NCBI GenBank assembly: GCA_017656425.1 | Contig: JACDNV010000003.1 | Span: 62,001-126,000, forward strand | Reading direction: 5' to 3' | DNA: 64,000 nt | From: Candidatus Neomarinimicrobiota bacterium | GTDB taxonomy: Bacteria > Fidelibacterota > UBA2242 > B5-G15 | Shown: positions 1-64,000 of the stretch, piece by piece | Numbering within the stretch: position 1 is the stretch's first letter | Layout of the letters: each line of letters starts with the position of its first letter | The notes under the pieces: model-generated | Seen by the model: the letters and a program-made list of their open reading frames with translations, nothing else | What the model was told of the DNA's origin: nothing | Database searches by the model: none | Translations under genes and position numbers: made by a program

Positions 1-101
1 AAAAAGTACATTATCAAGATTATCAATAGAAAAGGTAAAAATGCTAATAGCGAATTACCTGAACCTGACGATTGACCAGCTGCATATAATAAACTACCCA
101 C
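1..101 (-). CDS. yajC: YajC, Sec translocase accessory subunit (5' part, cut by window edge)
   Basis: The minus strand from 101 to the left edge encodes 33 residues: a short Gly/Ser-rich N-terminus (GQSSGSGNSLLAF) followed by a hydrophobic run (LPFLLIILIMYF). This is the typical start of YajC, the single-span inner-membrane protein that associates with SecDF. The start is GTG at 101, preceded three bases away by a strong Shine-Dalgarno, AAAGGAGGT (105-113). It lies 36 bases downstream of the nadB stop on the same strand, so the two are probably cotranscribed. The cytoplasmic domain lies outside the window. The call rests on the N-terminal pattern alone, which is quite characteristic. Confidence 0.8.
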   Translation of the reverse strand, partial: MGSLLYAAGQSSGSGNSLLAFLPFLLIILIMYF

Positions 102-137
102 TTTACCTCCTTTATTTTAAAAACCTTTTAATTTTAA

Positions 138-1706
138 TCAATCTAATCGGTAATGGCAACCACGACTCTGTTTGTTTAATTTTGCAGCATGCAGAATCAA
201 AAACGAAGTGGTTACAGCATTTCTCAATCCAATTAAATCATCACTCAGGCGCCCATTTGCATAGAAAGGATAAATATCCTGTCTCAACTTTTCAATAATC
301 CCATACGCTCTTTCAAGCTTTTTCTTAGTCCTAATTATCCCTGCATAATTCCACATTGTATGTTTGATGGTTAACCAGTCCTGATGTAATAATTCTGGGT
401 CAACTTCTTCATTCTCTTCTTTCCAGGCAGGAACATTCGGTATTATCATCGACTCTTTTCTAATTCTATCCGCACAGTCTCTCCCTGCAATTGTTCCAAA
501 TACCAAACATTCCAATAGGCTACTTGAAGCTATTCTATTCGCACCATGAATTCCTGTACAGGCAACCTCACCAACAGCCTTTAATCTGTTTATAGTTGTA
601 TTTGCCAGTAAATCCGTGGCTATTCCACCACATTCATAATGGGCAGCAGGGACTACAGGTATTGGTTGGGTTGTTATATCAATTCCATCTTCCAGACATC
701 TCCTATATACACCAGGGAATCTTTCCTTTATCCAATCGCTATCCTCATGTGTTACATCAAGATATACACATTGCCCACCTGTCTTCAATAACTCCTGAAC
801 TATCGCCCTACATACGACATCTCTTGGAGCAAGCGATCCATCTGAATGATATTTCTTCATAAAATCCTGACCAAATCTATTTCGGAGGATGGCACCTTCA
901 CCTCTCAAAGCCTCAGTTATTAAAAATCGCTTCGTATCATTCGAATAAAGAGTGGTTGGATGAAACTGGACATATTCCATATTCATCAATCTGGCACCAG
1001 CTCTGTATGCCATTGCATATCCGTCGCCTCTGATGTTCTCTGGATTCGTTGAATGTAAATATATCCATCCCAGACCTCCCGTTGCCAGAATAGTAAATTT
1101 AGATAAAATGGGAATTACCTTTCCCTTTTTCTGGAAGAATACGTAGGCACCGGAACAGGTACTTGGCTCGTATATGTGTAATGGATTTAATGAATGATGG
1201 GCAAGAGTTATAAGGTCAACTGCAGTAGCTCCTGTATAAATTTTTATATTCGAAACAGCCTTTAGTTTTTTGTAAAAATTTTTCTGAATTGACTCTCCGG
1301 TGACATCATTTACATGTATTATCCTTGGTAAAGAATGAGCACCTTCAAGCGTAAGATGAAACTCACCTTTTTCATTCTTGTTAAAAGGGACTTTCAGATC
1401 ATTCACAAGTATCTCGTCAATTAGAGAAGGACCCTTTTCATATAGCAGTTTTACAGCTTTCTCATTTACAAGATAATCTCCCGCTTTTCGGAAATCTCCA
1501 ATGAATCTTTCGAGATTATCTTCTAAATTTTTGTATATTATCCCTCCCTGGGCATAATTTGATGAGGATTCAAAGAAATTATTCTGAGATGTTATAATAA
1601 TTACATCCAGCCCCTCTCTTGCAGCTGACAGTGCAGATGCACATCCTGCAAGACCACTACCTATAACCAACACGTCTGTATATATTACACTTTCTTCCTT
1701 TTTCAT
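138..1706 (-). CDS. nadB: L-aspartate oxidase
   Basis: This FAD-dependent enzyme oxidises L-aspartate to iminoaspartate, the first step of de novo NAD synthesis in the cytoplasm. The protein has 522 residues, normal for NadB. The dinucleotide-binding GSGLAG is at about residues 16-21. The NYAQGG, QFHPTTL, RGEGA and APRD motifs of the fumarate reductase/aspartate oxidase family follow, and CGGI and GANR motifs lie near 360-390. ATG at 1706 is preferred because GGAG sits four bases upstream; a TTG at 1715 would add three residues. The RPRDVV-type sequence and overall length favour NadB over succinate dehydrogenase SdhA. NadA and NadC are not nearby; yajC follows on the same strand. Confidence 0.93.
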   Translation of the reverse strand: MKKEESVIYTDVLVIGSGLAGCASALSAAREGLDVIIITSQNNFFESSSNYAQGGIIYKNLEDNLERFIGDFRKAGDYLVNEKAVKLLYEKGPSLIDEILVNDLKVPFNKNEKGEFHLTLEGAHSLPRIIHVNDVTGESIQKNFYKKLKAVSNIKIYTGATAVDLITLAHHSLNPLHIYEPSTCSGAYVFFQKKGKVIPILSKFTILATGGLGWIYLHSTNPENIRGDGYAMAYRAGARLMNMEYVQFHPTTLYSNDTKRFLITEALRGEGAILRNRFGQDFMKKYHSDGSLAPRDVVCRAIVQELLKTGGQCVYLDVTHEDSDWIKERFPGVYRRCLEDGIDITTQPIPVVPAAHYECGGIATDLLANTTINRLKAVGEVACTGIHGANRIASSSLLECLVFGTIAGRDCADRIRKESMIIPNVPAWKEENEEVDPELLHQDWLTIKHTMWNYAGIIRTKKKLERAYGIIEKLRQDIYPFYANGRLSDDLIGLRNAVTTSFLILHAAKLNKQSRGCHYRLD

Positions 1707-1825
1707 TTTCTCCAAAACTATTCCTTTCTAACTATTCTATAATTTCCAATCAACGATAGTTACCCGCTAATTTATTAAAAATTAAACGTTTACTGAAAAC
1801 CTTTTAAATATCTAGTTTATGGATA

Positions 1826-1854
1826 TTGACAAAATAGATTTTATTATTTAAAAT
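1826..1854 (+). promoter_or_regulatory. Sigma-70-type promoter for the 1882 lipoprotein
   Basis: TTGACA at 1826-1831 is followed by a 17-base spacer and TAAAAT at 1849-1854. That is a perfect -35 box and a five-of-six -10 box at ideal spacing, 28 bases before the start codon. On the opposite strand the same bases read TTGTCA, so a divergent nadB promoter may overlap, but its -10 box is poor. Confidence 0.65.
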
Positions 1855-1881
1855 AAAACCAATAGGATTAAGGAGGAAGTA

Positions 1882-2325
1882 GTGAAAGAAAATTTATTTA
1901 TAATTTCATTTTTACTTTTCATAATAACCTCCTGCAGTAAGACTGAACTTGATAAAAACAGTGGCAATATTAACTACATGAAAATGATAAATTATGGTTG
2001 CCAGAGTGAAAACCTCTCCAATTATCTGGCATTATACAACCCTAAACCTCAACTGGATACAATAATGGTCAATGATGACTCGCTTTTTATTTGCATCAGA
2101 TTTATTACAAACTGCGGCGCTAAATTTATTGACAGTGTACTTACCTACAATAACACAATCGAAATTACACTCGATGATACAGGACCTCCAGCTGATTGCA
2201 TCTGCCTCTTTAAAAACGATTTTGTCTTTGATAATTTCTACCCGGGTTCATTTCACTTACTGGTCAACCTGCTATGGCTTGGTGCGGAACAGGACCTTGA
2301 TACAACAATCATAATCCCAAATTAA
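1882..2325 (+). CDS. Small predicted lipoprotein, function unknown
   Basis: This 147-residue protein begins with a signal peptide ending in a lipobox (ITSC, Cys at residue 18), so it is probably acylated and anchored in an envelope membrane. The mature part has several cysteines (near YGCQ, TNCG and ADCIC) that could form disulfides in the periplasm. I recognise no domain. The start is GTG at 1882, supported by AGGAGG at 1871-1876 five bases before it and by a near-consensus promoter upstream. It is monocistronic as far as visible: the next plus-strand stretch holds only a broken reading frame. Confidence 0.75.
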   Translation: MKENLFIISFLLFIITSCSKTELDKNSGNINYMKMINYGCQSENLSNYLALYNPKPQLDTIMVNDDSLFICIRFITNCGAKFIDSVLTYNNTIEITLDDTGPPADCICLFKNDFVFDNFYPGSFHLLVNLLWLGAEQDLDTTIIIPN

Positions 2326-2365
2326 GAACATCCTAAATTGATAATTAAAAAACCGTAACATTAAG

Positions 2366-2579
2366 ATGAATGAGATGAAGATGAAATATTCATTACTCTC
2401 TGTGTTCACCAAAACTATTAATCATCGTTTTAAAAATGAGCTTGATTTAAACATAAGCTATTCGGAAATGATTTCCAGTTCCTGTATATCCCCAGAGATA
2501 CAATTTTCATAAATGCAAAATTTGGTACCCACCGCCAAGATACACTTTATTATGCAGCTCTTGATACCTTCCCCGAATA
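2366..2579 (+). pseudogene. Possible frameshifted gene remnant
   Basis: An ATG at 2366 opens a 48-codon frame (to 2512). A second frame, entered between about 2446 and 2470 and ending at the TAG at 2577-2579, continues with protein-like sequence (GNDFQFLYIPRDTIFINAKF, then QDTLYYAALDTFPE). Its alternating polar and aromatic residues resemble outer-membrane or extracellular beta strands. Joining the two frames needs one shift. I infer a decayed gene or exchanged 3' end, but the piece is short and no family is recognised. This is the main content of the 336-base gap between 2326 and 2661. Confidence 0.3.
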
Positions 2580-2592
2580 GGGATTCTACGAA
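2572..2592. repeat. 21-bp direct repeat, copy 1
   Basis: Twenty-one bases beginning CCCGAATAGGG and ending CTACGAA recur exactly at 2676-2696, 104 bases away. This copy includes the stop codon of the broken frame. The CCC...GGG core could form a small hairpin. Confidence 0.7.
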
Positions 2593-2661
2593 CATACTGA
2601 TTGATTAAAAGAAGTCTGAAATTGTCAATCTTTAAAAGTATAGCCCATAGTTAAAAACTTT

Positions 2662-3882
2662 TTAATCTATCTTATCCCGAATAGGGATTCTACGAATTAT
2701 ATGTATTTGCTTCTGAGGATGAGAAAGCCACTCTGCCCCATTTTCAGCAATTAATACCATCTCCTCAATTGTGATAACACCTCTATTTTCAACCTTTAAC
2801 CTCGGCTCAATTGTAAAAACCATTCCTGGCATTAGCTCCTTAAAAGGTCTATCACCATATTTTTCCCATGCAGGACCAAGAAGAGCTGTCCCATCATGAG
2901 CAAATCGACCAACCTGATGTCCAAGAGCATGAGGAAATTCATCATAACCGTTTTCTTTTAAAATTTGCCTTGCTATAGTATCCACCTCGATACCCTTTAC
3001 CCCAGGCTTTAACGCCTTTCGGGACTCATCTATGATCCTGATTATTGTATTAAACCCTCTAATAACCTCCTCAGGCGGCGAAGTCTCTCCTTCTTCCAGC
3101 ACATAAAATGTCCTCTGTAAATCAGAGCAATAACCGTCTATTTTAACGCCAAAGTCCATGTTTAAAACATGCCCTCTTTCAACCTTTCTGCCAGTAGGCT
3201 TGTAATGTGCTTCTGCAGTCTCTGGTCCAGTAAAAACGGACGGACATATTCTTTCATCCCATGCTGTTGTAAAATTTCTTTCTTTTACTTTACTCCTCAC
3301 AAAATCTGCAATTTCTATTTCACTTACACCAGGCTTTATAAAATCTCTTACCTCATCAAATATCCTCTCTGCTTCAATTATAGCTTTTTTTATAAGCTTT
3401 ATCTCAGACTTGGTCTTTCTTTCCCGAATCGCTGAGATAATAGGTTCTGAAGATATTATTCTACTTTCAAATCCTAACTCTCTCAGGTAATTCTTCATCT
3501 TAATATAGAGCCCATGAGTAAGCCCATCGCAAATTTCACTGTCTTCGGAATAGTTCAAAGCAATGGTACGAGGATTCTCATTTTTTAAAATTTCCTGAAA
3601 AACACTCTTCAAACTTTCTTTATACCCGATTACATTTCTATAAACCCCTAATTCATCTACGCTCGCTATATCATACTCACCAGCTATTACAGCATCATTC
3701 CCATTTTTAAATAACATTATAACCGTTAACCATGTAACATCTCCAGGCAAAAGATAGGGAAGGATTGGATCACCATTTAAACCAGACTCTCTGGTAACCG
3801 TCATCCAGCAATCGATATTAAAATACTTTAAAAGACTCTTAGCCTGAGCAACTTTCTCCCTAATCAAATTTTCCTTCAGCAT
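2662..3882 (-). CDS. M24-family metallopeptidase (Xaa-Pro aminopeptidase/prolidase type)
   Basis: This 406-residue cytosolic peptidase is likely to cleave Xaa-Pro bonds. The N-terminal creatinase-like domain (about 1-150) is followed by the pita-bread catalytic domain. The five metal ligands are visible: D243 (NMDFG), D254 (CSDLQRTF), H322 (LGHQVG), E359 (TIEP) and E373 (IEEM), which bind a dinuclear Mn/Co/Fe centre. The start is ATG at 3882. The gene stands alone and is divergent from the MEMO gene. The final codons lie within a 21-bp repeat also present at 2572, so the C-terminus may have been altered. Aminopeptidase and dipeptidase activity cannot be told apart here. Confidence 0.88.
   Translation of the reverse strand: MLKENLIREKVAQAKSLLKYFNIDCWMTVTRESGLNGDPILPYLLPGDVTWLTVIMLFKNGNDAVIAGEYDIASVDELGVYRNVIGYKESLKSVFQEILKNENPRTIALNYSEDSEICDGLTHGLYIKMKNYLRELGFESRIISSEPIISAIRERKTKSEIKLIKKAIIEAERIFDEVRDFIKPGVSEIEIADFVRSKVKERNFTTAWDERICPSVFTGPETAEAHYKPTGRKVERGHVLNMDFGVKIDGYCSDLQRTFYVLEEGETSPPEEVIRGFNTIIRIIDESRKALKPGVKGIEVDTIARQILKENGYDEFPHALGHQVGRFAHDGTALLGPAWEKYGDRPFKELMPGMVFTIEPRLKVENRGVITIEEMVLIAENGAEWLSHPQKQIHIIRRIPIRDKID
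2676..2696. repeat. 21-bp direct repeat, copy 2 (inside the 3' end of the M24 peptidase gene)
   Basis: This is an exact copy of 2572-2592. On the minus strand it encodes part of the peptidase's C-terminal tail (RRIPIRD), so the last residues of that protein may derive from a recombination or slippage event. Confidence 0.7.
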
Positions 3883-4030
3883 ATAAAACTCATCATTTGC
3901 TAAATATACCTTGTCAATATTAACAATTTTATTTCAATTATTCACAAACATAATATGCATATAAAATAACATTTCTTGATTTTATCATACTTTAGATTTA
4001 CTTTTAATTGTATTGAAAATAGAGGTAGAA

Positions 4031-4867
4031 ATGGCTGAAAAAATTATAAGAGAGCCAGTAGTAGCCGGGATGTTTTACCCTGGATCAATAACAAGTCTGA
4101 CCCAGCAGATAAACCAATTTCTAAATGAAGCACCCGATTTTGATATCAAACCTAAAAAGGTATATGGAATTATTTCACCACATGCAGGCTACATATATAG
4201 CGGTATTGTCGCTGCAGCAGGTTACAAATTTTTAAAAAATAATCCAGCAAAGGACATAATAATAACCGCTCCAAGCCACAAGGAATACTTTTTAGGAGCA
4301 TCAATATTTCCCGGTGATTATTATCAGACACCCCTTGGGCTGGTAAAAGTCAATAAAGAAATTGGAACATTCCTGGCTGAAAATCACAAATATATTGACT
4401 TATCATATAGTGGACACAGGGAAGAACATTCTCTTGAGGTTCAATTACCATTTCTTCAGGTAATTTTTAATAATGACTTCAACATCGTACCAATTGTAAT
4501 TGGAGAACATGATTTGAATGTAATAAATGAACTTTCGACAGCTCTGCAAGAGGCTTCAAAAAACCATAATTTTATAGTGATTGCAAGCTCTGACCTTTCC
4601 CATTACCATAGCTACGATATAGCTGTTAAAATCGACAGGCTACTTATAAATAAGCTCGAAAAATATAATTTGGAAGAGCTGGAAGAAGATTTTATAAGAA
4701 ATAACCTTGAAGCCTGTGGAATAGCACCAATTTTAACGTTATTGAAATATGCTAAACTATCAGGCAGTCCTGTTTTCAAAACCCTTGATTATAAAAACTC
4801 TGGAGATACCTCTGGTACAAAATCACAAGTAGTTGGCTACCTTTCCGCTGTTATTTATGAACCATAA
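4031..4867 (+). CDS. MEMO-family protein (AmmeMemoRadiSam system protein B)
   Basis: This 278-residue protein belongs to the MEMO1 family, related to class III extradiol dioxygenases. Conserved metal-site histidines are seen at H51 (SPHAGYIYSG) and H83 (PSHKEYF), followed by EEHSLEVQLPF and SSDLSHYH. In many bacteria MEMO genes accompany AMMECR1 and a radical SAM gene; those partners are not here. ATG at 4031 is chosen over TTG at 4013 because AGAGGT lies just upstream. The stop overlaps the next gene by 11 bases, so translation is probably coupled to the DUF2520 protein. The biochemical role of bacterial MEMO proteins is not established. Confidence 0.88.
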   Translation: MAEKIIREPVVAGMFYPGSITSLTQQINQFLNEAPDFDIKPKKVYGIISPHAGYIYSGIVAAAGYKFLKNNPAKDIIITAPSHKEYFLGASIFPGDYYQTPLGLVKVNKEIGTFLAENHKYIDLSYSGHREEHSLEVQLPFLQVIFNNDFNIVPIVIGEHDLNVINELSTALQEASKNHNFIVIASSDLSHYHSYDIAVKIDRLLINKLEKYNLEELEEDFIRNNLEACGIAPILTLLKYAKLSGSPVFKTLDYKNSGDTSGTKSQVVGYLSAVIYEP

Positions 4868-5720
4868 TAAAAAAAATTCCTTTGCTTTACTTGGGGCAAG
4901 TAAGACAGGAATATCAATATCATACCATCTTAGTAAAAAAGGATATATCCCGGCATTCTGCTGGAATAGATCGAGTGAAAGATTAAAAAATGCTTTAAAA
5001 TACATTGACTTTAAAAGATACTCCACTGATCTAAAGAATTTACCACAGAATATCGATTTTATGATAATTTCCATTAGCGATGATGCAATTGAATCCTTAG
5101 TTCAAAGATTATGCAAACTGCATTATGATCTTAATGACATTATTATCTTCCACACCTCCGGTGCTATTGGATCAAAAGCACTTTCCCCGCTTAAGAAAAT
5201 AGGTGCAAAAACAGGTGCCTTTCACCCATTTATAAGTATTCCCGATATTGAAACAGGAATAAGCCTAATACCAGAAACACTTTTTACATGTGAGGGTGAT
5301 ATAGCAAATTGGCTAAAAAATCTTGCTGAAAAAATTGGAAAAATTGGGATAATAGTTACTGAAAAACAAAAGCTCATTTTACATACTGTTGCTGTGTTCC
5401 TGTTGAATTACACCGTTGGATTAGCAACTGAAATAAAGAAGCTCATGTCAACCAATCAATTGGAAATTGAAAATTTCAGAGAAGATTTCAATAAAATTTT
5501 TTCGAATAAATTTGACAGTTCCATTACCAATAATTTTAAAAAGGAAATTTCAGGCCCAATTTTGAGAGGTGATTATAATATAATAAAAAAGCACATTGAA
5601 ATTCTGGAAGAATATCCTGAGCTCAAAAGTCTTTACTTGCTTTCTGGTAAAATAATATGTCAAAAACTAATAGAGAATAAAATGCCAATGTCTGAAAATA
5701 TCAAAAAAATATTTATGTAG
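4857..5720 (+). CDS. Rossmann-fold DUF2520 protein (predicted NAD(P)-dependent oxidoreductase)
   Basis: The protein has 287 residues. The N-terminal Rossmann domain (ALLGASKTGISISYHL, about 9-24) is followed by SISDDAI and HTSGAIGS motifs typical of this family, and by a helical C-terminal DUF2520-like region (about 150-280; ILHTVAVFLLNYTVGLATE). Family members resemble ketopantoate or F420-dependent reductases, but no substrate is known. The usual GxGxxG is altered to GASKTG, so cofactor affinity is uncertain. ATG at 4857 is preferred over TTG at 4833; it overlaps the MEMO stop by 11 bases. It is likely cotranscribed with the M1 peptidase that begins 14 bases after its stop. Confidence 0.8.
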   Translation: MNHNKKNSFALLGASKTGISISYHLSKKGYIPAFCWNRSSERLKNALKYIDFKRYSTDLKNLPQNIDFMIISISDDAIESLVQRLCKLHYDLNDIIIFHTSGAIGSKALSPLKKIGAKTGAFHPFISIPDIETGISLIPETLFTCEGDIANWLKNLAEKIGKIGIIVTEKQKLILHTVAVFLLNYTVGLATEIKKLMSTNQLEIENFREDFNKIFSNKFDSSITNNFKKEISGPILRGDYNIIKKHIEILEEYPELKSLYLLSGKIICQKLIENKMPMSENIKKIFM

Positions 5721-5734
5721 AACGCTAAGACACA

Positions 5735-7717
5735 ATGAAGAAATTAATTACTTCAATATTTATACTAATACTCACCGTGAAAAATATTATTTATCCACAA
5801 TTAAACCCGGATTGGATTCTAACGGAAATAGAAAATCGCAAAAAAAATTTTCAATTGCTAAAAACCACCTTAGAAACGCTCCCCAATGTAAAAAGAGACA
5901 ACTACAATGTGACTTATTACAGAATAGAAATTAAAGTAGATATTGACAGTTCGATCATTTATGGAAATACACTAATAAAAGCTATATCTAATGAAAATAA
6001 TCTATCTGAGATAAATCTGGACTTTTATGGTGTTGGGGAAAATATTCTAATTGACGAATTTTATGAAAATGTAAGAGATACATCCATTTCAAGAAATATC
6101 TTGAAAATAAATCTTCAAACTCCTGTAGAGTCAGGTAAAATATTTACAATAGGTATAAAGTATCACGGCCGACCTGCTATTTTTGGCAACGATGGATTTG
6201 TGTTCGATACCCATTTAGATACATCTGATAGTGTTAATTATCCAGTAATCTACACAATAAATGAACCATATTATGCAAGAAGCTGGTTCCCATGTAAGGA
6301 TGTACCGAATGATAAAGCCGATTCAGTTGACATTTTTATAACAGTTCCCGATACTCTGGTAGCTGCCAGTAACGGTTGTCTTGTATCAATATATGAAGCA
6401 GAACATGGTTTTAAAAAATATCACTGGAAAGAAAATTACCCTATTTCAACTTACCTTGTTGCTATGTATATTAGTAATTACTATTCCTGGAGTCAGGAAT
6501 ATCCAGGTATAAAAAAAATGCCAATTTTTTACTGGGTGTTCCCCGAAGACTCGGTAAGAGCGAAAGAGAAACTACCAGTTACCCTGGAAATGATGGAGTT
6601 TTTCTCATCAATATGGGGCGAATACCCCTTCATAAATGAAAAATACGGACAGGTACAAATTACCTGGCCCGGAGGCATGGAAAACCAAACCTGCACTGGT
6701 ATTGGTAGTTTCGACAGGTTGCTGATATGTCATGAACTTGCCCACCATTGGTGGGGAAACATGATCACCTGTGCAAACTGGAGAAACCTATGGCTAAACG
6801 AGGGTTTTGCAAGGTATGCCGAAGCTCTCTGGTTAGAGCATAAATATGGCAAACAGACCTTACATTCCTACATGAATCTTTTAAATAGACCTAACCTATG
6901 GAATAATTACACTCTTTACCTTCAAGACACAACCAATCCAGCTAAAATGTTTGATCTCACAGTTTACGATAAAGGAGCCTGGGTTTTACATATGCTGCGA
7001 AAAGTTGTTGGTGATACAAATTTTTTTAAAATTTTCAAAGAATACCGAAAAAGATTTGAATATCGGTCCACAACTACGGAGGACTTTCAAAGGGTGTGCG
7101 AATACATCTATGGTGACACTCTGAATTGGTTTTTCGACCAATGGGTGTACTCAGGTGGCATACCCAATTACTATATAACATATAGATTCTATTTTGGCAA
7201 TGATAAAAATACTGTATACATAAAGATCAATCAAGGTCAAGCACAGAGCCCTTTCACTATGCCATTGGATATTCAAATAATTTCTAATACTAAGGACACC
7301 ATTATCTCAGTATGGAATAATCAAAGAGTTCAGGAATATTATATTTACCTACCTGAAACCTTCGTACCTGAATCGGTAAAAGTGGACCCTGACGATTGGG
7401 TTTTAAAAACAATAAGTTATTCTAATATAATACCTGAATTGGGATACTACCCTGAAGGTATTCTCCTTTTGCAACCCTTCCCGAACCCATTCAATGATGT
7501 TTTAAATATTCCATTTTATATACCCGATGAGACCCCATTTAGAATTGATATCTATAACTTAATAGGTCAAGATATCGAGACACTAGTCAATAATAAATCA
7601 AAAAAGGGATACAATAAAATAATCTGGAATCCAATGAATATCCCTAGTGGAATATATTTTATAAAACTTAAACACAAAGATGGAACATTGTTTAAAAAAG
7701 TGCTTTATCTAAAATAG
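5735..7717 (+). CDS. Secreted M1-family aminopeptidase with C-terminal type-9-like sorting domain
   Basis: This 660-residue enzyme removes N-terminal amino acids from peptides outside the cytoplasm. It has an N-terminal signal peptide (KKLITSIFILILTVKNIIYP), the exopeptidase GGMEN motif at 313-317, the zinc site H333-E334-x-x-H337 and the third ligand E356 (NEGFARY). The last 80 or so residues (PFPNPFN, IYNLIGQ, GIYFIKL) form a Por/type 9 secretion-like C-terminal sorting domain of the kind seen in FCB-group bacteria. Such domains usually direct export and surface attachment by a type 9 system or relative, none of which is encoded in the window. The gene follows the DUF2520 gene closely. Confidence 0.9.
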   Translation: MKKLITSIFILILTVKNIIYPQLNPDWILTEIENRKKNFQLLKTTLETLPNVKRDNYNVTYYRIEIKVDIDSSIIYGNTLIKAISNENNLSEINLDFYGVGENILIDEFYENVRDTSISRNILKINLQTPVESGKIFTIGIKYHGRPAIFGNDGFVFDTHLDTSDSVNYPVIYTINEPYYARSWFPCKDVPNDKADSVDIFITVPDTLVAASNGCLVSIYEAEHGFKKYHWKENYPISTYLVAMYISNYYSWSQEYPGIKKMPIFYWVFPEDSVRAKEKLPVTLEMMEFFSSIWGEYPFINEKYGQVQITWPGGMENQTCTGIGSFDRLLICHELAHHWWGNMITCANWRNLWLNEGFARYAEALWLEHKYGKQTLHSYMNLLNRPNLWNNYTLYLQDTTNPAKMFDLTVYDKGAWVLHMLRKVVGDTNFFKIFKEYRKRFEYRSTTTEDFQRVCEYIYGDTLNWFFDQWVYSGGIPNYYITYRFYFGNDKNTVYIKINQGQAQSPFTMPLDIQIISNTKDTIISVWNNQRVQEYYIYLPETFVPESVKVDPDDWVLKTISYSNIIPELGYYPEGILLLQPFPNPFNDVLNIPFYIPDETPFRIDIYNLIGQDIETLVNNKSKKGYNKIIWNPMNIPSGIYFIKLKHKDGTLFKKVLYLK

Positions 7718-7724
7718 CAATGTT

Positions 7725-7748
7725 CTTTTTAACATTATGTTAAAAAAG
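7725..7748. other. AT-rich inverted repeat between the two peptidase genes
   Basis: CTTTTTAAC, a five-base loop and GTTAAAAAAG form an almost perfect AT-only stem just after the M1 peptidase stop. It could be a weak terminator or mRNA end, but there is no downstream T-run. Confidence 0.3.
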
Positions 7749-7787
7749 ATGTCTATTTATAATGAAAAAAATTAAATTGATCTTGCG

Positions 7788-10700
7788 ATGAGAAGTTCTT
7801 TATTGATAATACTCATAATCATAATTTCAACATCATTAGAAGCACAATACTTCGGGAAAAATAAAGTTACATATGAACAATTTCAATGGAAAATTTTGCA
7901 AACATCCCATTTTGATATTTACTTCTATGAAGGAGGAGAAAACTTAGCACACTTCGCAGCAAAAATCGCTGAGGAAGCTTACGATGATTACTCTACTATT
8001 CTGCGTTGGAAAATAAATAAAAGGATAGTACTAATAATATACAATTCCCATAGTGATTTCCAGCAGACAAATGTTACTCTTGAAACACTGACAGAGGGTA
8101 TTGCCGGTTTTACCGAATTATTCAAAAACAGAGCCGTTGTAGCTTATGACGGCTCCTATGATAACTTCAGACATGTAATAAGGCACGAACTCGTGCATGT
8201 ATTCATCAATGATTTAATTTACGGTGGCAATATTTCAAGTGTCGTTTCGGGAGCTGTAACCCTAAACATACCTTTGTGGATGCATGAAGGTTTAGCTGAA
8301 TTTATATCTATAGGATGGGACGATAAAGCCGATTTGATTCTAAGGGATCTTGTCATAAATAAACAGGTACCAAGATTTTCCAATCTCAATGGATATATGG
8401 CATATAAGGGGGGGCAATCTTTTTACTATTTTGTAACAGAGAGGTACGGACTTGAAAAAATAGGTGAATTATGGTCCAACATGAAAGGGAAAAAATCTGT
8501 TTCCCGAGGAATAAAAACAACCTTTGGAATCGAACCTGTAAAACTTGAGGAAAAGTGGCAGAAATGGCTAAAAAAGAAATTCTGGCCAGATTATCAGGAT
8601 AGATCAGACATTGAAGATATAGCAAAAAAACTCACTGATCATGAAAAAGTAAATAGTTACTATAATGTCAGTCCTGCAATTTCCCCAAATGGAAACATGA
8701 TTGCCTTTATGTCGGATAGGGATGGATACGCAGATATATTCCTGATATCAGCTCTCGATGGTAAAATGCTGAAAAAACTTGTAAAAGGGCAAAGAACTCC
8801 GGAACTCGAAGAATTAAAATGGTTAAATCCAAAACTCAGCTGGTCCCCTGACAACAAAAAAATAGTCCTTGCAGTAAAAAGCAAATTCCACGATGCTCTT
8901 CTTTTTGTCGATGTAAAAACAGGGAAACAGGAAAAAGTCACCTTCGATGAAGTTGATGAGATCTATACTGCCGATTGGTCGCCCGATGGTGAAAATATAG
9001 CTTTCATTGGTCTAAAAAATGATCGAACTGACCTTTATATCTATAGTATAAAAGATAAAAAACTCATAAGGTTAACAAATGACCAGTTCTCAGATTTTGA
9101 GCCAAGCTGGTCACCAGATGGAAAAAAAATTGCGTTTGTTTCTCAAAGAGGACTTTCTACTGATACTATAAAGTATGATAATGGCAACGTTGATTTTAAC
9201 TCCTTCAATTATGCTGAAAAAGACATTTTTATATATGATCTTGTGACTAAAAAAGTAGAAAGGGTAACGGACACTCCCTGGGACGAAGAGTCCCCAATCT
9301 GGGCAAACACCAAAAATGCAATAATCTATACATCTAACTATAATGGTATATCAAACATTTTCGTCATCAATCTTGATACAAAAGAGAAAAAAGCAATTAC
9401 AAATGTATCAACAGGAATATACCAAATTTCAATTTCTGATGATGATACCAAGCTATCATTTGCTGGATATTGTGATTTTGGCTGGGATATATACATTTAT
9501 AGTAACCCATTAGATAAACCTGATGTAAAGGAGAAAATTAAACCAACAATATTTGCTAAAGAATTCCTCAAAGACACTGATAAAAACATAAGATATTATC
9601 CAATTTTTAAACCATCCAAAAAGAAAACGGAGTTAAGTAAAACAAAGATAATCAAACGGGGGAAGGACTTTTCCAGATATATCTTCGCACCGGGATATGA
9701 GAACTGGCAAATACCACAAAGACAGGACTCAATTTATAACAAACAAAGTGAAGGAGAAATAAGCCAGGATTCAGTAAGAATTAAAGAATACAAGACTAAA
9801 TTCACTCTCGATCTTGTATACAGCTATTTCTCATATAGTTCTCTATGGGGATACAACGGCATAGCTGTTTTTGTAATAAGCGATATCCTCGGGAATAATA
9901 GGATAACTATAGCTACAGAGAACAATATTAATCTTAAAAACAGTGATTATTATATCGCTTATGATTATTTAGCTAAAAGAACAGACTATTCATTCTTGAT
10001 CTTTAACAATGCCGACTTTATATCAGTATCGTCCTATAGCTTGCCAGAACCACTACTCTACAGATTCAGAAACTACGGTGGCTACATAGCTGCTATATAC
10101 CCAAAGTCTATATATGAGAGGATTGAAATTTCTGTTTTATCATATAATGTAAAAGCTGAGGGTTTTGGATATTTTACAGGACAAAAATACTATGAGTATA
10201 ATATTAATACAATATTGCCAGGGATAAACTGGGTATATGATAATTCCCTCTGGAGTTACTTTTATCCTATCGATGGTTGGAGGATATGGGTAGGATTAAT
10301 TACAAGTCCAAAATATAAAAATACAAGTCTTTCCTTTACCACTGTAAAAGCTGATATTAGAAAGTATTTTAAGACAAGTTTTGAGTACTCTTTTGGCATA
10401 AGATTATCTATGGGAATGAGCAATGGAGAAAATCCTCAGAGGTTCTTTGTCGGTGGAGAAGAAAATTGGATGAATTACAGATTGAGCAGAAGACATAATT
10501 ATGGTAACCTGAGCGATTTATATTTTTCTGAGTTTATCACTCCATTAAGAGGGGCAAGGTATTACGAAAGAGAAGGTACGCGATTCTTTCTTATCAATGC
10601 TGAATTTCGATATCCCTTTATAAAATACCTGTCACTTGGCTGGCCACTCCCAATGACAATGGGTGGAATTCATGGAGTAACATTCCTCGACATTGGTTCT

Positions 10701-10901
10701 GCCTGGTATGGAAACGATTTTCATCCCTTTGGTAAAGACACTTATCGCGGATATTATATGGATGATCTTGTGATGGGAACAGGATTTGGAACACGTATAT
10801 ATGTAGGAATAGCTCTTTTGAAAATAGATGTTGCCTGGAGATATGATCTTGACAGGTGGTATAAACCGCTATGGATGTTTTCACTTGGTGTAGATTGGTA
10901 A
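7788..10901 (+). CDS. Envelope fusion protein: HExxH peptidase-like domain, TolB-type propeller and outer-membrane barrel
   Basis: The 1037-residue protein begins with a signal peptide (residues 1-19). An MA-clan peptidase-like domain follows, with H133-E-L-V-H137 and a downstream MHEGLAEF around E167, as in gluzincins. Residues about 285-560 contain PD40/TolB-type propeller blades (repeated SPDGKKIAF and SPDGENIAFI). The region from about 690 to the end has alternating aromatic strands and finishes in FSLGVDW, typical of an outer-membrane barrel resembling the Omp85/surface-antigen C-terminus. Similar fusions occur in FCB-type candidate phyla. I infer an outer-membrane protein with a periplasmic or surface protease. 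Substrate and orientation are unknown. It is likely transcribed with the M1 peptidase upstream. Confidence 0.8.
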   Translation: MRSSLLIILIIIISTSLEAQYFGKNKVTYEQFQWKILQTSHFDIYFYEGGENLAHFAAKIAEEAYDDYSTILRWKINKRIVLIIYNSHSDFQQTNVTLETLTEGIAGFTELFKNRAVVAYDGSYDNFRHVIRHELVHVFINDLIYGGNISSVVSGAVTLNIPLWMHEGLAEFISIGWDDKADLILRDLVINKQVPRFSNLNGYMAYKGGQSFYYFVTERYGLEKIGELWSNMKGKKSVSRGIKTTFGIEPVKLEEKWQKWLKKKFWPDYQDRSDIEDIAKKLTDHEKVNSYYNVSPAISPNGNMIAFMSDRDGYADIFLISALDGKMLKKLVKGQRTPELEELKWLNPKLSWSPDNKKIVLAVKSKFHDALLFVDVKTGKQEKVTFDEVDEIYTADWSPDGENIAFIGLKNDRTDLYIYSIKDKKLIRLTNDQFSDFEPSWSPDGKKIAFVSQRGLSTDTIKYDNGNVDFNSFNYAEKDIFIYDLVTKKVERVTDTPWDEESPIWANTKNAIIYTSNYNGISNIFVINLDTKEKKAITNVSTGIYQISISDDDTKLSFAGYCDFGWDIYIYSNPLDKPDVKEKIKPTIFAKEFLKDTDKNIRYYPIFKPSKKKTELSKTKIIKRGKDFSRYIFAPGYENWQIPQRQDSIYNKQSEGEISQDSVRIKEYKTKFTLDLVYSYFSYSSLWGYNGIAVFVISDILGNNRITIATENNINLKNSDYYIAYDYLAKRTDYSFLIFNNADFISVSSYSLPEPLLYRFRNYGGYIAAIYPKSIYERIEISVLSYNVKAEGFGYFTGQKYYEYNINTILPGINWVYDNSLWSYFYPIDGWRIWVGLITSPKYKNTSLSFTTVKADIRKYFKTSFEYSFGIRLSMGMSNGENPQRFFVGGEENWMNYRLSRRHNYGNLSDLYFSEFITPLRGARYYEREGTRFFLINAEFRYPFIKYLSLGWPLPMTMGGIHGVTFLDIGSAWYGNDFHPFGKDTYRGYYMDDLVMGTGFGTRIYVGIALLKIDVAWRYDLDRWYKPLWMFSLGVDW

Positions 10902-10905
10902 ATTT

Positions 10906-12261
10906 TTAATATAGAATAGATGTTGCTATTATAAAATATACCGAAGTCCCAACGATATCGCATATTGTTGTGATAAGAGGGGTGCTGGCTGTAGCTGGAT
11001 CTCTTTTTAGTTTTGTGAAAATAAAGGGTAGTGACATTCCCAATAAACTCCCAACAATAACATTTACCACCATTGTCAAAAAGACAATAATGGATATTTT
11101 TATACCACCTCTTGCAATACCAATAAAAAATATCCCAACTCCTGCCGTAATACCAAGAGCTATTGAAATCAACAATTCTTTGCCAATAAGTCTTGCCCAA
11201 TCATTTAATCTAACATTTCCTATTGCAAGCGCTCTCACCATTAGTGTGGAACTCTGAGACCCTGCATTCCCAGCCGTTGCAATTATAACTGGTAAAAATG
11301 TAACAAGAACCGCATATTTTGCAATTGTACCCTCAAAAAAACTAATCACTCCTCCTGAAAAAATATTCATAAATAAAAGAACAAGAAGCCATGGCATTCT
11401 ACCCCTATATAAGCTCCTAAAAGACATCTCTTTAATATTCGTAACGAGGTCTTCCTCCTCTGTAAGACCAACACCACCTAACTTCCTGAAATCCTCTGTA
11501 CTTTCTTCTTCCATAACATCTATAATATCATCAACGGTAACAATCCCAATTAAAACTCCATGTGAATCAGTAACAGGTAACGCAATAAGATCATATTGCT
11601 TAACTAACTGGACAGCCTTTTCCTGGTCTTCATATGCAGAAATGGATACAAAATGTCTATCCATTAACTTTTCAACTTTATCGTCAGGATTTGCTAAAAT
11701 AAATCTCCTGATCGGTATATCATCTATCAATTTCCCATTATCATCTATTACATAGACCATATCAATTGTCTCTGCATCTTTACCATTTTTACGGATATAA
11801 TCCATAGCCTCCTTAACTGTCCAGTAAGGCTTTACAGCTACATATTCTGGTGTTATTAATCTTCCCACAGTATTTTCGGGATATGCAAGAATTTGAAGAG
11901 TTTCTTTCCTCTCTTCTGGCGGGAGTAACTCAAGCAACATTTTAGTAATATTTCCTGGCAACTCCTCAAAAAGCTCTGTCCTTTCATCAGGCTCAAGCTC
12001 CAGTATCAGGTCCCGAATCTGCCTTTCGTTCAATTTTTTAAGAATAGCTTCCTGCTTAGAATGCTCCATTTCTGTAAATGTATCGCCAGCTTGTTCTCGT
12101 GATAATAACAAGAATAAAATGCCTGCCTCCTCGTCAGACAGCCCTTCAAGAAGATCAGCTATATCTGATGGGTGACAATCCTTCAGAAACTCCTTAAGAC
12201 TTCTGAAGTCCTTATCTTTAATTAATTCTCTTATTTCCGGAATAACAAGCTCCCTAAACAT
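10906..12261 (-). CDS. mgtE: Magnesium transporter MgtE
   Basis: This 451-residue inner-membrane Mg2+ channel has an acidic N-terminal superhelical domain (about 1-130, with SDIADLLEGLS and ELEPDERTELFEELP). Two CBS domains follow (about 135-255; GIVTVDDIIDVMEEE). The pore domain of five membrane spans occupies about 285-451 and contains AGNAGSQSS, part of the conserved pore helix. The family gates by Mg2+ bound between the N and CBS domains. It converges on the barrel fusion gene with only four bases between the stops. No M-box riboswitch is visible upstream; the lipoprotein gene's end is at 12294. Confidence 0.95.
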   Translation of the reverse strand: MFRELVIPEIRELIKDKDFRSLKEFLKDCHPSDIADLLEGLSDEEAGILFLLLSREQAGDTFTEMEHSKQEAILKKLNERQIRDLILELEPDERTELFEELPGNITKMLLELLPPEERKETLQILAYPENTVGRLITPEYVAVKPYWTVKEAMDYIRKNGKDAETIDMVYVIDDNGKLIDDIPIRRFILANPDDKVEKLMDRHFVSISAYEDQEKAVQLVKQYDLIALPVTDSHGVLIGIVTVDDIIDVMEEESTEDFRKLGGVGLTEEEDLVTNIKEMSFRSLYRGRMPWLLVLLFMNIFSGGVISFFEGTIAKYAVLVTFLPVIIATAGNAGSQSSTLMVRALAIGNVRLNDWARLIGKELLISIALGITAGVGIFFIGIARGGIKISIIVFLTMVVNVIVGSLLGMSLPFIFTKLKRDPATASTPLITTICDIVGTSVYFIIATSILY

Positions 12262-12293
12262 TGTTCAAATAAATCTTTTAATAAAACTATGTA

Positions 12294-14327
12294 TTATTTA
12301 TCAATCATTTCATACCTCTCAAGTACATAATGAGCTCTATTTAGTAGAGATTTTGGAGATATCGAACTTCCTACTGCCTCTTTCATCCATTGATCAGGGG
12401 TTACTTCTCCAATTTTACACATTCTCAACATTTCTTCGCCAACGATTTTACCCTTCATATAATCTTCTATTTGGAACTGAATAATATGACCAATAGGATA
12501 ATCCGGAAGATATAAACCTGCGTCTATCATGTGTGAATATATCGCAAGAATAGGTTCATCTTTTATTCCAAAAACAGGATAAAAATATTTATTCCATACT
12601 TCCTTAGAAATCTTTATAACGGCATTTTTTAACTCCTCCGTTGTAGCATCCGGGTTATTATACATCCATTTCCAGACACCAATATCAACAAGTGATACAC
12701 CAGCAATCTCACATACGGACCATAGCTGATGTAAGATATTCAAATCCCCCTGATCAGAATCGTCTAAACCTAATAATTGTAAATCTCTTTTTTGAAATAA
12801 AAATGCAAACGCTTCTGTGAATGCAGTATTAGGAACACCATGAAGAAAATAATAGTCAATCATATTCAACGATATTACCTGCTCTGTGTTATGACCAAGT
12901 TCATGAATCGCAATGTTATATGCCTTATAATCCATACCTTCCTCAGAAAACCTTGTACGGAGATGTGCTTTATCGTCCCTTCTTTCTGCACCCATCGCAT
13001 GTCCGGCTCCTCTTGCAGGATCAACTTCTATTTTACTTGCAATAAATGTTGCTATATCTTTATCAAAACCAAGCTTCATTAAAATGCTAGGAATATCTTT
13101 CTCAAATGCTTCTATATCAGGACATCTCTCTTTTACTAACCTGTCAAGTTCTTCCTGTTTGTATTTACTCTGTCCCCTTAACCCTGTATACCATATATCA
13201 AAAGGTTCCAGTTTTCTTCCCAGCTTTTTCTCAATTATCTTTGCAGTTCTTCTGAATTCATCTGACGACAATAGCTCATCTAACATTTTTACTACTGTGT
13301 CCTCAGGTATTTCTCGATCTAGATTAAATCTTCTATCAATAAAGGTAGGATAAGATGGATAATATTGATCCATCCTTTTCTCAGCATTAAAAATAGCGAG
13401 TAAATGCTTATATCGTGTATTAGGTTCTGGAGTATTATCAGCATTTTTCCCTATTACCTGGTTTGAATAAACCTTCCAATCAACATCAGGGTTATTAATT
13501 ACCACTTTCGGGATCTCTTGATAAATAATCTTCTTCATTACTTCATAAATCATTTTCTGCTTTTCGAACCCATCAGGTTCTTTATAGAGTTGTTTCAACT
13601 CATCTCGTAAGCCCCAGTGGGATATTAATTTTAATCCTTTCGGAAACAATCTTTTGCCGTCCTCTGTTAGCAAATTGTGCATATAGATATTGTAGTTGCT
13701 TATGTAATTATCAGCTTTCAAAAAAGCTTCATGAACTTCCTGCTGTACTTCCGAGGGAACTCTGGATATTACAGTTTGTGCTAATCTCACCTCTGCCCAC
13801 TTCTTTCTATCCCATTCTCCACCATAACGTAGACATTCCTGTAAGGTTTTCTTTTCCCAGTTCAAAAGTATGAAAAAAGCCAATTTACTCTTAAATAAAT
13901 CCTCCTGGAGGTGGGATGATAGATTAAAACTCGCAATCATAAGATCAACGGGATAGATAGGACCCACATCAACATGAATATTCCACTGCAGTTCTCTTTC
14001 CATCTGTAATAGCAAACCGTTTATTGTTTCAAAAGCCGATTCTATTCGCATAAAACTGCTATCTAGCCTTTTTTTATCTGCTATAAAACTATTCATACAA
14101 AAATTTTCAAAGTCTTTCAAACTTCCATCTTCTTCAGACCAGAATTTTCTAACCTGCTCCACCCCAATTTTTATACGATCAGACGCCTGAATCCCAAACT
14201 TTTCAATCATTTTATCGACTACTTTTTTTGCCTCCTCCTGACCAATCATATATCCCTCTTCTTTTTCCATACAAGAATAACCGAAAATTATAATAGCTAA
14301 AGATAAAAATGTAAACACTCTCCTCAT
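12294..14327 (-). CDS. Zinc-peptidase-like lipoprotein (HExxH), family not recognised
   Basis: The 677-residue protein starts with a signal peptide and lipobox (FGYSC, Cys19), so it should be an envelope lipoprotein. A gluzincin-type site is visible: H475-E476-L-G-H479 with a candidate third ligand E505 (TEAFAF), 26 residues after the second His. The rest is strongly helical. The spacing resembles M2/M3/M32-type oligopeptidases (HExxH in a helical bundle), but I cannot place it in one of them. An exported oligopeptidase or carboxypeptidase role is inferred. It lies upstream of mgtE and downstream of the LemA/TPM operon on the same strand. Confidence 0.65.
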   Translation of the reverse strand: MRRVFTFLSLAIIIFGYSCMEKEEGYMIGQEEAKKVVDKMIEKFGIQASDRIKIGVEQVRKFWSEEDGSLKDFENFCMNSFIADKKRLDSSFMRIESAFETINGLLLQMERELQWNIHVDVGPIYPVDLMIASFNLSSHLQEDLFKSKLAFFILLNWEKKTLQECLRYGGEWDRKKWAEVRLAQTVISRVPSEVQQEVHEAFLKADNYISNYNIYMHNLLTEDGKRLFPKGLKLISHWGLRDELKQLYKEPDGFEKQKMIYEVMKKIIYQEIPKVVINNPDVDWKVYSNQVIGKNADNTPEPNTRYKHLLAIFNAEKRMDQYYPSYPTFIDRRFNLDREIPEDTVVKMLDELLSSDEFRRTAKIIEKKLGRKLEPFDIWYTGLRGQSKYKQEELDRLVKERCPDIEAFEKDIPSILMKLGFDKDIATFIASKIEVDPARGAGHAMGAERRDDKAHLRTRFSEEGMDYKAYNIAIHELGHNTEQVISLNMIDYYFLHGVPNTAFTEAFAFLFQKRDLQLLGLDDSDQGDLNILHQLWSVCEIAGVSLVDIGVWKWMYNNPDATTEELKNAVIKISKEVWNKYFYPVFGIKDEPILAIYSHMIDAGLYLPDYPIGHIIQFQIEDYMKGKIVGEEMLRMCKIGEVTPDQWMKEAVGSSISPKSLLNRAHYVLERYEMIDK

Positions 14328-14347
14328 AAAAGCTTCCTTTTGATCTA

Positions 14348-14809
14348 CTACATTACACTTACCTCATCAGACAATTCATTTATATCATCAGGTTTTCGTG
14401 GAAAATACCTCGAAAGTACCTTACCCATTTTTTTAACTACTTTTACAACACCTTCCATATATTTGCCTTGTTTGAAATAACTTGTTAATTCTGAGGCAAT
14501 ATTGTCCCAGACCTCCTGATTAACCTTTTCATTTATACCGCTATCAGCCAGTATCTGGAATTTTCTCTCATTTAATAAAATGAACAGTAAAATCCCTGTC
14601 CTATCTCTGGTCTTATCCATACCAAGCCGATAAAATTCATATAATGCAAGCTCAAAAATATTTTTCTTCCTGAGGCGCCAGGGCTTCTTATTGTAAATAC
14701 TTACTCTGATCTCACCTGAAGTGTTTTTCTCAACCTCCGTACAAGTACGTGCAATTTTTTCTAAGTCTTCTTTTTTGAAATATTTATCTATTAGTGCCAT
14801 ATCTATCAC
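14348..14809 (-). CDS. TPM-domain protein, cytosolic form
   Basis: The 153-residue protein has a TPM (TLP18.3/Psb32/MOLO-1) fold: GEIRVSIY, then RTGILLFILLNERKFQILADSGINEKV. It has no signal peptide or membrane span. It starts at GTG 14809, overlapping the stop of the larger TPM gene by four bases (GTGA). An in-frame ATG at 14800 is also possible, with GGTGAT upstream. In many genomes a short TPM protein follows the LemA and long TPM genes, as here. The function of the trio is poorly defined; a membrane-stress or assembly role is inferred from the family. Confidence 0.8.
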   Translation of the reverse strand: MIDMALIDKYFKKEDLEKIARTCTEVEKNTSGEIRVSIYNKKPWRLRKKNIFELALYEFYRLGMDKTRDRTGILLFILLNERKFQILADSGINEKVNQEVWDNIASELTSYFKQGKYMEGVVKVVKKMGKVLSRYFPRKPDDINELSDEVSVM

Positions 14810-15519
14810 CAGCCACCTGAGGCACCACCTCCTCCAAATCCGCCTCCACCACCAGAGAATCCACCGAAACCTCCTCCAGAACTTCCTCTAAAAAATGATC
14901 CAAGACCTACTCCTGCCCAGAACCATCCCATTCGTCTGCGTCCAGGAAGTAGGAAAAGAATCATTAAAATTATAAAAGTTATAAGTGAGCCTATTGATTT
15001 ACCTACTTCTTTTTCAGAAATCTCCCTCTCAGGCTCTGCGAAAAACTCTCCTCTTATAGCACCAATTATTCCATCTATTCCAGCACTTATACCCTCATAA
15101 TACAATCCTTTCTTAAAATATGGAGCAATTTGAGTTCTTATAATATTAAATGCAACTATATCAGGTAAAGAACCCTCAAGCCCATAACCAACCTCAATCC
15201 TTATTTTTCTTTCTGCTATAGATATAAGAAGTAGGACACCATTATCTCTGCCTTCCGCACCAAGCTTCCACTTTTCTGCCACTCTTATTGAAAAGTCCTC
15301 AAGTGACTCCTCTTTAAGTGATGGGATTATCAAAACTGCTATCTGATTCGTTGTTTGCTTTTCGAATAGATACAGCTTTTCCTCAAGTCTGTAAACCTGG
15401 CTTGGAGTTAGTACCCCGGCCAGATCCATAACTCTACCTTTAAGTGGTGGTATTTCAAGAGAGTATAAATTAACTGCAAGGACAAATATTACCGTCAGGA
15501 ATAGTAAAAGATTTCTCAT
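14806..15519 (-). CDS. TPM-domain membrane protein with Gly-rich tail (YgcG family)
   Basis: This protein has 237 residues. After a signal peptide (about 1-20) comes a TPM domain outside the membrane (about 25-155; VMDLAGVLTP, QIAVLIIPSL, GVLLLISIAERKIRIEVGYGLEG). One transmembrane helix follows (SLITFIILMILFLLPG) and then a tail of Gly, Ser and Phe (GGGFGGFSGGGG). This layout is standard for YgcG proteins. The start ATG directly abuts the LemA stop (TAAATG), so the two are translationally coupled. Substrate unknown. Confidence 0.88.
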   Translation of the reverse strand: MRNLLLFLTVIFVLAVNLYSLEIPPLKGRVMDLAGVLTPSQVYRLEEKLYLFEKQTTNQIAVLIIPSLKEESLEDFSIRVAEKWKLGAEGRDNGVLLLISIAERKIRIEVGYGLEGSLPDIVAFNIIRTQIAPYFKKGLYYEGISAGIDGIIGAIRGEFFAEPEREISEKEVGKSIGSLITFIILMILFLLPGRRRMGWFWAGVGLGSFFRGSSGGGFGGFSGGGGGFGGGGASGGW

Positions 15520-16113
15520 TTAAAACTGTACCTTCGGCGCTTTTTCAGCACCCTGTTCTGCTTTAAAGTATGCTTTTCTTTCAAATCCAAAAAGTCCAGC
15601 TATAATATTGGTCGGGAACCTACGGATTCTCGTATTATATCTTCTCACCACTTCATTAAATCTCCTTCTTTCAACAGCAATCCTGTTCTCAGTCCCTTCC
15701 AATTGTGCCTGCAGAGAAAGGAAATTCTCATTAGCTTTTAGCTGCGGGTAGTTCTCTGCTACTGCCAAAAGTCTCGCAAGAGCTGAACTTAGCTCCCCTT
15801 GAACTTGCTGGAACTTATTGAATGCCTCTGGATTATCCAATATTTCCGGTGATAATGTTATCTGTGTTGCTTTTGCTCGAGCCTCAGTAACCGCTTGAAA
15901 TGTCTCCCTTTCATGCTTTGCATAGCCCTTTACGACCTCAACCAGATTCGGAATCAGATCTGCTCTTCTCTGGTACTGATTGCTCACCTGTGCCCATGCA
16001 CTATTTACTTCCTCCTCCAGTCTTACCAGAGAATTATAACCCCCAATAAAATAAAAAATCAGAAATACTATTATTACTCCGATAATTAATAGATTTAACC
16101 TGCCTGACCTCAT
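15520..16113 (-). CDS. lemA: LemA family membrane protein
   Basis: The 197-residue protein has an N-terminal membrane helix (LLIIGVIIVFLIFYFIGGYN), then a long helical bundle with the LemA signatures WAQVSNQYQRRADLIPNLVEVVKGYA and RRFNEVVRRYN (split here by type), and FPTNIIAGLFGF near the end. LemA proteins place most of the chain outside the cytoplasm. The ATG at 16113 is clear: GGAGGT lies just upstream, and ATGA overlaps the stop of the aminotransferase gene. A longer frame to 16143 exists but is unlikely. It is first of a LemA-TPM-TPM operon. Confidence 0.92.
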   Translation of the reverse strand: MRSGRLNLLIIGVIIVFLIFYFIGGYNSLVRLEEEVNSAWAQVSNQYQRRADLIPNLVEVVKGYAKHERETFQAVTEARAKATQITLSPEILDNPEAFNKFQQVQGELSSALARLLAVAENYPQLKANENFLSLQAQLEGTENRIAVERRRFNEVVRRYNTRIRRFPTNIIAGLFGFERKAYFKAEQGAEKAPKVQF

Positions 16114-17261
16114 GTTACCTCCAATTTTAAAAATTCTTTGCAAACCTCTAAAAATTTATTTATCTCGCCAATTGTATTATAAAAATGAGGAGATACTCTT
16201 ATCACACCTTCCCTCATACTAACTTCAATATTATTTTTCCTAAGGTAGCTTATCAATAATTCGGATTTTCTTTTCTCATGTGGATAAAAAGAAACTATCC
16301 CGGATCGGACGTTTCTATCCATGTTGGAATTTAATTTTAAACCTTCTCTACAGAAATTATCATAGATCAAATCAATTAGTGCCATAACATAATTATAAAT
16401 ATTATCAATTCCAACCTCTAATAATAGTTCCAGAGACGCAACACCACCCACAATTCCAGCACTGTTAAAACTTCCCAATTCATATCTCCTCGCACTTTCT
16501 GTCAGCTTTTGATTGTAGTTTAAAAAATCCTCAGGATCTTTGACCGATGTCCAGCCCACAAACTTCTGCTTTATAATCCCCTGTAACCTTTCACTCGCAT
16601 ACAAAAATCCGACACCCTGTGGACACAATAACCATTTATGACCACCACATGCCAAGGCATCTATTTTTGCCTCTTCTACATCAACAGGTATTACACCTAC
16701 TCCCTGTATCCCATCAACAAAAAATATAATATCATTATTATGACATATTTCACCTATTTCTTTTAAATTAATACGGTAACCTGTTATAAAATCCACAAAA
16801 CTTGCACTTAACATTTTCGTTCTTTCAGTGATATTTTTACTTAAAACTTCTTGTGTCAATCCTCCCTCAGGTTTTGGCAAAAATTTTACTTTCACACCCT
16901 TTTCTCTCAAATTTAAAAAAGGATATACATTTGCCGGAAATTCCCTCTCTGGAATAAGAATTTCATCTCCTTCATGCCAATCCAAGCCAGATGCAATTGT
17001 ATTTATCCCCTGACTGGTGTTTTGTAAGATAGCGACTCTATCGGGTTGTGAGTTTATAATTTTGCCAAATAAATATCTCAGCCTGTCCTTTTTCCCTAGT
17101 ATCCATTCCCAATTGTTTATCTTGCTACACTGTCTTTGCTTTAAGTATTCATTGATTGCAGATACTGTACTGTCAGGCAGAGGGCCAGTCGCTGCATTAT
17201 TCAAGTATATTAACTCATCACAAAGGCTAAATTTATTCCTTATATAATTTATATCGAACAT
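16110..17261 (-). CDS. Class V aminotransferase-fold PLP enzyme
   Basis: This 383-residue cytosolic enzyme resembles cysteine desulfurases and isopenicillin-N epimerase-like proteins. The cofactor site is visible: FVDGIQGVGV with D183, and GGHKWLL with the Schiff-base lysine K209. N-terminal YLNNAATGPLP is the usual family start. There is no obvious catalytic Cys loop of NifS/IscS, so desulfurase activity is uncertain, and substrate specificity cannot be inferred. It overlaps lemA by four bases, which suggests cotranscription but probably not a shared function. Confidence 0.8.
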   Translation of the reverse strand: MFDINYIRNKFSLCDELIYLNNAATGPLPDSTVSAINEYLKQRQCSKINNWEWILGKKDRLRYLFGKIINSQPDRVAILQNTSQGINTIASGLDWHEGDEILIPEREFPANVYPFLNLREKGVKVKFLPKPEGGLTQEVLSKNITERTKMLSASFVDFITGYRINLKEIGEICHNNDIIFFVDGIQGVGVIPVDVEEAKIDALACGGHKWLLCPQGVGFLYASERLQGIIKQKFVGWTSVKDPEDFLNYNQKLTESARRYELGSFNSAGIVGGVASLELLLEVGIDNIYNYVMALIDLIYDNFCREGLKLNSNMDRNVRSGIVSFYPHEKRKSELLISYLRKNNIEVSMREGVIRVSPHFYNTIGEINKFLEVCKEFLKLEVT

Positions 17262-17292
17262 GCTAACAACTATCTGTAATTTTGCTAACTTC

Positions 17293-18261
17293 TTAAACCA
17301 ATAACCTGCCGTCTTTCATGACCAGTTCCTCATCAAACCACACAGTTGGCTCAAGTAATATTACATCCTGATGTATACAGCTGTTGTTTTTACCACCCGG
17401 GTAACTGCTATTTGTTCCGAAAGCAATATGCACAGTCCCTAACACCTTTTCATCCTCCAGAATATTTCCAGTTATCTTTGCACTGGGATTCGTTCCCATC
17501 GCAAACTCAGCTATGAATTCAGAGTTATTATTCCCATCAATCTTTTTTGCATTCTCAATAAACTCTTTAAAGCGCTTTCCTGAATCATTTGAAGTATCAA
17601 TATCAGTAATATATCCATCCTTCAATGTTATCTTCGTTGGCTCAGTTATAAGCTCTCCACTTATATTCGCTACAACTACACCGTTGGCATTCGTTGGTGC
17701 ACATTCAGTTTCCCCATCAGGGAGATTAACAATCATACCGGGTTTATGACACAACCCATCAGACACTTCTGCAGGATTACCCAGTTCAACAGTAAAATCT
17801 GACCCGTAAGGTGTCGTCACCTTAGCAACTTTTGCTCTTTCAAAATATTCAAGAAGCTTATGAGATATCTTAGAAATCTCATTATAATCTGCGTTCAATC
17901 CACGTATAAAAATATCCTCGGTTATTCCAGGCATTGTTGCAACCCGAGCTTTAAAAATTTCACAAGCTCTTTTCCTTGCACGAGTGTGGGTTATGCTTGT
18001 AACTGTTATTCCAATTATTACATCTGCATCAAACATCTGTTCCGCAACCCATTGTGGAGGTTCCTCTCCATTCATCTTACCTCTGGGATATACAATCATA
18101 CGAGTCTCACGAGTTAATTTATTACCAACCTCAAATAATGCCTCTGCCATGGAGAGCATTTCAGGGTTGGTCACTATTAAAAAGTGCTCACCAGACTTCA
18201 ACGCCATACATTGCTGGAGAGCAATTTTAGCCGATTTTGCTAATAGCTCTTTTTTCTCCAA
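17293..18261 (-). CDS. M29-family aminopeptidase (AmpS/aminopeptidase T type)
   Basis: The 322-residue protein resembles thermophilic M29 metallo-aminopeptidases: GITVTSITHTRARKRACE, PYGSDFTVEL, LPDGETECAP (a candidate metal Glu), GTVHIAFG and NSCIHQDVILLEP with candidate His/Asp ligands. It is somewhat shorter than the classical ~410-residue enzymes, as in the COG2309 subgroup. The start is an unusual TTG at 18261, well supported by GGGAGG six bases upstream. It could act on small peptides in the cytoplasm. Confidence 0.82.
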   Translation of the reverse strand: MEKKELLAKSAKIALQQCMALKSGEHFLIVTNPEMLSMAEALFEVGNKLTRETRMIVYPRGKMNGEEPPQWVAEQMFDADVIIGITVTSITHTRARKRACEIFKARVATMPGITEDIFIRGLNADYNEISKISHKLLEYFERAKVAKVTTPYGSDFTVELGNPAEVSDGLCHKPGMIVNLPDGETECAPTNANGVVVANISGELITEPTKITLKDGYITDIDTSNDSGKRFKEFIENAKKIDGNNNSEFIAEFAMGTNPSAKITGNILEDEKVLGTVHIAFGTNSSYPGGKNNSCIHQDVILLEPTVWFDEELVMKDGRLLV

Positions 18262-18287
18262 TATAATCCTCCCGTATTTATTTTTAA

Positions 18288-19421
18288 TCAGTAATAATAT
18301 AGAGGATCAATGTTAATTCTAATATCATACCCCTTTATATTACTACTTATCAATCTTTCCAGCTTTACTGAAATCCCTTTAGGACTTTTGCCTTTATCCT
18401 TCACTGGAATTATATCAAAAATAATAACTTTATGGTCATCTTTTTCAATGACTCTCAAATCATGATATTCTTCTATATCCCCTGTACTTTTAATAAAACC
18501 GTCCAGAATTTTCTTGACCTTTCCAACCAGTGGATTATCTATGTCAATTGGATCAACATGTATAGTAATATTTGCATCAACATACTGCTGTATTTTTTCC
18601 CTCAGGTTTTCTACAATATCGTGTGCTTCATCCTGTGTCAGTTTTTTATCTACTTCTATATGAAAGCTTATGAATTTTTTTGAGCCATAGGAATGGATCA
18701 TTACATCGTGAATACCATAGATTCCTTCAGATCTATTTGTAAAACCTTTTAGCCACTGGATAAAAGTCAAATCCGGTGCTACACCTATAAGCTGATTTAT
18801 AGAATTTAAAATAAATCTATATCCTGAATAGGCAAGCACCAACCCAATCAATGAGGCAAATACACCATCTAAAAAATTTAACCCGAGCTTCGAGGAAAGA
18901 ATTGCAACCAATACAAAAATGGAACTAATAGCATCACTATAATGATGCATCGATTCTGTCATAAGTAGGTCTGAATTTCCCTTCTTTGATAGCCTATGTG
19001 AAAAAATACCAAGCCCAAATTTTAATATTATTGTCAATAATACAAACAGAACAAGGGGAATAGAAAATTTAATAGAAATACTTCTATAGATTCTTGGGAT
19101 ACCCTCCCTTAAAAATTCAATACCAACCACGATTAAAATAATTGCCATAGCAAAAGTAGAAACATATTCCACCCTTTCGTGACCGAAAGGATGTTTTGGG
19201 TCCGCAGGCTTAGAAGAAACTTTTGAACTAATCAGTACCAGAACAGATGTACCAACATCAGATAATGAATGAAATGCATCAGCTATCAATGATAGAGAAT
19301 TAACAATAAAACCGACTATAATTTTCGATATAAAAAGTAAAATATTTAATAGAATTGAAGACCATCCCTCAATACGCTGATAACTAAAATTCACTCTATT
19401 ATTTTTACTATAATAATGCAT
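18288..19421 (-). CDS. Cation diffusion facilitator (CDF) family transporter
   Basis: This 377-residue inner-membrane metal/proton antiporter has six predicted spans in the first ~220 residues. The metal-site motifs DAFHSLSD (second span) and MHHYSDAISS (fifth span) are present, so Zn2+, Fe2+ or Mn2+ export is likely. The C-terminal cytoplasmic domain (about 225-300; HDVMIHSYGSKKFISFHIEVD) is followed by an extra ~70-residue domain ending in the gene's own tail, longer than YiiP. It starts with ATG at 19421. The 139-base gap upstream shows no clear promoter to me. Confidence 0.9.
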   Translation of the reverse strand: MHYYSKNNRVNFSYQRIEGWSSILLNILLFISKIIVGFIVNSLSLIADAFHSLSDVGTSVLVLISSKVSSKPADPKHPFGHERVEYVSTFAMAIILIVVGIEFLREGIPRIYRSISIKFSIPLVLFVLLTIILKFGLGIFSHRLSKKGNSDLLMTESMHHYSDAISSIFVLVAILSSKLGLNFLDGVFASLIGLVLAYSGYRFILNSINQLIGVAPDLTFIQWLKGFTNRSEGIYGIHDVMIHSYGSKKFISFHIEVDKKLTQDEAHDIVENLREKIQQYVDANITIHVDPIDIDNPLVGKVKKILDGFIKSTGDIEEYHDLRVIEKDDHKVIIFDIIPVKDKGKSPKGISVKLERLISSNIKGYDIRINIDPLYYY

Positions 19422-19560
19422 TTTGCTAATAAAAAATTAAATCAATGTCAAAAATGTTAGATGAATTTATTCACCATAAATGTTGGTTTCAAGGTTAAAA
19501 ATAAATTTTTTAAGTTGTAATATGATAAAACTAATTTATTAAACCTATGTAAAATAGTTC

Positions 19561-20268
19561 CTATTTCTTACCCAATAGTAAATCAAAAAAATTTCTAATA
19601 CGACCGTCTTCGCTAAAATCATAAACTACCAAGTCTGGTTTTAATGCTAAAACATCCTTTTCCCATATCCTCCTTCTAATAACTGCTATGGACATCATAT
19701 TATTTTCTTTAGCACAGATCACATCCCATGTAGTATCCCCTATAATTACAGTATCCTGACTATTAAAAGATTCCCCAAACATTTTCCCAGCCCTCATAAG
19801 AGCTATTTTCGCCAATTTAATTCTATCCTCCGAGTCACTTCCATATACCCCAAAAGAAAAATACTTATCCAAACCAAATGCCTTTAACTTTATAATAGCA
19901 CCCTTTTCCACATTTCCCGTTAAAACACCAATTCTGACATTCAAACTTGAAAGATACTCAAGAAAACCAATAGTATCAGGATAAACAAATTTATCATCTC
20001 TTTCCGGGAATATTCTTTCAAAATGCACAAGATACCTATCAATCACTTCTTTTATTATACCATCTAGATTTTTTCCATTTAAATACCCAAGCTTTATCAT
20101 GGCATTTCTGACGATAAGTGGGTCAGTCAAACCGGCCATATCCCAAACGCGAAGCATATACTCCTTCCCTGTTACTTCCTTAATAGCCTCATAAAGAGCT
20201 AATCTCGGTGCCAGACCGGGGGATAAAAGAGTCCCATCTATATCAATCAATATAAGCAACTTTCTCAT
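19561..20268 (-). CDS. HAD-family hydrolase (phosphoglycolate phosphatase-like)
   Basis: The 235-residue protein has HAD motif I D9-x-D11-G-T (IDIDGTLL), motif II VLTGN, a lysine loop near AIIKLKAFG, and motif IV IGDTTWDV with the metal-binding Asp residues. A helical cap lies between motifs I and II, as in phosphoglycolate phosphatase and beta-phosphoglucomutase. Its substrate is unknown. The start ATG overlaps the DJ-1 stop (ATGA), so the pair forms an operon. Confidence 0.87.
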   Translation of the reverse strand: MRKLLILIDIDGTLLSPGLAPRLALYEAIKEVTGKEYMLRVWDMAGLTDPLIVRNAMIKLGYLNGKNLDGIIKEVIDRYLVHFERIFPERDDKFVYPDTIGFLEYLSSLNVRIGVLTGNVEKGAIIKLKAFGLDKYFSFGVYGSDSEDRIKLAKIALMRAGKMFGESFNSQDTVIIGDTTWDVICAKENNMMSIAVIRRRIWEKDVLALKPDLVVYDFSEDGRIRNFFDLLLGKK

Positions 20269-20822
20269 TTATAACCTTCATACAACATTGCACTTAGTAG
20301 TTTATCTACCTCTTCATTACCCAGCAGTACTTCAACAATTTTCAAAGCAAATTTCATTGCCGCACCTGGTGACCAACCAGTAATGATTCTTCCATCTACT
20401 ACAACATCCAATTCAACAGCCTTATTGTCAACCATATCCCTTGTAGATGGATGAATAGTAAACTTCTTACCATCCAGCAGACATGCTTTGTACAAAACCA
20501 CTGGCGCAGCACATATTGCGCAGGCATATCCACCTCTTGAGTAAATATATCTTACCAGTTCAAGCACTCTTTCATCATCCCGCAAATTGACCGATCCAGG
20601 CATACCTCCAGGCATCACAATTAAATTATATTTGTCCCTATCCACATCATCTAATAGCATATCCGCCCGTAGCGTAATGCCATGAGAGCCTTTTACATCC
20701 AATGATTTAAGCCCTGCCACATCAACGTTAATTCCTGCTCTCCTTAATACATCTACTATTGTTACGCACTCAATCTCTTCAAATCCCTCAGCAAGAGGTA
20801 ATAACGCATTATATTCTTTCAT
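20265..20822 (-). CDS. DJ-1/PfpI family protein (DJ-1/YajL type)
   Basis: This 185-residue flavodoxin-like protein has the family's catalytic features: E16 (AEGFEEIE) and the nucleophile-elbow cysteine C104 (AICAAP), plus MPGGMPG. This pattern matches DJ-1/YajL chaperone-glyoxalase or deglycase relatives, whose true substrate is debated. ATG at 20822 follows AGGAGGT at ideal spacing; a longer TTG start is unlikely. A perfect inverted repeat at 20845-20865 lies in its promoter region. Cotranscribed with the HAD hydrolase. Confidence 0.9.
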   Translation of the reverse strand: MKEYNALLPLAEGFEEIECVTIVDVLRRAGINVDVAGLKSLDVKGSHGITLRADMLLDDVDRDKYNLIVMPGGMPGSVNLRDDERVLELVRYIYSRGGYACAICAAPVVLYKACLLDGKKFTIHPSTRDMVDNKAVELDVVVDGRIITGWSPGAAMKFALKIVEVLLGNEEVDKLLSAMLYEGYK

Positions 20823-20844
20823 GGGCACCTCCTTTCTCAAAAAA

Positions 20845-20865
20845 TTGTTAAAAATAATTTAACAA
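20845..20865. promoter_or_regulatory. Operator-like inverted repeat between divergent genes
   Basis: TTGTTAAA, five bases and TTTAACAA form a perfect 8-bp inverted repeat between the DJ-1/HAD operon and the divergent 53-codon gene. On the minus strand it covers the expected -10 region downstream of TTGCCA. A dimeric repressor site is inferred; no cognate regulator is adjacent. Confidence 0.45.
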
Positions 20866-20940
20866 ATTGGCAACCCTTTTAAAATACATACATCTAATAA
20901 GCTGTCATTTCTATTTTGATTTTTTAAGAAGGAGAAAAAA

Positions 20941-21102
20941 GTGAAGTTAGCAATGAAAATAGTCTTAATATCAATCTATTCAATATCACTACTGGTACTG
21001 ATGGCCTTATCTTATAATAGAGTAAATAATTCAATTAATTCATGGATGAATGAAAATAACAATCGGAGTGAAACTGTCATAGAATTAGCAATTAGAAGAT
21101 AA
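20941..21102 (+). CDS. 53-residue membrane peptide, function unknown
   Basis: A GTG at 20941 preceded by AAGAAGGAG encodes 53 residues. Residues 3-23 (LAMKIVLISIYSISLLVLMA) form one membrane helix or signal anchor, and the rest is polar and Asn-rich, ending VIELAIRR. No family is recognised. The good ribosome site and conserved-looking layout argue for a real gene. Divergent from the DJ-1 operon across the inverted repeat. Confidence 0.5.
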   Translation: MKLAMKIVLISIYSISLLVLMALSYNRVNNSINSWMNENNNRSETVIELAIRR

Positions 21103-21181
21103 AAGAACCGTTCTGGTTTATTCACATTTATAAAGCTTAGTAATGGTAATTGAATAGATAGAAGCCACTTGAAAAATTAGA

Positions 21182-21820
21182 TTAATTTAAAGATAAAGCT
21201 TTTTTCACTTTTTCAAGACCATCCATAGCATTTTTGCCAAAAAGATCAGCACCAATTTCTCTGGCAAAATCCTCTGTTATTGGTGCCCCTCCCACTATTA
21301 TAATTGAATCAATACCATTATCCTTCAAGACTTTAACAGTATTTTTCATGTTTACCATTGTTGTAGTAAGTAATGCACTTAATCCGATCACATCTGGTTG
21401 CAACTTTTTCGCCTCTTCCAGAAACATTTCCTCAGGAATATTAATTCCAAGATCATATACCTCAAAACCAGCCCCTCTGAATACAATTGAGACAATATTT
21501 TTCCCAAGGTCATGTAAATCGTCTTTAACAGTTCCCAAAAGGAGTTTCTTTCTTGAGCTTACACTTTCAACACTAAAGTGTGGTTCTAAAATATCAATAC
21601 CGCTTTGCATAGCCCTTGCAGCTACCAAAACTTCAGGAATAAAAATTAATCCATCTCTAAACTTTTCTCCTACAACACTCATTCCCGCAAGCAGACCCCT
21701 ATTAAGGATTTCTTCAGCAGAAAAACCCTTATCCAGCGCTTCTTTTACAAGATTCTGCACCTTATTTACGTCACCTGCCTCAATTGATTTACCAATTTGC
21801 TGTAAATATTCATCTTTCAT
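21182..21820 (-). CDS. Cobalamin (corrinoid)-binding methyltransferase protein
   Basis: This 212-residue protein has a helical cap (about 1-85; GLLAGMSVVGEKFRDGLIFIPEVL) and a Rossmann-like B12-binding domain. The signature D-x-H-x-x-G is present (DDLHDLGKNIV), whose His is the lower cobalt ligand, with later LSALLTTTM and GGAPI motifs. The family carries methyl groups between a substrate methyltransferase and an acceptor enzyme, as in MtbC or MtmC and the middle of MetH. No substrate-specific methyltransferase adjoins it; a homocysteine methyltransferase gene lies about 1.4 kb away on the other strand. Start ATG 21820 follows AGGGAG. Confidence 0.9.
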   Translation of the reverse strand: MKDEYLQQIGKSIEAGDVNKVQNLVKEALDKGFSAEEILNRGLLAGMSVVGEKFRDGLIFIPEVLVAARAMQSGIDILEPHFSVESVSSRKKLLLGTVKDDLHDLGKNIVSIVFRGAGFEVYDLGINIPEEMFLEEAKKLQPDVIGLSALLTTTMVNMKNTVKVLKDNGIDSIIIVGGAPITEDFAREIGADLFGKNAMDGLEKVKKALSLN

Positions 21821-21950
21821 TATTCTATCTCCCTCTTATTTTAATAAACCTGTCAAAAACACTTTCAATTTAGCATAATTTAAATAAATTATTCTGTGAA
21901 AAGTAAGAATTTGTTATATTTATTATACTATATTTTATAGGGAGGTAACT

Positions 21951-22508
21951 ATGAAACTCTATCATGCTTATCCAAAACTTGTTAACATCGTGGGAACATC
22001 TTTTGAAGATAAGACTAACTATATGGCTGTAGCATGGCATACTTACCTCTCTTTTGATCCACCACTTTATGGCATTGCCATAGCGGAAAAAAGATTTACC
22101 TATCAGCTATTAAAAAAAAGCGAGGAATTCAACTGCAATTTCCTTCCTTATGAAAAAATAAAAATAGCACATGGCATCGGTAGGATAAGTGGTAACGATG
22201 TAGATAAAATCAAAGTTTTAAACATTAAAACTTCCTCGGGTGTTAAAATTAAAACACCCTATATAAAAGACTCATACGCTGTAATAGAATGCAAACTTCA
22301 CAAAATAATAAAAACTGGTGATCATGTATTTTTAATTGGAAGAATTGTACACATAAAATACGATAAAAGTAAATTTACATCTGAGGAGCTTCTCAATACA
22401 GATGCAGTTACTCCAATTCTATATCTAGGAAGCAACACCTATTTGAAAGTTGAGAATTATAAAATTGAAAAATATCCACAGGAAATAAATCTTGATGAAT
22501 GGTTATAA
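21951..22508 (+). CDS. Flavin reductase-like (FMN-binding split barrel) protein
   Basis: The 185-residue protein belongs to the flavin reductase domain family: NYMAVAWHTYLSFDPPLYGIAI, and FNCNFLPYEKI, then HVFLIGRIVHI. Members bind FMN and either reduce it with NAD(P)H or serve as electron-transfer partners. The start ATG follows TAGGGAGGT (spacing about five). The end overlaps the PAP2 start by 14 bases, so the two are likely coupled. Confidence 0.85.
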   Translation: MKLYHAYPKLVNIVGTSFEDKTNYMAVAWHTYLSFDPPLYGIAIAEKRFTYQLLKKSEEFNCNFLPYEKIKIAHGIGRISGNDVDKIKVLNIKTSSGVKIKTPYIKDSYAVIECKLHKIIKTGDHVFLIGRIVHIKYDKSKFTSEELLNTDAVTPILYLGSNTYLKVENYKIEKYPQEINLDEWL

Positions 22509-23247
22509 AAGGTTACTTTTGCTTTTAATTATTCTTTTTACAATAAATTACGATACTCTGAACGGTATTGACAGAAGAGCTTTTGAATATAGTTTTAAAG
22601 CATACTCAAAACATATTTTAAAATCCGGTAAGACTATTATAAACTTAGAATACCATAAAAATATATTCATTGCAGGGGCAACCTCCCTCCCCATTGCATT
22701 TATAATTGACAAAAAATTACAAACTCAAATACAGAAAAATCCGATTTACCCTGATTATATTTCAAAAATTGGTGACCTATATGGTAACCCGCTTGGATAT
22801 GTGATAGTCGGAAGCTACATAATTTACGATAATATATTTACTAAAAATCAACTCAATACAATGGTTTCTCAGTTTGTATTTTTATCTGAGTCAGTTCTGT
22901 TAACTGCAACTATAACTTCAATTTTAAAAGAGATAACTAACCGCCAGAGACCAAATAAAGAAAGTTTTATGTCATTCCCATCAGGACACACATCTGGCTC
23001 ATTCGCACTTGCTGCAGTCGTCAATAAACTATACGGAAAAAAAGCTGGTACAGCAGCATACATCATGGCCGCTTTTGTAGGCACAACAAGGATAAATGAT
23101 AATAAACACTATTTATCAGATGTGATAGTAGGAGCTATGCTAGGAACATTGATCGGAAGAAGTTTTGCTAAAAACTATAATGATAATCTTATAAAAATAT
23201 TTTTTGAACCTACTACCAAATCTGTCTCGCTATTTTATGAATTTTAG
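22495..23247 (+). CDS. PAP2-family membrane phosphatase
   Basis: The 250-residue protein carries all three motifs of lipid phosphate phosphatases: KEITNRQRP (motif 1), PSGHTSGS (motif 2, with the catalytic-site His) and TRINDNKHYLSDVIVG (motif 3, nucleophile His). It has an N-terminal hydrophobic segment (signal or anchor) and several membrane stretches. Likely substrates are undecaprenyl pyrophosphate or a lipid phosphate in the periplasm; specificity cannot be told. ATG at 22495 overlaps the end of the flavin reductase gene. Confidence 0.87.
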   Translation: MNGYKRLLLLLIILFTINYDTLNGIDRRAFEYSFKAYSKHILKSGKTIINLEYHKNIFIAGATSLPIAFIIDKKLQTQIQKNPIYPDYISKIGDLYGNPLGYVIVGSYIIYDNIFTKNQLNTMVSQFVFLSESVLLTATITSILKEITNRQRPNKESFMSFPSGHTSGSFALAAVVNKLYGKKAGTAAYIMAAFVGTTRINDNKHYLSDVIVGAMLGTLIGRSFAKNYNDNLIKIFFEPTTKSVSLFYEF

Positions 23248-24133
23248 AGAGTTCCTTAATAAGGAAAAATTTATAGTTCTTGATGGACCTATGGGGACAG
23301 AATTAATCCGAAGGGGAATAAAATTTAAAACCAAACTCTGGTCTGCAGAGGCTATATTTGATAACTGGGAAATAATACAAGAAATCTATATTGATTACAT
23401 AAAAGCTGGAACAGACATTATAACTACAAACACATTCAGAACCAACCCATGGACATTTCAAAAATTAGGTTATTCACTTGAAACATTAGAAAAATACATT
23501 AATCGTGCGGTTTGGATTGCAAGAAATTCTATAGAAAAGAATAAATCTAAGCGAAGAGTATTCATTGCAGGATCAACCTCACCGTTGGAAGATTGCTATT
23601 CTCCAGACTTATCCCCTGATTTCGAAACATCATACAGGTATCACAAAATAACTACCAGATTACTGAAAGAAGCCTCTGTGGACTTTATACTAATTGAGAC
23701 AATGAATACCATAAATGAAGCATTAGCTGCTTCAAAAGCTGCAAAAGAAACCGGATTACCTGTAGCAACTAGTTTTGTTCTACGAGAGGATGCCAGAATA
23801 TTAAGTGGTGAGGACCTAATCGAGGGATATCATAAACTATACGACGTGGGCATTGATATATTCTCTATAAATTGTACTCATTATTCAGTAATAGAAATTA
23901 TCCTGGAAAAGCTATTGAAAATAGTAAAAATTCCAGTTTGTTTATATGTAAATGCAGGGATACTTAAAAATGGTAAATGGTATGATGATAAAGAGTTCAC
24001 GCCAGAAAAGTACCGGAAAATAGCTTTAAAATGGTATAAAATGGGTGTAAAAATAATTGGAGGCTGTTGCTTCACTACAGCTAAATATATAAAAAGTATA
24101 AATAGGGCTAAAAAATTATTGTTGAATAATTAA
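23237..24133 (+). CDS. Homocysteine S-methyltransferase domain protein
   Basis: This 298-residue protein has the fold of the MetH N-terminal or BHMT module, which transfers a methyl group to homocysteine. The barrel start DGPMGTELIRRG and the zinc thiolate ligands Cys (SINCTH) and Cys-Cys (GGCC) are all present. It has no B12 or folate domain, so its methyl donor is either S-methylmethionine, betaine or a separate corrinoid protein such as that at 21182-21820. The last is inference from proximity. ATG 23237 overlaps the PAP2 stop by 11 bases and is preferred to an upstream TTG. Confidence 0.87.
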   Translation: MNFREFLNKEKFIVLDGPMGTELIRRGIKFKTKLWSAEAIFDNWEIIQEIYIDYIKAGTDIITTNTFRTNPWTFQKLGYSLETLEKYINRAVWIARNSIEKNKSKRRVFIAGSTSPLEDCYSPDLSPDFETSYRYHKITTRLLKEASVDFILIETMNTINEALAASKAAKETGLPVATSFVLREDARILSGEDLIEGYHKLYDVGIDIFSINCTHYSVIEIILEKLLKIVKIPVCLYVNAGILKNGKWYDDKEFTPEKYRKIALKWYKMGVKIIGGCCFTTAKYIKSINRAKKLLLNN

Positions 24134-24175
24134 AAAAATTATTACTATATTACATGTAACTAAGTTATATGAAGT

Positions 24176-24490
24176 ATGAATCAACAAATTAATAAATGGG
24201 ACATAGTCTTAATATCAATAAATAAGAATAATCAGCAGATAAAAAGACCTGCTCTTATAGTCTCACCAAATGAATATAACAGAGAAGGTTACTCAGTTAT
24301 ATTCCCTATTACAAGTAATATTAGTAGTATCTCCAATATAGATTACAAAATCAATTTCTGGAAAGAAGCAGGACTACCTAAATCAGCCATTGTAAAATTA
24401 TGGTTTGCTACTATTTCAAATTCTATAATAACAAAGAAAATTGGTACCCTGCATCAGGAAGACATTTTTAATATTTTAAAATTATTATAA
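24176..24490 (+). CDS. MazF/PemK-family toxin, first copy
   Basis: This 104-residue protein has the SH3-like MazF fold: KWDIVLI, KRPALIVSP (catalytic Arg region) and FPITSN (catalytic Thr region). Members are mRNA endonucleases of type II toxin-antitoxin systems. No antitoxin precedes it; the RHH-like gene follows 11 bases after. Compared with the second copy it ends about ten residues early, at the C-terminal helix, so activity is uncertain. No good ribosome site is visible before the ATG. Confidence 0.8.
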   Translation: MNQQINKWDIVLISINKNNQQIKRPALIVSPNEYNREGYSVIFPITSNISSISNIDYKINFWKEAGLPKSAIVKLWFATISNSIITKKIGTLHQEDIFNILKLL

Positions 24491-24501
24491 GGAGATTAAT
24501 T

Positions 24502-24744
24502 ATGGGAGTAATGAGTATTAGAATAAAAGATAAGAATAAAAAGCTACTTAAAATAATTGCATCCTATGAGGGAAAAACAATCGGTGGTTTTATCGAAGAA
24601 CTTCTGGAAGACTATATAGAGAAAAATAAAGATAGGCTCCATTTTCTTACACCGCAGGTAGAGACTTTCGATGTAACAGGTCTTTCAGCACAGGCATTTC
24701 TTGACTGGGATAATAAGGAAGATGAAATCTATGACAAGCTATAA
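24502..24744 (+). CDS. Putative antitoxin with ribbon-helix-helix-like N-terminus
   Basis: The 80-residue protein begins MSIRIKDKNKKLLKIIASYE, a probable RHH DNA-binding strand and helix, and continues GGFIEELLEDYIEKNK. The C-terminal half (FLTPQVETFDVTGLSAQAFLDW) is acidic and would wrap a MazF partner. ATG follows AAGGAGATTAATT. Its end overlaps the second MazF start, the usual antitoxin-before-toxin order. Identification is by context and composition. Confidence 0.65.
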   Translation: MGVMSIRIKDKNKKLLKIIASYEGKTIGGFIEELLEDYIEKNKDRLHFLTPQVETFDVTGLSAQAFLDWDNKEDEIYDKL

Positions 24745-25066
24745 CAAATGGGATATTGTACTTGTAAAATTTCCTTTCACATCTTCAACAACTACTAAAA
24801 AAAGGCCGGCTCTTATCCTGTCAACTAATAAAATCGACGGCACAGAGTCATGTACAATTCTTATGATAACGTCAGACATAAAATCTAAAAATTATGGAGA
24901 CTATACAATAAAAAACTGGCGGGAAGCTGGTTTGCCAAAACCAGCTGTCGTAAAAATGCGTTTTGCAACAATACCAACCAGCATAATAGACAAAAAGATT
25001 AGTCAATTGGACAAGAAAGATATTGATTATATTATTGATAAAATTATTGAGTTCTTAACCCACTAA
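24722..25066 (+). CDS. MazF/PemK-family toxin, second copy
   Basis: The 114-residue protein (from ATG 24722; ATG 24731 is an alternative) has KWDIVLVKFPF, KRPALILST and MITSDI of MazF endoribonucleases. It is clearly related to the copy at 24176 through the shared WREAGLPKPAVVKM-type segment. It overlaps the antitoxin gene by up to 23 bases. Its stop interlocks with the stop of the convergent gene at 25063. Presumed target: single-stranded mRNA at a short motif. Confidence 0.85.
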   Translation: MKSMTSYNKWDIVLVKFPFTSSTTTKKRPALILSTNKIDGTESCTILMITSDIKSKNYGDYTIKNWREAGLPKPAVVKMRFATIPTSIIDKKISQLDKKDIDYIIDKIIEFLTH

Positions 25067-26244
25067 TTCTTTTTTACTGGCATCCAGATTTCTTCTACAA
25101 TCTTAAATTCACCTGGAGTACCTCTTATATATAAAATTTTATATCCTAAATCACTTGATTTATCGGACTTGTAGTGCTGTAAAAACTCGACTCTCCACAG
25201 GTATTTATCCTCACTCAGTATCACTAAATTTTCTGCCTTAATATCAACCCAATTCAACTTGCTGAACACATTTATCTTATAATCAATCCACTTTTTGTAA
25301 TTAAACTTTCCGGACTTAAAAGAATCATCATAGAAATTTTCATATTTATTAATATCAAGCTTCATCCATGAATCAAGCCACTTTCTAACAAAATCCTCCA
25401 AGAGTTCACTTATAATAGTCAGGGAGATTACTTTTTCTTCTTCATAGATAATTTTCCATTTACCCTTTTCAGGCAAAAGTACATAATAACTATTCAGGTT
25501 TTTAACTACTTTATCCGTTAATATGCTAAATTTCGCAAACAAATATGCAAATTCCCCCTGTTGAAAAACCATAGCACTATCGCAATTTACATCCAGCCAC
25601 TTAATCGTATTCTTATCAATTTCTAACTCACTCTTTTTGAAAGATAAACCACGATCAATACTATCCCTGTAATAAATAGAGTAAAGTTCCTTAACCTCTT
25701 CAGGATCTCTGCTATAACGACGATTCACAAACTCTTTTAAATATTCATTCCAATAATGAATTTTACTTCCATAAGTATCATCATCTATAAATTTGATGGT
25801 GTCAACAATAAAAATATTACCATTGGAATTTTGCAGAAACTCAAGAAAAGTAACCAGATTTTTGGATTCTAAATATATAGCTGGATATTTCTTACGTTTA
25901 ACAAAATTTGTTTCAATTATTATAGATTTGCTGATAATATCTCTCGGATAATAGTTTTTTAATAATAACCTATTATTAGTTTGTGTAAGATTGTATACCC
26001 CATTGTCTATTGCACTTTTATCTATTTTTAACGAATCGAGAATTGAAAATCCCTTTATTTTTTCCCATTCCATAAAATATGTTTTTCTAGTACTAGACTC
26101 TAAAATTGTAATATAAGATTCTTTTATTCCTTTTAAATAATATACTCCCTCTATACCTATACCAAAAAGATATACCTCAACATTAATAATTATTGTAAGG
26201 GCGATAATTATGATCTTTAAAAGCCTATTTAAAGTACAATACAT
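25063..26244 (-). CDS. Exported or membrane-anchored protein with NTF2-like C-terminus, function unknown
   Basis: The 393-residue protein starts with a hydrophobic segment (LLKIIIIALTIIINVEVYLFGIGI) that is a signal or anchor. A mixed alpha/beta region of no recognised family follows. The last ~120 residues (FVRKWLDSWMKLDINKYENFY, KWIDYKINVFSK, WRVEFLQHY) resemble the NTF2-like C-terminal domain found in L,D-transpeptidase/Cds6-type envelope proteins, but no catalytic YkuD Cys domain is visible. It is transcribed away from flagellin 1. An envelope role is inferred. Confidence 0.55.
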   Translation of the reverse strand: MYCTLNRLLKIIIIALTIIINVEVYLFGIGIEGVYYLKGIKESYITILESSTRKTYFMEWEKIKGFSILDSLKIDKSAIDNGVYNLTQTNNRLLLKNYYPRDIISKSIIIETNFVKRKKYPAIYLESKNLVTFLEFLQNSNGNIFIVDTIKFIDDDTYGSKIHYWNEYLKEFVNRRYSRDPEEVKELYSIYYRDSIDRGLSFKKSELEIDKNTIKWLDVNCDSAMVFQQGEFAYLFAKFSILTDKVVKNLNSYYVLLPEKGKWKIIYEEEKVISLTIISELLEDFVRKWLDSWMKLDINKYENFYDDSFKSGKFNYKKWIDYKINVFSKLNWVDIKAENLVILSEDKYLWRVEFLQHYKSDKSSDLGYKILYIRGTPGEFKIVEEIWMPVKKN

Positions 26245-26353
26245 CACTAAAAAATAAACTTTTTTTTTCTCACATACAATATCTTAAAATTATTCAAAAT
26301 TGTACAGAAATATGATTATTTATTATTTTTTATTATATAATAAAAATTTTTAC

Positions 26354-26380
26354 TAAAGTTTATAAAAATCTAATCGATAA
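26354..26380 (+). promoter_or_regulatory. Sigma-28 (FliA-type) promoter of flagellin 1
   Basis: TAAA at 26354-26357, a 15-base spacer and ATCGATAA at 26373-26380 match the FliA consensus TAAA-N15-GCCGATAA with only the first two bases of the -10 box differing. It lies about 80 bases before the flagellin start codon, as usual for class 3 flagellar genes. Confidence 0.7.
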
Positions 26381-26422
26381 TACTTATGTGTAATGAATTT
26401 TATTGATTTTTGAAAATTTTTG

Positions 26423-26453
26423 ACAGGGAAGTAAAAGAAAAAAACAGGGAGGT
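26423..26453 (+). promoter_or_regulatory. Two CsrA-like sites in the flagellin 1 leader
   Basis: ACAGGGAAGT (26423-26432) and ACAGGGAGGT (26444-26453, covering the Shine-Dalgarno) each match nine of ten positions of the CsrA consensus ACARGGAUGU. Paired sites, one over the ribosome site, are how CsrA represses the flagellin hag in Bacillus. No csrA or fliW is in the window, and SD sequences resemble this motif by chance. Confidence 0.4.
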
Positions 26454-26459
26454 TAAAAA

Positions 26460-27281
26460 ATGAGTGACCTTTTGAAAATTTACACAAACGTCCAGGCGAT
26501 GAAAGCCCGCATCTCTTTAAACAAGATTAATAGAGAGATGGGAACACTCCAGGTAAGACTTGCAACAGGGAGAAGAATTAACTCTGCTAGTGAGGATCCA
26601 GCGGGATATCACTTAGCAAAAACGCTGGAAAGAAGAAGAAGGGGTTTGGAAGTTGCCCTCCAGAATGTAAGAAATGCCCAGAATATCCTTGATGTTGCCG
26701 AAGGTGCATACCAGAATGTAATGGATATTCTTCAGACACTAAAAGAAAAAGTTACCCAGGCAGCAGACTACAGCCTTTCTTCAACTCAGAGACAGGCTAT
26801 CCAAGCACAATTAAATGCCTTATTGGAAGAGATTGATGATATTGTAAGCGAGACCAAATTCAATGAATCCAACCTTATTAATGGAAATTATAGTGGTTAC
26901 TTTCATACTGGAGAGGGATCAGATGATCAAATGTTTATATCCTTACAAAACGCAGATTCTGCCGCTTTAGGTCTTGATGGTATTTCTCTAAGCACTCAGG
27001 CTGACGCCAGTGCTGCGATAGCATCATTTTCAACTGCTATTGATACTCTTGCTAGCATTATCCAGGATATCGGTGAATATAAAGTAAGGCTTGCCGCCAA
27101 GGAAGATATGCTTGAAGTGGCAATTACAAATACTGACTCTGTACGAAGTACAATTGAAGATGCTGATTTTGCAAAGGAGCAAATGGAGTTGCTTAAATTG
27201 CAAATATTACAACAAACAGCAATAGCATCATTGACACAGGCGAACACTGCCCCCCAGGTGGTACTGAACCTATTCAGATAA
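26460..27281 (+). CDS. fliC: Flagellin 1
   Basis: The 273-residue filament subunit contains only the conserved D0/D1 parts with a short middle: N-terminal VQAMKARISLNKINREMGT and RLATGRRINSASEDPAG, C-terminal STIEDADFAKEQMELLKLQILQQTAIASLTQAN and VVLNLFR (quoted in pieces). It is exported by the flagellar type III system and polymerises outside the cell. It shares length and most motifs with flagellin 2. Expression is likely from the sigma-28 promoter at 26354. Few residues are left for a surface domain, so glycosylation, if any, would be on the short middle region. Confidence 0.95.
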   Translation: MSDLLKIYTNVQAMKARISLNKINREMGTLQVRLATGRRINSASEDPAGYHLAKTLERRRRGLEVALQNVRNAQNILDVAEGAYQNVMDILQTLKEKVTQAADYSLSSTQRQAIQAQLNALLEEIDDIVSETKFNESNLINGNYSGYFHTGEGSDDQMFISLQNADSAALGLDGISLSTQADASAAIASFSTAIDTLASIIQDIGEYKVRLAAKEDMLEVAITNTDSVRSTIEDADFAKEQMELLKLQILQQTAIASLTQANTAPQVVLNLFR

Positions 27282-27338
27282 TCCGCTTTCTGAAAACCAG
27301 AACCTGAAGAATCTTTGAGATAGAGAGGAGGGCATGCA

Positions 27339-27533
27339 ATGTCAAATGGAATAATGAGTGTAAAAGAGGTTGCAAATTATTTGAAAATAAAAGAACAAAC
27401 CGTGTATCGCCTGGTCCAGCAGGGCAAAATCCCAGCTTTGAAAATTGGAGGGCAGTGGAAGATAAAAAAAGAACATATTGACAGGCTATTTGAAGAAATA
27501 CTGAGCGAGAAACTCAGGGAAATAAAGAAATAG
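27339..27533 (+). CDS. Small excisionase/MerR-type HTH DNA-binding protein
   Basis: The 64-residue protein is essentially one winged-HTH module (SVKEVANYLKIKEQTVYRLVQQGKIPALKIGGQWKI in type, about 7-42), as in BldC, excisionase and MerR. It begins 57 bases after flagellin 1 and ends before a terminator, so it is likely in the flagellin 1 transcript. ATG 27339 follows AGGAGGG. There is no phage integrase nearby, so a regulatory role within the flagellar block is inferred. Confidence 0.8.
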   Translation: MSNGIMSVKEVANYLKIKEQTVYRLVQQGKIPALKIGGQWKIKKEHIDRLFEEILSEKLREIKK

Positions 27534-27560
27534 TAACTCCGTTAAAAAAGAAAACAAATT

Positions 27561-27590
27561 GCCCCCTTGCATAATGTAAGGGGGCTTTTT
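27561..27590 (+). terminator. Rho-independent terminator after flagellin 1 and HTH gene
   Basis: GCCCCCTT at 27561-27568 pairs perfectly with AAGGGGGC at 27578-27585 around a nine-base loop and is followed by TTTTTATTTT. This is a strong intrinsic terminator. The next gene's ATG comes only 15 bases after the stem. Confidence 0.9.
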
Positions 27591-27600
27591 ATTTTATATT

Positions 27601-28560
27601 ATGAAAATTTTAACTCTAAACTCCCATGAAGCCTATGTCTGTCTTCTAACAAAACTTGGTTATCCGATCGATATTGTGGACTATCTTCCTGGGAGATATA
27701 CAAAAAAATGGGATGAGAGAATAAGACCCATACCTGAAAACGCAGAACTAATAACTTTAGAGGAAGCTAATAAAAGAAAATATGATGTAATTATAGCACA
27801 TAGTATCACGGACTTACTTGACGTGAAAAATATAGAAGCACCAAAAATATTAAAAATAGATGTATCTCTAACAGGATATATTCACCAGCAAGGAAGTACT
27901 GTAAAACCTCAGGATGTCATAAGTGCTTTAAAAATTTATATAGATAAATTTAAAATTATTCCAGTATCCACCTCAGAAATGAAAGCAAAAACTTGGGGAC
28001 TTGAAGACTGCATTATTGTGCCATTGACTGTTGATACGGACTTTTTCTCCGGGTATACAGGTGAAATATCTGCAGGATTGAGAATAGCAAACCAGATAGC
28101 TCAGAAATCACTCATATATGACATAGGATTTTTTATCAAAGTTATTGAAAAGCTTCCATTTAAAATTGTTGGTTACAACCCTGAATTACCTGATGTAGAA
28201 CCTGCCAGGGATATAAACGAACTAAGAGAACAATATCAAAAACACAGATTTTACCTTCATACTGCCAGATACGATTACGAAGATGGCTTTAATCTTGCCT
28301 CACTGGAAGCAATGTCCACTGGAATGCCCATCCTGACAAACCAGCATCCAAGTTCACCAGTCATCAATGGAATCAATGGATTCTCATCAAATGATCCACA
28401 TGAGCTAACTCAATATGCTTTGGAGCTTCTGAATGACCGAAATCTTGCAATAAGACTTGGTAAAAATGCAAGAGAATACGTCATAGAGAACCACAATTTT
28501 CAAAAATTTAAAGAAGGATGGGAACACGCCATTTATACCGCCATTATGAAATTTTCATGA
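27601..28560 (+). CDS. GT4-like glycosyltransferase located between the flagellin genes
   Basis: The 319-residue protein resembles a GT-B fold glycosyltransferase. The C-terminal half has the GT4 donor-site pattern (TARYDYEDGFNLASLEAMSTGMPILT, shown by type), with Glu residues for nucleotide-sugar binding. Its location between two flagellin genes suggests it glycosylates flagellin, but the sequence does not show this. The ATG follows a terminator T-run with no visible ribosome site; the transcript may be leaderless or rely on readthrough. No signal peptide; cytoplasmic. Confidence 0.75.
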   Translation: MKILTLNSHEAYVCLLTKLGYPIDIVDYLPGRYTKKWDERIRPIPENAELITLEEANKRKYDVIIAHSITDLLDVKNIEAPKILKIDVSLTGYIHQQGSTVKPQDVISALKIYIDKFKIIPVSTSEMKAKTWGLEDCIIVPLTVDTDFFSGYTGEISAGLRIANQIAQKSLIYDIGFFIKVIEKLPFKIVGYNPELPDVEPARDINELREQYQKHRFYLHTARYDYEDGFNLASLEAMSTGMPILTNQHPSSPVINGINGFSSNDPHELTQYALELLNDRNLAIRLGKNAREYVIENHNFQKFKEGWEHAIYTAIMKFS

Positions 28561-28727
28561 TTTTTATAATTATTCATATAATTTTATTGTTGTTTACTTA
28601 AATTAACATAAATTTATTCAATAATTACAAATCCTTATATATTCAATTTATTAAACTGCAAATTTAATTATTTTTAGTAAACTTTTATCCCACATAACTA
28701 TCACTACCACCTAAAATCAGCCATTTT
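28561..28727. other. AT-rich intergenic stretch before the flagellin 2 promoter
   Basis: This is very AT-rich sequence between the glycosyltransferase stop and the flagellin 2 promoter, within a 329-base non-coding gap. I see no ORF and no strong hairpin here; the functional elements of the gap lie after 28727. Confidence 0.5.
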
Positions 28728-28755
28728 TAATCAACCCTAATATCATAATCGATAT
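28728..28755 (+). promoter_or_regulatory. Candidate sigma-28 promoter of flagellin 2
   Basis: TAAT at 28728 and ATCGATAT at 28748-28755 resemble the flagellin 1 promoter, with the same CGATA core but one extra spacer base and a less perfect -35 box. Confidence 0.45.
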
Positions 28756-28830
28756 TATTAGCAGGTGATTTTTGAAATTCTAAGGAGTGAGGGTGGCACT
28801 CTTTAGAACAAAAATTTTAAACCACCAGAG

Positions 28831-28870
28831 TGGCAAGCCAGAATGGCAAGCCAAAATGGCAAGGAAGCCA
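28831..28870 (+). repeat. Triple TGGC-GCCA palindromic repeat in the flagellin 2 leader
   Basis: TGGCAAGCCA occurs at 28831 and 28844, and TGGCAAGGAAGCCA at 28857. The period is 13 bases. Each unit is an inverted repeat; the third forms a TGGC/GCCA stem with an AAGGAA loop, the shape of a CsrA site. It ends 10 bases before the Shine-Dalgarno. Three copies suggest an mRNA control element, perhaps a protein-binding hairpin array. Confidence 0.6.
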
Positions 28871-28889
28871 AAAAAACAAGGAGGTTAAA

Positions 28890-29711
28890 ATGGGTGAATT
28901 AATGCAAATTGCCGCAAACATTCAAGCAATGTGGGCTTATCAATCATTGGACAACATTAACAAAGAGTTAGGTATCAGAACGCTGAGACTTTCCACTGGT
29001 AAAAAGATTAACTCAACAGAAGAAGACCCTGCTGGTTATCAACTTGCAAGAACCCTTGAAAGAAGAAGAAGAGGACTGGAAGTTGCACTCCAGAATGTAG
29101 AGAACGCACAGAGCGTCCTAAATGTTGCAGAGGGAGGATATCAGAACATAATGGACATTCTCCAAACTTTAAAGGAAAAAGCCACTCAGGCAGCTGATTA
29201 TTCACTGTCGGATGTTCAAAGATCCGCAATTCAGGACCAAGTTGAGGCACTAATATCAGAAATCGATGACATCGTCAGTGAGACAACATTTAATAATGAC
29301 CAACTGATTGATGGAGGTTATTCGGGTTATTTTCAAACAGGTGAGGAATCATCTAACCAGCTGTTAGTGTCATTAAAAGATGCAGATTCAGCAGCACTGG
29401 GAATTAACAGTATTAATGTTTCATCATCTGCAAGCGCAAGTGCTGCAATTGGAACTCTCTCATCCGCTATCGATAACTTAGCCAGCTACATACAGGATGT
29501 TGGTGAATTCAAAGTAAGGCTATCTTCAAAAGAACAAACTCTATCTGTAGCCATAACTAATACTGAGGCTGTAAGAAGTACCATTGAAGATGCTGACTTC
29601 GCAAAAGAACAAATGGAGGTAATGAAGCTACAAATCCTACAGCAAACCGCTGTGGCAAGCTATGTGCAGGCAAATACGTCACCACAGATTGTACTCACAC
29701 TATTCAGATAA
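28890..29711 (+). CDS. fliC: Flagellin 2
   Basis: The second 273-residue flagellin is the same length as flagellin 1: N-terminal NIQAMWAYQSLDNINKELG and STGKKINSTEEDPAG, C-terminal RSTIEDADFAKEQMEVMKLQ and TSPQIVLTLFR. The central variable region is short, so it is a minimal D0/D1 flagellin. ATG 28890 is set by AAGGAGGT (28878-28885); the longer frame from GTG 28830 reads through the repeat and has no support. The two differ mainly in charge and polar positions, so a mixed or sequential filament is possible. Confidence 0.95.
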   Translation: MGELMQIAANIQAMWAYQSLDNINKELGIRTLRLSTGKKINSTEEDPAGYQLARTLERRRRGLEVALQNVENAQSVLNVAEGGYQNIMDILQTLKEKATQAADYSLSDVQRSAIQDQVEALISEIDDIVSETTFNNDQLIDGGYSGYFQTGEESSNQLLVSLKDADSAALGINSINVSSSASASAAIGTLSSAIDNLASYIQDVGEFKVRLSSKEQTLSVAITNTEAVRSTIEDADFAKEQMEVMKLQILQQTAVASYVQANTSPQIVLTLFR

Positions 29712-29740
29712 TAGTTATGCTGATAAAACAGGTAAAAATA

Positions 29741-29779
29741 GGAAGGAGAGGGAAGATAATTCCCTCTCCTTCCATTTTT
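29741..29779 (+). terminator. Strong terminator after flagellin 2
   Basis: GGAAGGAGAGGGAA (29741-29754) pairs perfectly with its complement at 29760-29773, leaving a five-base loop, and is followed by ATTTTTG. The 14-bp stem isolates flagellin 2 from the fliS operon. Confidence 0.93.
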
Positions 29780-29874
29780 GTTAGAATACTTTTTAAAATA
29801 TCAACTAATATGATATATCTTATTAATAATCAGTAAATTACATTGTGTTATTTTCGTAATAATATAGACTATTA

Positions 29875-29890
29875 TGGCACGATAGTTGAA
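29875..29890 (+). promoter_or_regulatory. Sigma-54-like -24/-12 box before fliS
   Basis: TGGCACGATAGTTGAA matches the sigma-54 consensus TGGCACGNNNNTTGCW except for the base after TTG (A for C, usually well conserved). Transcription would start only a few bases before the ribosome site AAGGAGAGG. Presence of rpoN and an activator is unknown. Confidence 0.4.
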
Positions 29891-29909
29891 GTTAAAAGGA
29901 GAGGAAAAA

Positions 29910-30239
29910 ATGAGAGGTGGTTTCGATATGGCACGTCAAGAAAATCCAAATCCGTACCTGAAACATAAAGTGATGACTGCTTCACCAGAAGAACTTGTTT
30001 CTTATGTTTATGACATCGCAATAAAAGCTTGTAAAGTAAAGAATAAAATAAAGGCATTAGAAGCTATGCAGGTACTAATAAATTCTTTAAACTTCGATGA
30101 AAAAGAGATGGCAATGACATTTTTCAACGTATATCGCTATATAAGCAAATTAATTCGTGAAAATCAATTTAACGAAGCAGAAATTTATTTAACTGATATA
30201 AAAAATACATGGGAAAAAGCCATGAAAATTAGTATATAA
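29910..30239 (+). CDS. fliS: FliS, flagellin export chaperone
   Basis: The 109-residue protein is a helical FliS: NPYLKHKVMTASPEELVSYVYDIAIKAC (by type) at the start, and MTFFNVYRYISKLI and NTWEKAMKISI later. FliS binds the C-terminus of flagellin and keeps it unfolded for export. ATG 29910 follows AAGGAGAGG; ATG 29928 (MARQENPN) with GAGAGGTGG upstream is also plausible and would give 103 residues. It heads the fliS-fliD-flaG block, separated from flagellin 2 by a terminator. Confidence 0.87.
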   Translation: MRGGFDMARQENPNPYLKHKVMTASPEELVSYVYDIAIKACKVKNKIKALEAMQVLINSLNFDEKEMAMTFFNVYRYISKLIRENQFNEAEIYLTDIKNTWEKAMKISI

Positions 30240-30254
30240 ATTTCGAGGTAAATT

Positions 30255-31736
30255 ATGGATATTACTTCCATATTTGACTCCAAATATAATATAGATTACC
30301 TCGTAGAAATATATATGGCACAGGAATCAAAGCCTAAAAAGGAGCTCGAAGAGCAAAAAGAAGCACTAAACCAGAAAAAAGAGGTTCTAAATAACTTAGA
30401 CAGCAAAATGTCAGCTCTAAAAAGCATTGTTGATAGATTAACTGATCCTATTACAAACTACTTTGCACAAAAATCAGCCACAAGCAGTGATACTGAAAAA
30501 TTCACGGTTTCTGCTGGTGCAAGCGCTACAGCCGGTACCCATTCAATAAGCGTGGAAAGACTTGCATCCTCAGATACCAGAGTTTCAAAACAGTTTACAG
30601 ACACAGATACAAGCTTTACAGGATTTACAACCGATCAAACTTTTTACATTGAAGTAGCGCATCCTACAGATTCTGATCCAAATAATCGGGTTTCAATAGA
30701 AATTACAGTTTCAGCCAGTACATTTTCACAAAATGATGACGATGTGCTTGCTGACATCGCAGAAGCAATTAATTCTGCAATGAGTAATGCCGTTCTAAAT
30801 GAAACAATTGATAATGATGAAGTAGTACACGCTTATGTTGTAAGTGAAGAATCAGGAAAGTCCAGGCTAGTATTAAGATCCGAAAACTCAGGATATACTT
30901 ATAGAATGGATTTTACTGATAGCTCAGATAACCTACTGAATTTTCTTGAAGTTAACAGTGGTTCACAGTCAAGTGGTTCATCCGGAGGATGGATTACCTA
31001 TGTTGGTACCAGTCCAACCGATAGTGAACTCAATTCAAAATTTAATATAGATGGTCTAACATTTTACAGAGATAGTAATCATGTAACAGATGTACTAAGC
31101 GGACTTACAATTGATTTACTTGATACATTTTCAACTGAGGAAACCATAACAGTCACTTCAGATACAGAGGCGGTAAAGGAAGAAGTTCAGGACTTCATAG
31201 ATGCTTACAATGACCTATTAGATTTTCTGAAAGAGAATACTCAAATTAATCCTGATACTTACAATAGGGGACTACTTACAGATGAACTTACCTATAAGAA
31301 CATAATATACGACTTAAGAAATTACATCATGAGCGAGGTAACTGGGGTAACCAACACTGACTATAACTATTTATTCAAAATAGGAATTGAACCTGATGAA
31401 GATGGAAAGCTTTCTATAGCTGATAGTGAGGAATTTGAAGAAGCACTCGAAGCTAATTATACCAATGTCTCTGACCTATTTAGAGCAACTGATGGAATAG
31501 CAACAAGAATAAAGGATTATATTGAAAGATTCGTTACAGTTGGCGGGACAATAGATAAAAGTATAAATAATTTAGAAAGTCAGATTTCAAGTGTAGAAGA
31601 TAGAATCGATGCATGGGATGAAATATTAGCAAAAAGAGAACAGCAACTAAGAGACGAATTTGCAAAATTACAGGAAATGATGACTTCACTGACATATCAA
31701 CTAAATTATTTTAGTAATTTCTTTAAAATATCATAA
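30255..31736 (+). CDS. fliD: FliD, filament cap protein
   Basis: The 493-residue protein has the FliD N-terminal coiled coil (IFDSKYNIDYLVEIYMAQES, then EEQKEALNQKKEVLNNLDS) and a C-terminal coiled coil (SINNLESQISSVEDRIDAWD, then REQQLRDEFAKLQEMMTSLT). The middle is Ser/Thr-rich beta-like sequence. FliD caps the growing filament and admits flagellin monomers. ATG 30255 follows GAGGT. Its place between fliS and flaG is usual for filament genes. Confidence 0.92.
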   Translation: MDITSIFDSKYNIDYLVEIYMAQESKPKKELEEQKEALNQKKEVLNNLDSKMSALKSIVDRLTDPITNYFAQKSATSSDTEKFTVSAGASATAGTHSISVERLASSDTRVSKQFTDTDTSFTGFTTDQTFYIEVAHPTDSDPNNRVSIEITVSASTFSQNDDDVLADIAEAINSAMSNAVLNETIDNDEVVHAYVVSEESGKSRLVLRSENSGYTYRMDFTDSSDNLLNFLEVNSGSQSSGSSGGWITYVGTSPTDSELNSKFNIDGLTFYRDSNHVTDVLSGLTIDLLDTFSTEETITVTSDTEAVKEEVQDFIDAYNDLLDFLKENTQINPDTYNRGLLTDELTYKNIIYDLRNYIMSEVTGVTNTDYNYLFKIGIEPDEDGKLSIADSEEFEEALEANYTNVSDLFRATDGIATRIKDYIERFVTVGGTIDKSINNLESQISSVEDRIDAWDEILAKREQQLRDEFAKLQEMMTSLTYQLNYFSNFFKIS

Positions 31737-31752
31737 CGCGAGAGGATAAACC

Positions 31753-32139
31753 ATGGATGGTTTAGAACCTATTGAATACAGTTTCAAGGCCAGTGTAGTT
31801 ATCAATTCAACTGATACTTCAAAAAATGAAACACAGGAAGTGACCACGCAGAAAGAAGAGCTAAAAAAACCTGATAAAGAAATAAGATCCGAGTCAAAAG
31901 AAATAAATACATCCAGAGTTGATATGGGAGAAATAGTCGCACAGTTAAATGAAGTCATTAAGGTCTTTAACACAAAAATCACATTTTCCTACGACCCAAG
32001 GATAGAAAGATCTGTTATTGTAGTTACAGACTCTACTACTGGAGAAGTTATAAGAAAAATTCCGCCAGAAGAAATGATACTACTTATTTCCAAACTTAGA
32101 GAGATAGCAGGTCTTTTGTATAATAAAAAAGTATCCTGA
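31753..32139 (+). CDS. flaG: FlaG family flagellar protein
   Basis: The 128-residue protein has a disordered, charged N-terminus (about 1-60) and the FlaG domain at the end: VTDSTTGEVIRKIPPEEMILL and KLREIAGLLY. FlaG limits or adjusts filament length in other bacteria. GAGAGG lies before the ATG. It begins just 16 bases after fliD and belongs to the same transcript. Confidence 0.9.
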   Translation: MDGLEPIEYSFKASVVINSTDTSKNETQEVTTQKEELKKPDKEIRSESKEINTSRVDMGEIVAQLNEVIKVFNTKITFSYDPRIERSVIVVTDSTTGEVIRKIPPEEMILLISKLREIAGLLYNKKVS

Positions 32140-32145
32140 GTTTAT

Positions 32146-32562
32146 ATGAAAAAGGATAATAAAGACACGGATACTACCCTAAAAAGAGTAGAAGATATAG
32201 TATCGCAAATTTTAATTATAAGTGAAAACTCCTTATATCAGGAAAATTATGATCTGGATTTAATAAATAAAACCCTTGAAAAAAGAGGGAAATTATTTGA
32301 AGAGCTAATGCAATATGAAGACAAGGTTAAGTTTATCATAAATCTGCCGGAAGATAAGAATATAGAACAAAAAATAAATGATATAAAAAATAAAATAAAA
32401 AAAATAGAAGAAATCGATAAAGAAGTGATAAAATTTTTAAAGGAAAAGAAAGAAAAAACCATTAAAGAAATTTCAAAAATAACCGATATTAAAAGTAGAA
32501 GATATAATTCTTTGACATCTATAGGTATAAAACCTAAATTTTTTGATATTAAACAGAGGTAA
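32146..32562 (+). CDS. FliT/FlgN-like flagellar chaperone candidate
   Basis: The 138-residue protein is entirely helical and lysine/glutamate-rich, with a leucine heptad pattern and a C-terminus IKPKFFDIKQ like that of FliT and FlgN proteins (ending near FFD). Position after fliS-fliD-flaG is where fliT usually lies; FliT binds FliD. Sequence resemblance is weak, so the assignment is by context and shape. ATG lies six bases after the flaG stop; no clear ribosome site. Confidence 0.5.
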   Translation: MKKDNKDTDTTLKRVEDIVSQILIISENSLYQENYDLDLINKTLEKRGKLFEELMQYEDKVKFIINLPEDKNIEQKINDIKNKIKKIEEIDKEVIKFLKEKKEKTIKEISKITDIKSRRYNSLTSIGIKPKFFDIKQR

Positions 32563-32564
32563 CT

Positions 32565-33080
32565 TTGAGTTACGTAAATAACATAAATCCTTTAAATAAC
32601 TCATATCAGAAGATTGAAGAAAAAGAGGATATCAAGAAATCCAAGCCTGATTCTGAAAAGGTAAAAAATGATAGTACAGGACTGGAAAAAACAGGCAAGA
32701 TTGCATCCGATAGAGCAGAAATATCCCAGGCCGCTAAAACCCTTTACGAATACAGTATAAAGAATAATAAATACAAAGAACTATTTCAGAAAAAAAATCT
32801 ACTTGATCAGAACGAAATACAGAAAATAAAGGAAAAAATAGAAAGCAATTTTTATAACCAGGATAACGTATTGAACAAAGTTGCGGAATCGCTATTAGCA
32901 CTGCCCACTTTCAGTAAAATAATTCAAAAACATTCACTCGATAAAGTGAATCAGAGGGAAAGGGAAGAAAAATTAGCCAAGACAAAAGAGAAGATAGAAA
33001 ATAAGGAATATGAAAAAGACGAAGTTATAGACAAGCTGGCTGAAAAAATTATCCAGCAAATACGTAATTCTCAGATATAA
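32565..33080 (+). CDS. FlgM-like anti-sigma-28 protein with a duplicated module
   Basis: The 171-residue protein has a disordered N-terminus, then DRAEISQAAKTLYEY (about 49-63), as in FlgM, and IQKIKEKIESNFYNQDNVLN with KVAESLL (85-111), matching the sigma-binding helices of FlgM. A second copy (LAKTKEKIENKEYEKDEVID, KLAEKII) follows at 137-163, 52 residues later. FlgM holds sigma-28 until export of FlgM with flagellar completion. The start is TTG at 32565 with AGAGGT upstream. The double module is unusual; it might bind two sigma factors or one more tightly. Confidence 0.65.
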   Translation: MSYVNNINPLNNSYQKIEEKEDIKKSKPDSEKVKNDSTGLEKTGKIASDRAEISQAAKTLYEYSIKNNKYKELFQKKNLLDQNEIQKIKEKIESNFYNQDNVLNKVAESLLALPTFSKIIQKHSLDKVNQREREEKLAKTKEKIENKEYEKDEVIDKLAEKIIQQIRNSQI

Positions 33081-33102
33081 AAAAAGGGGCATTTAAGCCC
33101 CC
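33079..33102 (-). terminator. Terminator of the long minus-strand glycan operon (also acts between convergent operons)
   Basis: GGGGC (33086-33090) and GCCCC (33097-33101) form a short GC stem. On the minus strand it is followed by seven T (33079-33085), so it is a good intrinsic terminator for the glycosyltransferase operon. In the plus direction, the T-run is poor. Confidence 0.75.
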
Positions 33103-33134
33103 TATTCTATTAAAAATAAAAAGTAATTAATAAG

Positions 33135-34490
33135 TCACATAATATTAAGTTTGGATAGTATCGCTATAGCTCTATCTTTCTGCCCAATTTTTGCATATAA
33201 TCCTGCGATCTTCTTGTAATACTCAACATTTTCTGGATTATACATTATAAGCTTCTCATACACCGTGATGGCTTCTTGAAACTTCTGTAATTTTATGTAC
33301 AAAATTGCCATGTCTTCAAGATATTTTATATTTTTCTCAGATTTATATAATTTTTCTAAAATTTTTACTGCGAATGTATAATCTTTCGCTTTGACCGACA
33401 TATTATAAATATATTTTAATCCTTTTGTATCATCGAATGAGCTAATATATACTGAAGAATATTTGTTAAATATATCATAATTTTCAGCATTAAAGCTACA
33501 TGATAAAAGGGAAAACGTTATTTTCTCATCATCAATAACTCCATCAGCCGAAATCCTTTTCCCATATTTTTTTATATACTCGTTCGCTCTTAGTAAATTT
33601 TCTAGGTGCGTAATGCACTCTTGATGATTCCCAGATTCATGGGAAATTCTATAATAAAGGTAATTACCATATACCTGTTCAGGTATAGTTTCCAATGATT
33701 TTCTCACAAATATCTCTGCACTCTTATAGTCCTTAATATTAATTAAAGCCTCAGCCATACAATTATAAAGTGAACAGGTGAGAGGTTTATCAAAATTACA
33801 ATACTTTAACGCTACTCTGTAATGCCTGACTGCCTTTTCATATTCCCCATTTAAACCATAAAACTGTCCAAGCGTATAATGTGCATAGGCATTTTTTGGA
33901 TCCTTTTCTACATATTTTAATAATAGCTTTTTATTTCTTTCTCTTTTCTTTTCAGCTCTTTCGCCTTTGTATGAATATCCAAGATGAACAATCAGTACAT
34001 TCGAATTCCTCAATTCACCTTTCATAGCAATAATACTTGGCGACACCTGTTCGTGAATTGGACCATAGAAGGATATCCCTCTATTATTATTAAAAAGCCT
34101 GTGGGCATCAGAAAAGTAAAAGCTGCCATCGGCTTTGAAATTTTTTATTGATACTTTATATGCAACCGGTATTTTTTCATACTTTAAAAGCTTTTTCAGC
34201 TCATTAATACTCCCCGGATCCAGTCTTTCATCGGCATCCATCCATAATATCCAGTCACCTTTAGCATATTTAATAGATTCATTTCTAGCTTTGGAAAAAT
34301 CGTCAACCCATCTAAACCTGTATACCTCAGCTCCAAATTTCTTGCATATATCAATTGTCGTATCTGTCGAACCTGTATCAACAACTACAATCTGATCAAC
34401 TATCCCAGCAACACTTCTCAAACAATCTTCAATTACATGCTCTTCATTTCTAACGATCATACAAAGCGATAACGTCTGTCTTCTATTCAT
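33135..34490 (-). CDS. GT2 glycosyltransferase with C-terminal TPR repeats
   Basis: The 451-residue protein has an N-terminal GT2 domain of the SunS-like type: LSLCMIVRNEEHVIEDCLRS, VVDTGSTD, then the metal-site DADERLD (about 91-97). About six TPR units follow (AHYTLGQFYGLNGEYEKAVRH and later). TPR-fused GT2 enzymes of this family transfer sugars to protein partners in some bacteria. It is cytoplasmic and the last gene of the minus-strand operon, just before the terminator. Acceptor unknown. Confidence 0.85.
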   Translation of the reverse strand: MNRRQTLSLCMIVRNEEHVIEDCLRSVAGIVDQIVVVDTGSTDTTIDICKKFGAEVYRFRWVDDFSKARNESIKYAKGDWILWMDADERLDPGSINELKKLLKYEKIPVAYKVSIKNFKADGSFYFSDAHRLFNNNRGISFYGPIHEQVSPSIIAMKGELRNSNVLIVHLGYSYKGERAEKKRERNKKLLLKYVEKDPKNAYAHYTLGQFYGLNGEYEKAVRHYRVALKYCNFDKPLTCSLYNCMAEALINIKDYKSAEIFVRKSLETIPEQVYGNYLYYRISHESGNHQECITHLENLLRANEYIKKYGKRISADGVIDDEKITFSLLSCSFNAENYDIFNKYSSVYISSFDDTKGLKYIYNMSVKAKDYTFAVKILEKLYKSEKNIKYLEDMAILYIKLQKFQEAITVYEKLIMYNPENVEYYKKIAGLYAKIGQKDRAIAILSKLNIM

Positions 34491-34492
34491 GG

Positions 34493-35551
34493 CTATTTAT
34501 TAATTTTTAGTTTGATAACATTCCCATTTACTTTTTCTGCTAAATCTATATATAGCCTGATTGCTTCATCTCTATCTCTAGAACTAATAGGTATATACCC
34601 AGGTGTACCTTCGGAACTAAAATATTTATGAAGAATAGAAAAAGCCCTTTCAAAATCTCCCGAATTGAGGTGAATTCTTGCAAGAGGATATGCAATTCTA
34701 AGATCAGCGTAATCTGAAATCCTAATAACATGGTTAGCATAGTTTATTAATTGTATATCATAAAGATTATTTTCACGGAAATAATCAAGAACTTGCCCGA
34801 TAATTCCCATTAATGATATAGTTATTGTATTATTAGGTAGGTTTTTTTTCAGCATCGATATCGTTTCTGCCATTAGTTTATTATAATTCTCTGATTGCCT
34901 AAGACTTTTATAAGATAGAAGTAACTTATGTCTATAATGCCAATTATTTGGTTCCTTATTTAGAGCCTTCTTAAGTATAGCAATATTCCTTTCCATTTTT
35001 TTATCAATATCAAGAAACCCGTAATGCAACAAACTAATTTCTCTTATTTTATCGAAGGGATTAGTAATTCCTTTTTTATTTGCATATTCTCTTAGAGACT
35101 TTACTGGATGCTCATGAATAACACCCTCATACTTCAAGCCCGGTATATTTCTAAATACCAACAGACGATCTAGAATTTTATAGTCTCCGTTCGATAGGAC
35201 AGATTTCTCAGAAACAAAAAATCCAATCTTATTTGTTCTACTTAAATAATCCTTAAGTTCAAAATCTTTCCCAAAAATTAGTTCATGGTCTGTATCTATC
35301 TGAAATATCCAGCTTCCCTTAGCATATTTTAAAGCTTCATTTCTCACTCTGGAAAAATCATCATTCCATTTATAAAAATAGACTTCTGCCCCTGATTTTT
35401 TAGCTATTCTCACTGAATCATCAACCGACCCAGTATCAATAACTACAATCTGATCCACCACATTTTTTATAGATGTTATACACCTACCAATAAATTCTGA
35501 GGAATCTCGAGCTATAATGCATGCTGTTAAAAATATATCTTTAATTTTCAA
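34493..35551 (-). CDS. GT2 glycosyltransferase with short TPR-like tail, paralogue of the next gene
   Basis: The 352-residue protein resembles the gene at 33135: LTACIIARDSSEFIGRCITSI, VIDTGSVDDSV and the DTDHELIF acidic motif (in place of DADERL). The C-terminus is helical (LKKALNKEPNNWHYRHKLLL) and contains fewer TPR units. TTG at 35551 seems to be the start; no better codon is near. It overlaps the end of the CRP-like gene by 11 bases. The altered acidic motif keeps the D-x-D spacing, so it may be active. Confidence 0.78.
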   Translation of the reverse strand: MKIKDIFLTACIIARDSSEFIGRCITSIKNVVDQIVVIDTGSVDDSVRIAKKSGAEVYFYKWNDDFSRVRNEALKYAKGSWIFQIDTDHELIFGKDFELKDYLSRTNKIGFFVSEKSVLSNGDYKILDRLLVFRNIPGLKYEGVIHEHPVKSLREYANKKGITNPFDKIREISLLHYGFLDIDKKMERNIAILKKALNKEPNNWHYRHKLLLSYKSLRQSENYNKLMAETISMLKKNLPNNTITISLMGIIGQVLDYFRENNLYDIQLINYANHVIRISDYADLRIAYPLARIHLNSGDFERAFSILHKYFSSEGTPGYIPISSRDRDEAIRLYIDLAEKVNGNVIKLKINK

Positions 35552-36530
35552 ATTTCTTTAATATATTTTCAAAAAGCTCAATGTCAACATATTTCTGGAA
35601 TTTTATATCAAAAAGTTCCAGATCAACTAAAATATACTTACCCCCATCATCTCGCACTGCTTTTTTCAAAATACCAGATTTCACCAATTCTGATATTACC
35701 TTTTCATATTTGGATATGTCCTCATTCAATATCTCAGAACACTTAGAATTCATATATTCCATTTCTATATCATTTGCTCTTGCCTGTTCTTTCAATATTT
35801 CGTTTATAAATTTTAAAAACTTGACTTCTTTTTCAGATTTTACTTCGAACTCCTCTATTATGCCTTTGGTAATATTCTTTAGATACCTTTCTTTACAAAA
35901 CCTGGTAAATTTTAAAAACCTTTCCCAATCTTTTACAATGAAAGTTTTACCATCTTTATAATTAAACTCTGATTCTGCAAGGGGAGTAAAAATTAGTTTT
36001 GAAAGAATACCGCTAACTTGACTCGGTGGAATATCGAGTAGAAATGATATATCCTCAACTAATTTCTTCCATGACTGTTTATATATAATACCAGTAGTTT
36101 TTTCTTCCTTTTCAAGCATAAGACTGATTAAATATACGGTCTTTTTACCAATTTCAACACTATCAGTTACTCGTTGTTTTTTATCGGCAATACGCAATCT
36201 TTCTACCAGTACATTCATAAATACCCCTAACCAATTTGGGCTACCGGCGAGAATTTTATCAAACATTGCCCTTGTAATTTCTACACATTCAACATCTGTT
36301 ATAGCTCTAACAGTTGCAGATCTCGGCCTGCCATCAATTAGAGACATTTCACCAAATATCTCGCCCGGTCCAAGTTTTGCAAGTCTAATCTCCCTCCTAT
36401 CAACGGTATTATACACTTCCACCTGTCCTGACTTGATTATGAACATCGAATTCCCGGCATCCCCCTCCAGACATATAATTTCTCCTGGAGAAAACTTCTT
36501 TAAAGCCTTTTTCTCAATAAAACCAGCCAC
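35541..36530 (-). CDS. CRP-like protein with cyclic-nucleotide-binding domain and extended C-terminus
   Basis: The 329-residue protein has a cNMP-binding domain (about 1-125) with the phosphate-binding cassette FGEMSLIDGRPRSATVRA (a good cNMP site). A CRP-like connector and HTH (DISFLLDIPPSQVSGILSKL, about 165-185) follow, then about 140 residues of helical sequence of no recognised family, including another likely winged helix (ISELVKSGILKKAV, YILVDLELF). It is embedded in the glycan operon between two glycosyltransferases, so it is coproduced with them. GTG start with AAGGAGAA upstream. A DNA-binding role is inferred. Confidence 0.75.
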   Translation of the reverse strand: MAGFIEKKALKKFSPGEIICLEGDAGNSMFIIKSGQVEVYNTVDRREIRLAKLGPGEIFGEMSLIDGRPRSATVRAITDVECVEITRAMFDKILAGSPNWLGVFMNVLVERLRIADKKQRVTDSVEIGKKTVYLISLMLEKEEKTTGIIYKQSWKKLVEDISFLLDIPPSQVSGILSKLIFTPLAESEFNYKDGKTFIVKDWERFLKFTRFCKERYLKNITKGIIEEFEVKSEKEVKFLKFINEILKEQARANDIEMEYMNSKCSEILNEDISKYEKVISELVKSGILKKAVRDDGGKYILVDLELFDIKFQKYVDIELFENILKKFEN

Positions 36531-36531
36531 T

Positions 36532-37380
36532 TTATATTCTCCTTAATATTGTTTCGATGCTATTTATAACCTCGTCAAGTGAAATATCTCTCATGCACTT
36601 TTTACCGTAGGGACATGGTGGTTTTGGATGCAGTGACTTTTTATTATACTCCCTATAACATGGAGAACATTCATAGCCTTTCCAAATATTAATTGCAGAA
36701 TTATATCCAAAACCTACAGGACTAGTACTGCCAAACAGTACAACTGCTGGCTTATTAAAAGCAGCCGCTACATGATTTGGAAAGCTATCCACGCCAACAT
36801 GAAAATCACTAACATAAGTCATGCTTGCTGAAAGCCTAACACTCAAAATACCAACAAATGAAAGTACATTCTTTAACACAGGTTGTCCACTTGATCCCAA
36901 CTGTATAAATAAAACCCTTCCTTTGAAATAATCAACAACTTTTTGCCATAAATCAATTTCCCATTCCTTGTATGGAGACCATCCTGCAGTAATATGTATT
37001 GTAGCCAGTTTTATATTTATTCTTCTAAATTTCTTTACCGCATTTTCTGCAAATGAAATCTCATGTTTATAAAGTCTCAAATCGCCACGTAATGAATCAA
37101 CCTTTACATTAGCACATTCAGCAAACTCATATACAAGATGTTTCTCAAGCGGTTTATCGGGATAACCCTTCTTAAGAGGATACTCAAAGTAAACTTTCAA
37201 ATCTGCATCTAATCCTACTGGAGAAATTTCATCAACATAAGGATTATTTAAAATGAGATTAGGCGTAACTGTTACATATCTAATATACGATCCTTTATAC
37301 TTATTCTTTAATGCTCTAACAGCGGGGGTTGTCATTAATACGTCACCGATAGCACCCGCTCGATAACATTCAATTATCAT
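36532..37380 (-). CDS. GT9-family glycosyltransferase (heptosyltransferase-like)
   Basis: The 282-residue protein has the short GT9 fold: IIECYRAGAIGDVLMTTPAVRAL, then TIHITAGWSPYKEWEIDLW, SMTYVSDFHVGVDSFPNHVAAAFNKPAVVLFGSTSP (in parts). GT9 enzymes include WaaC/WaaF heptosyltransferases. This is shorter than typical WaaF, and it ends with a CysxxC-like pair (CSPCYREYNKK, PPCPYGKKCM) that is known in this family. A heptose-donor is plausible given hddA/hddC in the same cluster. ATG 37380 overlaps the TPR gene's stop. Confidence 0.83.
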   Translation of the reverse strand: MIIECYRAGAIGDVLMTTPAVRALKNKYKGSYIRYVTVTPNLILNNPYVDEISPVGLDADLKVYFEYPLKKGYPDKPLEKHLVYEFAECANVKVDSLRGDLRLYKHEISFAENAVKKFRRINIKLATIHITAGWSPYKEWEIDLWQKVVDYFKGRVLFIQLGSSGQPVLKNVLSFVGILSVRLSASMTYVSDFHVGVDSFPNHVAAAFNKPAVVLFGSTSPVGFGYNSAINIWKGYECSPCYREYNKKSLHPKPPCPYGKKCMRDISLDEVINSIETILRRI

Positions 37381-38890
37381 TGACCTCTACCCTTTTCTTT
37401 AAAAGTCTCAACTCAATATCACGAAATACGTCATCCCAATTACCCTGCTTTTTCTGTCTAAAAATCCTCATCGTTGGATACCAGGGACTATCATCTCTAT
37501 CTAACATCCATCTCCAATCAGGATATTTGGGTATCAGAAGCCATACACTTCTCCCCAGAGCGCCCGCAAGGTGTGCTACCGCTGTATCAACACTTATTAC
37601 AAGATCCAGACTCATAATAATAAGAGCTGTATCATAAAAATCATCAATATACCCGTCAAGATTGATTATTTTATTGTCGGAAATCATACCTAATTGTTTA
37701 GCATATTCCCCCTTCTGAAGGCTATATAATTTAATTCCCTCCATTTCGGTAAATCTTAAAAAATAGCTTAGATCTATCGAACGATTTCTATCATCCTTAT
37801 GTTTCGTATTACCACCCCACACAATACCAACATTTAAAAATTTTCTGTTAAAGCCTATTTCTCGCCTAACCCGATCGATATCTTTCAAAGGAATATCAAT
37901 ATAAGGTACGGAATCTGGAATAGACTGCTCATCACTTACAAAAATTCTACCAAGACTCATTATTGGAATATGAAAATCATAATCCTCATTATGATTAACA
38001 TCCTTATCGTAAATGACATCAATTCCTCTAACGTGCTGAAATAACTTGATCAGCTTTCTTTGACAATTCAATATTATTCTCCCGTATTGTTTATTAATTA
38101 ATTTTACAAATCTTATAAACTGTATAGCATCTCCATACCCTTGTTCCGTCCATATCATTAGTTTTTTATCTGCTAATGGTCTCCCATCCCATATTGGTTT
38201 TTTATATTTATACATAACACTTTTAAAAAATGGTAATTTTAATCTGCTTTCATATCCCTCCCATCCATTTTTAAAATTCCCATTTAATAAGTAAATCAGG
38301 CTCTTTCCAAGCACAGCCTCAGCAAAATCATTGCATAGCTTTATTGCTATATTATATTCTTTAATAGCTTCATCAAATCTCCCCTGACACTGTAAGATAT
38401 TAGCAAGATTATTATGTAGCTTTGCGCTACCAGGAATCTCAGCAATACCTTCCCTTAATATAACTTCACCCTTCTCATTATCGCCCAGGTCTCGGTAAAT
38501 CAAATAGAGACAATTATAAGCATCTTCAGATTTTTTATTAAAACTAATAAAATCTTTCAAAAGCTTTTCTGCCTCCCTATATCTTCTAAGATAATACAAA
38601 GTAAGTCCCGCCTTATAATACAAATCGTATCTTGTGGGATTAAGTTGCATTACTATACTATAAGCCTTTAGTGCCGAATCATATTTTCCAATATTAAAGA
38701 GAGCATCCCCGAGATGGATGTATGCTTCTTCCGATCGTGGATTTATAGATATTGCCTCCCTAAAACTTCCAACAGCATTAAGATAGTTTTTATTCTGAAG
38801 GTACTTCATACCTCTCTTCATATATTCATTGTACTCATTTATACCTTTTTTATCTTCAGTGCCTATATTTTTTATTTTGTTAAAACTCAT
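37370..38890 (-). CDS. TPR-glycosyltransferase, copy 1 (GT9-like C-terminus)
   Basis: The 506-residue protein has about six TPR units over residues 20-220 (NAVGSFREAISINPRSEEAY, then YDSALKAYSIVMQLNP) and a GT-B C-terminus with WTEQGYGDAIQFIRF, VGIVWGGNTKHKDDRNRS and SVDTAVAHLAGALGRSVWLL. This layout is found in TPR-linked protein O-glycosyltransferases of several phyla. The TPR part could bind a protein acceptor. It is the downstream member of a tandem pair with the gene at 38887; their 3' ends share SPWYPTMRIFRQKK. ATG 38890 overlaps the stop of the upstream copy (ATGA). Confidence 0.85.
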   Translation of the reverse strand: MSFNKIKNIGTEDKKGINEYNEYMKRGMKYLQNKNYLNAVGSFREAISINPRSEEAYIHLGDALFNIGKYDSALKAYSIVMQLNPTRYDLYYKAGLTLYYLRRYREAEKLLKDFISFNKKSEDAYNCLYLIYRDLGDNEKGEVILREGIAEIPGSAKLHNNLANILQCQGRFDEAIKEYNIAIKLCNDFAEAVLGKSLIYLLNGNFKNGWEGYESRLKLPFFKSVMYKYKKPIWDGRPLADKKLMIWTEQGYGDAIQFIRFVKLINKQYGRIILNCQRKLIKLFQHVRGIDVIYDKDVNHNEDYDFHIPIMSLGRIFVSDEQSIPDSVPYIDIPLKDIDRVRREIGFNRKFLNVGIVWGGNTKHKDDRNRSIDLSYFLRFTEMEGIKLYSLQKGEYAKQLGMISDNKIINLDGYIDDFYDTALIIMSLDLVISVDTAVAHLAGALGRSVWLLIPKYPDWRWMLDRDDSPWYPTMRIFRQKKQGNWDDVFRDIELRLLKKRVEVNDN

Positions 38891-40476
38891 TTAATTAGCT
38901 TTTTCAATTCGGTAAAAACATTATCAAAAACATTTTCCCAATTACCCAGTTTCTTCTGTCTAAAAATTCTCATTGTAGGATACCAGGGTGAATCTTCTCC
39001 ATCCAGCAACCATCTCCAATCGGAATTATATGGTAGCAACAACCACACATTTTTACCAATCGCTCCCGCAAGGTGAGCCACCGCAGTATCAGCAGACACT
39101 ACCAGATCCATGTTTTTTATAAAAATAGCTGTGTCATAGAAATCATTGATGTATTCATTCAAATCCACAATTTTACCATTTTCTCTCAATTTCAAGCAAT
39201 CCGCTTCTGAAGGGTTTTTCTGGAGGCTAAAAAGCTGAACATTCGGAACATCAGTAAGACGAATAAAATAAGTAACATCAATGGATCTATTCAAATCATT
39301 TAGATGCTCTCTATTACCCGCCCAGACAAATCCAATTTTAAATTTATCCTTATATTTAGATAATATACTATTCCGTGCCAAATCATCTCTTTTAACAGAC
39401 AGATAAGGAATACCCGTATATACATCCTGTAATTTTATATTCAAGACTCTTGGTAAGCTTAATAAGGGGATATAAAAATCAAAATCAGGTATTCTTTCTC
39501 CAGACTTAATCACAAGATCAGCTCCTTCACAGAAATCAATTATTTTTTTCAGGGCTGATGGAACTTCAAATATTAATTTTCCCACCTTTTTTCGTGCAAT
39601 TTTTAAAAACCGACAAAATTGTATAGTATCTCCGAATCCCTGCTCAGCAAACACGAACAGCGTCTTATTTACAATATCTTCCCCATTCCATATAGGTTTT
39701 GAAAAATCTCTTTTTATTTTTTCAAACTCCTTGCGATACCATCGCCATTCATAATCCTGCCACCCTTTTTCGTATTCTCCTAATGTCAGATATATAAATC
39801 CACGATTACATCTGGCTTCAACAAAGTTTGGATTTAAACTCAATGCTTTCTCGGTAAAATAAAGAGACTTCCTTATATCACGGAGATTAAGATAGCATGA
39901 ACCAAGGTTTGAATATGCTTCAACAAGATCTGGCTTTATTTCGATTGCTTTTTTAAAAAATTTAACTGCTTTGTCATATTGATATAAATATCCGTAAACT
40001 TTTCCAAGATTGTTAAGGGAAAAGGGGTTTTGCGGTTGCAACCTAACTGATTTAACAGCATAGTAAAGTGCATTACCTAAATCTCTCTTATTACAAAATA
40101 TGGAACTCAAATTACTATAAGCTTCAGCAAAATCCGGATTCATTTCTATAGCCTTTAAGTAAAATTTCTCCGCCTCTCTAATTTTTCCGTGTAACTGGAA
40201 AATCAGCCCAATACTAAAATAAGCTTTAGCATGATCTGGATCAATTTCTATAACCCTTCTATAATTTTTTATAGCTTCTTCGTATTTCCCTCTCTTAAAG
40301 AAAATTCTTCCTAAATGATAATAAGCTTCACTATATCCATTATTCAGTTTTAGCACTTGCCTGAAGCAATCTTCTGCTCTCTCTAGGTCACCCGATTTGA
40401 TATATTTCCGTCCTAGATTATAAAAATATATATAATCTGCTACGTTTGTCTCAACTGAACGCCGTTTATTGTCCAT
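38887..40476 (-). CDS. TPR-glycosyltransferase, copy 2 (tandem paralogue)
   Basis: The 529-residue protein has an N-terminal TPR array of about seven units (AEDCFRQVLKLNNGYSEAYY, and YEEAIKNYRRVIEIDPDHAK) and a C-terminal GT domain with FAEQGFGDTIQFCRF, IGFVWAGNREHLNDLNRS and SADTAVAHLAGAIGKNVWLL. Nucleotides near the 3' end resemble those of the downstream gene closely, suggesting a fairly recent tandem duplication or gene conversion. TPR domains have diverged more, so acceptors may differ. Confidence 0.85.
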   Translation of the reverse strand: MDNKRRSVETNVADYIYFYNLGRKYIKSGDLERAEDCFRQVLKLNNGYSEAYYHLGRIFFKRGKYEEAIKNYRRVIEIDPDHAKAYFSIGLIFQLHGKIREAEKFYLKAIEMNPDFAEAYSNLSSIFCNKRDLGNALYYAVKSVRLQPQNPFSLNNLGKVYGYLYQYDKAVKFFKKAIEIKPDLVEAYSNLGSCYLNLRDIRKSLYFTEKALSLNPNFVEARCNRGFIYLTLGEYEKGWQDYEWRWYRKEFEKIKRDFSKPIWNGEDIVNKTLFVFAEQGFGDTIQFCRFLKIARKKVGKLIFEVPSALKKIIDFCEGADLVIKSGERIPDFDFYIPLLSLPRVLNIKLQDVYTGIPYLSVKRDDLARNSILSKYKDKFKIGFVWAGNREHLNDLNRSIDVTYFIRLTDVPNVQLFSLQKNPSEADCLKLRENGKIVDLNEYINDFYDTAIFIKNMDLVVSADTAVAHLAGAIGKNVWLLLPYNSDWRWLLDGEDSPWYPTMRIFRQKKLGNWENVFDNVFTELKKLIK

Positions 40477-40526
40477 AAATATATAACTATGTATAAGTTT
40501 TGGAATTGTAGCTGTATATAAATGGT

Positions 40527-41294
40527 CTATAAATATCCAAGTTTTTTCATTGTATTTCCCAACACCTCTATCACAAAATCTTCATCTTCTGGAGCAAAAT
40601 ATTCTCTATACGTGCCATTCATTCCCTTCCCGGGATTAATTACATTTTGATATTTACTTGGTCTTTTTATTTCGGATAAATTCCAGCCTGTAATTTTCGC
40701 TATTCTTTTCATTTCCTCATCAAATTTATTATTCAAATCTTCATACCTGATTGTAATGACTTTATTTTTATTCTTCTCAGCATAATTTACCCATCCTAAA
40801 ACGTTCGTCTGCCATCGGTGTAACATCGTTGGCTCCTGCTCCTTTTGATATCTCAATATAGCTCCTCTAGGTTGAGCCCTTATAAATTCACTCACTGTCC
40901 TTGTAGCAGGTCCTTCATCCCATCCCTTAGATCGATAATCATTTAATAATTTCCAGAAACTTACCATTACATCTCTCGGGTCTCTGTAAATATAGAAAAC
41001 GTAGAATTGTTCAGTAAAATAATCCATTATATCTATTAAAAAATCAATTGGATGATGCGACTTCAAAATATTTAATACAGGCTGGTTATGTAGCCTTTTT
41101 AATACACTTAAAATTGAAACCGGAGCATATAGATTGAGACCCAGATTAAAATCGAGATCTATCCTTGGAGAAGCAATATAGCCAAAATTAATAGAAATCG
41201 AATTCATCAAAAAATGTGTGCCAGATCTTTCATGGCTAATAATAGCGACCTTTTTTGTCCCCGGTTTCCCAAGAGTCAGAGTAGCTTTAGGCAC
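40527..41294 (-). CDS. Sulfotransferase 1
   Basis: The 255-residue protein has a PAPS-binding 5'-phosphosulfate loop (ISHERSGTHFLMNS, about 19-32) and the 3'-phosphate site YIYRDPRDVMVSFWKL (about 101-116, Arg104 and Ser112). It ends with a P-loop-independent Sulfotransfer_1 C-terminus (GKGMNGTYREYFAPEDEDFV). It would transfer sulfate from PAPS to a hydroxyl on a glycan or protein in the cytoplasm. No PAPS synthesis genes are in the window. GTG 41294 with GGTGAG upstream. Confidence 0.87.
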   Translation of the reverse strand: MPKATLTLGKPGTKKVAIISHERSGTHFLMNSISINFGYIASPRIDLDFNLGLNLYAPVSILSVLKRLHNQPVLNILKSHHPIDFLIDIMDYFTEQFYVFYIYRDPRDVMVSFWKLLNDYRSKGWDEGPATRTVSEFIRAQPRGAILRYQKEQEPTMLHRWQTNVLGWVNYAEKNKNKVITIRYEDLNNKFDEEMKRIAKITGWNLSEIKRPSKYQNVINPGKGMNGTYREYFAPEDEDFVIEVLGNTMKKLGYL

Positions 41295-41310
41295 AATAAA
41301 CTCACCTTGA

Positions 41311-44259
41311 CTAATTCGATTGTAATTCTAATATCTCAATTGCTTTTACATTTGTTGGATCATATTCCAGAACCTTGCTCGCAAACTGCTTTGCTTCATC
41401 ATATCTACCAACTTCCTGATATAATTCTGCCATTCTCAACAACGTCAGGACATCGTTCGGGTGGTTTTCAAGTATTTTTACAAATGCACGAACACCATCC
41501 TCATATTGTTCCAATTCCAGTAATACTTCCGCATAATTCCTCTGAGCATCCACAAAGTCAGGAGCCTTTGCGACAGCGGCTGCAAACAATGCCTTTGCTG
41601 ATTCAAAGTCACCCAACTCGGCACTTATTATGCCAGATTGATTATATGCATATGCGTTATCCGGATTTAAGTCAATGCATTTTTTCAGCATTCTAATAGC
41701 ATTAAGATTGTCGTCAACATTTCTATAACATAACGCAAGACCGAATAATGCTTCCTCATTTAATGGATCATAGCTTAAAACTTTTACAAAAATTTCCCTG
41801 GCATCCTGATATCGGGATTGTGTAAATAAGTCCACTGCCACATTAATCTGGTCTTCACTTAAATCCACTAGCCTTTTATCTCTCTCCATAAGCCATTCAA
41901 AATCTATATCCTGCCATTTCTTCTTAAATATTTCTTTATTCATTTCAATAGATTTTTCATAATTAATTTTGTTTGATTTAAATGTGGCACTCCCATAGTG
42001 ATGCATAAACACATTCTCAGCAACAACAATTTTGAACCCTGCCTTTGATGCTCTCAAACAATAGTCATCATCCTCATAATTTCCACCAACAAAATTTTCG
42101 TCAAACCCACCTATAGCGTCATACAATCTCCTGTTTATCATCATTGCAAATCCTGCTATCCTCCTACGGGGTGTATATTTGTACTTCCTCGCTTCTGAAA
42201 TACGCATAGCATATTCCTCAAAATCCTCAGGATTTTCATACTGGACATTCTCCACCATCTGAAGTCCACTAATCCAGTTTGTTAATGGACCAACCAATCC
42301 AATCGACTCATCGATTTCAAATGGTTTTATCATTTTTTCCAGCCATTCAGGCGGTACCAGAACATCATTATTAATAACCATCAAATACTTCCCGTTTGCA
42401 AAAGATAGCCCTTGATTAGCACCTTTTGAGAAACCAACGTTAGTATTATTCAATATTACCTTTACATGTGAATAATTATTGCTCAAATAATCAAGATACT
42501 CCCTTGTACCATCACTTGATCCATTATCAACAACAATAACTTCATAACTACCACTGGTATTTTTCAGAAGATACTTAAAAAACATTTTAGTATATTCGAT
42601 GCCATTAAAAGTCAGTGTAATAACAGATACTTTTGGTGGAGCAGAAATATTAGTGTTCAACTTAATTACGTTTTCCATCTCTTCTTCCTTTTTTTTATAA
42701 ATAGATAGCTCACCAAACTTTTTTGCATATAGCGAATAATTTTCTTTTAAAAAATTCTCAAAATTTTCAAATCCCTCTGTTAAGGCTGTAATAACTATAT
42801 ATTTTGGCTTATCATTGCTAAGCTGATTTACTATCATTGTTTCCATTCCATAGGGATCAGGGGAGTAGGAAATATAAGGTCGAGGACAGAACAAAGTTGT
42901 TGTAGGTGAAGGTCGCTCAGAGAACAAATATATTTCATATTCAGGTCCCCAGACATATATTTTATCATCCTCATTTGTGATATCTTTTAACATCCTACCT
43001 ATTTTTTCTCCTGCAAGATTCATCTCCCATTCTTGTCTATAATAAAAAATGTGTCCTCTTCCTTTTCTCTCTATTTTTCTCCATTTATTAAAATCAATTA
43101 AAATTATCCCAAAATAGCCCACGATGAGAATGGTGATAATAGCGATAGCAAGAATTGAACCGTTAGTTGACAGCATCTTCCACAACTCCGACGCCCCAAA
43201 TCCCGATAAAATTAAAATCGGGCCAAGTAATGGTAAAAAGTGGTAAGCCATATAATGTTTGTTAATTATAATCCCTAAAATAGCACCTACTAACCACACT
43301 AAAGTAAATAATAAACTATTTATATTGTGGCTGTATACAATCCCTAACACTATTCCCGATAACGCAAAAAGTATATAAATCGAACTGTTCTTTAAAATAG
43401 GTACCATTACAACTTTAACCCATCTTAGGTATCCCTCTTTTGTATATTTAAAGTTAAAAGTTTTTTTCTGATCATTTTGTAAAACAGCATGAGTTGCTGG
43501 CTCTGATTCTTCTTTTTTTAATTCCTTTGTATGATAAAACAACAATTCTAATTGCTTCTTAAGAAACTTAAACTTAAATCCAAATATTATTCTAAAATGA
43601 TCAGTTGGAATATTATTATATTTGAAAAATAAAAATATACCAATGAATCCAATTATCATTCCAAATATAATTGATATATAACCAGAAAACCTAAAATTGT
43701 ATATTAATCCACTAATACATAATGGTAAAATTGTGTTTAAGTAAGCAGTCTGTTTAAAAAACAGTGCTCCCATTGATGAAATACCACTTATTAAAAGCAA
43801 ATAATAATTTTGAGCCTGCGCCCCTAAGATAAATAAATAAAAAGATAATGAAGTAAAAAATATCTGTTCAACCTCATCACTTGATTGTGTCCACACATAA
43901 GCCGGCAAAGATGAAATGAATGCATAGCTAAAAGAAGAGATTATAGCAACTGTATCGCCAAAAAGTTCTCCGGCAACTAAGAAAACCAATAAATTTGTTA
44001 ATAAATGAAAGACTATATTGGATATTCTAAAAACTTTTCTTGAAATACCAAATAACCTTATAAGCAATAAATATAAAAGCCATCTGCCCGGTGGGTGATT
44101 TTCACCTGTATCTATATATGGGATCTTCTTTTTTTTCAGTTTAAATAATGCATGATAACCGTAAACACCATAATCCCTATCAAGTGGAATATTTATAAAA
44201 GGAAGCTTTAGTAAAATATTCATTAATAAACCAAAAACTAATAGTATATATACTAACAT
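41311..44259 (-). CDS. Three-part protein: membrane GT39-like, GT2 and TPR
   Basis: The 982-residue protein starts with about ten membrane spans (1-400) in an ArnT/PMT-like arrangement with DRDYGVYGY near the start (possible catalytic Asp) and ENHPPGRW. A soluble region follows, then a GT2 domain from about 541 (VSVITLTFNGIEYTKMFF, VVDNGSSDGT, NNDVLVPP, IGGFDENF, GNYEDDDYCLRA) and four or so TPR units from about 810. GT39-type parts act on lipid-linked sugars outside; GT2 on nucleotide sugars inside. Fusing both is unusual, and one may be a membrane anchor only. Start ATG with AAGGAG. Confidence 0.82.
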   Translation of the reverse strand: MLVYILLVFGLLMNILLKLPFINIPLDRDYGVYGYHALFKLKKKKIPYIDTGENHPPGRWLLYLLLIRLFGISRKVFRISNIVFHLLTNLLVFLVAGELFGDTVAIISSFSYAFISSLPAYVWTQSSDEVEQIFFTSLSFYLFILGAQAQNYYLLLISGISSMGALFFKQTAYLNTILPLCISGLIYNFRFSGYISIIFGMIIGFIGIFLFFKYNNIPTDHFRIIFGFKFKFLKKQLELLFYHTKELKKEESEPATHAVLQNDQKKTFNFKYTKEGYLRWVKVVMVPILKNSSIYILFALSGIVLGIVYSHNINSLLFTLVWLVGAILGIIINKHYMAYHFLPLLGPILILSGFGASELWKMLSTNGSILAIAIITILIVGYFGIILIDFNKWRKIERKGRGHIFYYRQEWEMNLAGEKIGRMLKDITNEDDKIYVWGPEYEIYLFSERPSPTTTLFCPRPYISYSPDPYGMETMIVNQLSNDKPKYIVITALTEGFENFENFLKENYSLYAKKFGELSIYKKKEEEMENVIKLNTNISAPPKVSVITLTFNGIEYTKMFFKYLLKNTSGSYEVIVVDNGSSDGTREYLDYLSNNYSHVKVILNNTNVGFSKGANQGLSFANGKYLMVINNDVLVPPEWLEKMIKPFEIDESIGLVGPLTNWISGLQMVENVQYENPEDFEEYAMRISEARKYKYTPRRRIAGFAMMINRRLYDAIGGFDENFVGGNYEDDDYCLRASKAGFKIVVAENVFMHHYGSATFKSNKINYEKSIEMNKEIFKKKWQDIDFEWLMERDKRLVDLSEDQINVAVDLFTQSRYQDAREIFVKVLSYDPLNEEALFGLALCYRNVDDNLNAIRMLKKCIDLNPDNAYAYNQSGIISAELGDFESAKALFAAAVAKAPDFVDAQRNYAEVLLELEQYEDGVRAFVKILENHPNDVLTLLRMAELYQEVGRYDEAKQFASKVLEYDPTNVKAIEILELQSN

Positions 44260-45209
44260 TACTGCTCCTTATAAATGATAACTTCTATTTTATCACCAAG
44301 GTTGAAAGGTCGCCCTATAACGTAGCTTAAATATACCGCAATCTGGCCTATTACTTTTTTTATTATGTACACTTCCCTATTCCCTAAAACTACTTCTTTG
44401 CTTATCTTTTCTATGGTAATCCTTTTATTATTATTAATTCCCCTTTTGACTCTCCTCTTATTTATCAATTTTTTATATGTTTCTCTTATTTTATGATAGA
44501 AGTAAAAGCTTTCAGGAATCCCATATGTGCCTATTTTAAACGATATTTTATAATACCTCTTCAACCGATTTATAAGATTATATATACTTCGTGGAGTGAA
44601 ATAATTCACATGAGAAGGTGGTTTATTAAAATAAAATTTCGATAAACCAAGTTTAATAGTTAGTGAATTATAATTTGGCACGCCTGCAACGTATAAATAT
44701 CCTCCTGGTTTAAGAATCCTTAGAGCAGATTTTAAATGCTTATAGGGATCATAAATATGTTCCAAAGTTGAAGTACTTACAACCAGGTCAAAATAATTTT
44801 CTGGCAAATAATCCTCTTCAATTTCTTTATCATATAATGTAAAGCCATAAAATTTAGCATACTTCTTTGCCCATGGGGAAACATCAAGGCCATAGCAATG
44901 CCAGCCCATTGCCTTAAAATGCTTTAACAACATACCATTGCCACAGCCAACATCAAGAACCCTACCCGCTTTTGTCTTTCTTGTCACCCTACAAACCACG
45001 CTCCAAAACCACAAATTGTCAAGTTTCGTCTGAGACTGCATGTAAAAGCTATCTGTACTGCTTGAAACGTGGTAATTATGCCTCCTAACCTCATCAAGCG
45101 ACACGTCAGCAAATACAAACGAACATTTTGAGCACCTTGCTAGCAAACACCCATTCAACATTCTCTCATCCACAAGCCTACTGCTCCCGCAGATTGGACA
45201 ATTTCTCAT
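44259..45209 (-). CDS. Class I SAM methyltransferase with N-terminal zinc-ribbon-like Cys motif
   Basis: The 316-residue protein starts with CPICGSS and later ARCSKCSF, a four-Cys zinc ribbon. The SAM domain begins near VLDVGCGNGMLLKHF, with TSTLEHIYDP and LKPGGYLYVAGVP. This layout is that of Methyltransf_11/23 proteins in sugar clusters, which methylate sugar hydroxyls or amino groups. The stop TAA overlaps the start of the 982-residue gene. Confidence 0.85.
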   Translation of the reverse strand: MRNCPICGSSRLVDERMLNGCLLARCSKCSFVFADVSLDEVRRHNYHVSSSTDSFYMQSQTKLDNLWFWSVVCRVTRKTKAGRVLDVGCGNGMLLKHFKAMGWHCYGLDVSPWAKKYAKFYGFTLYDKEIEEDYLPENYFDLVVSTSTLEHIYDPYKHLKSALRILKPGGYLYVAGVPNYNSLTIKLGLSKFYFNKPPSHVNYFTPRSIYNLINRLKRYYKISFKIGTYGIPESFYFYHKIRETYKKLINKRRVKRGINNNKRITIEKISKEVVLGNREVYIIKKVIGQIAVYLSYVIGRPFNLGDKIEVIIYKEQ

Positions 45210-45246
45210 AAATTACACACAGGTATCAGAACTAGACACCATCAGG

Positions 45247-46185
45247 TCAATTTTTATAAAAATAAAACCATATGTATCCCGCAGGAATAAGGATATGACA
45301 CTTTATTGTAAAAATAAGAGAATGCACAACCGGAAGAAAAAGTATAAAAAAAAGATAAGTGAGGAGGCAAAGATAAAAAAAAGTCAAAAACAACCTTTTC
45401 AGAAAAAACAGGGGATACTTCTTTAGAATCAGACTATCCATAACCCCATTAGAAATGCCCTGATAAAACATCCTTCTATAAAACCACCCTTTCTTAAGTC
45501 GCTCTTTCTTCACAACATGGAAAACAATAATCGATGGGGCATATAACACCCGATACCCATCCCTTATAGTGCATTCTATAATGTAATTCTCCTCGTTAGA
45601 AATCAATCTACTGCCTACCCTTCCCAAATCTGCCCTAAAACCCAAATATTTGACCAAAACAGATTTCCTAAAAACTAAATTTGTCCCAGCTAAGAAACTT
45701 TTCCCACTCCTCACGCAAAAAGCCCTATTTCCTTCATCTACAAGTGAAAGGGCGGTCATCATTCTATCGGACAACCATCTTGGCCTACCGGACTCCCAAA
45801 TAGGCAAAACTTTCCCGCCTATGCAGGCAACTCTGGAATCAGCATTTTCAAAAATCTCAAGAATATTCTTAAGCCAACACCTATCCGCTATAGCATCATC
45901 ATCTATGAAAGCCACAAACTCACCTCTAGCAGCATTTAACCCTCTATTCCTTGCACGGGATAAACCAAGTCTCTTCTCTTTCAGAACAACTATGTTAAAA
46001 TTACCTTTATATTTATCAAGAAAGCCTATCTCCACCCCACCACATTTTCCATTGATAACCAAAATCAATTCAACAAAGCGCCTATCTATCTCCTGATTAA
46101 CAATACTTTCAACCGTTCTCTCAACAAGGGAAGAACTAAATGTAGTACACAAAACCACAGAAACACGAATTTCAGATTTAGCCAT
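45247..46185 (-). CDS. GT2 glycosyltransferase (paralogue of 49325)
   Basis: The 312-residue protein has the GT2 core VSVVLCTTFSSSLVERTVES, FIDDDAIAD (the metal-site DDD) and LKKGWFYRRMFYQGIS, then two membrane helices (VVHSLIFTIKCHILIPAGYIW). The same unusual DDDA, LPIW and QGIS motifs recur in the gene at 49325, so the pair is paralogous. It likely adds a sugar to a lipid- or protein-linked acceptor. Confidence 0.85.
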   Translation of the reverse strand: MAKSEIRVSVVLCTTFSSSLVERTVESIVNQEIDRRFVELILVINGKCGGVEIGFLDKYKGNFNIVVLKEKRLGLSRARNRGLNAARGEFVAFIDDDAIADRCWLKNILEIFENADSRVACIGGKVLPIWESGRPRWLSDRMMTALSLVDEGNRAFCVRSGKSFLAGTNLVFRKSVLVKYLGFRADLGRVGSRLISNEENYIIECTIRDGYRVLYAPSIIVFHVVKKERLKKGWFYRRMFYQGISNGVMDSLILKKYPLFFLKRLFLTFFYLCLLTYLFFILFLPVVHSLIFTIKCHILIPAGYIWFYFYKN

Positions 46186-46198
46186 AACCTACAGCACT

Positions 46199-46960
46199 TT
46201 ACCGGGGAACATAACCAGCAAACTCACATAGCCTACTATAAATTTCCCGCAACTTACTATCAACCTCAAAATCCCCTTTAGACCTTTTTAGATCTTTCTC
46301 CGGAAAAGACCTGTCTACCTTCGCACCGGTAAAATCTTCTATCTTATCCAACCCCTCTTTAGTTGGAACCTGATCATAATGAATGAACAACCAATCCCCT
46401 TCTTTAACATGATACTCCAAAATGTGGGTATACATTAATTCCCAGACTTCGAGAGCTATCTTTCTATTGATCTTCAAGCTGAATAGATATCCAACTTCAC
46501 TACACTCCTTTAATATACTATTTACCGTCGCCGCCGGATCTCTAAAAACACATATGTAACAACAATCCTTTAGGAAGGGTCTCCACACCGGTAAAGTATA
46601 TGAAAATCTCGGGTCTTTAAAGCAGTATGGCTCTCTATAAACCACCCTCCAAATCCTTTCTTCAATTTCACGAGTCATCTTCCATCTAACACTTAGAGGA
46701 ACACGCGACAACCACCTCTGACCATAAACCGGCCGTGCCCTAAAAAAATACTTGCCTATTATCGGCGGTCTGTTAGGGGTAACAAGTGAAATTAATTTCT
46801 CATTTATCCCGTTTATCTCGGGGTCTTCAAAAAAACCTTTTGGATTACTATGGCGAGGAGGATATAACCTATCCCCCATAAAATAACCAGCACTGGCAAG
46901 GGTCCCAGCAACCATACTTGTTCCACTTCGACCAGATCCAAGTATTAAAACATTCCTCAT
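46199..46960 (-). CDS. Sulfotransferase 2
   Basis: The 253-residue protein carries a P-loop like 5'-PSB motif (LGSGRSGTSMVAG, about 6-18) and a 3'-PB segment (ICVFRDPAATVNSILKE). The segment PRHSNPKGFFEDPEI is typical of bacterial Sulfotransfer_3-type enzymes. ATG at 46960 overlaps the stop of the radical SAM gene (ATGA), so the two are translationally coupled. The acceptor is not known. Confidence 0.83.
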   Translation of the reverse strand: MRNVLILGSGRSGTSMVAGTLASAGYFMGDRLYPPRHSNPKGFFEDPEINGINEKLISLVTPNRPPIIGKYFFRARPVYGQRWLSRVPLSVRWKMTREIEERIWRVVYREPYCFKDPRFSYTLPVWRPFLKDCCYICVFRDPAATVNSILKECSEVGYLFSLKINRKIALEVWELMYTHILEYHVKEGDWLFIHYDQVPTKEGLDKIEDFTGAKVDRSFPEKDLKRSKGDFEVDSKLREIYSRLCEFAGYVPR

Positions 46961-48033
46961 AACCACTTACCCCCAATACTCAAAACTTTATTAAAAACTT
47001 TCTTTAAAAGCGACCCTCCACCATCTAATTTCCGACTTAAATCAGAAATCGCAGAATTAACATATACCCCCTCTGGATAATACTTCTGAGCTTTCTTCAG
47101 CTGCCTAATTGCTCTAATAATATCTCTTCTGCGCTCTATACTCTGTCCATGCCAGATACCACTTATGGGTTGGTAACCCACGCTAAACCCAGAATTCTTT
47201 GTCATTACTGCAATATTAAACAAATCATCGATATTTCTTTTCATCACCACAGTTAAAATCTTAACCTCTACATCTTTACCTCTAACCTTCCCTGCCAGAT
47301 AACCCATATTTTTCATTAACACCTCCCACTTGCCTCCTATTCTTATACTTTCGTAAACTTCTTTGCTGGCACCATCTATTGAAATAGACAGACTTCTGAA
47401 TTTCCCATCCATCATGTCAATTACGTTTTTATTCAATAAGATACCATTTGTTATTATATGTATCTTCAAATCTGGATACACTGCAGGACCAAATTCCTTT
47501 ATAAACTCAATTACCTCTCTGGATAAAAGAGGCTCACCTCCGACAAACTCTATCCTATCCATGTACTTAAACCATCCTCGTATTTCATTCATCATTTTAT
47601 CAAAAATATGTTCAGACTTTACATTCCCCTGCCTACACATTATACAGCCAAGATTACATCTATTCGTCGGGTATAACTTAACATAAGTCGGTTTACTGGA
47701 AATCACCACTTTCCCACTCTCTATTTCTTCCCACATCAATCTTTTGTTCTCAATATATTCCTTACTTATCCCATTTATACGATCCGGCTTCGCAACATAT
47801 TTGCCATTAACAACAAAAGGACAGGTATCTTTACATATCTTGTCAATATCCCCCTCCAGCATTTTCTGCCGCAAATACCTGTACTCAGAACCGTTCCATA
47901 TCTCTTCTAGACTTCTTTTCTCAATATTTTTGATGTTTACTTTGGACCAACAGCATACTCTCAAATGATCACCAGGAGATTCCTGGCTTATAGCCATCCA
48001 CGGATAAACACACAACAACTCCCTCTTAGCCAT
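46957..48033 (-). CDS. Radical SAM protein with N-terminal SPASM-like cysteine region
   Basis: The 358-residue protein has the SAM/4Fe-4S motif C126-x3-C130-x2-C133 (NRCNLGCIMC) and FVGGEPLLS. Before it lies a cysteine segment (C8, C27, C28, C67, C71) resembling a SPASM/twitch cluster normally placed at the C-terminus. Such enzymes modify peptides or sugars by radical chemistry; with coupled sulfotransferase and GT genes, a glycan or peptide-modifying role is inferred. ATG 48033 overlaps the previous gene's stop and is preferred to an upstream start at 48066. Confidence 0.78.
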   Translation of the reverse strand: MAKRELLCVYPWMAISQESPGDHLRVCCWSKVNIKNIEKRSLEEIWNGSEYRYLRQKMLEGDIDKICKDTCPFVVNGKYVAKPDRINGISKEYIENKRLMWEEIESGKVVISSKPTYVKLYPTNRCNLGCIMCRQGNVKSEHIFDKMMNEIRGWFKYMDRIEFVGGEPLLSREVIEFIKEFGPAVYPDLKIHIITNGILLNKNVIDMMDGKFRSLSISIDGASKEVYESIRIGGKWEVLMKNMGYLAGKVRGKDVEVKILTVVMKRNIDDLFNIAVMTKNSGFSVGYQPISGIWHGQSIERRRDIIRAIRQLKKAQKYYPEGVYVNSAISDLSRKLDGGGSLLKKVFNKVLSIGGKWL

Positions 48034-49291
48034 TACCCTTTCCCCCAGCTCCCAAATAATCATCAATAACTTCTCTCAAGGGTTCAAAAACCACCTCTCG
48101 CGTTAGATTCTTTCTAACATAATCAATTGAATTCTGCTTTAACCTATCCGCCAACTCCCCATCAATTAGCAAATCAACAACACATCCTGCGAACTGCTTG
48201 CTATCTCTGGCGCAGAGTACAACCTCATCTTTAAGCTCTCCCACTCCGACAAGAGCATTTTCACTTGCAACACAGGGAACCCCGTACGAAAGGGCTTCCA
48301 CAAGTTTTATCTTAAGACCACTACTCACAATAGATGGAATAACAGCAACTTTCGACATCTCATAATAACTATCGATATCATCAACATATCCCAAGAACCT
48401 TACCGTCTTATCACCCCAATTCTGAAAAATTTTTCTGCTACCAATGCTGCCGACAACATACATCAATGCATCAGGAATTCTCTCTAATACTTTTGGCCAA
48501 ATCTCTCTAAGATACCATTGAAGGCTTATAACATTGTGATCAGCATTGCTTCCAACAAAAATAACTATATTATCCTTCTTTGGTCTTCCTTTTACCAATT
48601 TTACATCCACAGGATACGGTACACTTATGACCTTCTTTTCAGGCAACAATTTCTTCACAACCTGCCTTTCGTGGTCTTGAATAGTCACTATGACATCTCC
48701 CTTCTGAAGCAGAGCTTTCTCAAAATCCTTATCCCAAACTTCACAGTCAGATTCCATACCTATACTCCAGAACGACCTTCTTCTCTTAAATAAAATATCA
48801 TGCGTTAATATAACCTTCAAACATTCGGTGAAATCTGAATCAAATATATTGGCCATCCATGTATGATCAGCAACAACAATTTGAGGTCTATGTTTCCTGA
48901 TCACTCTCCTCACAAAATCTATCTCACGTCCATTCAATACTCTGCGATCACCACACTCTATACCGCTCTGCGGTGCAATATCAACAAGAAATTTCACCGC
49001 CCTATCCACACACTTGCATCTGAAAAATCTCCCAACTTTTACAATCCTATTTAGCAAACTGCAGATTATATAACTGTAAACCGGTAGAAAGGGCTCTATA
49101 GGACTGACCCTACACTCCCGGTAGACCTTCGAAAATTCACCCACATTGAAACCGCACGTTCTTCCAATATACACATATATTACCTTGAAACCTGTTAGTT
49201 TAAAAAAATCTACAACACTCTTGAGGTACTTAAAACTCCCATATTCACTGCTGTGGCACAACACCCTTGTAACTATGGCTACCTTATACAC
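48026..49291 (-). CDS. GT4-family glycosyltransferase
   Basis: The 421-residue protein has the GT-B arrangement: FKVIYVYIGRTCGF, VVADHTWMANIF, FVGSNADHNV and the donor site SSGLKIKLVEALSYGVPCVA (about 330-350). The N-terminus begins MYKVAIVTRVL from GTG. Cysteine-rich segments near 40-110 are atypical. Cytoplasmic. It overlaps the radical SAM gene by eight bases. Confidence 0.82.
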   Translation of the reverse strand: MYKVAIVTRVLCHSSEYGSFKYLKSVVDFFKLTGFKVIYVYIGRTCGFNVGEFSKVYRECRVSPIEPFLPVYSYIICSLLNRIVKVGRFFRCKCVDRAVKFLVDIAPQSGIECGDRRVLNGREIDFVRRVIRKHRPQIVVADHTWMANIFDSDFTECLKVILTHDILFKRRRSFWSIGMESDCEVWDKDFEKALLQKGDVIVTIQDHERQVVKKLLPEKKVISVPYPVDVKLVKGRPKKDNIVIFVGSNADHNVISLQWYLREIWPKVLERIPDALMYVVGSIGSRKIFQNWGDKTVRFLGYVDDIDSYYEMSKVAVIPSIVSSGLKIKLVEALSYGVPCVASENALVGVGELKDEVVLCARDSKQFAGCVVDLLIDGELADRLKQNSIDYVRKNLTREVVFEPLREVIDDYLGAGGKGNG

Positions 49292-49324
49292 TCATTCCCA
49301 CCCTAAACTACACCAGCAATGGCT

Positions 49325-50260
49325 TCATAGTTTACGTATCAAACCCACTATCAATCCCACCCTAGAATAATGAAAATACTTTCTGAAAAACCTATCCGGA
49401 TTATCAGTAGGCAAAATTAGTGAAAGAAAATTCTTACAATTAAGAAAAGTATTCTTCACGTTAAACGCGATAATCTTCAATATCTTCCTCTTTCCCAGCT
49501 TTTCATTCTTAACACGAAGAATAGCCTCAGAAATCCCCTGGTAAAAATTCCTTTTAAGAAACCATCCCTTCTTCAACCTTTCCGGTGGTATATAATGATA
49601 TACCCTTACTGAAGGCTCATAATAGCACCTATAACCTTTCTGTTCAGCCCTCTCTCTTAACAGGTTCTCTTCCATCGATACTAATTTCTTCCCCTTCCTT
49701 CCAAGCTGTGTATCAAACCCCTCACATTCTTCCAGCACTTTTTTCAAGTAACAAACATTCGCTCCTACAAGCCACTCATTTTTCGTAATAAAGAATCCTC
49801 TATTGGACCACTTTACTGTCGACAATCCCCTTTCTAATCTGTCATTCATCCAAACTGGCTTTTTTCTACTCCATATGGGTAAAACCTCCCCTCCAACCAC
49901 TCCAGGCTGCGGTTTCACCGTAGTATAAACGCGCAATATATTCTCCAGCCATTTTTTAGTTGCTATAGCATCATCATCAATAAAAGCAATTATATTCCCT
50001 CTTGAGTGCTTTATACCCGCATTCCTTGCGTGTGATAATCCTATCTTCGCTTCTCTCACATACCTTATATTCGGAACATCACTGTAGCTATTCACTACCT
50101 CTCTGGTGTTATCTGTAGAATTATTGTCAACGACAATTATCTCATACCTACCCTTTGAAAGGCTTTGCCTCACAAGACTGTCAATAACTTTTCTGAGAAA
50201 CTTAGCCCTGTTGTGCGTACAAATTACTACAGAGATAAAATACTCTACATCACCGCTCAT
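49325..50260 (-). CDS. GT2 glycosyltransferase (paralogue of 45247)
   Basis: The 311-residue protein is similar to the gene at 45247: ISVVICTHNRAKFLRKVIDS, VVDNNSTDNTREV, FIDDDAIATKKW, GGEVLPIW and LKKGWFLKRNFYQGIS. The metal-binding DDD site is intact. It has no strongly hydrophobic tail. ATG 50260 overlaps the stop of the upstream gene (ATGA). Confidence 0.87.
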   Translation of the reverse strand: MSGDVEYFISVVICTHNRAKFLRKVIDSLVRQSLSKGRYEIIVVDNNSTDNTREVVNSYSDVPNIRYVREAKIGLSHARNAGIKHSRGNIIAFIDDDAIATKKWLENILRVYTTVKPQPGVVGGEVLPIWSRKKPVWMNDRLERGLSTVKWSNRGFFITKNEWLVGANVCYLKKVLEECEGFDTQLGRKGKKLVSMEENLLRERAEQKGYRCYYEPSVRVYHYIPPERLKKGWFLKRNFYQGISEAILRVKNEKLGKRKILKIIAFNVKNTFLNCKNFLSLILPTDNPDRFFRKYFHYSRVGLIVGLIRKL

Positions 50261-51138
50261 GCTCTCCCCAAAATTCTACTGAAAAGCCCCCGAGCTTTTG
50301 CGGTAAGGGCTTTCCTCTTAACCACCTTTTTCTCACCAGTCGCCCTATGTTCTCTCATCCAGTCATCCCACCATTCAGGTTCCCTGTCATACTTGGGATC
50401 AATACCCTTGTAAGGCATAGTTTCAAGAGACAACTCCCTCCGCCTTATGACTTCATGCTGCAACTTAAAATTAAAAGAGCCCTTTTCAAAACTATGACCA
50501 TACAGACCATAAGAAACCGGATGCCATGGATGATACAACATCACCCTAGGATTCCATTTAACATGCAACCCAAGATTCTTAAACCTTGTATATAACTCCT
50601 TACCTCCCGCATACACATCGCCAGCAAAACACTCAAACTGCTCATACCCATTAACCTCAAACAACCATTTCTTTCTAACAGTCAAACACCCACCGTAATT
50701 AACAGGATTAGTCAACCTGCACACTTCCTTTAAATATTCCGGGTCAATCGGCTTCAACTTCCTAGGGGGAACGAGAGGCTTTGGTTCCTCAAGTCTATAG
50801 AAATACATGACCAGCTCTTCATTCTTTACATGATCTTCAAAAACGGCCTCAAGAAAGTAGTTATCAATATAAACATCCCCATCAATCAAGACTAATAGAT
50901 CACCTGTACTCCTTTTTATCCCTTCATTCCAGCAATACGAAATGAACAATGGCGGTTTACGGTTAAGCTTTATTATCTTCACATTTTCTTTCCTCTCTAA
51001 CTCCGGCTTCACTTTATCAAAATGCTCCACCCATAATATCTCATACATATCCTTATCAATCGTCTGATTATTCAAACAATCAATTATGTGAAACCTCTCT
51101 CTATACCCTCCATCATACATAATCACCGAAATTTTCAT
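50257..51138 (-). CDS. GT2-type glycosyltransferase, divergent
   Basis: The 293-residue protein begins MKISVIMYDGGYRERFHIID, then RSTGDLLVLIDGDVYIDNYF (D-x-D motif DGD) and CRLTNPVNYGGCLTVRKKWL. The pattern is that of GT2/GT27-like enzymes with a C-terminal galactosyltransferase-type segment. ATG 51138 has GAGGTGA upstream and is preferred over GTG 51144. It is followed closely by the GT2 gene at 49325. Confidence 0.78.
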   Translation of the reverse strand: MKISVIMYDGGYRERFHIIDCLNNQTIDKDMYEILWVEHFDKVKPELERKENVKIIKLNRKPPLFISYCWNEGIKRSTGDLLVLIDGDVYIDNYFLEAVFEDHVKNEELVMYFYRLEEPKPLVPPRKLKPIDPEYLKEVCRLTNPVNYGGCLTVRKKWLFEVNGYEQFECFAGDVYAGGKELYTRFKNLGLHVKWNPRVMLYHPWHPVSYGLYGHSFEKGSFNFKLQHEVIRRRELSLETMPYKGIDPKYDREPEWWDDWMREHRATGEKKVVKRKALTAKARGLFSRILGRA

Positions 51139-51148
51139 GATCACCTCA

Positions 51149-52141
51149 TCACGATGGATTATAAAATATTATCCTTGAACCATCATACTCAAAATCAAAA
51201 TTTACTTCTCTCAAATCGGACAGCGCGTTTCTTACAAACGTTCTTTTCTCAGGAGGCACGAACAGAAGCAAAAATCCTCCACCCCCCGCACCTAAAAGTT
51301 TTCCTCCAATCGCTCCCGCCCTTTTAGCCCTCTCATACCATTCATCTATCCTGGGGTTCGTTATTTTACTGGACAGAGTTCTTTTTATCTCCCAGGCCGT
51401 ATTCAACAAATCACCAAAGTCAAGGATACTATTTCCATTGGTTAGTACCTCAATACCCTGACTGACTAACTCATATAAAATCTTCAACTTATTGTTAATC
51501 CTTTCTCTCTTAATATTTTCAATCTGCTCCTCCAGTACCTCACTTGCATACCTCTGCAACCCTGTATAAAACAGCATCAGATGGCTTCTAAACTCCCTCA
51601 TCCTCTCTCTACCGAGCGGAATTGGACCTGGCAACACTTTCCCACTCTTCTCTATAGAGAGGTGTAACAGCCCTCCTATCGCACACGCATACTGGTCCTG
51701 AACCCCTACTCTCTCTCTTATTAACTCCTGCTCAACGTAGACTGCTTCCTCTGCCAGTTGTTCTCTGGTAACAAATTCCCCTTTAAAAGCATGTAGAGCA
51801 TGCAATAACGTCACGGTAAAAGAGGAAGAAGACCCTAAACCCGTTCTTGAAGGTAAATCCCCTACATAATTAATTTCAATACCATCCTCTATGTTCAAAA
51901 ATTTCAGGCACTCCCTAACTGAAGGATGCTTGATTTCATCCACAGTCTTTACAAGCTCCGTAATGGAGTAGCTAACCCTTATATTGTAATCAAAGAATCT
52001 CTCAAGCCTGCTAACAGTCACATAAGAATACTTGTTAATGGTCAAACCAAGCGTCTGCCCCCCGTACTTTCTAAAAAAATCAGGATAATCTGTGCCTCCT
52101 CCCAGCAAGCTCACTCTCACAGGGGTTCTTGCTATTATCAT
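51149..52141 (-). CDS. hddA: GHMP kinase, D-glycero-D-manno-heptose 7-phosphate kinase-like
   Basis: The 330-residue protein has GHMP kinase motifs: ARTPVRVSLLGGGTDYPDFF (substrate side), GLGSSSSFTVTLLH (ATP loop, about 97-110) and KLLGAGGGGFLLLF (motif 3). HddA phosphorylates D-glycero-D-manno-heptose 7-phosphate at C1 in the GDP-heptose pathway. L-fucokinase-like relatives share these motifs, but the adjacent hddC-like gene supports the heptose reading. ATG 52141 follows GAGGGTGA. Confidence 0.85.
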   Translation of the reverse strand: MIIARTPVRVSLLGGGTDYPDFFRKYGGQTLGLTINKYSYVTVSRLERFFDYNIRVSYSITELVKTVDEIKHPSVRECLKFLNIEDGIEINYVGDLPSRTGLGSSSSFTVTLLHALHAFKGEFVTREQLAEEAVYVEQELIRERVGVQDQYACAIGGLLHLSIEKSGKVLPGPIPLGRERMREFRSHLMLFYTGLQRYASEVLEEQIENIKRERINNKLKILYELVSQGIEVLTNGNSILDFGDLLNTAWEIKRTLSSKITNPRIDEWYERAKRAGAIGGKLLGAGGGGFLLLFVPPEKRTFVRNALSDLREVNFDFEYDGSRIIFYNPS

Positions 52142-52170
52142 TTCACCCTCTTTTTTTTAACAAGGTAGAA

Positions 52171-52866
52171 TCACTTATCTATTAAGGCAGAATATCTTTT
52201 TATCTTTTCTACCGTCCCAAAATCATAAAAACCTGCTGCTATTTCAAAACCATACACTCTCTTACCACTTTTAACAGCCAAGGGAATAATATCATACTCT
52301 ATCGACAGACAGTTCTTATCAAACAGCTCCTTTACTCTGTTAAAAGTGATACAATAACATCCAGCATTTATAAAAGAGTTCTTATCTCCAACTTTTTCCT
52401 CAAAGCTTAAAACTTTATTATCTTCATCCAGCTCAACTGAACTAATATCTCTCAAACCCTCCTCCCTTTTGACAATCACGGTAATATCAGAAGCTTTTTG
52501 ACAATGGAATTTCAGAACTTCCCTGTAATCAATCTTCAGTAACGTATCACCATTTAGAACAAAGAAAGGTTCTTTTAAACCGTACTCCCTGTATATATGA
52601 GGTATTGCTCCCCCTGTCCCCATTGGTATCTTCTCTACGTAACAGATAATTTTATCAATCAGTCCTCTATCATGCAGATAACCAATAACCCTTTCCGACA
52701 AATAACCGAGGGAAAGAAATATCCTCTCAAAACCTCTGCTGGTAAGGTTCTCTATCTGTCTATCCAGAATACTTTTCCCCTTAATCTCCACAAGAATTTT
52801 CGGAATGCCCGGGAAAAATCTCCGCAAGCGAGTCCCCTTGCCACCAGCTAAAACTACTATATCCAT
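52171..52866 (-). CDS. hddC: Sugar nucleotidyltransferase, heptose 1-phosphate guanylyltransferase-like
   Basis: The 231-residue protein begins MDIVVLAGGKGTRLRRFFPG and holds PKILVEIKGKSILDRQIENL, VLNGDTLLKI and NAGCYCI. It is the short nucleotidyltransferase type of HddC, which makes GDP-D-glycero-D-manno-heptose. Other sugar-1-phosphate nucleotidyltransferases share this fold, so the base specificity is inferred from hddA. ATG 52866 is preferred over TTG 52896. It lies 14 bases after the epimerase stop. Confidence 0.82.
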   Translation of the reverse strand: MDIVVLAGGKGTRLRRFFPGIPKILVEIKGKSILDRQIENLTSRGFERIFLSLGYLSERVIGYLHDRGLIDKIICYVEKIPMGTGGAIPHIYREYGLKEPFFVLNGDTLLKIDYREVLKFHCQKASDITVIVKREEGLRDISSVELDEDNKVLSFEEKVGDKNSFINAGCYCITFNRVKELFDKNCLSIEYDIIPLAVKSGKRVYGFEIAAGFYDFGTVEKIKRYSALIDK

Positions 52867-52880
52867 TCTATCTATAACAC

Positions 52881-53819
52881 CTACGCATTCCTGCAAAAAT
52901 TATCAATCTTAATAAGTATATTGTAAACTCTTTTCAACTCCTCTATACCATCATTGATACTTACCTTCGCGGTAAACCCGGCTTGTTTTATTTTCTCATT
53001 AGATACAATATAATTTCTCTTGTCCGGATCCTCGCCTATCTCAGCAAACTTATACACAAAATTCGGTATATGTTGTTTTATAATCTCTGCCAGTTCTGCC
53101 TTCGATAGATTCGCATCATCAAGCCCCAGATTGTAAACCTCATTTTTCATCAGATCAAAATTCTCGATACAATACAGGAAACAATCACAAACATCTAAAA
53201 TATGCACGTAGTTTCTCTTAAAGTGAGGCTGATAAATTATTATATAACCATCTTTCATCGCTCTATAAGTAAAATCATTGACAAGCAAATCCAACCTCAT
53301 GCGGGGGGAATATCCAAAAACCGTTGCAAGCCTAAATACTGCCACATTACCGCTATCAAGAAGCGATTTCTCAGCCTCCACTTTTGATCTCCCATAGATA
53401 CTGATGGGATTCAAAGGGGTATTCTCATCACAATATATATCTCCAGTAGTAGTACCATACCCACTATTCGTGTTAGGGAAAATCATTATCTGGCTCTTAC
53501 TCCTCATTTTGTCGAGCATAATAATAGCATCCCTGTTTATACTCCACGCATCATGTGGACTTCTCTCACACGCCGGCATTCCTACCAGAGCAGCAAGCGG
53601 AATTATCACATCAAACTTCTTTATCATTGGTTTGAAAATCCTCTTATCTCGCACATCACCATAATAAAAGTAAAAATTATCCCGAGAAGCATAAGCAAGA
53701 AGACTCGTCTGCTTATACATCAAATTGTCTACAACATGGACTTCCCAACCTTTATCTAACAACTTCCCAACAAGGACAGAGCCAATATAACCCGCTCCAC
53801 CTGTTACTAAAACCTTCAC
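52881..53819 (-). CDS. NAD-dependent sugar epimerase/dehydratase (extended SDR)
   Basis: The 312-residue protein has the cofactor loop TGGAGYIGSVLVGKLLDKG (about 6-24), SIYGRSKVEAEKSL with the catalytic Y-x3-K (YGRSK) and FRLATVFGYSPRMRLD. It acts on a nucleotide-activated sugar; with hddA and hddC next to it, GDP-heptose modification is plausible, but the sequence alone does not fix the substrate. GTG 53819 follows GAGGGAATT. Confidence 0.8.
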   Translation of the reverse strand: MKVLVTGGAGYIGSVLVGKLLDKGWEVHVVDNLMYKQTSLLAYASRDNFYFYYGDVRDKRIFKPMIKKFDVIIPLAALVGMPACERSPHDAWSINRDAIIMLDKMRSKSQIMIFPNTNSGYGTTTGDIYCDENTPLNPISIYGRSKVEAEKSLLDSGNVAVFRLATVFGYSPRMRLDLLVNDFTYRAMKDGYIIIYQPHFKRNYVHILDVCDCFLYCIENFDLMKNEVYNLGLDDANLSKAELAEIIKQHIPNFVYKFAEIGEDPDKRNYIVSNEKIKQAGFTAKVSINDGIEELKRVYNILIKIDNFCRNA

Positions 53820-53889
53820 AATTCCCTCATACCTTATTGGTTGTTGACTTTCATGCCTTACACAGAAAAAATGCCCTCACTTCGATAAA

Positions 53890-54747
53890 TCAGTACCCAA
53901 AATATGTGTTTACTTCATATAAACCCAGTTGTCTGAAATAATTCTCCGCCTCCTCAGACCAATACTCATCCAGACTCGACAACTTTCCAGACCATGTTAA
54001 TGTTCCTCGAAATAAGAACTTATCGGGATCAATTTTCCTATCTCCAAGTCCCAGAAATCTCCCTAACTTCGTTAGTATCCCTTCCGGCATCTCTTCCATC
54101 TCCAGAATTTCCTCAAACCTCAAAACCAATACATCATCACACTTCATCCACCCCATAAGCGGAAAAGCCCAGGTATCAGAAAATATCCTGCCAAATTCCC
54201 TCAAATAAGCCACCATCATATTTTTTTTATCCTGCTCCTTGTGCCAGGTAAAATGACTTAAGTCCTCTCTACCCGTATCCTTTAGAAACCTCATATGCGA
54301 TATCAAACAGTGACGCAGCTCTCTCACTATAAAAATTTTTTTGAAGTCCTGCAAACATCTCTTGATATAATCGTTATAATGAAAATGTCCTACGACAAAT
54401 TGACATGGTCTCACCCTTTCTACCACTTCATCAAAAGGCATTTTATAAACGTAATTTCTATAGTTCCTACGTCCTTTCTCCAGTGATATAAATCTATAAT
54501 CCGTGAACCCAGAACCATCAGCAGTTACATGCAATCCCGTGCTTACCAAACCCAAACTCTTTAGCAGCTCAGCCAACAAGTATGTCCCGGCTTTAGGAAG
54601 GGATATGATTGCTACTTTATATCTACATTCCCCTCTCTCAACAACAAAAACAGGCTCTAGACTCTCATCTATAAACATTATAATCCTATACTTCGAAACG
54701 AAATTCTTAAACTCCTTCAACAAATTTCTACTCACCCCACCACTCAT
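53890..54747 (-). CDS. Sulfotransferase 3 (divergent)
   Basis: The 285-residue protein has a 5'-PSB-like loop (ISLPKAGTYLLAELL) and a 3'-PB-like segment (IFIVRELRHCLISHMRFLKD) typical of sulfotransferases. The C-terminus has SLDEYWSEEAENYF near the end. It differs from the two other sulfotransferases, so it likely has a different acceptor. ATG 54747 (near AAGGG) or TTG 54756 could be the start. It is separated by 70 bases from the epimerase. Confidence 0.7.
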   Translation of the reverse strand: MSGGVSRNLLKEFKNFVSKYRIIMFIDESLEPVFVVERGECRYKVAIISLPKAGTYLLAELLKSLGLVSTGLHVTADGSGFTDYRFISLEKGRRNYRNYVYKMPFDEVVERVRPCQFVVGHFHYNDYIKRCLQDFKKIFIVRELRHCLISHMRFLKDTGREDLSHFTWHKEQDKKNMMVAYLREFGRIFSDTWAFPLMGWMKCDDVLVLRFEEILEMEEMPEGILTKLGRFLGLGDRKIDPDKFLFRGTLTWSGKLSSLDEYWSEEAENYFRQLGLYEVNTYFGY

Positions 54748-54931
54748 CCCTTGCAATTACTAAGAATACCCTCAATAATTACTTTAAAGCTAAAACCTAG
54801 CTCCCTTGTTGTTTAAGCCATATCTCACAACGCAAATTCAAGCTACCCGAATAGGGGTGCATAATAAGTAAAACAATCTCCCTAAACTCCTCCAGGAATA
54901 AAACAACTCTCCATTCATCGCTATCCTGCTA

Positions 54932-55975
54932 CTATATTTTATATGTTCTCTCTAAAGTCTCAAGAGACTCCAGCCCCTCACCCAATCTCTTAACACCGTC
55001 CAGCTTTTTAGGAATTCCCAATACATCCGTATATCTATAAGGGCGTTGCAATACATCCTTAAAAAAGCTATTTTCGTCCGCTTCACAAATTGGAACAGCC
55101 ATACTTGGAGATAAAACGTAATAAATGTCAAACAGATAGTAGTTTCTAAATAGGTAACCAAAAATACTATAAAAAAAATCCTTATCTCTTACGCGCTCAG
55201 AGCTAAACTCAAAGATGAGGACTACAATATCACTATCTATCAAAGATTTTATCTCCTCTATGATCTCGAACTCTAATCCCTCAACATCCAGCTTTATCAT
55301 AAATGGACCCGATAGTTTATGCTCCTTAATATACTCACTTATAGTTATCCCTTCCGCCAGATAACTATACGAATCATCCAATTTCCAGATAATATTGTTC
55401 GTATCCGTATGCCCCTGCCTTGCATACACAATAGCCGGCCCGGAAACATCCGAAATAGCCAATTTTTCAAAAGTCACCCATTTCTCTAACCCATTCACCT
55501 TTATATTATACGGCATCAACTCGCTTGCCTCCCCAATATCAAAACAAATCACTTCGTTATCCTTACCAAACTCCCTGATTACACTGGCCAGCTTGAGACC
55601 AAAAAGCCCTACATGACATCCTACATCCAGTACCGTAAACTCTTCACCGACATCCCACAAGTGCTTCATAATCAAATATATCAGGTGTCTACAACTTTGG
55701 ATAGCAGATATAGTATCCCTATTTATTTCCGGTCTGGGATATCCCTTCTCTCTAACCCCTCTCAGAAACTCCCTCAAAGGATAATTCTTTCTCCTATCAT
55801 CTATGAAATTGTCATAAATGTTATCATTCTTGTACATGAATAGTTTAATGTCATCAAAATCCACAAAATCAATTAACCTGCGTCCCATCACCCAACAATT
55901 CATGTCAGCTATAAATTTTTGGGGTTCTCCTTTAACACCCGAACTCAATATTTTATTGAAAATTGTTCTTAACAT
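54932..55975 (-). CDS. FkbM-family SAM methyltransferase
   Basis: The 347-residue protein has VLDVGCHVGLFGLKLAS (SAM site, about 120-136), CFDIGEASELMPYNIKVNGL and LDVEGLEFEIIEEI, the standard FkbM signatures. FkbM enzymes O-methylate sugars or polyketides. ATG 55975 follows GGGGTAAAAG. The 175-base gap on its 3' side holds a CCCGAATAGGG short match to the 2572 repeat and no clear gene. Confidence 0.87.
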   Translation of the reverse strand: MLRTIFNKILSSGVKGEPQKFIADMNCWVMGRRLIDFVDFDDIKLFMYKNDNIYDNFIDDRRKNYPLREFLRGVREKGYPRPEINRDTISAIQSCRHLIYLIMKHLWDVGEEFTVLDVGCHVGLFGLKLASVIREFGKDNEVICFDIGEASELMPYNIKVNGLEKWVTFEKLAISDVSGPAIVYARQGHTDTNNIIWKLDDSYSYLAEGITISEYIKEHKLSGPFMIKLDVEGLEFEIIEEIKSLIDSDIVVLIFEFSSERVRDKDFFYSIFGYLFRNYYLFDIYYVLSPSMAVPICEADENSFFKDVLQRPYRYTDVLGIPKKLDGVKRLGEGLESLETLERTYKI

Positions 55976-55978
55976 CTT

Positions 55979-56752
55979 TTACCCCAAAACAAATTCCTTT
56001 ACAACATCATATGTCATTGGGACTTCGCAAACACTCTTTATTTTCTCTATGCACACATCAACAATCCTTGGTTTCATATCCGTAGAAACCATTTCAAGAT
56101 TTACAGCTTTACCTGCAAGTCTAGCAATCTCGACAGGGGAAATTAATCCATCACCACAGACATTATAGATTTCATTCACAAACCCTTTCTCAAATATTTC
56201 CCACACTATTCTCGCAACAGAATCAGTATCTATATACTGATAACGAGACTCAGGATGAATCCTTATGGGTCTATCGTTCAAAATATCATACACAGGATTC
56301 TTCTTTAATCCCGGGCCAACCATCCCTGCAAGCCTGAAAATAAGCCACTTTTTCGAGTAATGCTGAATAAACTGCTCCTCAACATACTTATGAAACCCAT
56401 AGTTCGAATTCCTGGACACATCAATATGATGCTCTTCCGTTGTTTTCTCAGGGTCATCCAGCTCTTCATAAACATCCACGCTTGATATATGTATCTGCAA
56501 ACCAGCTCTGTAATCAAGTATAGCCTTCATTCTGTTCAGAACAGACATCTCAAAATCCTCCAGAGGGTTCTCATCAGCAATATACTTCCTTGAGTTACTC
56601 GCGGCATAAACTACAATATCATAATACCCTTTATATTTCTCATAGTTATCCCGGGTTATTTCAAACAGATCGTATCCTTCTTTCCCCCTTAGCAACCTCG
56701 TGAAAGCAGAACCAACAAATCCTTTAGCACCTATAACAGCAACTTTCATCAT
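55979..56752 (-). CDS. NAD-dependent sugar dehydratase/reductase (SDR)
   Basis: The 258-residue protein begins MMKVAVIGAKGFVGSAFTRLL, with VVYAASNSRKYI and NYGFHKYVEEQ (Y-x3-K). It is short for an extended SDR and probably reduces or epimerises a nucleotide sugar with NAD(P). ATG 56752 is chosen; the frame to 56788 overlaps the upstream gene and is less likely. It follows the SDR at 56764 with 11 bases between. Confidence 0.78.
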   Translation of the reverse strand: MMKVAVIGAKGFVGSAFTRLLRGKEGYDLFEITRDNYEKYKGYYDIVVYAASNSRKYIADENPLEDFEMSVLNRMKAILDYRAGLQIHISSVDVYEELDDPEKTTEEHHIDVSRNSNYGFHKYVEEQFIQHYSKKWLIFRLAGMVGPGLKKNPVYDILNDRPIRIHPESRYQYIDTDSVARIVWEIFEKGFVNEIYNVCGDGLISPVEIARLAGKAVNLEMVSTDMKPRIVDVCIEKIKSVCEVPMTYDVVKEFVLG

Positions 56753-56763
56753 TTTTCCAACAG

Positions 56764-57699
56764 CTAATCCAAATTCTCCAGATACCACTGATAAGTTTTC
56801 TTGAGCCCCTCCTTAAGTGATACAAAATCAAATTCTCCAAGTTTTGCTTTCATTTTTTTCACATCAAAAATCTTAATCATCTGCCCATCTGGCTTTGACC
56901 GGTCCCACACTATCTCCCCGTCAAAACCCACGACTTCAGCTACAAGATTAACCAGTTCAGCAATTGAAATCCCTTCCCCTGACGACACATTTATAATATC
57001 AGGCTCATTGTATATTTCCGCAGCGCGTACAATAACTTTACACGCATCCTCAATATAAATAAAATCACGTATTGGCTTTCCTGTCCCCCAAACAGTCACT
57101 TTCTTTTTCCCATTCACTTTAGCTTCATGGAATTTTCTTATTAGTGCAGGAATAACATGCGAGCTCTCGAGCTCGAAATTATCATAAGGTCCATACAAGT
57201 TCCCAGGCACAAGTACAATTGCATTAAATCCATACTGCTTTCTGTAAGCCTGAGCCTGCACTACAGACATGGCTTTTGCCAGCGAATACGGAGCACTCTC
57301 AGGTTGAGGATATCCATTGAATAGCTCATCCTCTGAAATTGGGCTCGGGGCATTCGCAGGATAACTACAACCTCCAATCAAAGTAATGAGCTTCTCAACA
57401 CCGGATAGATAAGCTTCATGTATAACCATGGTATTTAACAAAATATTATTATAAAAGAACTCCGCGGGGCTCTCTTTATTTGCAAGAATACCACCAACCA
57501 TGCCAGCAAGATGAAAAACAACTTCAGGCTTTAACTCCCTGAACATCCTCCTAACCTCTTCCTGCACCATCAGGTCGTAATCCTTCCTAGTAGGTGTCAA
57601 TAAATCCTGTCCTCTATTGAACAATTCCCTAACAAGATTCTTGCCGACAAAACCGGTTGCCCCCGTTATTAAAATTTTTTTACCCCCTAAATAGTTCAT
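56764..57699 (-). CDS. GDP-L-fucose synthase-like SDR
   Basis: The 311-residue protein resembles GDP-fucose synthase (Fcl/WcaG): GATGFVGKNLVRELFNRG, LAGMVGGILANKESPAEFFY, SYPANAPSPISEDELFNG and APYSLAKAM (Y-x3-K). In Campylobacter, relatives act on GDP-6-deoxy-heptose intermediates, which would fit hddA/hddC here; a GDP-fucose role is equally possible. No GDP-mannose dehydratase is visible. ATG 57699 follows AGGGG. Confidence 0.83.
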   Translation of the reverse strand: MNYLGGKKILITGATGFVGKNLVRELFNRGQDLLTPTRKDYDLMVQEEVRRMFRELKPEVVFHLAGMVGGILANKESPAEFFYNNILLNTMVIHEAYLSGVEKLITLIGGCSYPANAPSPISEDELFNGYPQPESAPYSLAKAMSVVQAQAYRKQYGFNAIVLVPGNLYGPYDNFELESSHVIPALIRKFHEAKVNGKKKVTVWGTGKPIRDFIYIEDACKVIVRAAEIYNEPDIINVSSGEGISIAELVNLVAEVVGFDGEIVWDRSKPDGQMIKIFDVKKMKAKLGEFDFVSLKEGLKKTYQWYLENLD

Positions 57700-57703
57700 C
57701 ACT

Positions 57704-58666
57704 CTACCCCTTTTTAAGCTTTGCTACTATATGAAACCCCATTTCGGGGTTCTCAATAGCTGACCAGTCACTGACTCTTCTCCTATTTCCAGAACCACGA
57801 GGAAAATCCTCTACTTCAAAAAGACCATCCACAAGCTCAAAACCACTGCTCTTGAAAAATTTCTCCCACCACTCCCTATCCTTCACATTAACATGATAAA
57901 CCGCACCCAGCTCCTTGTCCTCATCCCGAAACACAGCTATGGAAGCAGTCAACAAACCATCCTTCTTTAAATGATTTTTTATATTTGTCATCAACTGTGG
58001 CAGAAATTCCTCAGGTATGTGCTCAAACACCTCCCAGAACCCTATAACATCAAATCTATAAATCTGCCCCGTTTTTGCATCCGTTATTTTAAATTCTTTG
58101 GTTATATCACAATTAAATAAATAATCATCAATTACACTCCATTCTCCACTTAGATTTTTTGACGGATAATCACTTCCTTCAAGTCCTACCGCAAAGTGAT
58201 CTCTGGCCAAAAAATCAAAAACCAAGCCCCCTCCAGCACATCCCAAATCAAGATAACTTATTTTCCTACCAAAAATTTCTTCACATTTTTTAACAAATCT
58301 TAGACAATGAGTATTATCATTTTTAGCCCCACGCGGATATTTATAATCATCACTATAAAATGCAAATGGATATTCAGTAATCAAATGAACTCTATTCTGA
58401 GGTAATATATTATTAGTTTTATTTATAAGTTTAATATATAGATTAAATTTTTCATTTAACAATACATGATAAGCATTTATTTCATCCAATTCAGCATGAA
58501 TCCGTCCTAACTGATCATCCAATTTACCATTAATCTGTCTTAACTTTTCATCCAATCTATTACTAATTTGTTCCAATTGTTTTTCAATATTATCTATTTT
58601 ATTCTCAATGCTATTCAAATGAAAAATGCCTCTTAAAAAGTGTGCAATCTTTGTAAATATCTTCAT
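57704..58666 (-). CDS. SAM methyltransferase with N-terminal coiled coil
   Basis: The 320-residue protein begins with a coiled coil (IENKIDNIEKQLEQISNRLD and on, about 18-70). The methyltransferase domain follows (YLDLGCAGGGLVFDF, FWEVFEHIPEEFLP, GLLTASIAVF). Similar coiled-coil methyltransferases occur in chain-length control of polysaccharides, as in WbdD-type proteins, though there is no kinase here. Cytoplasmic. ATG 58666 follows AAGGGAGATGG. Confidence 0.78.
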   Translation of the reverse strand: MKIFTKIAHFLRGIFHLNSIENKIDNIEKQLEQISNRLDEKLRQINGKLDDQLGRIHAELDEINAYHVLLNEKFNLYIKLINKTNNILPQNRVHLITEYPFAFYSDDYKYPRGAKNDNTHCLRFVKKCEEIFGRKISYLDLGCAGGGLVFDFLARDHFAVGLEGSDYPSKNLSGEWSVIDDYLFNCDITKEFKITDAKTGQIYRFDVIGFWEVFEHIPEEFLPQLMTNIKNHLKKDGLLTASIAVFRDEDKELGAVYHVNVKDREWWEKFFKSSGFELVDGLFEVEDFPRGSGNRRRVSDWSAIENPEMGFHIVAKLKKG

Positions 58667-58684
58667 TCCATCTCCCTTATTCTG

Positions 58685-59644
58685 TTAAAAATAATCACAT
58701 AATGCATTTTTTAATTTACTGCAAAATTCTCCAAAATTAATATCTTTTCCCACCACCCTCTTCCCAAAAGTCCTCGCCAGTTCATACACACCAGAATGAC
58801 TTCCATCTACATAAGGTAGGGCAATAATACTCGCTCTCCTAACGGAATTTACCAGCTCCTCATCCGATAGATACTTATTCTCAAAAACAAGTTGATCTGG
58901 ATTTATTTTTTTTAATTCCTTTTTAAAATAGGGTTTTCCCGATCCCTTTATAACAAGCTTCCAATCTGAGAATTCGTTCTGAATTTCTGCAAAAGCTCTT
59001 ATTAAATACTCTACTCCTTTATACTTCACAAACCTTCCGATGAAAAGAATTTCCCTTTCAGGTTTTATCTCTCTATCACCAATTTCTTTTAAGAAATCAA
59101 AAGTCCCATGGTTTGAGATTTTATATTTCTTCTGCTCATGCAAAGGGATACCCTGCGGTATTAGATGCTCATCATGAACAACTACATAATCACAATGATA
59201 AGAAAAAAGCCTTTGCATTATATGAAGAAAAACATTTTTCTCACCAAGATGTCCAAATGGATCGTGATATATAAAAATTTTATTTTTAGTATTCAATAAG
59301 CTCATAACAAAAGGATGAAAAAAAATTATTATTAGAAAATCATAACTTTTTGATGAAACTAGTTTTAAAACTTTAAAATAATAGAAAATATTCAAAAGTC
59401 TTATGTAGTCCATAATCCTCTGATATCTAAATGGTACTTCTAAATCTGCCAATATAATCTCTACAGATTTGTCTATATATCTTTTATCGCAATTTCTGGA
59501 AAGAATTAAAGTGACTTCATTTCTCATAGCCAACTTATTTGCCAGCTGTTTTGTATAATGCATTGGAGAACCAGGCCAGAGATTGATCAAAAGCAGAGTC
59601 CTATTTTCAATATTTCCAAAAAAGTTATGAACTATATTTTTCAT
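58685..59644 (-). CDS. GT4-family glycosyltransferase
   Basis: The 319-residue protein has GT-B features: LLLINLWPGSPMHYTKQLAN at the start, FIGRFVKYKGVEYLIRAFAE and VFENKYLSDEELVNSVRRAS, then PYVDGSHSGVYELARTFGKR in the donor-binding position. ATG 59644 is preferred to an upstream TTG. It overlaps the next gene's stop by 20 bases. Confidence 0.78.
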   Translation of the reverse strand: MKNIVHNFFGNIENRTLLLINLWPGSPMHYTKQLANKLAMRNEVTLILSRNCDKRYIDKSVEIILADLEVPFRYQRIMDYIRLLNIFYYFKVLKLVSSKSYDFLIIIFFHPFVMSLLNTKNKIFIYHDPFGHLGEKNVFLHIMQRLFSYHCDYVVVHDEHLIPQGIPLHEQKKYKISNHGTFDFLKEIGDREIKPEREILFIGRFVKYKGVEYLIRAFAEIQNEFSDWKLVIKGSGKPYFKKELKKINPDQLVFENKYLSDEELVNSVRRASIIALPYVDGSHSGVYELARTFGKRVVGKDINFGEFCSKLKNALCDYF

Positions 59645-60749
59645 AAATTTCACTATACTGCTCAGCAATCTTTTCCCAATCAAACTTCATCGCTCTTTTC
59701 ATACTTTCCTTCTGCATTTTTCTAAGTTTTAATTTATCATTCATCAATATACCTAATTTATTTATTAAATCCTGTTTATCTCCCAGCTCAAACAGAAATC
59801 CATTTACTCCATCTTCTACAATCTGCCTATTCCCACCATTATTACTCGCAACAATTGCAAGACCGTTTGCCATTGCCTCCAATCCAGCAACGGGTATACC
59901 TTCATTTATCGATGCAATGCAAAAAATATCAGACATACAATAAAATTTAGATAGCTCATCTCTACTCATCCATGGCAGCAAATGTACTCTATCGTTCATA
60001 TGATTTAACCTTATCAATTTCTCTAATTCACCCCTTTCGGGACCATCTCCTATCAAAAATAATTCCCAATTACTTTCTTTTAAATCTTTCAATGCGCTAA
60101 TTAGAAACCCTAAATTTTTCTGCTTACTATATCTGCCAACATATAAAATTCTAAAGTACGTATCTTTTCGGTTTTCACATTTTTTATAGACTATATCAAT
60201 TCCATTAGGTATGACTTCAACCTTCCCAGGTTTATAAATCCTTCTGACCTTATTTGCCAACTCATCATTCAAGGCAATGATAGCATCTGCACTTCTCCAG
60301 ACCTTTTTAAAAAACCAATTGAACAGCCTAAAGTAAACAGTGGCTTCCGGTGAAAATCCAGGAATATCTCCACCGTGTGAAGTGATTATGTACGGTATGG
60401 AGTATCTTCTTTTAATATAATATGCAACTATACCAGAGGGAATAGCAAAATGAGCATGAATAAGGTTTGGTTTTTCCATATTAACAAGAGTATTAATTAT
60501 GAATAACGCTGAAATGATAAACGAAATTTTTTCTAACGTACTGGAATACCCAATGTTACTTCTTAAAGTTTTTAGACGTAAAATCTTTATTCCTCTATTA
60601 ATAGACATACCAGATAAATTTTTATATCCTGACGTTAACACTGTTATTTTAAAACCTTTTTTGACCAATTTTTCAGCTAACCTTTCTGTAACCTTTCCCG
60701 CTCCCCCACCAATCGGTGGAAACTCATAATTAATAACTAATACTTTCAT
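59625..60749 (-). CDS. GT4-family glycosyltransferase (group 1)
   Basis: The 374-residue protein is a standard GT4: FPPIGGGAGKVTERLAEKLVK, ITSHGGDIPGF, VIPNGID, YVGRYSKQKNLGFLISALKD and ASINEGIPVAGLEAMANGLA, with conserved donor-site Glu residues. It adds a sugar to a lipid- or protein-linked glycan in the cytoplasm. ATG 60749 overlaps the stop of the amidotransferase gene (ATGA). Confidence 0.9.
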   Translation of the reverse strand: MKVLVINYEFPPIGGGAGKVTERLAEKLVKKGFKITVLTSGYKNLSGMSINRGIKILRLKTLRSNIGYSSTLEKISFIISALFIINTLVNMEKPNLIHAHFAIPSGIVAYYIKRRYSIPYIITSHGGDIPGFSPEATVYFRLFNWFFKKVWRSADAIIALNDELANKVRRIYKPGKVEVIPNGIDIVYKKCENRKDTYFRILYVGRYSKQKNLGFLISALKDLKESNWELFLIGDGPERGELEKLIRLNHMNDRVHLLPWMSRDELSKFYCMSDIFCIASINEGIPVAGLEAMANGLAIVASNNGGNRQIVEDGVNGFLFELGDKQDLINKLGILMNDKLKLRKMQKESMKRAMKFDWEKIAEQYSEIYEKYSS

Positions 60750-62650
60750 AAAATTTGTTCAGCAAAAAAATTTTTCCTTATAATTTCTCCGAGTATCAAC
60801 AAACTCCACATTTCTTTTCTATAATCACATTTACCATTAGTATGCTCTAATATTATTCTGTTTATATAATCCATATTCAAAATATCACCCATGGTATTTT
60901 TATAAATATCTATTATTTTTTCTAATCTGTCTTTCAATTCCCTTCTAACCCATCCTGCCACTGGTATTCCGAAACCCTTCTTTGCTCTATTAATAACAAA
61001 TTCAGGTAATACCCCCTTCATTGTCTCTTTTAATATGTATTTAGTTTTTATCCCCTTCAATTTATAATCCGATGGCAATTTTGCCAGGAATTCTACTAAA
61101 TCCTTATCAAGAAAAGGACATCTTACCTCTAATGAATTAAACATACTCGCCTGATCAATCTTGTATAAAATATCGTCAACAAGATATGTTTTCATATATG
61201 AATTAATCACTCTATCAACAAGATCAATGCAATTGCTATTCAAACTCAATATATCATCATATAGGAATTTTAAATCCCTATAACCGTCTTTTATTGGTAT
61301 ATTTTTATAATTAAAAGAGCCTAGCCATACCTGGTTTCTTAAAGGATAATTTCTACCTATCTCAGCTGAAAAACCCTCAAAAAAACGTCGCAATCGAAAT
61401 CCAAAACTCATATTATTTTCACTAACTGGAAAAATTTTCCCTACAGTTCTAAATACTCCAATAAATAAGTGCGGTAAAAAATCCACCAATTGCGAAAGTT
61501 TTAAAGCTATAAAAGTATCATAACCTGAAAAAAACTCATCACCCCCATCTCCGCTTAAAGCAACCGTTATATGCTCACTCGCAAATCTAGACAATAGATA
61601 AGTCGGAAATATTGAATAGTCAGCGAATGGCTCATCAAGCATATCTATCACTTTATCAAATAGATCAATTAAATCCTCTATTTCTAAAATTTTTAAATTA
61701 AAGTTTACTCCAAAGTACTCTGCTACTTTTTTTGCATAAAATGATTCATCATAAGATTTTTCTCTAAAGCCGATGGAAAAAGCATCAACATTTTTTGCTC
61801 CCTTTATTTCGACAATAGCCCATAATACCGTGCTGGAATCTATTCCGCCGGATAAAAACACACCAAGCGGTACATCACTTATAAGTCTCTTTTCGACCGC
61901 ATTTAAGATTAGTCCTTTTAACTTTCTTTTAGCCTCGTAAATTGGAATATCAATTTTTGGTGTAAAACTCAAGCACCAATATCTTCTTTGTTTAATCTTA
62001 AAACCTTCATTTGATATATCAATTTCCAGGAAACTTCCTGGATTGATCTTAAAAATTCTTTTGTAAATTGTTCTCTCTCCAGGTATATAATCATAAACAA
62101 AATATTTTGCAATAGATGTAATATCATATTCAAATAACAATTCTGGATGCTTTTTTAAAGCCTTTATCTCACTGGCAAATGCGAAAATATCACCCTGTGT
62201 CGTATAATATAGAGGCTTTTTCCCGAACCTATCTCTTGCCAGGATTAATTTTCTTCTATTTTTATCATAAATACCGATGGCATACATCCCATCAAGCTTG
62301 CCAAATACATCTGTACCACACTCCTCATATGAATGAACTATTACCTCAGCATCTCCTCTCGAGTTAAATATATGTCCCTTTGCTTCTAATTTCTTTCTTA
62401 ATTCTCTGAAATTGTAAATTTCACCATTAAAAATAACCCATATGCTTTTATCTTCATTACATATCGGCTGGTTAGATGCAGTGGATAAATCTATAATGGA
62501 TAAGCGTCTATGACCAAGAGCAACCTTATCATCCAGATACACACCTTTAGCATCAGGGCCACGATGAATTAATGTATCCACCATAGTCTGTATTAAGTCT
62601 TTTTCGGGATTTCTATTATTTTTATAGAAAAATCCAACAATCCCACACAT
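60746..62650 (-). CDS. asnB: Asparagine synthase-like glutamine amidotransferase
   Basis: The 634-residue protein has the N-terminal nucleophile C2 (MCGIVGF) with glutaminase motifs (HRRLSIIDLS, FNGEIYNFRELR) and the C-terminal synthetase domain with the pyrophosphate loop SGGIDSST (about 265-272). AsnB-type proteins in polysaccharide clusters amidate sugars or supply asparagine. Length is normal for AsnB. It lies between GT genes, which favours a cluster role. Confidence 0.9.
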   Translation of the reverse strand: MCGIVGFFYKNNRNPEKDLIQTMVDTLIHRGPDAKGVYLDDKVALGHRRLSIIDLSTASNQPICNEDKSIWVIFNGEIYNFRELRKKLEAKGHIFNSRGDAEVIVHSYEECGTDVFGKLDGMYAIGIYDKNRRKLILARDRFGKKPLYYTTQGDIFAFASEIKALKKHPELLFEYDITSIAKYFVYDYIPGERTIYKRIFKINPGSFLEIDISNEGFKIKQRRYWCLSFTPKIDIPIYEAKRKLKGLILNAVEKRLISDVPLGVFLSGGIDSSTVLWAIVEIKGAKNVDAFSIGFREKSYDESFYAKKVAEYFGVNFNLKILEIEDLIDLFDKVIDMLDEPFADYSIFPTYLLSRFASEHITVALSGDGGDEFFSGYDTFIALKLSQLVDFLPHLFIGVFRTVGKIFPVSENNMSFGFRLRRFFEGFSAEIGRNYPLRNQVWLGSFNYKNIPIKDGYRDLKFLYDDILSLNSNCIDLVDRVINSYMKTYLVDDILYKIDQASMFNSLEVRCPFLDKDLVEFLAKLPSDYKLKGIKTKYILKETMKGVLPEFVINRAKKGFGIPVAGWVRRELKDRLEKIIDIYKNTMGDILNMDYINRIILEHTNGKCDYRKEMWSLLILGEIIRKNFFAEQIL

Positions 62651-62653
62651 ACT

Positions 62654-64000
62654 TTATTTTTTGCCATATGTTATGACATTTTCAACAACATAGTCTGCTT
62701 TATCCTGTGCTTCCAAAAAACCTCTCATAACGATTTCTCCGATTAATCCGACAATTATAAACTGCATTCCTCCTAGTATCGAGAACATTATCATCATAAG
62801 AAATGTTTGAAAATCTACCCCCCATTCAAAAATAAATTTTGAAATAAAAAGCAATATTGAAAATACAGTCGAAATAAACCATACTGCAAAAGCTATTTTA
62901 CCGAAAAACTGTAATGGTCTTGACCTGAATCCAGTGTAAAATCTGAGAGTTATCAGATCAAGTAAAACAGTCCCAACTCTGTTCAAACCATATTTAGTCT
63001 GCCCAAATTGTCGCGGATGATGTTTTACGGGTATTTCTGCTATCTTTATCCCGAGCCACGCGGCATATGCGGGTATAAATCTGTGCATTTCACCATAAAG
63101 TTTTAAATTCTTGAGTATACCTTTCTTGTACGCCTTTAATGAGCACCCAAAGTCATGTATTTTTACTTTCGTCCCCTCAATGAGCTTATTTATTATTCTA
63201 TTTGCTATCCAGGAAGGAATTTTTCTTGTAATAGCATTATCTTTCCTGTCTTTTCTCCATCCACTTACAAGATCATAGCCCTCGCTTAACTTTTCTAGAA
63301 GCTTTGGAATATCCTCAGGATCATTCTGCAGGTCAGCGTCCATTGTAATTATTACATCACCTGTTGCATATTTAAAGCCTGCAGCAAAAGCTGCAGTTTG
63401 CCCATAATTTTTTCTGAATTTAATAATTGCAACACTGCTATCTTTTTGAGCTATCTCATCCATTATCTTTAAAGAATTGTCTGTACTGCCATCATCAATA
63501 AAAATGATTTCATAATTCTTGCCCAACCCGCCAAGAACATTTTTCAGCTTATTGTATAATAACAAAAGAGAACCCTCTTCATTTAAAACAGGAATTACCA
63601 CAGATATTTCTATTTTTCTATCTTTCTTCTTATCAGCATAATCTAGAGACTCAACGATTTTAATTGGGCTTATCTTGGCAGGGATTATTTTTACATCTTT
63701 TTTCTGAACATCCTTTAAAATAGGAACAAATTCCTTCCATACGTCAATGGCTTGAGTAATCTTACCCTCAATTGCATAGGTCAATGCCATCATTGTCTGG
63801 ATGTTTTCATTATACGGATCCAGCCTGGAACATTTATGAAATATTTCCCGCGCCTTAATAACTTCACCCTTATTTAAATAGCAATATCCCTTGTGATACA
63901 ACACCTTAATATTGTTTTTATACTTTGAAAGTATTTTATCATATTCAGCTATTGCTTCATCATAGTTACCAAGTAGTTCATAGGCAATACCTTTGTTAAA
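62654..64000 (-). CDS. GT2 glycosyltransferase (DPM1/ArnC type) with N-terminal TPR, partial at the right edge
   Basis: The open frame continues to the window edge (no stop between 63905 and 64000), and its first visible residues are TPR-like (GIAYELLGNYDEAIAEYDKI), so the GTG at 63904 is not the true start. After the TPR comes a GT2 domain: ISVVIPVLNEEGSLLLLYNK, FIDDGSTDNS, MDADLQNDPEDIP and KYGLNRVG. Two membrane helices at the end (FISTVFSILLFISKF, MQFIIVGLIGEIVM) place it in the inner membrane. DPM1-like members make polyprenyl-phosphate sugars. The TPR fusion is unusual. Confidence 0.87.
   Translation of the reverse strand, partial: FNKGIAYELLGNYDEAIAEYDKILSKYKNNIKVLYHKGYCYLNKGEVIKAREIFHKCSRLDPYNENIQTMMALTYAIEGKITQAIDVWKEFVPILKDVQKKDVKIIPAKISPIKIVESLDYADKKKDRKIEISVVIPVLNEEGSLLLLYNKLKNVLGGLGKNYEIIFIDDGSTDNSLKIMDEIAQKDSSVAIIKFRKNYGQTAAFAAGFKYATGDVIITMDADLQNDPEDIPKLLEKLSEGYDLVSGWRKDRKDNAITRKIPSWIANRIINKLIEGTKVKIHDFGCSLKAYKKGILKNLKLYGEMHRFIPAYAAWLGIKIAEIPVKHHPRQFGQTKYGLNRVGTVLLDLITLRFYTGFRSRPLQFFGKIAFAVWFISTVFSILLFISKFIFEWGVDFQTFLMMIMFSILGGMQFIIVGLIGEIVMRGFLEAQDKADYVVENVITYGKK

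Follow-up and report, generated by a model that had tools for sequence, protein, structure and literature searches.

Why would a bacterium place three near-identical short palindromes immediately before the ribosome-binding site of a flagellin gene? The leader that raises this question precedes the second of two flagellin genes in the window, by which we mean the whole 64-kb stretch of DNA analysed, part of a 2.8-Mb, 50-contig assembly. Its features are collected in Table 1.

Table 1. Features of the flagellin 2 leader, with positions counted along the window
Feature	Position	Strand	Basis or remark
CGATA, candidate -10 core of a sigma-28-type promoter	28750-28754	+	Among 102 leaders, 65 distinct ones have CGATA 75-150 nt ahead of the start
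boxA-like GATTTTTGAAA near the predicted 5' end	28767-28777	+	17 nt after CGATA; putative function
Predicted H-type pseudoknot	28778-28826	+	Crossing helices S1 and S2
Stem S1 (28778-28789 / 28797-28808), loop AGGGTGG (28790-28796)	28778-28808	+	12 pairs
S2 5' arm GGTGG	28792-28796	+	Pairs with CCACC
AACCACC: S2 3' arm CCACC (28822-28826) and alternative anti-Shine-Dalgarno strand	28820-28826	+	Folding, pairing comparison
Three 13-bp tandem repeats: CCAGAGTGGCAAG, CCAGAATGGCAAG, CCAAAATGGCAAG	28825-28863	+	Tandem Repeats Finder
Unit 1, TGGCAAGCCA	28831-28840	+	No GGA
Unit 2, TGGCAAGCCA	28844-28853	+	No GGA
Units 1 and 2	28831-28853	+	Predicted mutual pairing as one spacer hairpin
Unit 3, TGGCAAGGAAGCCA: CsrA-type hairpin TGGC AAGGAA GCCA, GGA 28863-28865	28857-28870	+	GGA hairpin in register in 72 of 101 leaders
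Shine-Dalgarno region ACAAGGAGGTT, second GGA 28880-28882	28876-28886	+	17 nt from the first GGA
Flagellin 2	28890-29711	+	PF00669 and PF00700 over cut-off

Origin of the repeats

An earlier note on this DNA had described a three-copy palindrome array just before the Shine-Dalgarno sequence. The units are indeed there at a 13-base period, TGGCAAGCCA at 28831 and 28844 and TGGCAAGGAAGCCA at 28857, and unit 3 ends 9 bases before GGAGG at 28880. The array is nevertheless better described as three tandem 13-mers than as palindromes. Tandem Repeats Finder returns three copies of CCAGAATGGCAAG with 92% matches, the copies agreeing at 11-12 of 13 positions; TGGCAAGCCA is created at each junction, where ...TGGCAAG abuts CCA..., and GAAGCCA comes solely after the last copy, yielding TGGCAAGGAAGCCA. 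Our scan for 3-copy, 13-bp arrays of this kind found a single case in the window, and 20 block shuffles yielded none; across the whole 2.8-Mb genome the double unit TGGCAAGCCANNNTGGCAAG, with up to two mismatches allowed, has matches inside the array only. As separate hairpins, units 1 and 2 would leave two-base loops; they are predicted instead to fold together into a single hairpin of 8 bp, interrupted by an AA/AA internal loop (probability 0.66-1.0).

The earlier note had tied the function of the array to its presence in orthologous leaders, and units 1 and 2 are missing from the leader of the closest relative (L003), the sole other genome of the family compared, whose flagellin is 82% identical. 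Removing two 13-mers raises the alignment score to this relative from 32.7 to 38.9, partly via the lost gap penalty, and reduces the distance between the upstream pseudoknot and unit 3 to 4 nt, the 26-bp expansion accounting for the rest of the observed 30 nt. Judged by the repeat pattern and this one relative, a 13-mer was most likely duplicated by slippage, with units 1 and 2 as by-products that add a spacer hairpin and would have no CsrA role; the repeat expansion itself is ordinary. A mild effect is possible, since in a nested folding model the Shine-Dalgarno sequence is predicted to be slightly more paired when units 1 and 2 are present, its first G being unpaired with a probability of 0.23 with them and 0.47 without.

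Could the three units nevertheless work together to bind or titrate CsrA? They are alike and the last is a CsrA-type hairpin, but the first two carry no GGA motif, are predicted to form a joint hairpin and do not occur in the closest relative compared, and we regard a titration array as very improbable; a functional three-unit array was rejected on the missing GGA and the absence of these units from the relative. Scarcely credible is the reading in which the array codes for an N-terminal flagellin extension starting at an in-frame GTG at 28830: the reading frame is open from there, but a strong ACAAGGAGG lies directly before the ATG at 28890, the repeat is absent in the closest relative, and the stop-to-stop frame of that relative is 279 aa against a 273-aa match, leaving no space for an extension.

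A CsrA-type hairpin before the Shine-Dalgarno sequence

Unit 3 consists of a 4-bp stem and the hexaloop AAGGAA, a hairpin that the earlier note had proposed and that folding returns with a pair probability of 0.77-0.97. We collected 102 leaders from this genome and its relatives (101 distinct, both window leaders included) and scored GGA hairpins as in register when two loop bases precede GGA and one follows. The loci with related flagellins belong mainly to metagenome genomes whose titles name Neomarinimicrobiota (Marinimicrobia) or Calditrichota. Such a hairpin is present in 72 of the 101 distinct leaders, with at least four pairs in 67, whereas 3.9% and 1.4%, respectively, of dinucleotide shuffles (n=5050) have one; the strict form is missing in 29 of 101, and a looser search finds a GGA hairpin in 91 of 102. 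The stem pairs change yet stay paired (19 distinct 4-nt 5' arms), and the first loop base is A in 67 of the 72 hairpins. The second GGA, within the Shine-Dalgarno sequence, lies 17 nt downstream here, 17-27 nt downstream in 63 of the 72 and 17-47 nt in all of them. CsrA can bridge sites 10-63 nt apart, and SELEX favoured GGA within six-base loops, according to the available part of the source (PMC7652899).

Four of the 29 leaders without the strict hairpin (L050, L098, L115 and L116), read by eye, keep a stem at this position with a loop that has no GGA, as if these flagellin copies were escaping CsrA. For flagellin 1, also in the window, the leader offers only a weak GGA hairpin that is out of register, and its best pseudoknot is not significant.

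A probable CsrA-FliW-flagellin circuit

Not far past the window's right-hand end, at 0.7-1.3 kb, lie csrA (E 7.7e-24) and fliW (E 1.4e-13), whose products match the chains of the FliW-CsrA entry 5dmb by sequence (E 2.3e-12 and 6.9e-5); together with a flagellin-like gene, taken for a putative flgL, they span 0.7 to 2.3 kb past that end. HTH_17 and glycosyltransferase genes separate the two flagellins, and flagellin 2 is followed by genes for FliS, FliD and FlaG family proteins. The earlier note had named CsrA or the adjacent HTH protein as possible binders of the array. CsrA fits unit 3, given the hexaloop, the second GGA, the csrA and fliW genes and the conserved hairpin, whereas the HTH protein matches HTH_17 and nothing in the analysis ties it to the leader RNA; HTH_17 proteins are usually DNA-binding. 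The HTH_17 gene (PF12728) occupies 27339-27533, and inspection by eye showed a similar gene next to flagellins in L005, L006 and L024.

The hairpin, its spacing, its conservation and the csrA and fliW genes together make it, in our judgement, highly probable that this is a flagellin mRNA 5' leader under CsrA-FliW-flagellin feedback, probably transcribed from a sigma-28-type promoter, with a predicted pseudoknot upstream and with units 1 and 2 as slippage by-products. In this reading, a CsrA dimer would hold unit 3 by its AAGGAA loop and reach across 17 nt to the GGA inside the Shine-Dalgarno sequence, shutting out ribosomes for as long as it is bound; flagellin export would free FliW, which would then pull CsrA off. 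The circuit is already known. Our literature search, in which subscription journals are thinly covered, found no work on CsrA in Neomarinimicrobiota. The present leader would extend the circuit to a largely uncultured group, on sequence evidence.

Two known leaders offer close comparisons. Bacillus subtilis hag has two CsrA sites, one of them over the Shine-Dalgarno sequence, and fliW and csrA are adjacent, as here; the available part of the source, however, mentions neither a pseudoknot nor a 13-bp repeat for the hag leader (PMC7652899). Campylobacter jejuni flaA likewise combines a GGA in a hexaloop hairpin with a GGA over the ribosome site, the two standing in hexaloops 21 nt apart, but its leader, as described in the part of the source available (PMC4894983), is 45 nt long with two stem-loops, whereas ours would measure ~125 nt from the predicted start and has the upstream pseudoknot and the repeat expansion.

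A predicted pseudoknot upstream and its recurrence in related leaders

The predicted pseudoknot has an S1 of 12 bp, an S2 of 5 bp and loops L1, L2 and L3 of 2, 0 and 13 nt, and was matched by 2 of 1000 shuffles of the window leader (L002) and by 0 of 1000 in the closest relative. Its dimensions can be compared with those of long-stem H-type pseudoknots, from which its setting differs, a bacterial 5' leader with a CsrA-type hairpin downstream. Between window and relative, three of the 12 S1 pairs are changed on both sides and none is broken, against 0 two-sided changes in slid versions, a covariation that 74 of 500 shuffles reach with just two sequences; the two leaders share an unchanged AGGGTGG loop and downstream AAACCACC, and S2 shows no compensatory change between the window leader and this sole close homologue.

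Is the structure peculiar to this lineage? We searched the 85 nt before the CsrA hairpin for crossing helices and grouped the leaders by genus labels. Comparable predicted pseudoknots were found at p<=0.02 in 25 of 101 leaders against 10 of 243 control regions drawn from the same loci and the window, with 300 shuffles each (Fisher 6e-8, a value that treats the leaders as independent, which they are not, one genus supplying 10 of the 25 and a second one 5). The ten control positives, among which we kept one (L005_561) that overlaps another flagellin leader on the opposite strand, indicate that the shuffle null is about twofold too lenient, and the excess still stands; a smaller control of 20 regions, too small to be informative, gave 0 at p<=0.05. 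Eleven of 29 groups (28 genera and one pooled) pass Sidak at 0.05; g80, one of the eleven, does so on the strength of L097 and L119, whose pseudoknots look unrelated. The pooled 12 Calditrichota and other leaders gave 0 at p<=0.02.

Position, more than sequence, is what these structures share. In 22 of the 25, from nine genera, the pseudoknot ends 1-5 nt before the CsrA hairpin, as against 11 of 46 leaders with p>0.2; the other three are the window, at 30 nt, L097, at 20, and L119, at 18. The helix sequences differ between genera and groups while the position is kept, and for the crossing helix S2 the alignments suggest modest pair covariation. S2 pairs are changed on both sides in three other groups (1, 1 and 2 pairs), although the second group counts 2 two-sided pairs over the whole structure against 4 and 3 in versions slid by -3 and +3. 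In two groups no shuffle out of 500 reaches the covariation score; 20 do in the group where slid versions have as many two-sided changes or more. L050 and L103 break parts of S2. The pseudoknot would be a second structural module that recurs beside the CsrA hairpin while its sequence changes.

No Rfam match above the gathering score was found in window positions 25000-33000 or in 20 related loci, the weak matches falling outside the leaders, and a recurring pseudoknot beside a CsrA hairpin is undescribed in the titles and abstract openings that we found, among which subscription journals are thinly covered. We take these negatives as weak evidence that the pseudoknot is new.

Switch or stabilizer?

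What might such a pseudoknot do? One possibility, which we consider doubtful, is a switch in which the AACCACC strand pairs either with GGTGG in the S1 loop, leaving the Shine-Dalgarno sequence free, or with GGAGGTT, covering it, so that translation follows the choice and CsrA acts on top. For two of the stretches tried, the minimum-energy structure from RNAfold, which is blind to pseudoknots, has AACCACC paired with GGAGGUU, and both pairing options are kept, and are longer, in the closest relative, where the anti-Shine-Dalgarno pairing is AAACCACCC/GGGAGGUUU. Pairing with the Shine-Dalgarno region is equalled by 1 of 69 other segments of the same leader and 10 of 500 shuffled arms in the window leader, and by 0 of 66 and 12 of 500 in the relative; the duplex energies, in the same order, are -8.7 and -12.0 kcal/mol for S2 and -6.7 and -9.9 kcal/mol for the anti-Shine-Dalgarno helix. 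The pseudoknot, however, sits further 5' and is favoured in both leaders. Moreover, only five of the 25 pseudoknot leaders fall in the top 5% of their own segments and two of the 25 beat 95% of shuffled arms, so the pairing is not general, and we rejected it as a rule for pseudoknot leaders. A switch would be confined at most to the lineage of the window and perhaps one other.

Quite possible, though short of probable, is that the pseudoknot mainly stabilizes the 5' end of a very abundant mRNA, with no regulatory switch. S1 would start ~15 nt from the predicted 5' end, and helix sequences vary between genera at a constant position, as such a role would allow. A plain hairpin would suffice for that purpose, however, and the 1-5 nt gap suggests a connection with the CsrA hairpin. 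In the CsrA-FliW model that we prefer, the pseudoknot would probably keep the 5' region clear of the site of CsrA and the ribosome, and with it the AACCACC strand, which could cover the Shine-Dalgarno sequence; perhaps it also protects the 5' end.

Candidate promoter, boxA-like element and a possible composite leader

The candidate -10 core was judged against the sigma-28 consensus, and no clear -35 was seen for it in this leader. Downstream of CGATA, many related leaders carry a further short box, which we take to resemble boxA. A match to GTTNTTTGAAA stands at an offset of 14-18 from CGATA in 20 of 65 leaders. A GUUNUUUGAAA-like box (at least 8 of 10 positions) occurs in 38 of the 65 CGATA leaders against 13% of shuffles, in nine of them at 23; shuffles place 0.9% at 15-19. 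Because the pattern was derived from the same leaders, there is some circularity in the overall count, and less in the fixed position. The rrn leaders of two relatives contain ATTTTTGAAAT and CTTTTTGACAA, similar to the box by eye, and no rRNA for such a comparison was found in the assembly itself. Across 12 genomes, sites with the promoter-box pattern lie mostly away from flagellins, a result that does not decide the boxA question.

We speculate that a boxA-like 5' element, an H-type pseudoknot and, shortly downstream, a CsrA hairpin ahead of the Shine-Dalgarno sequence form a composite leader, not described before, on flagellin mRNAs in a Neomarinimicrobiota-like phylum. The pseudoknot would position the CsrA hairpin and, in this lineage, withhold the anti-Shine-Dalgarno strand, and the boxA-like element would keep transcription going under the CsrA block. 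We hold this full combination to be unlikely; if it is true, flagellin output would be set jointly by RNA folding and CsrA-FliW.

Other observations in the window

Behind flagellin 2, at 29743-29782, stands a strong, GGA-rich, terminator-like hairpin followed by ATTTTTGTT; a weak match to the CsrC model, far below cut-off, falls over it. At 24176-25066, two related proteins, presumably MazF/PemK-like, flank a short possible antitoxin.
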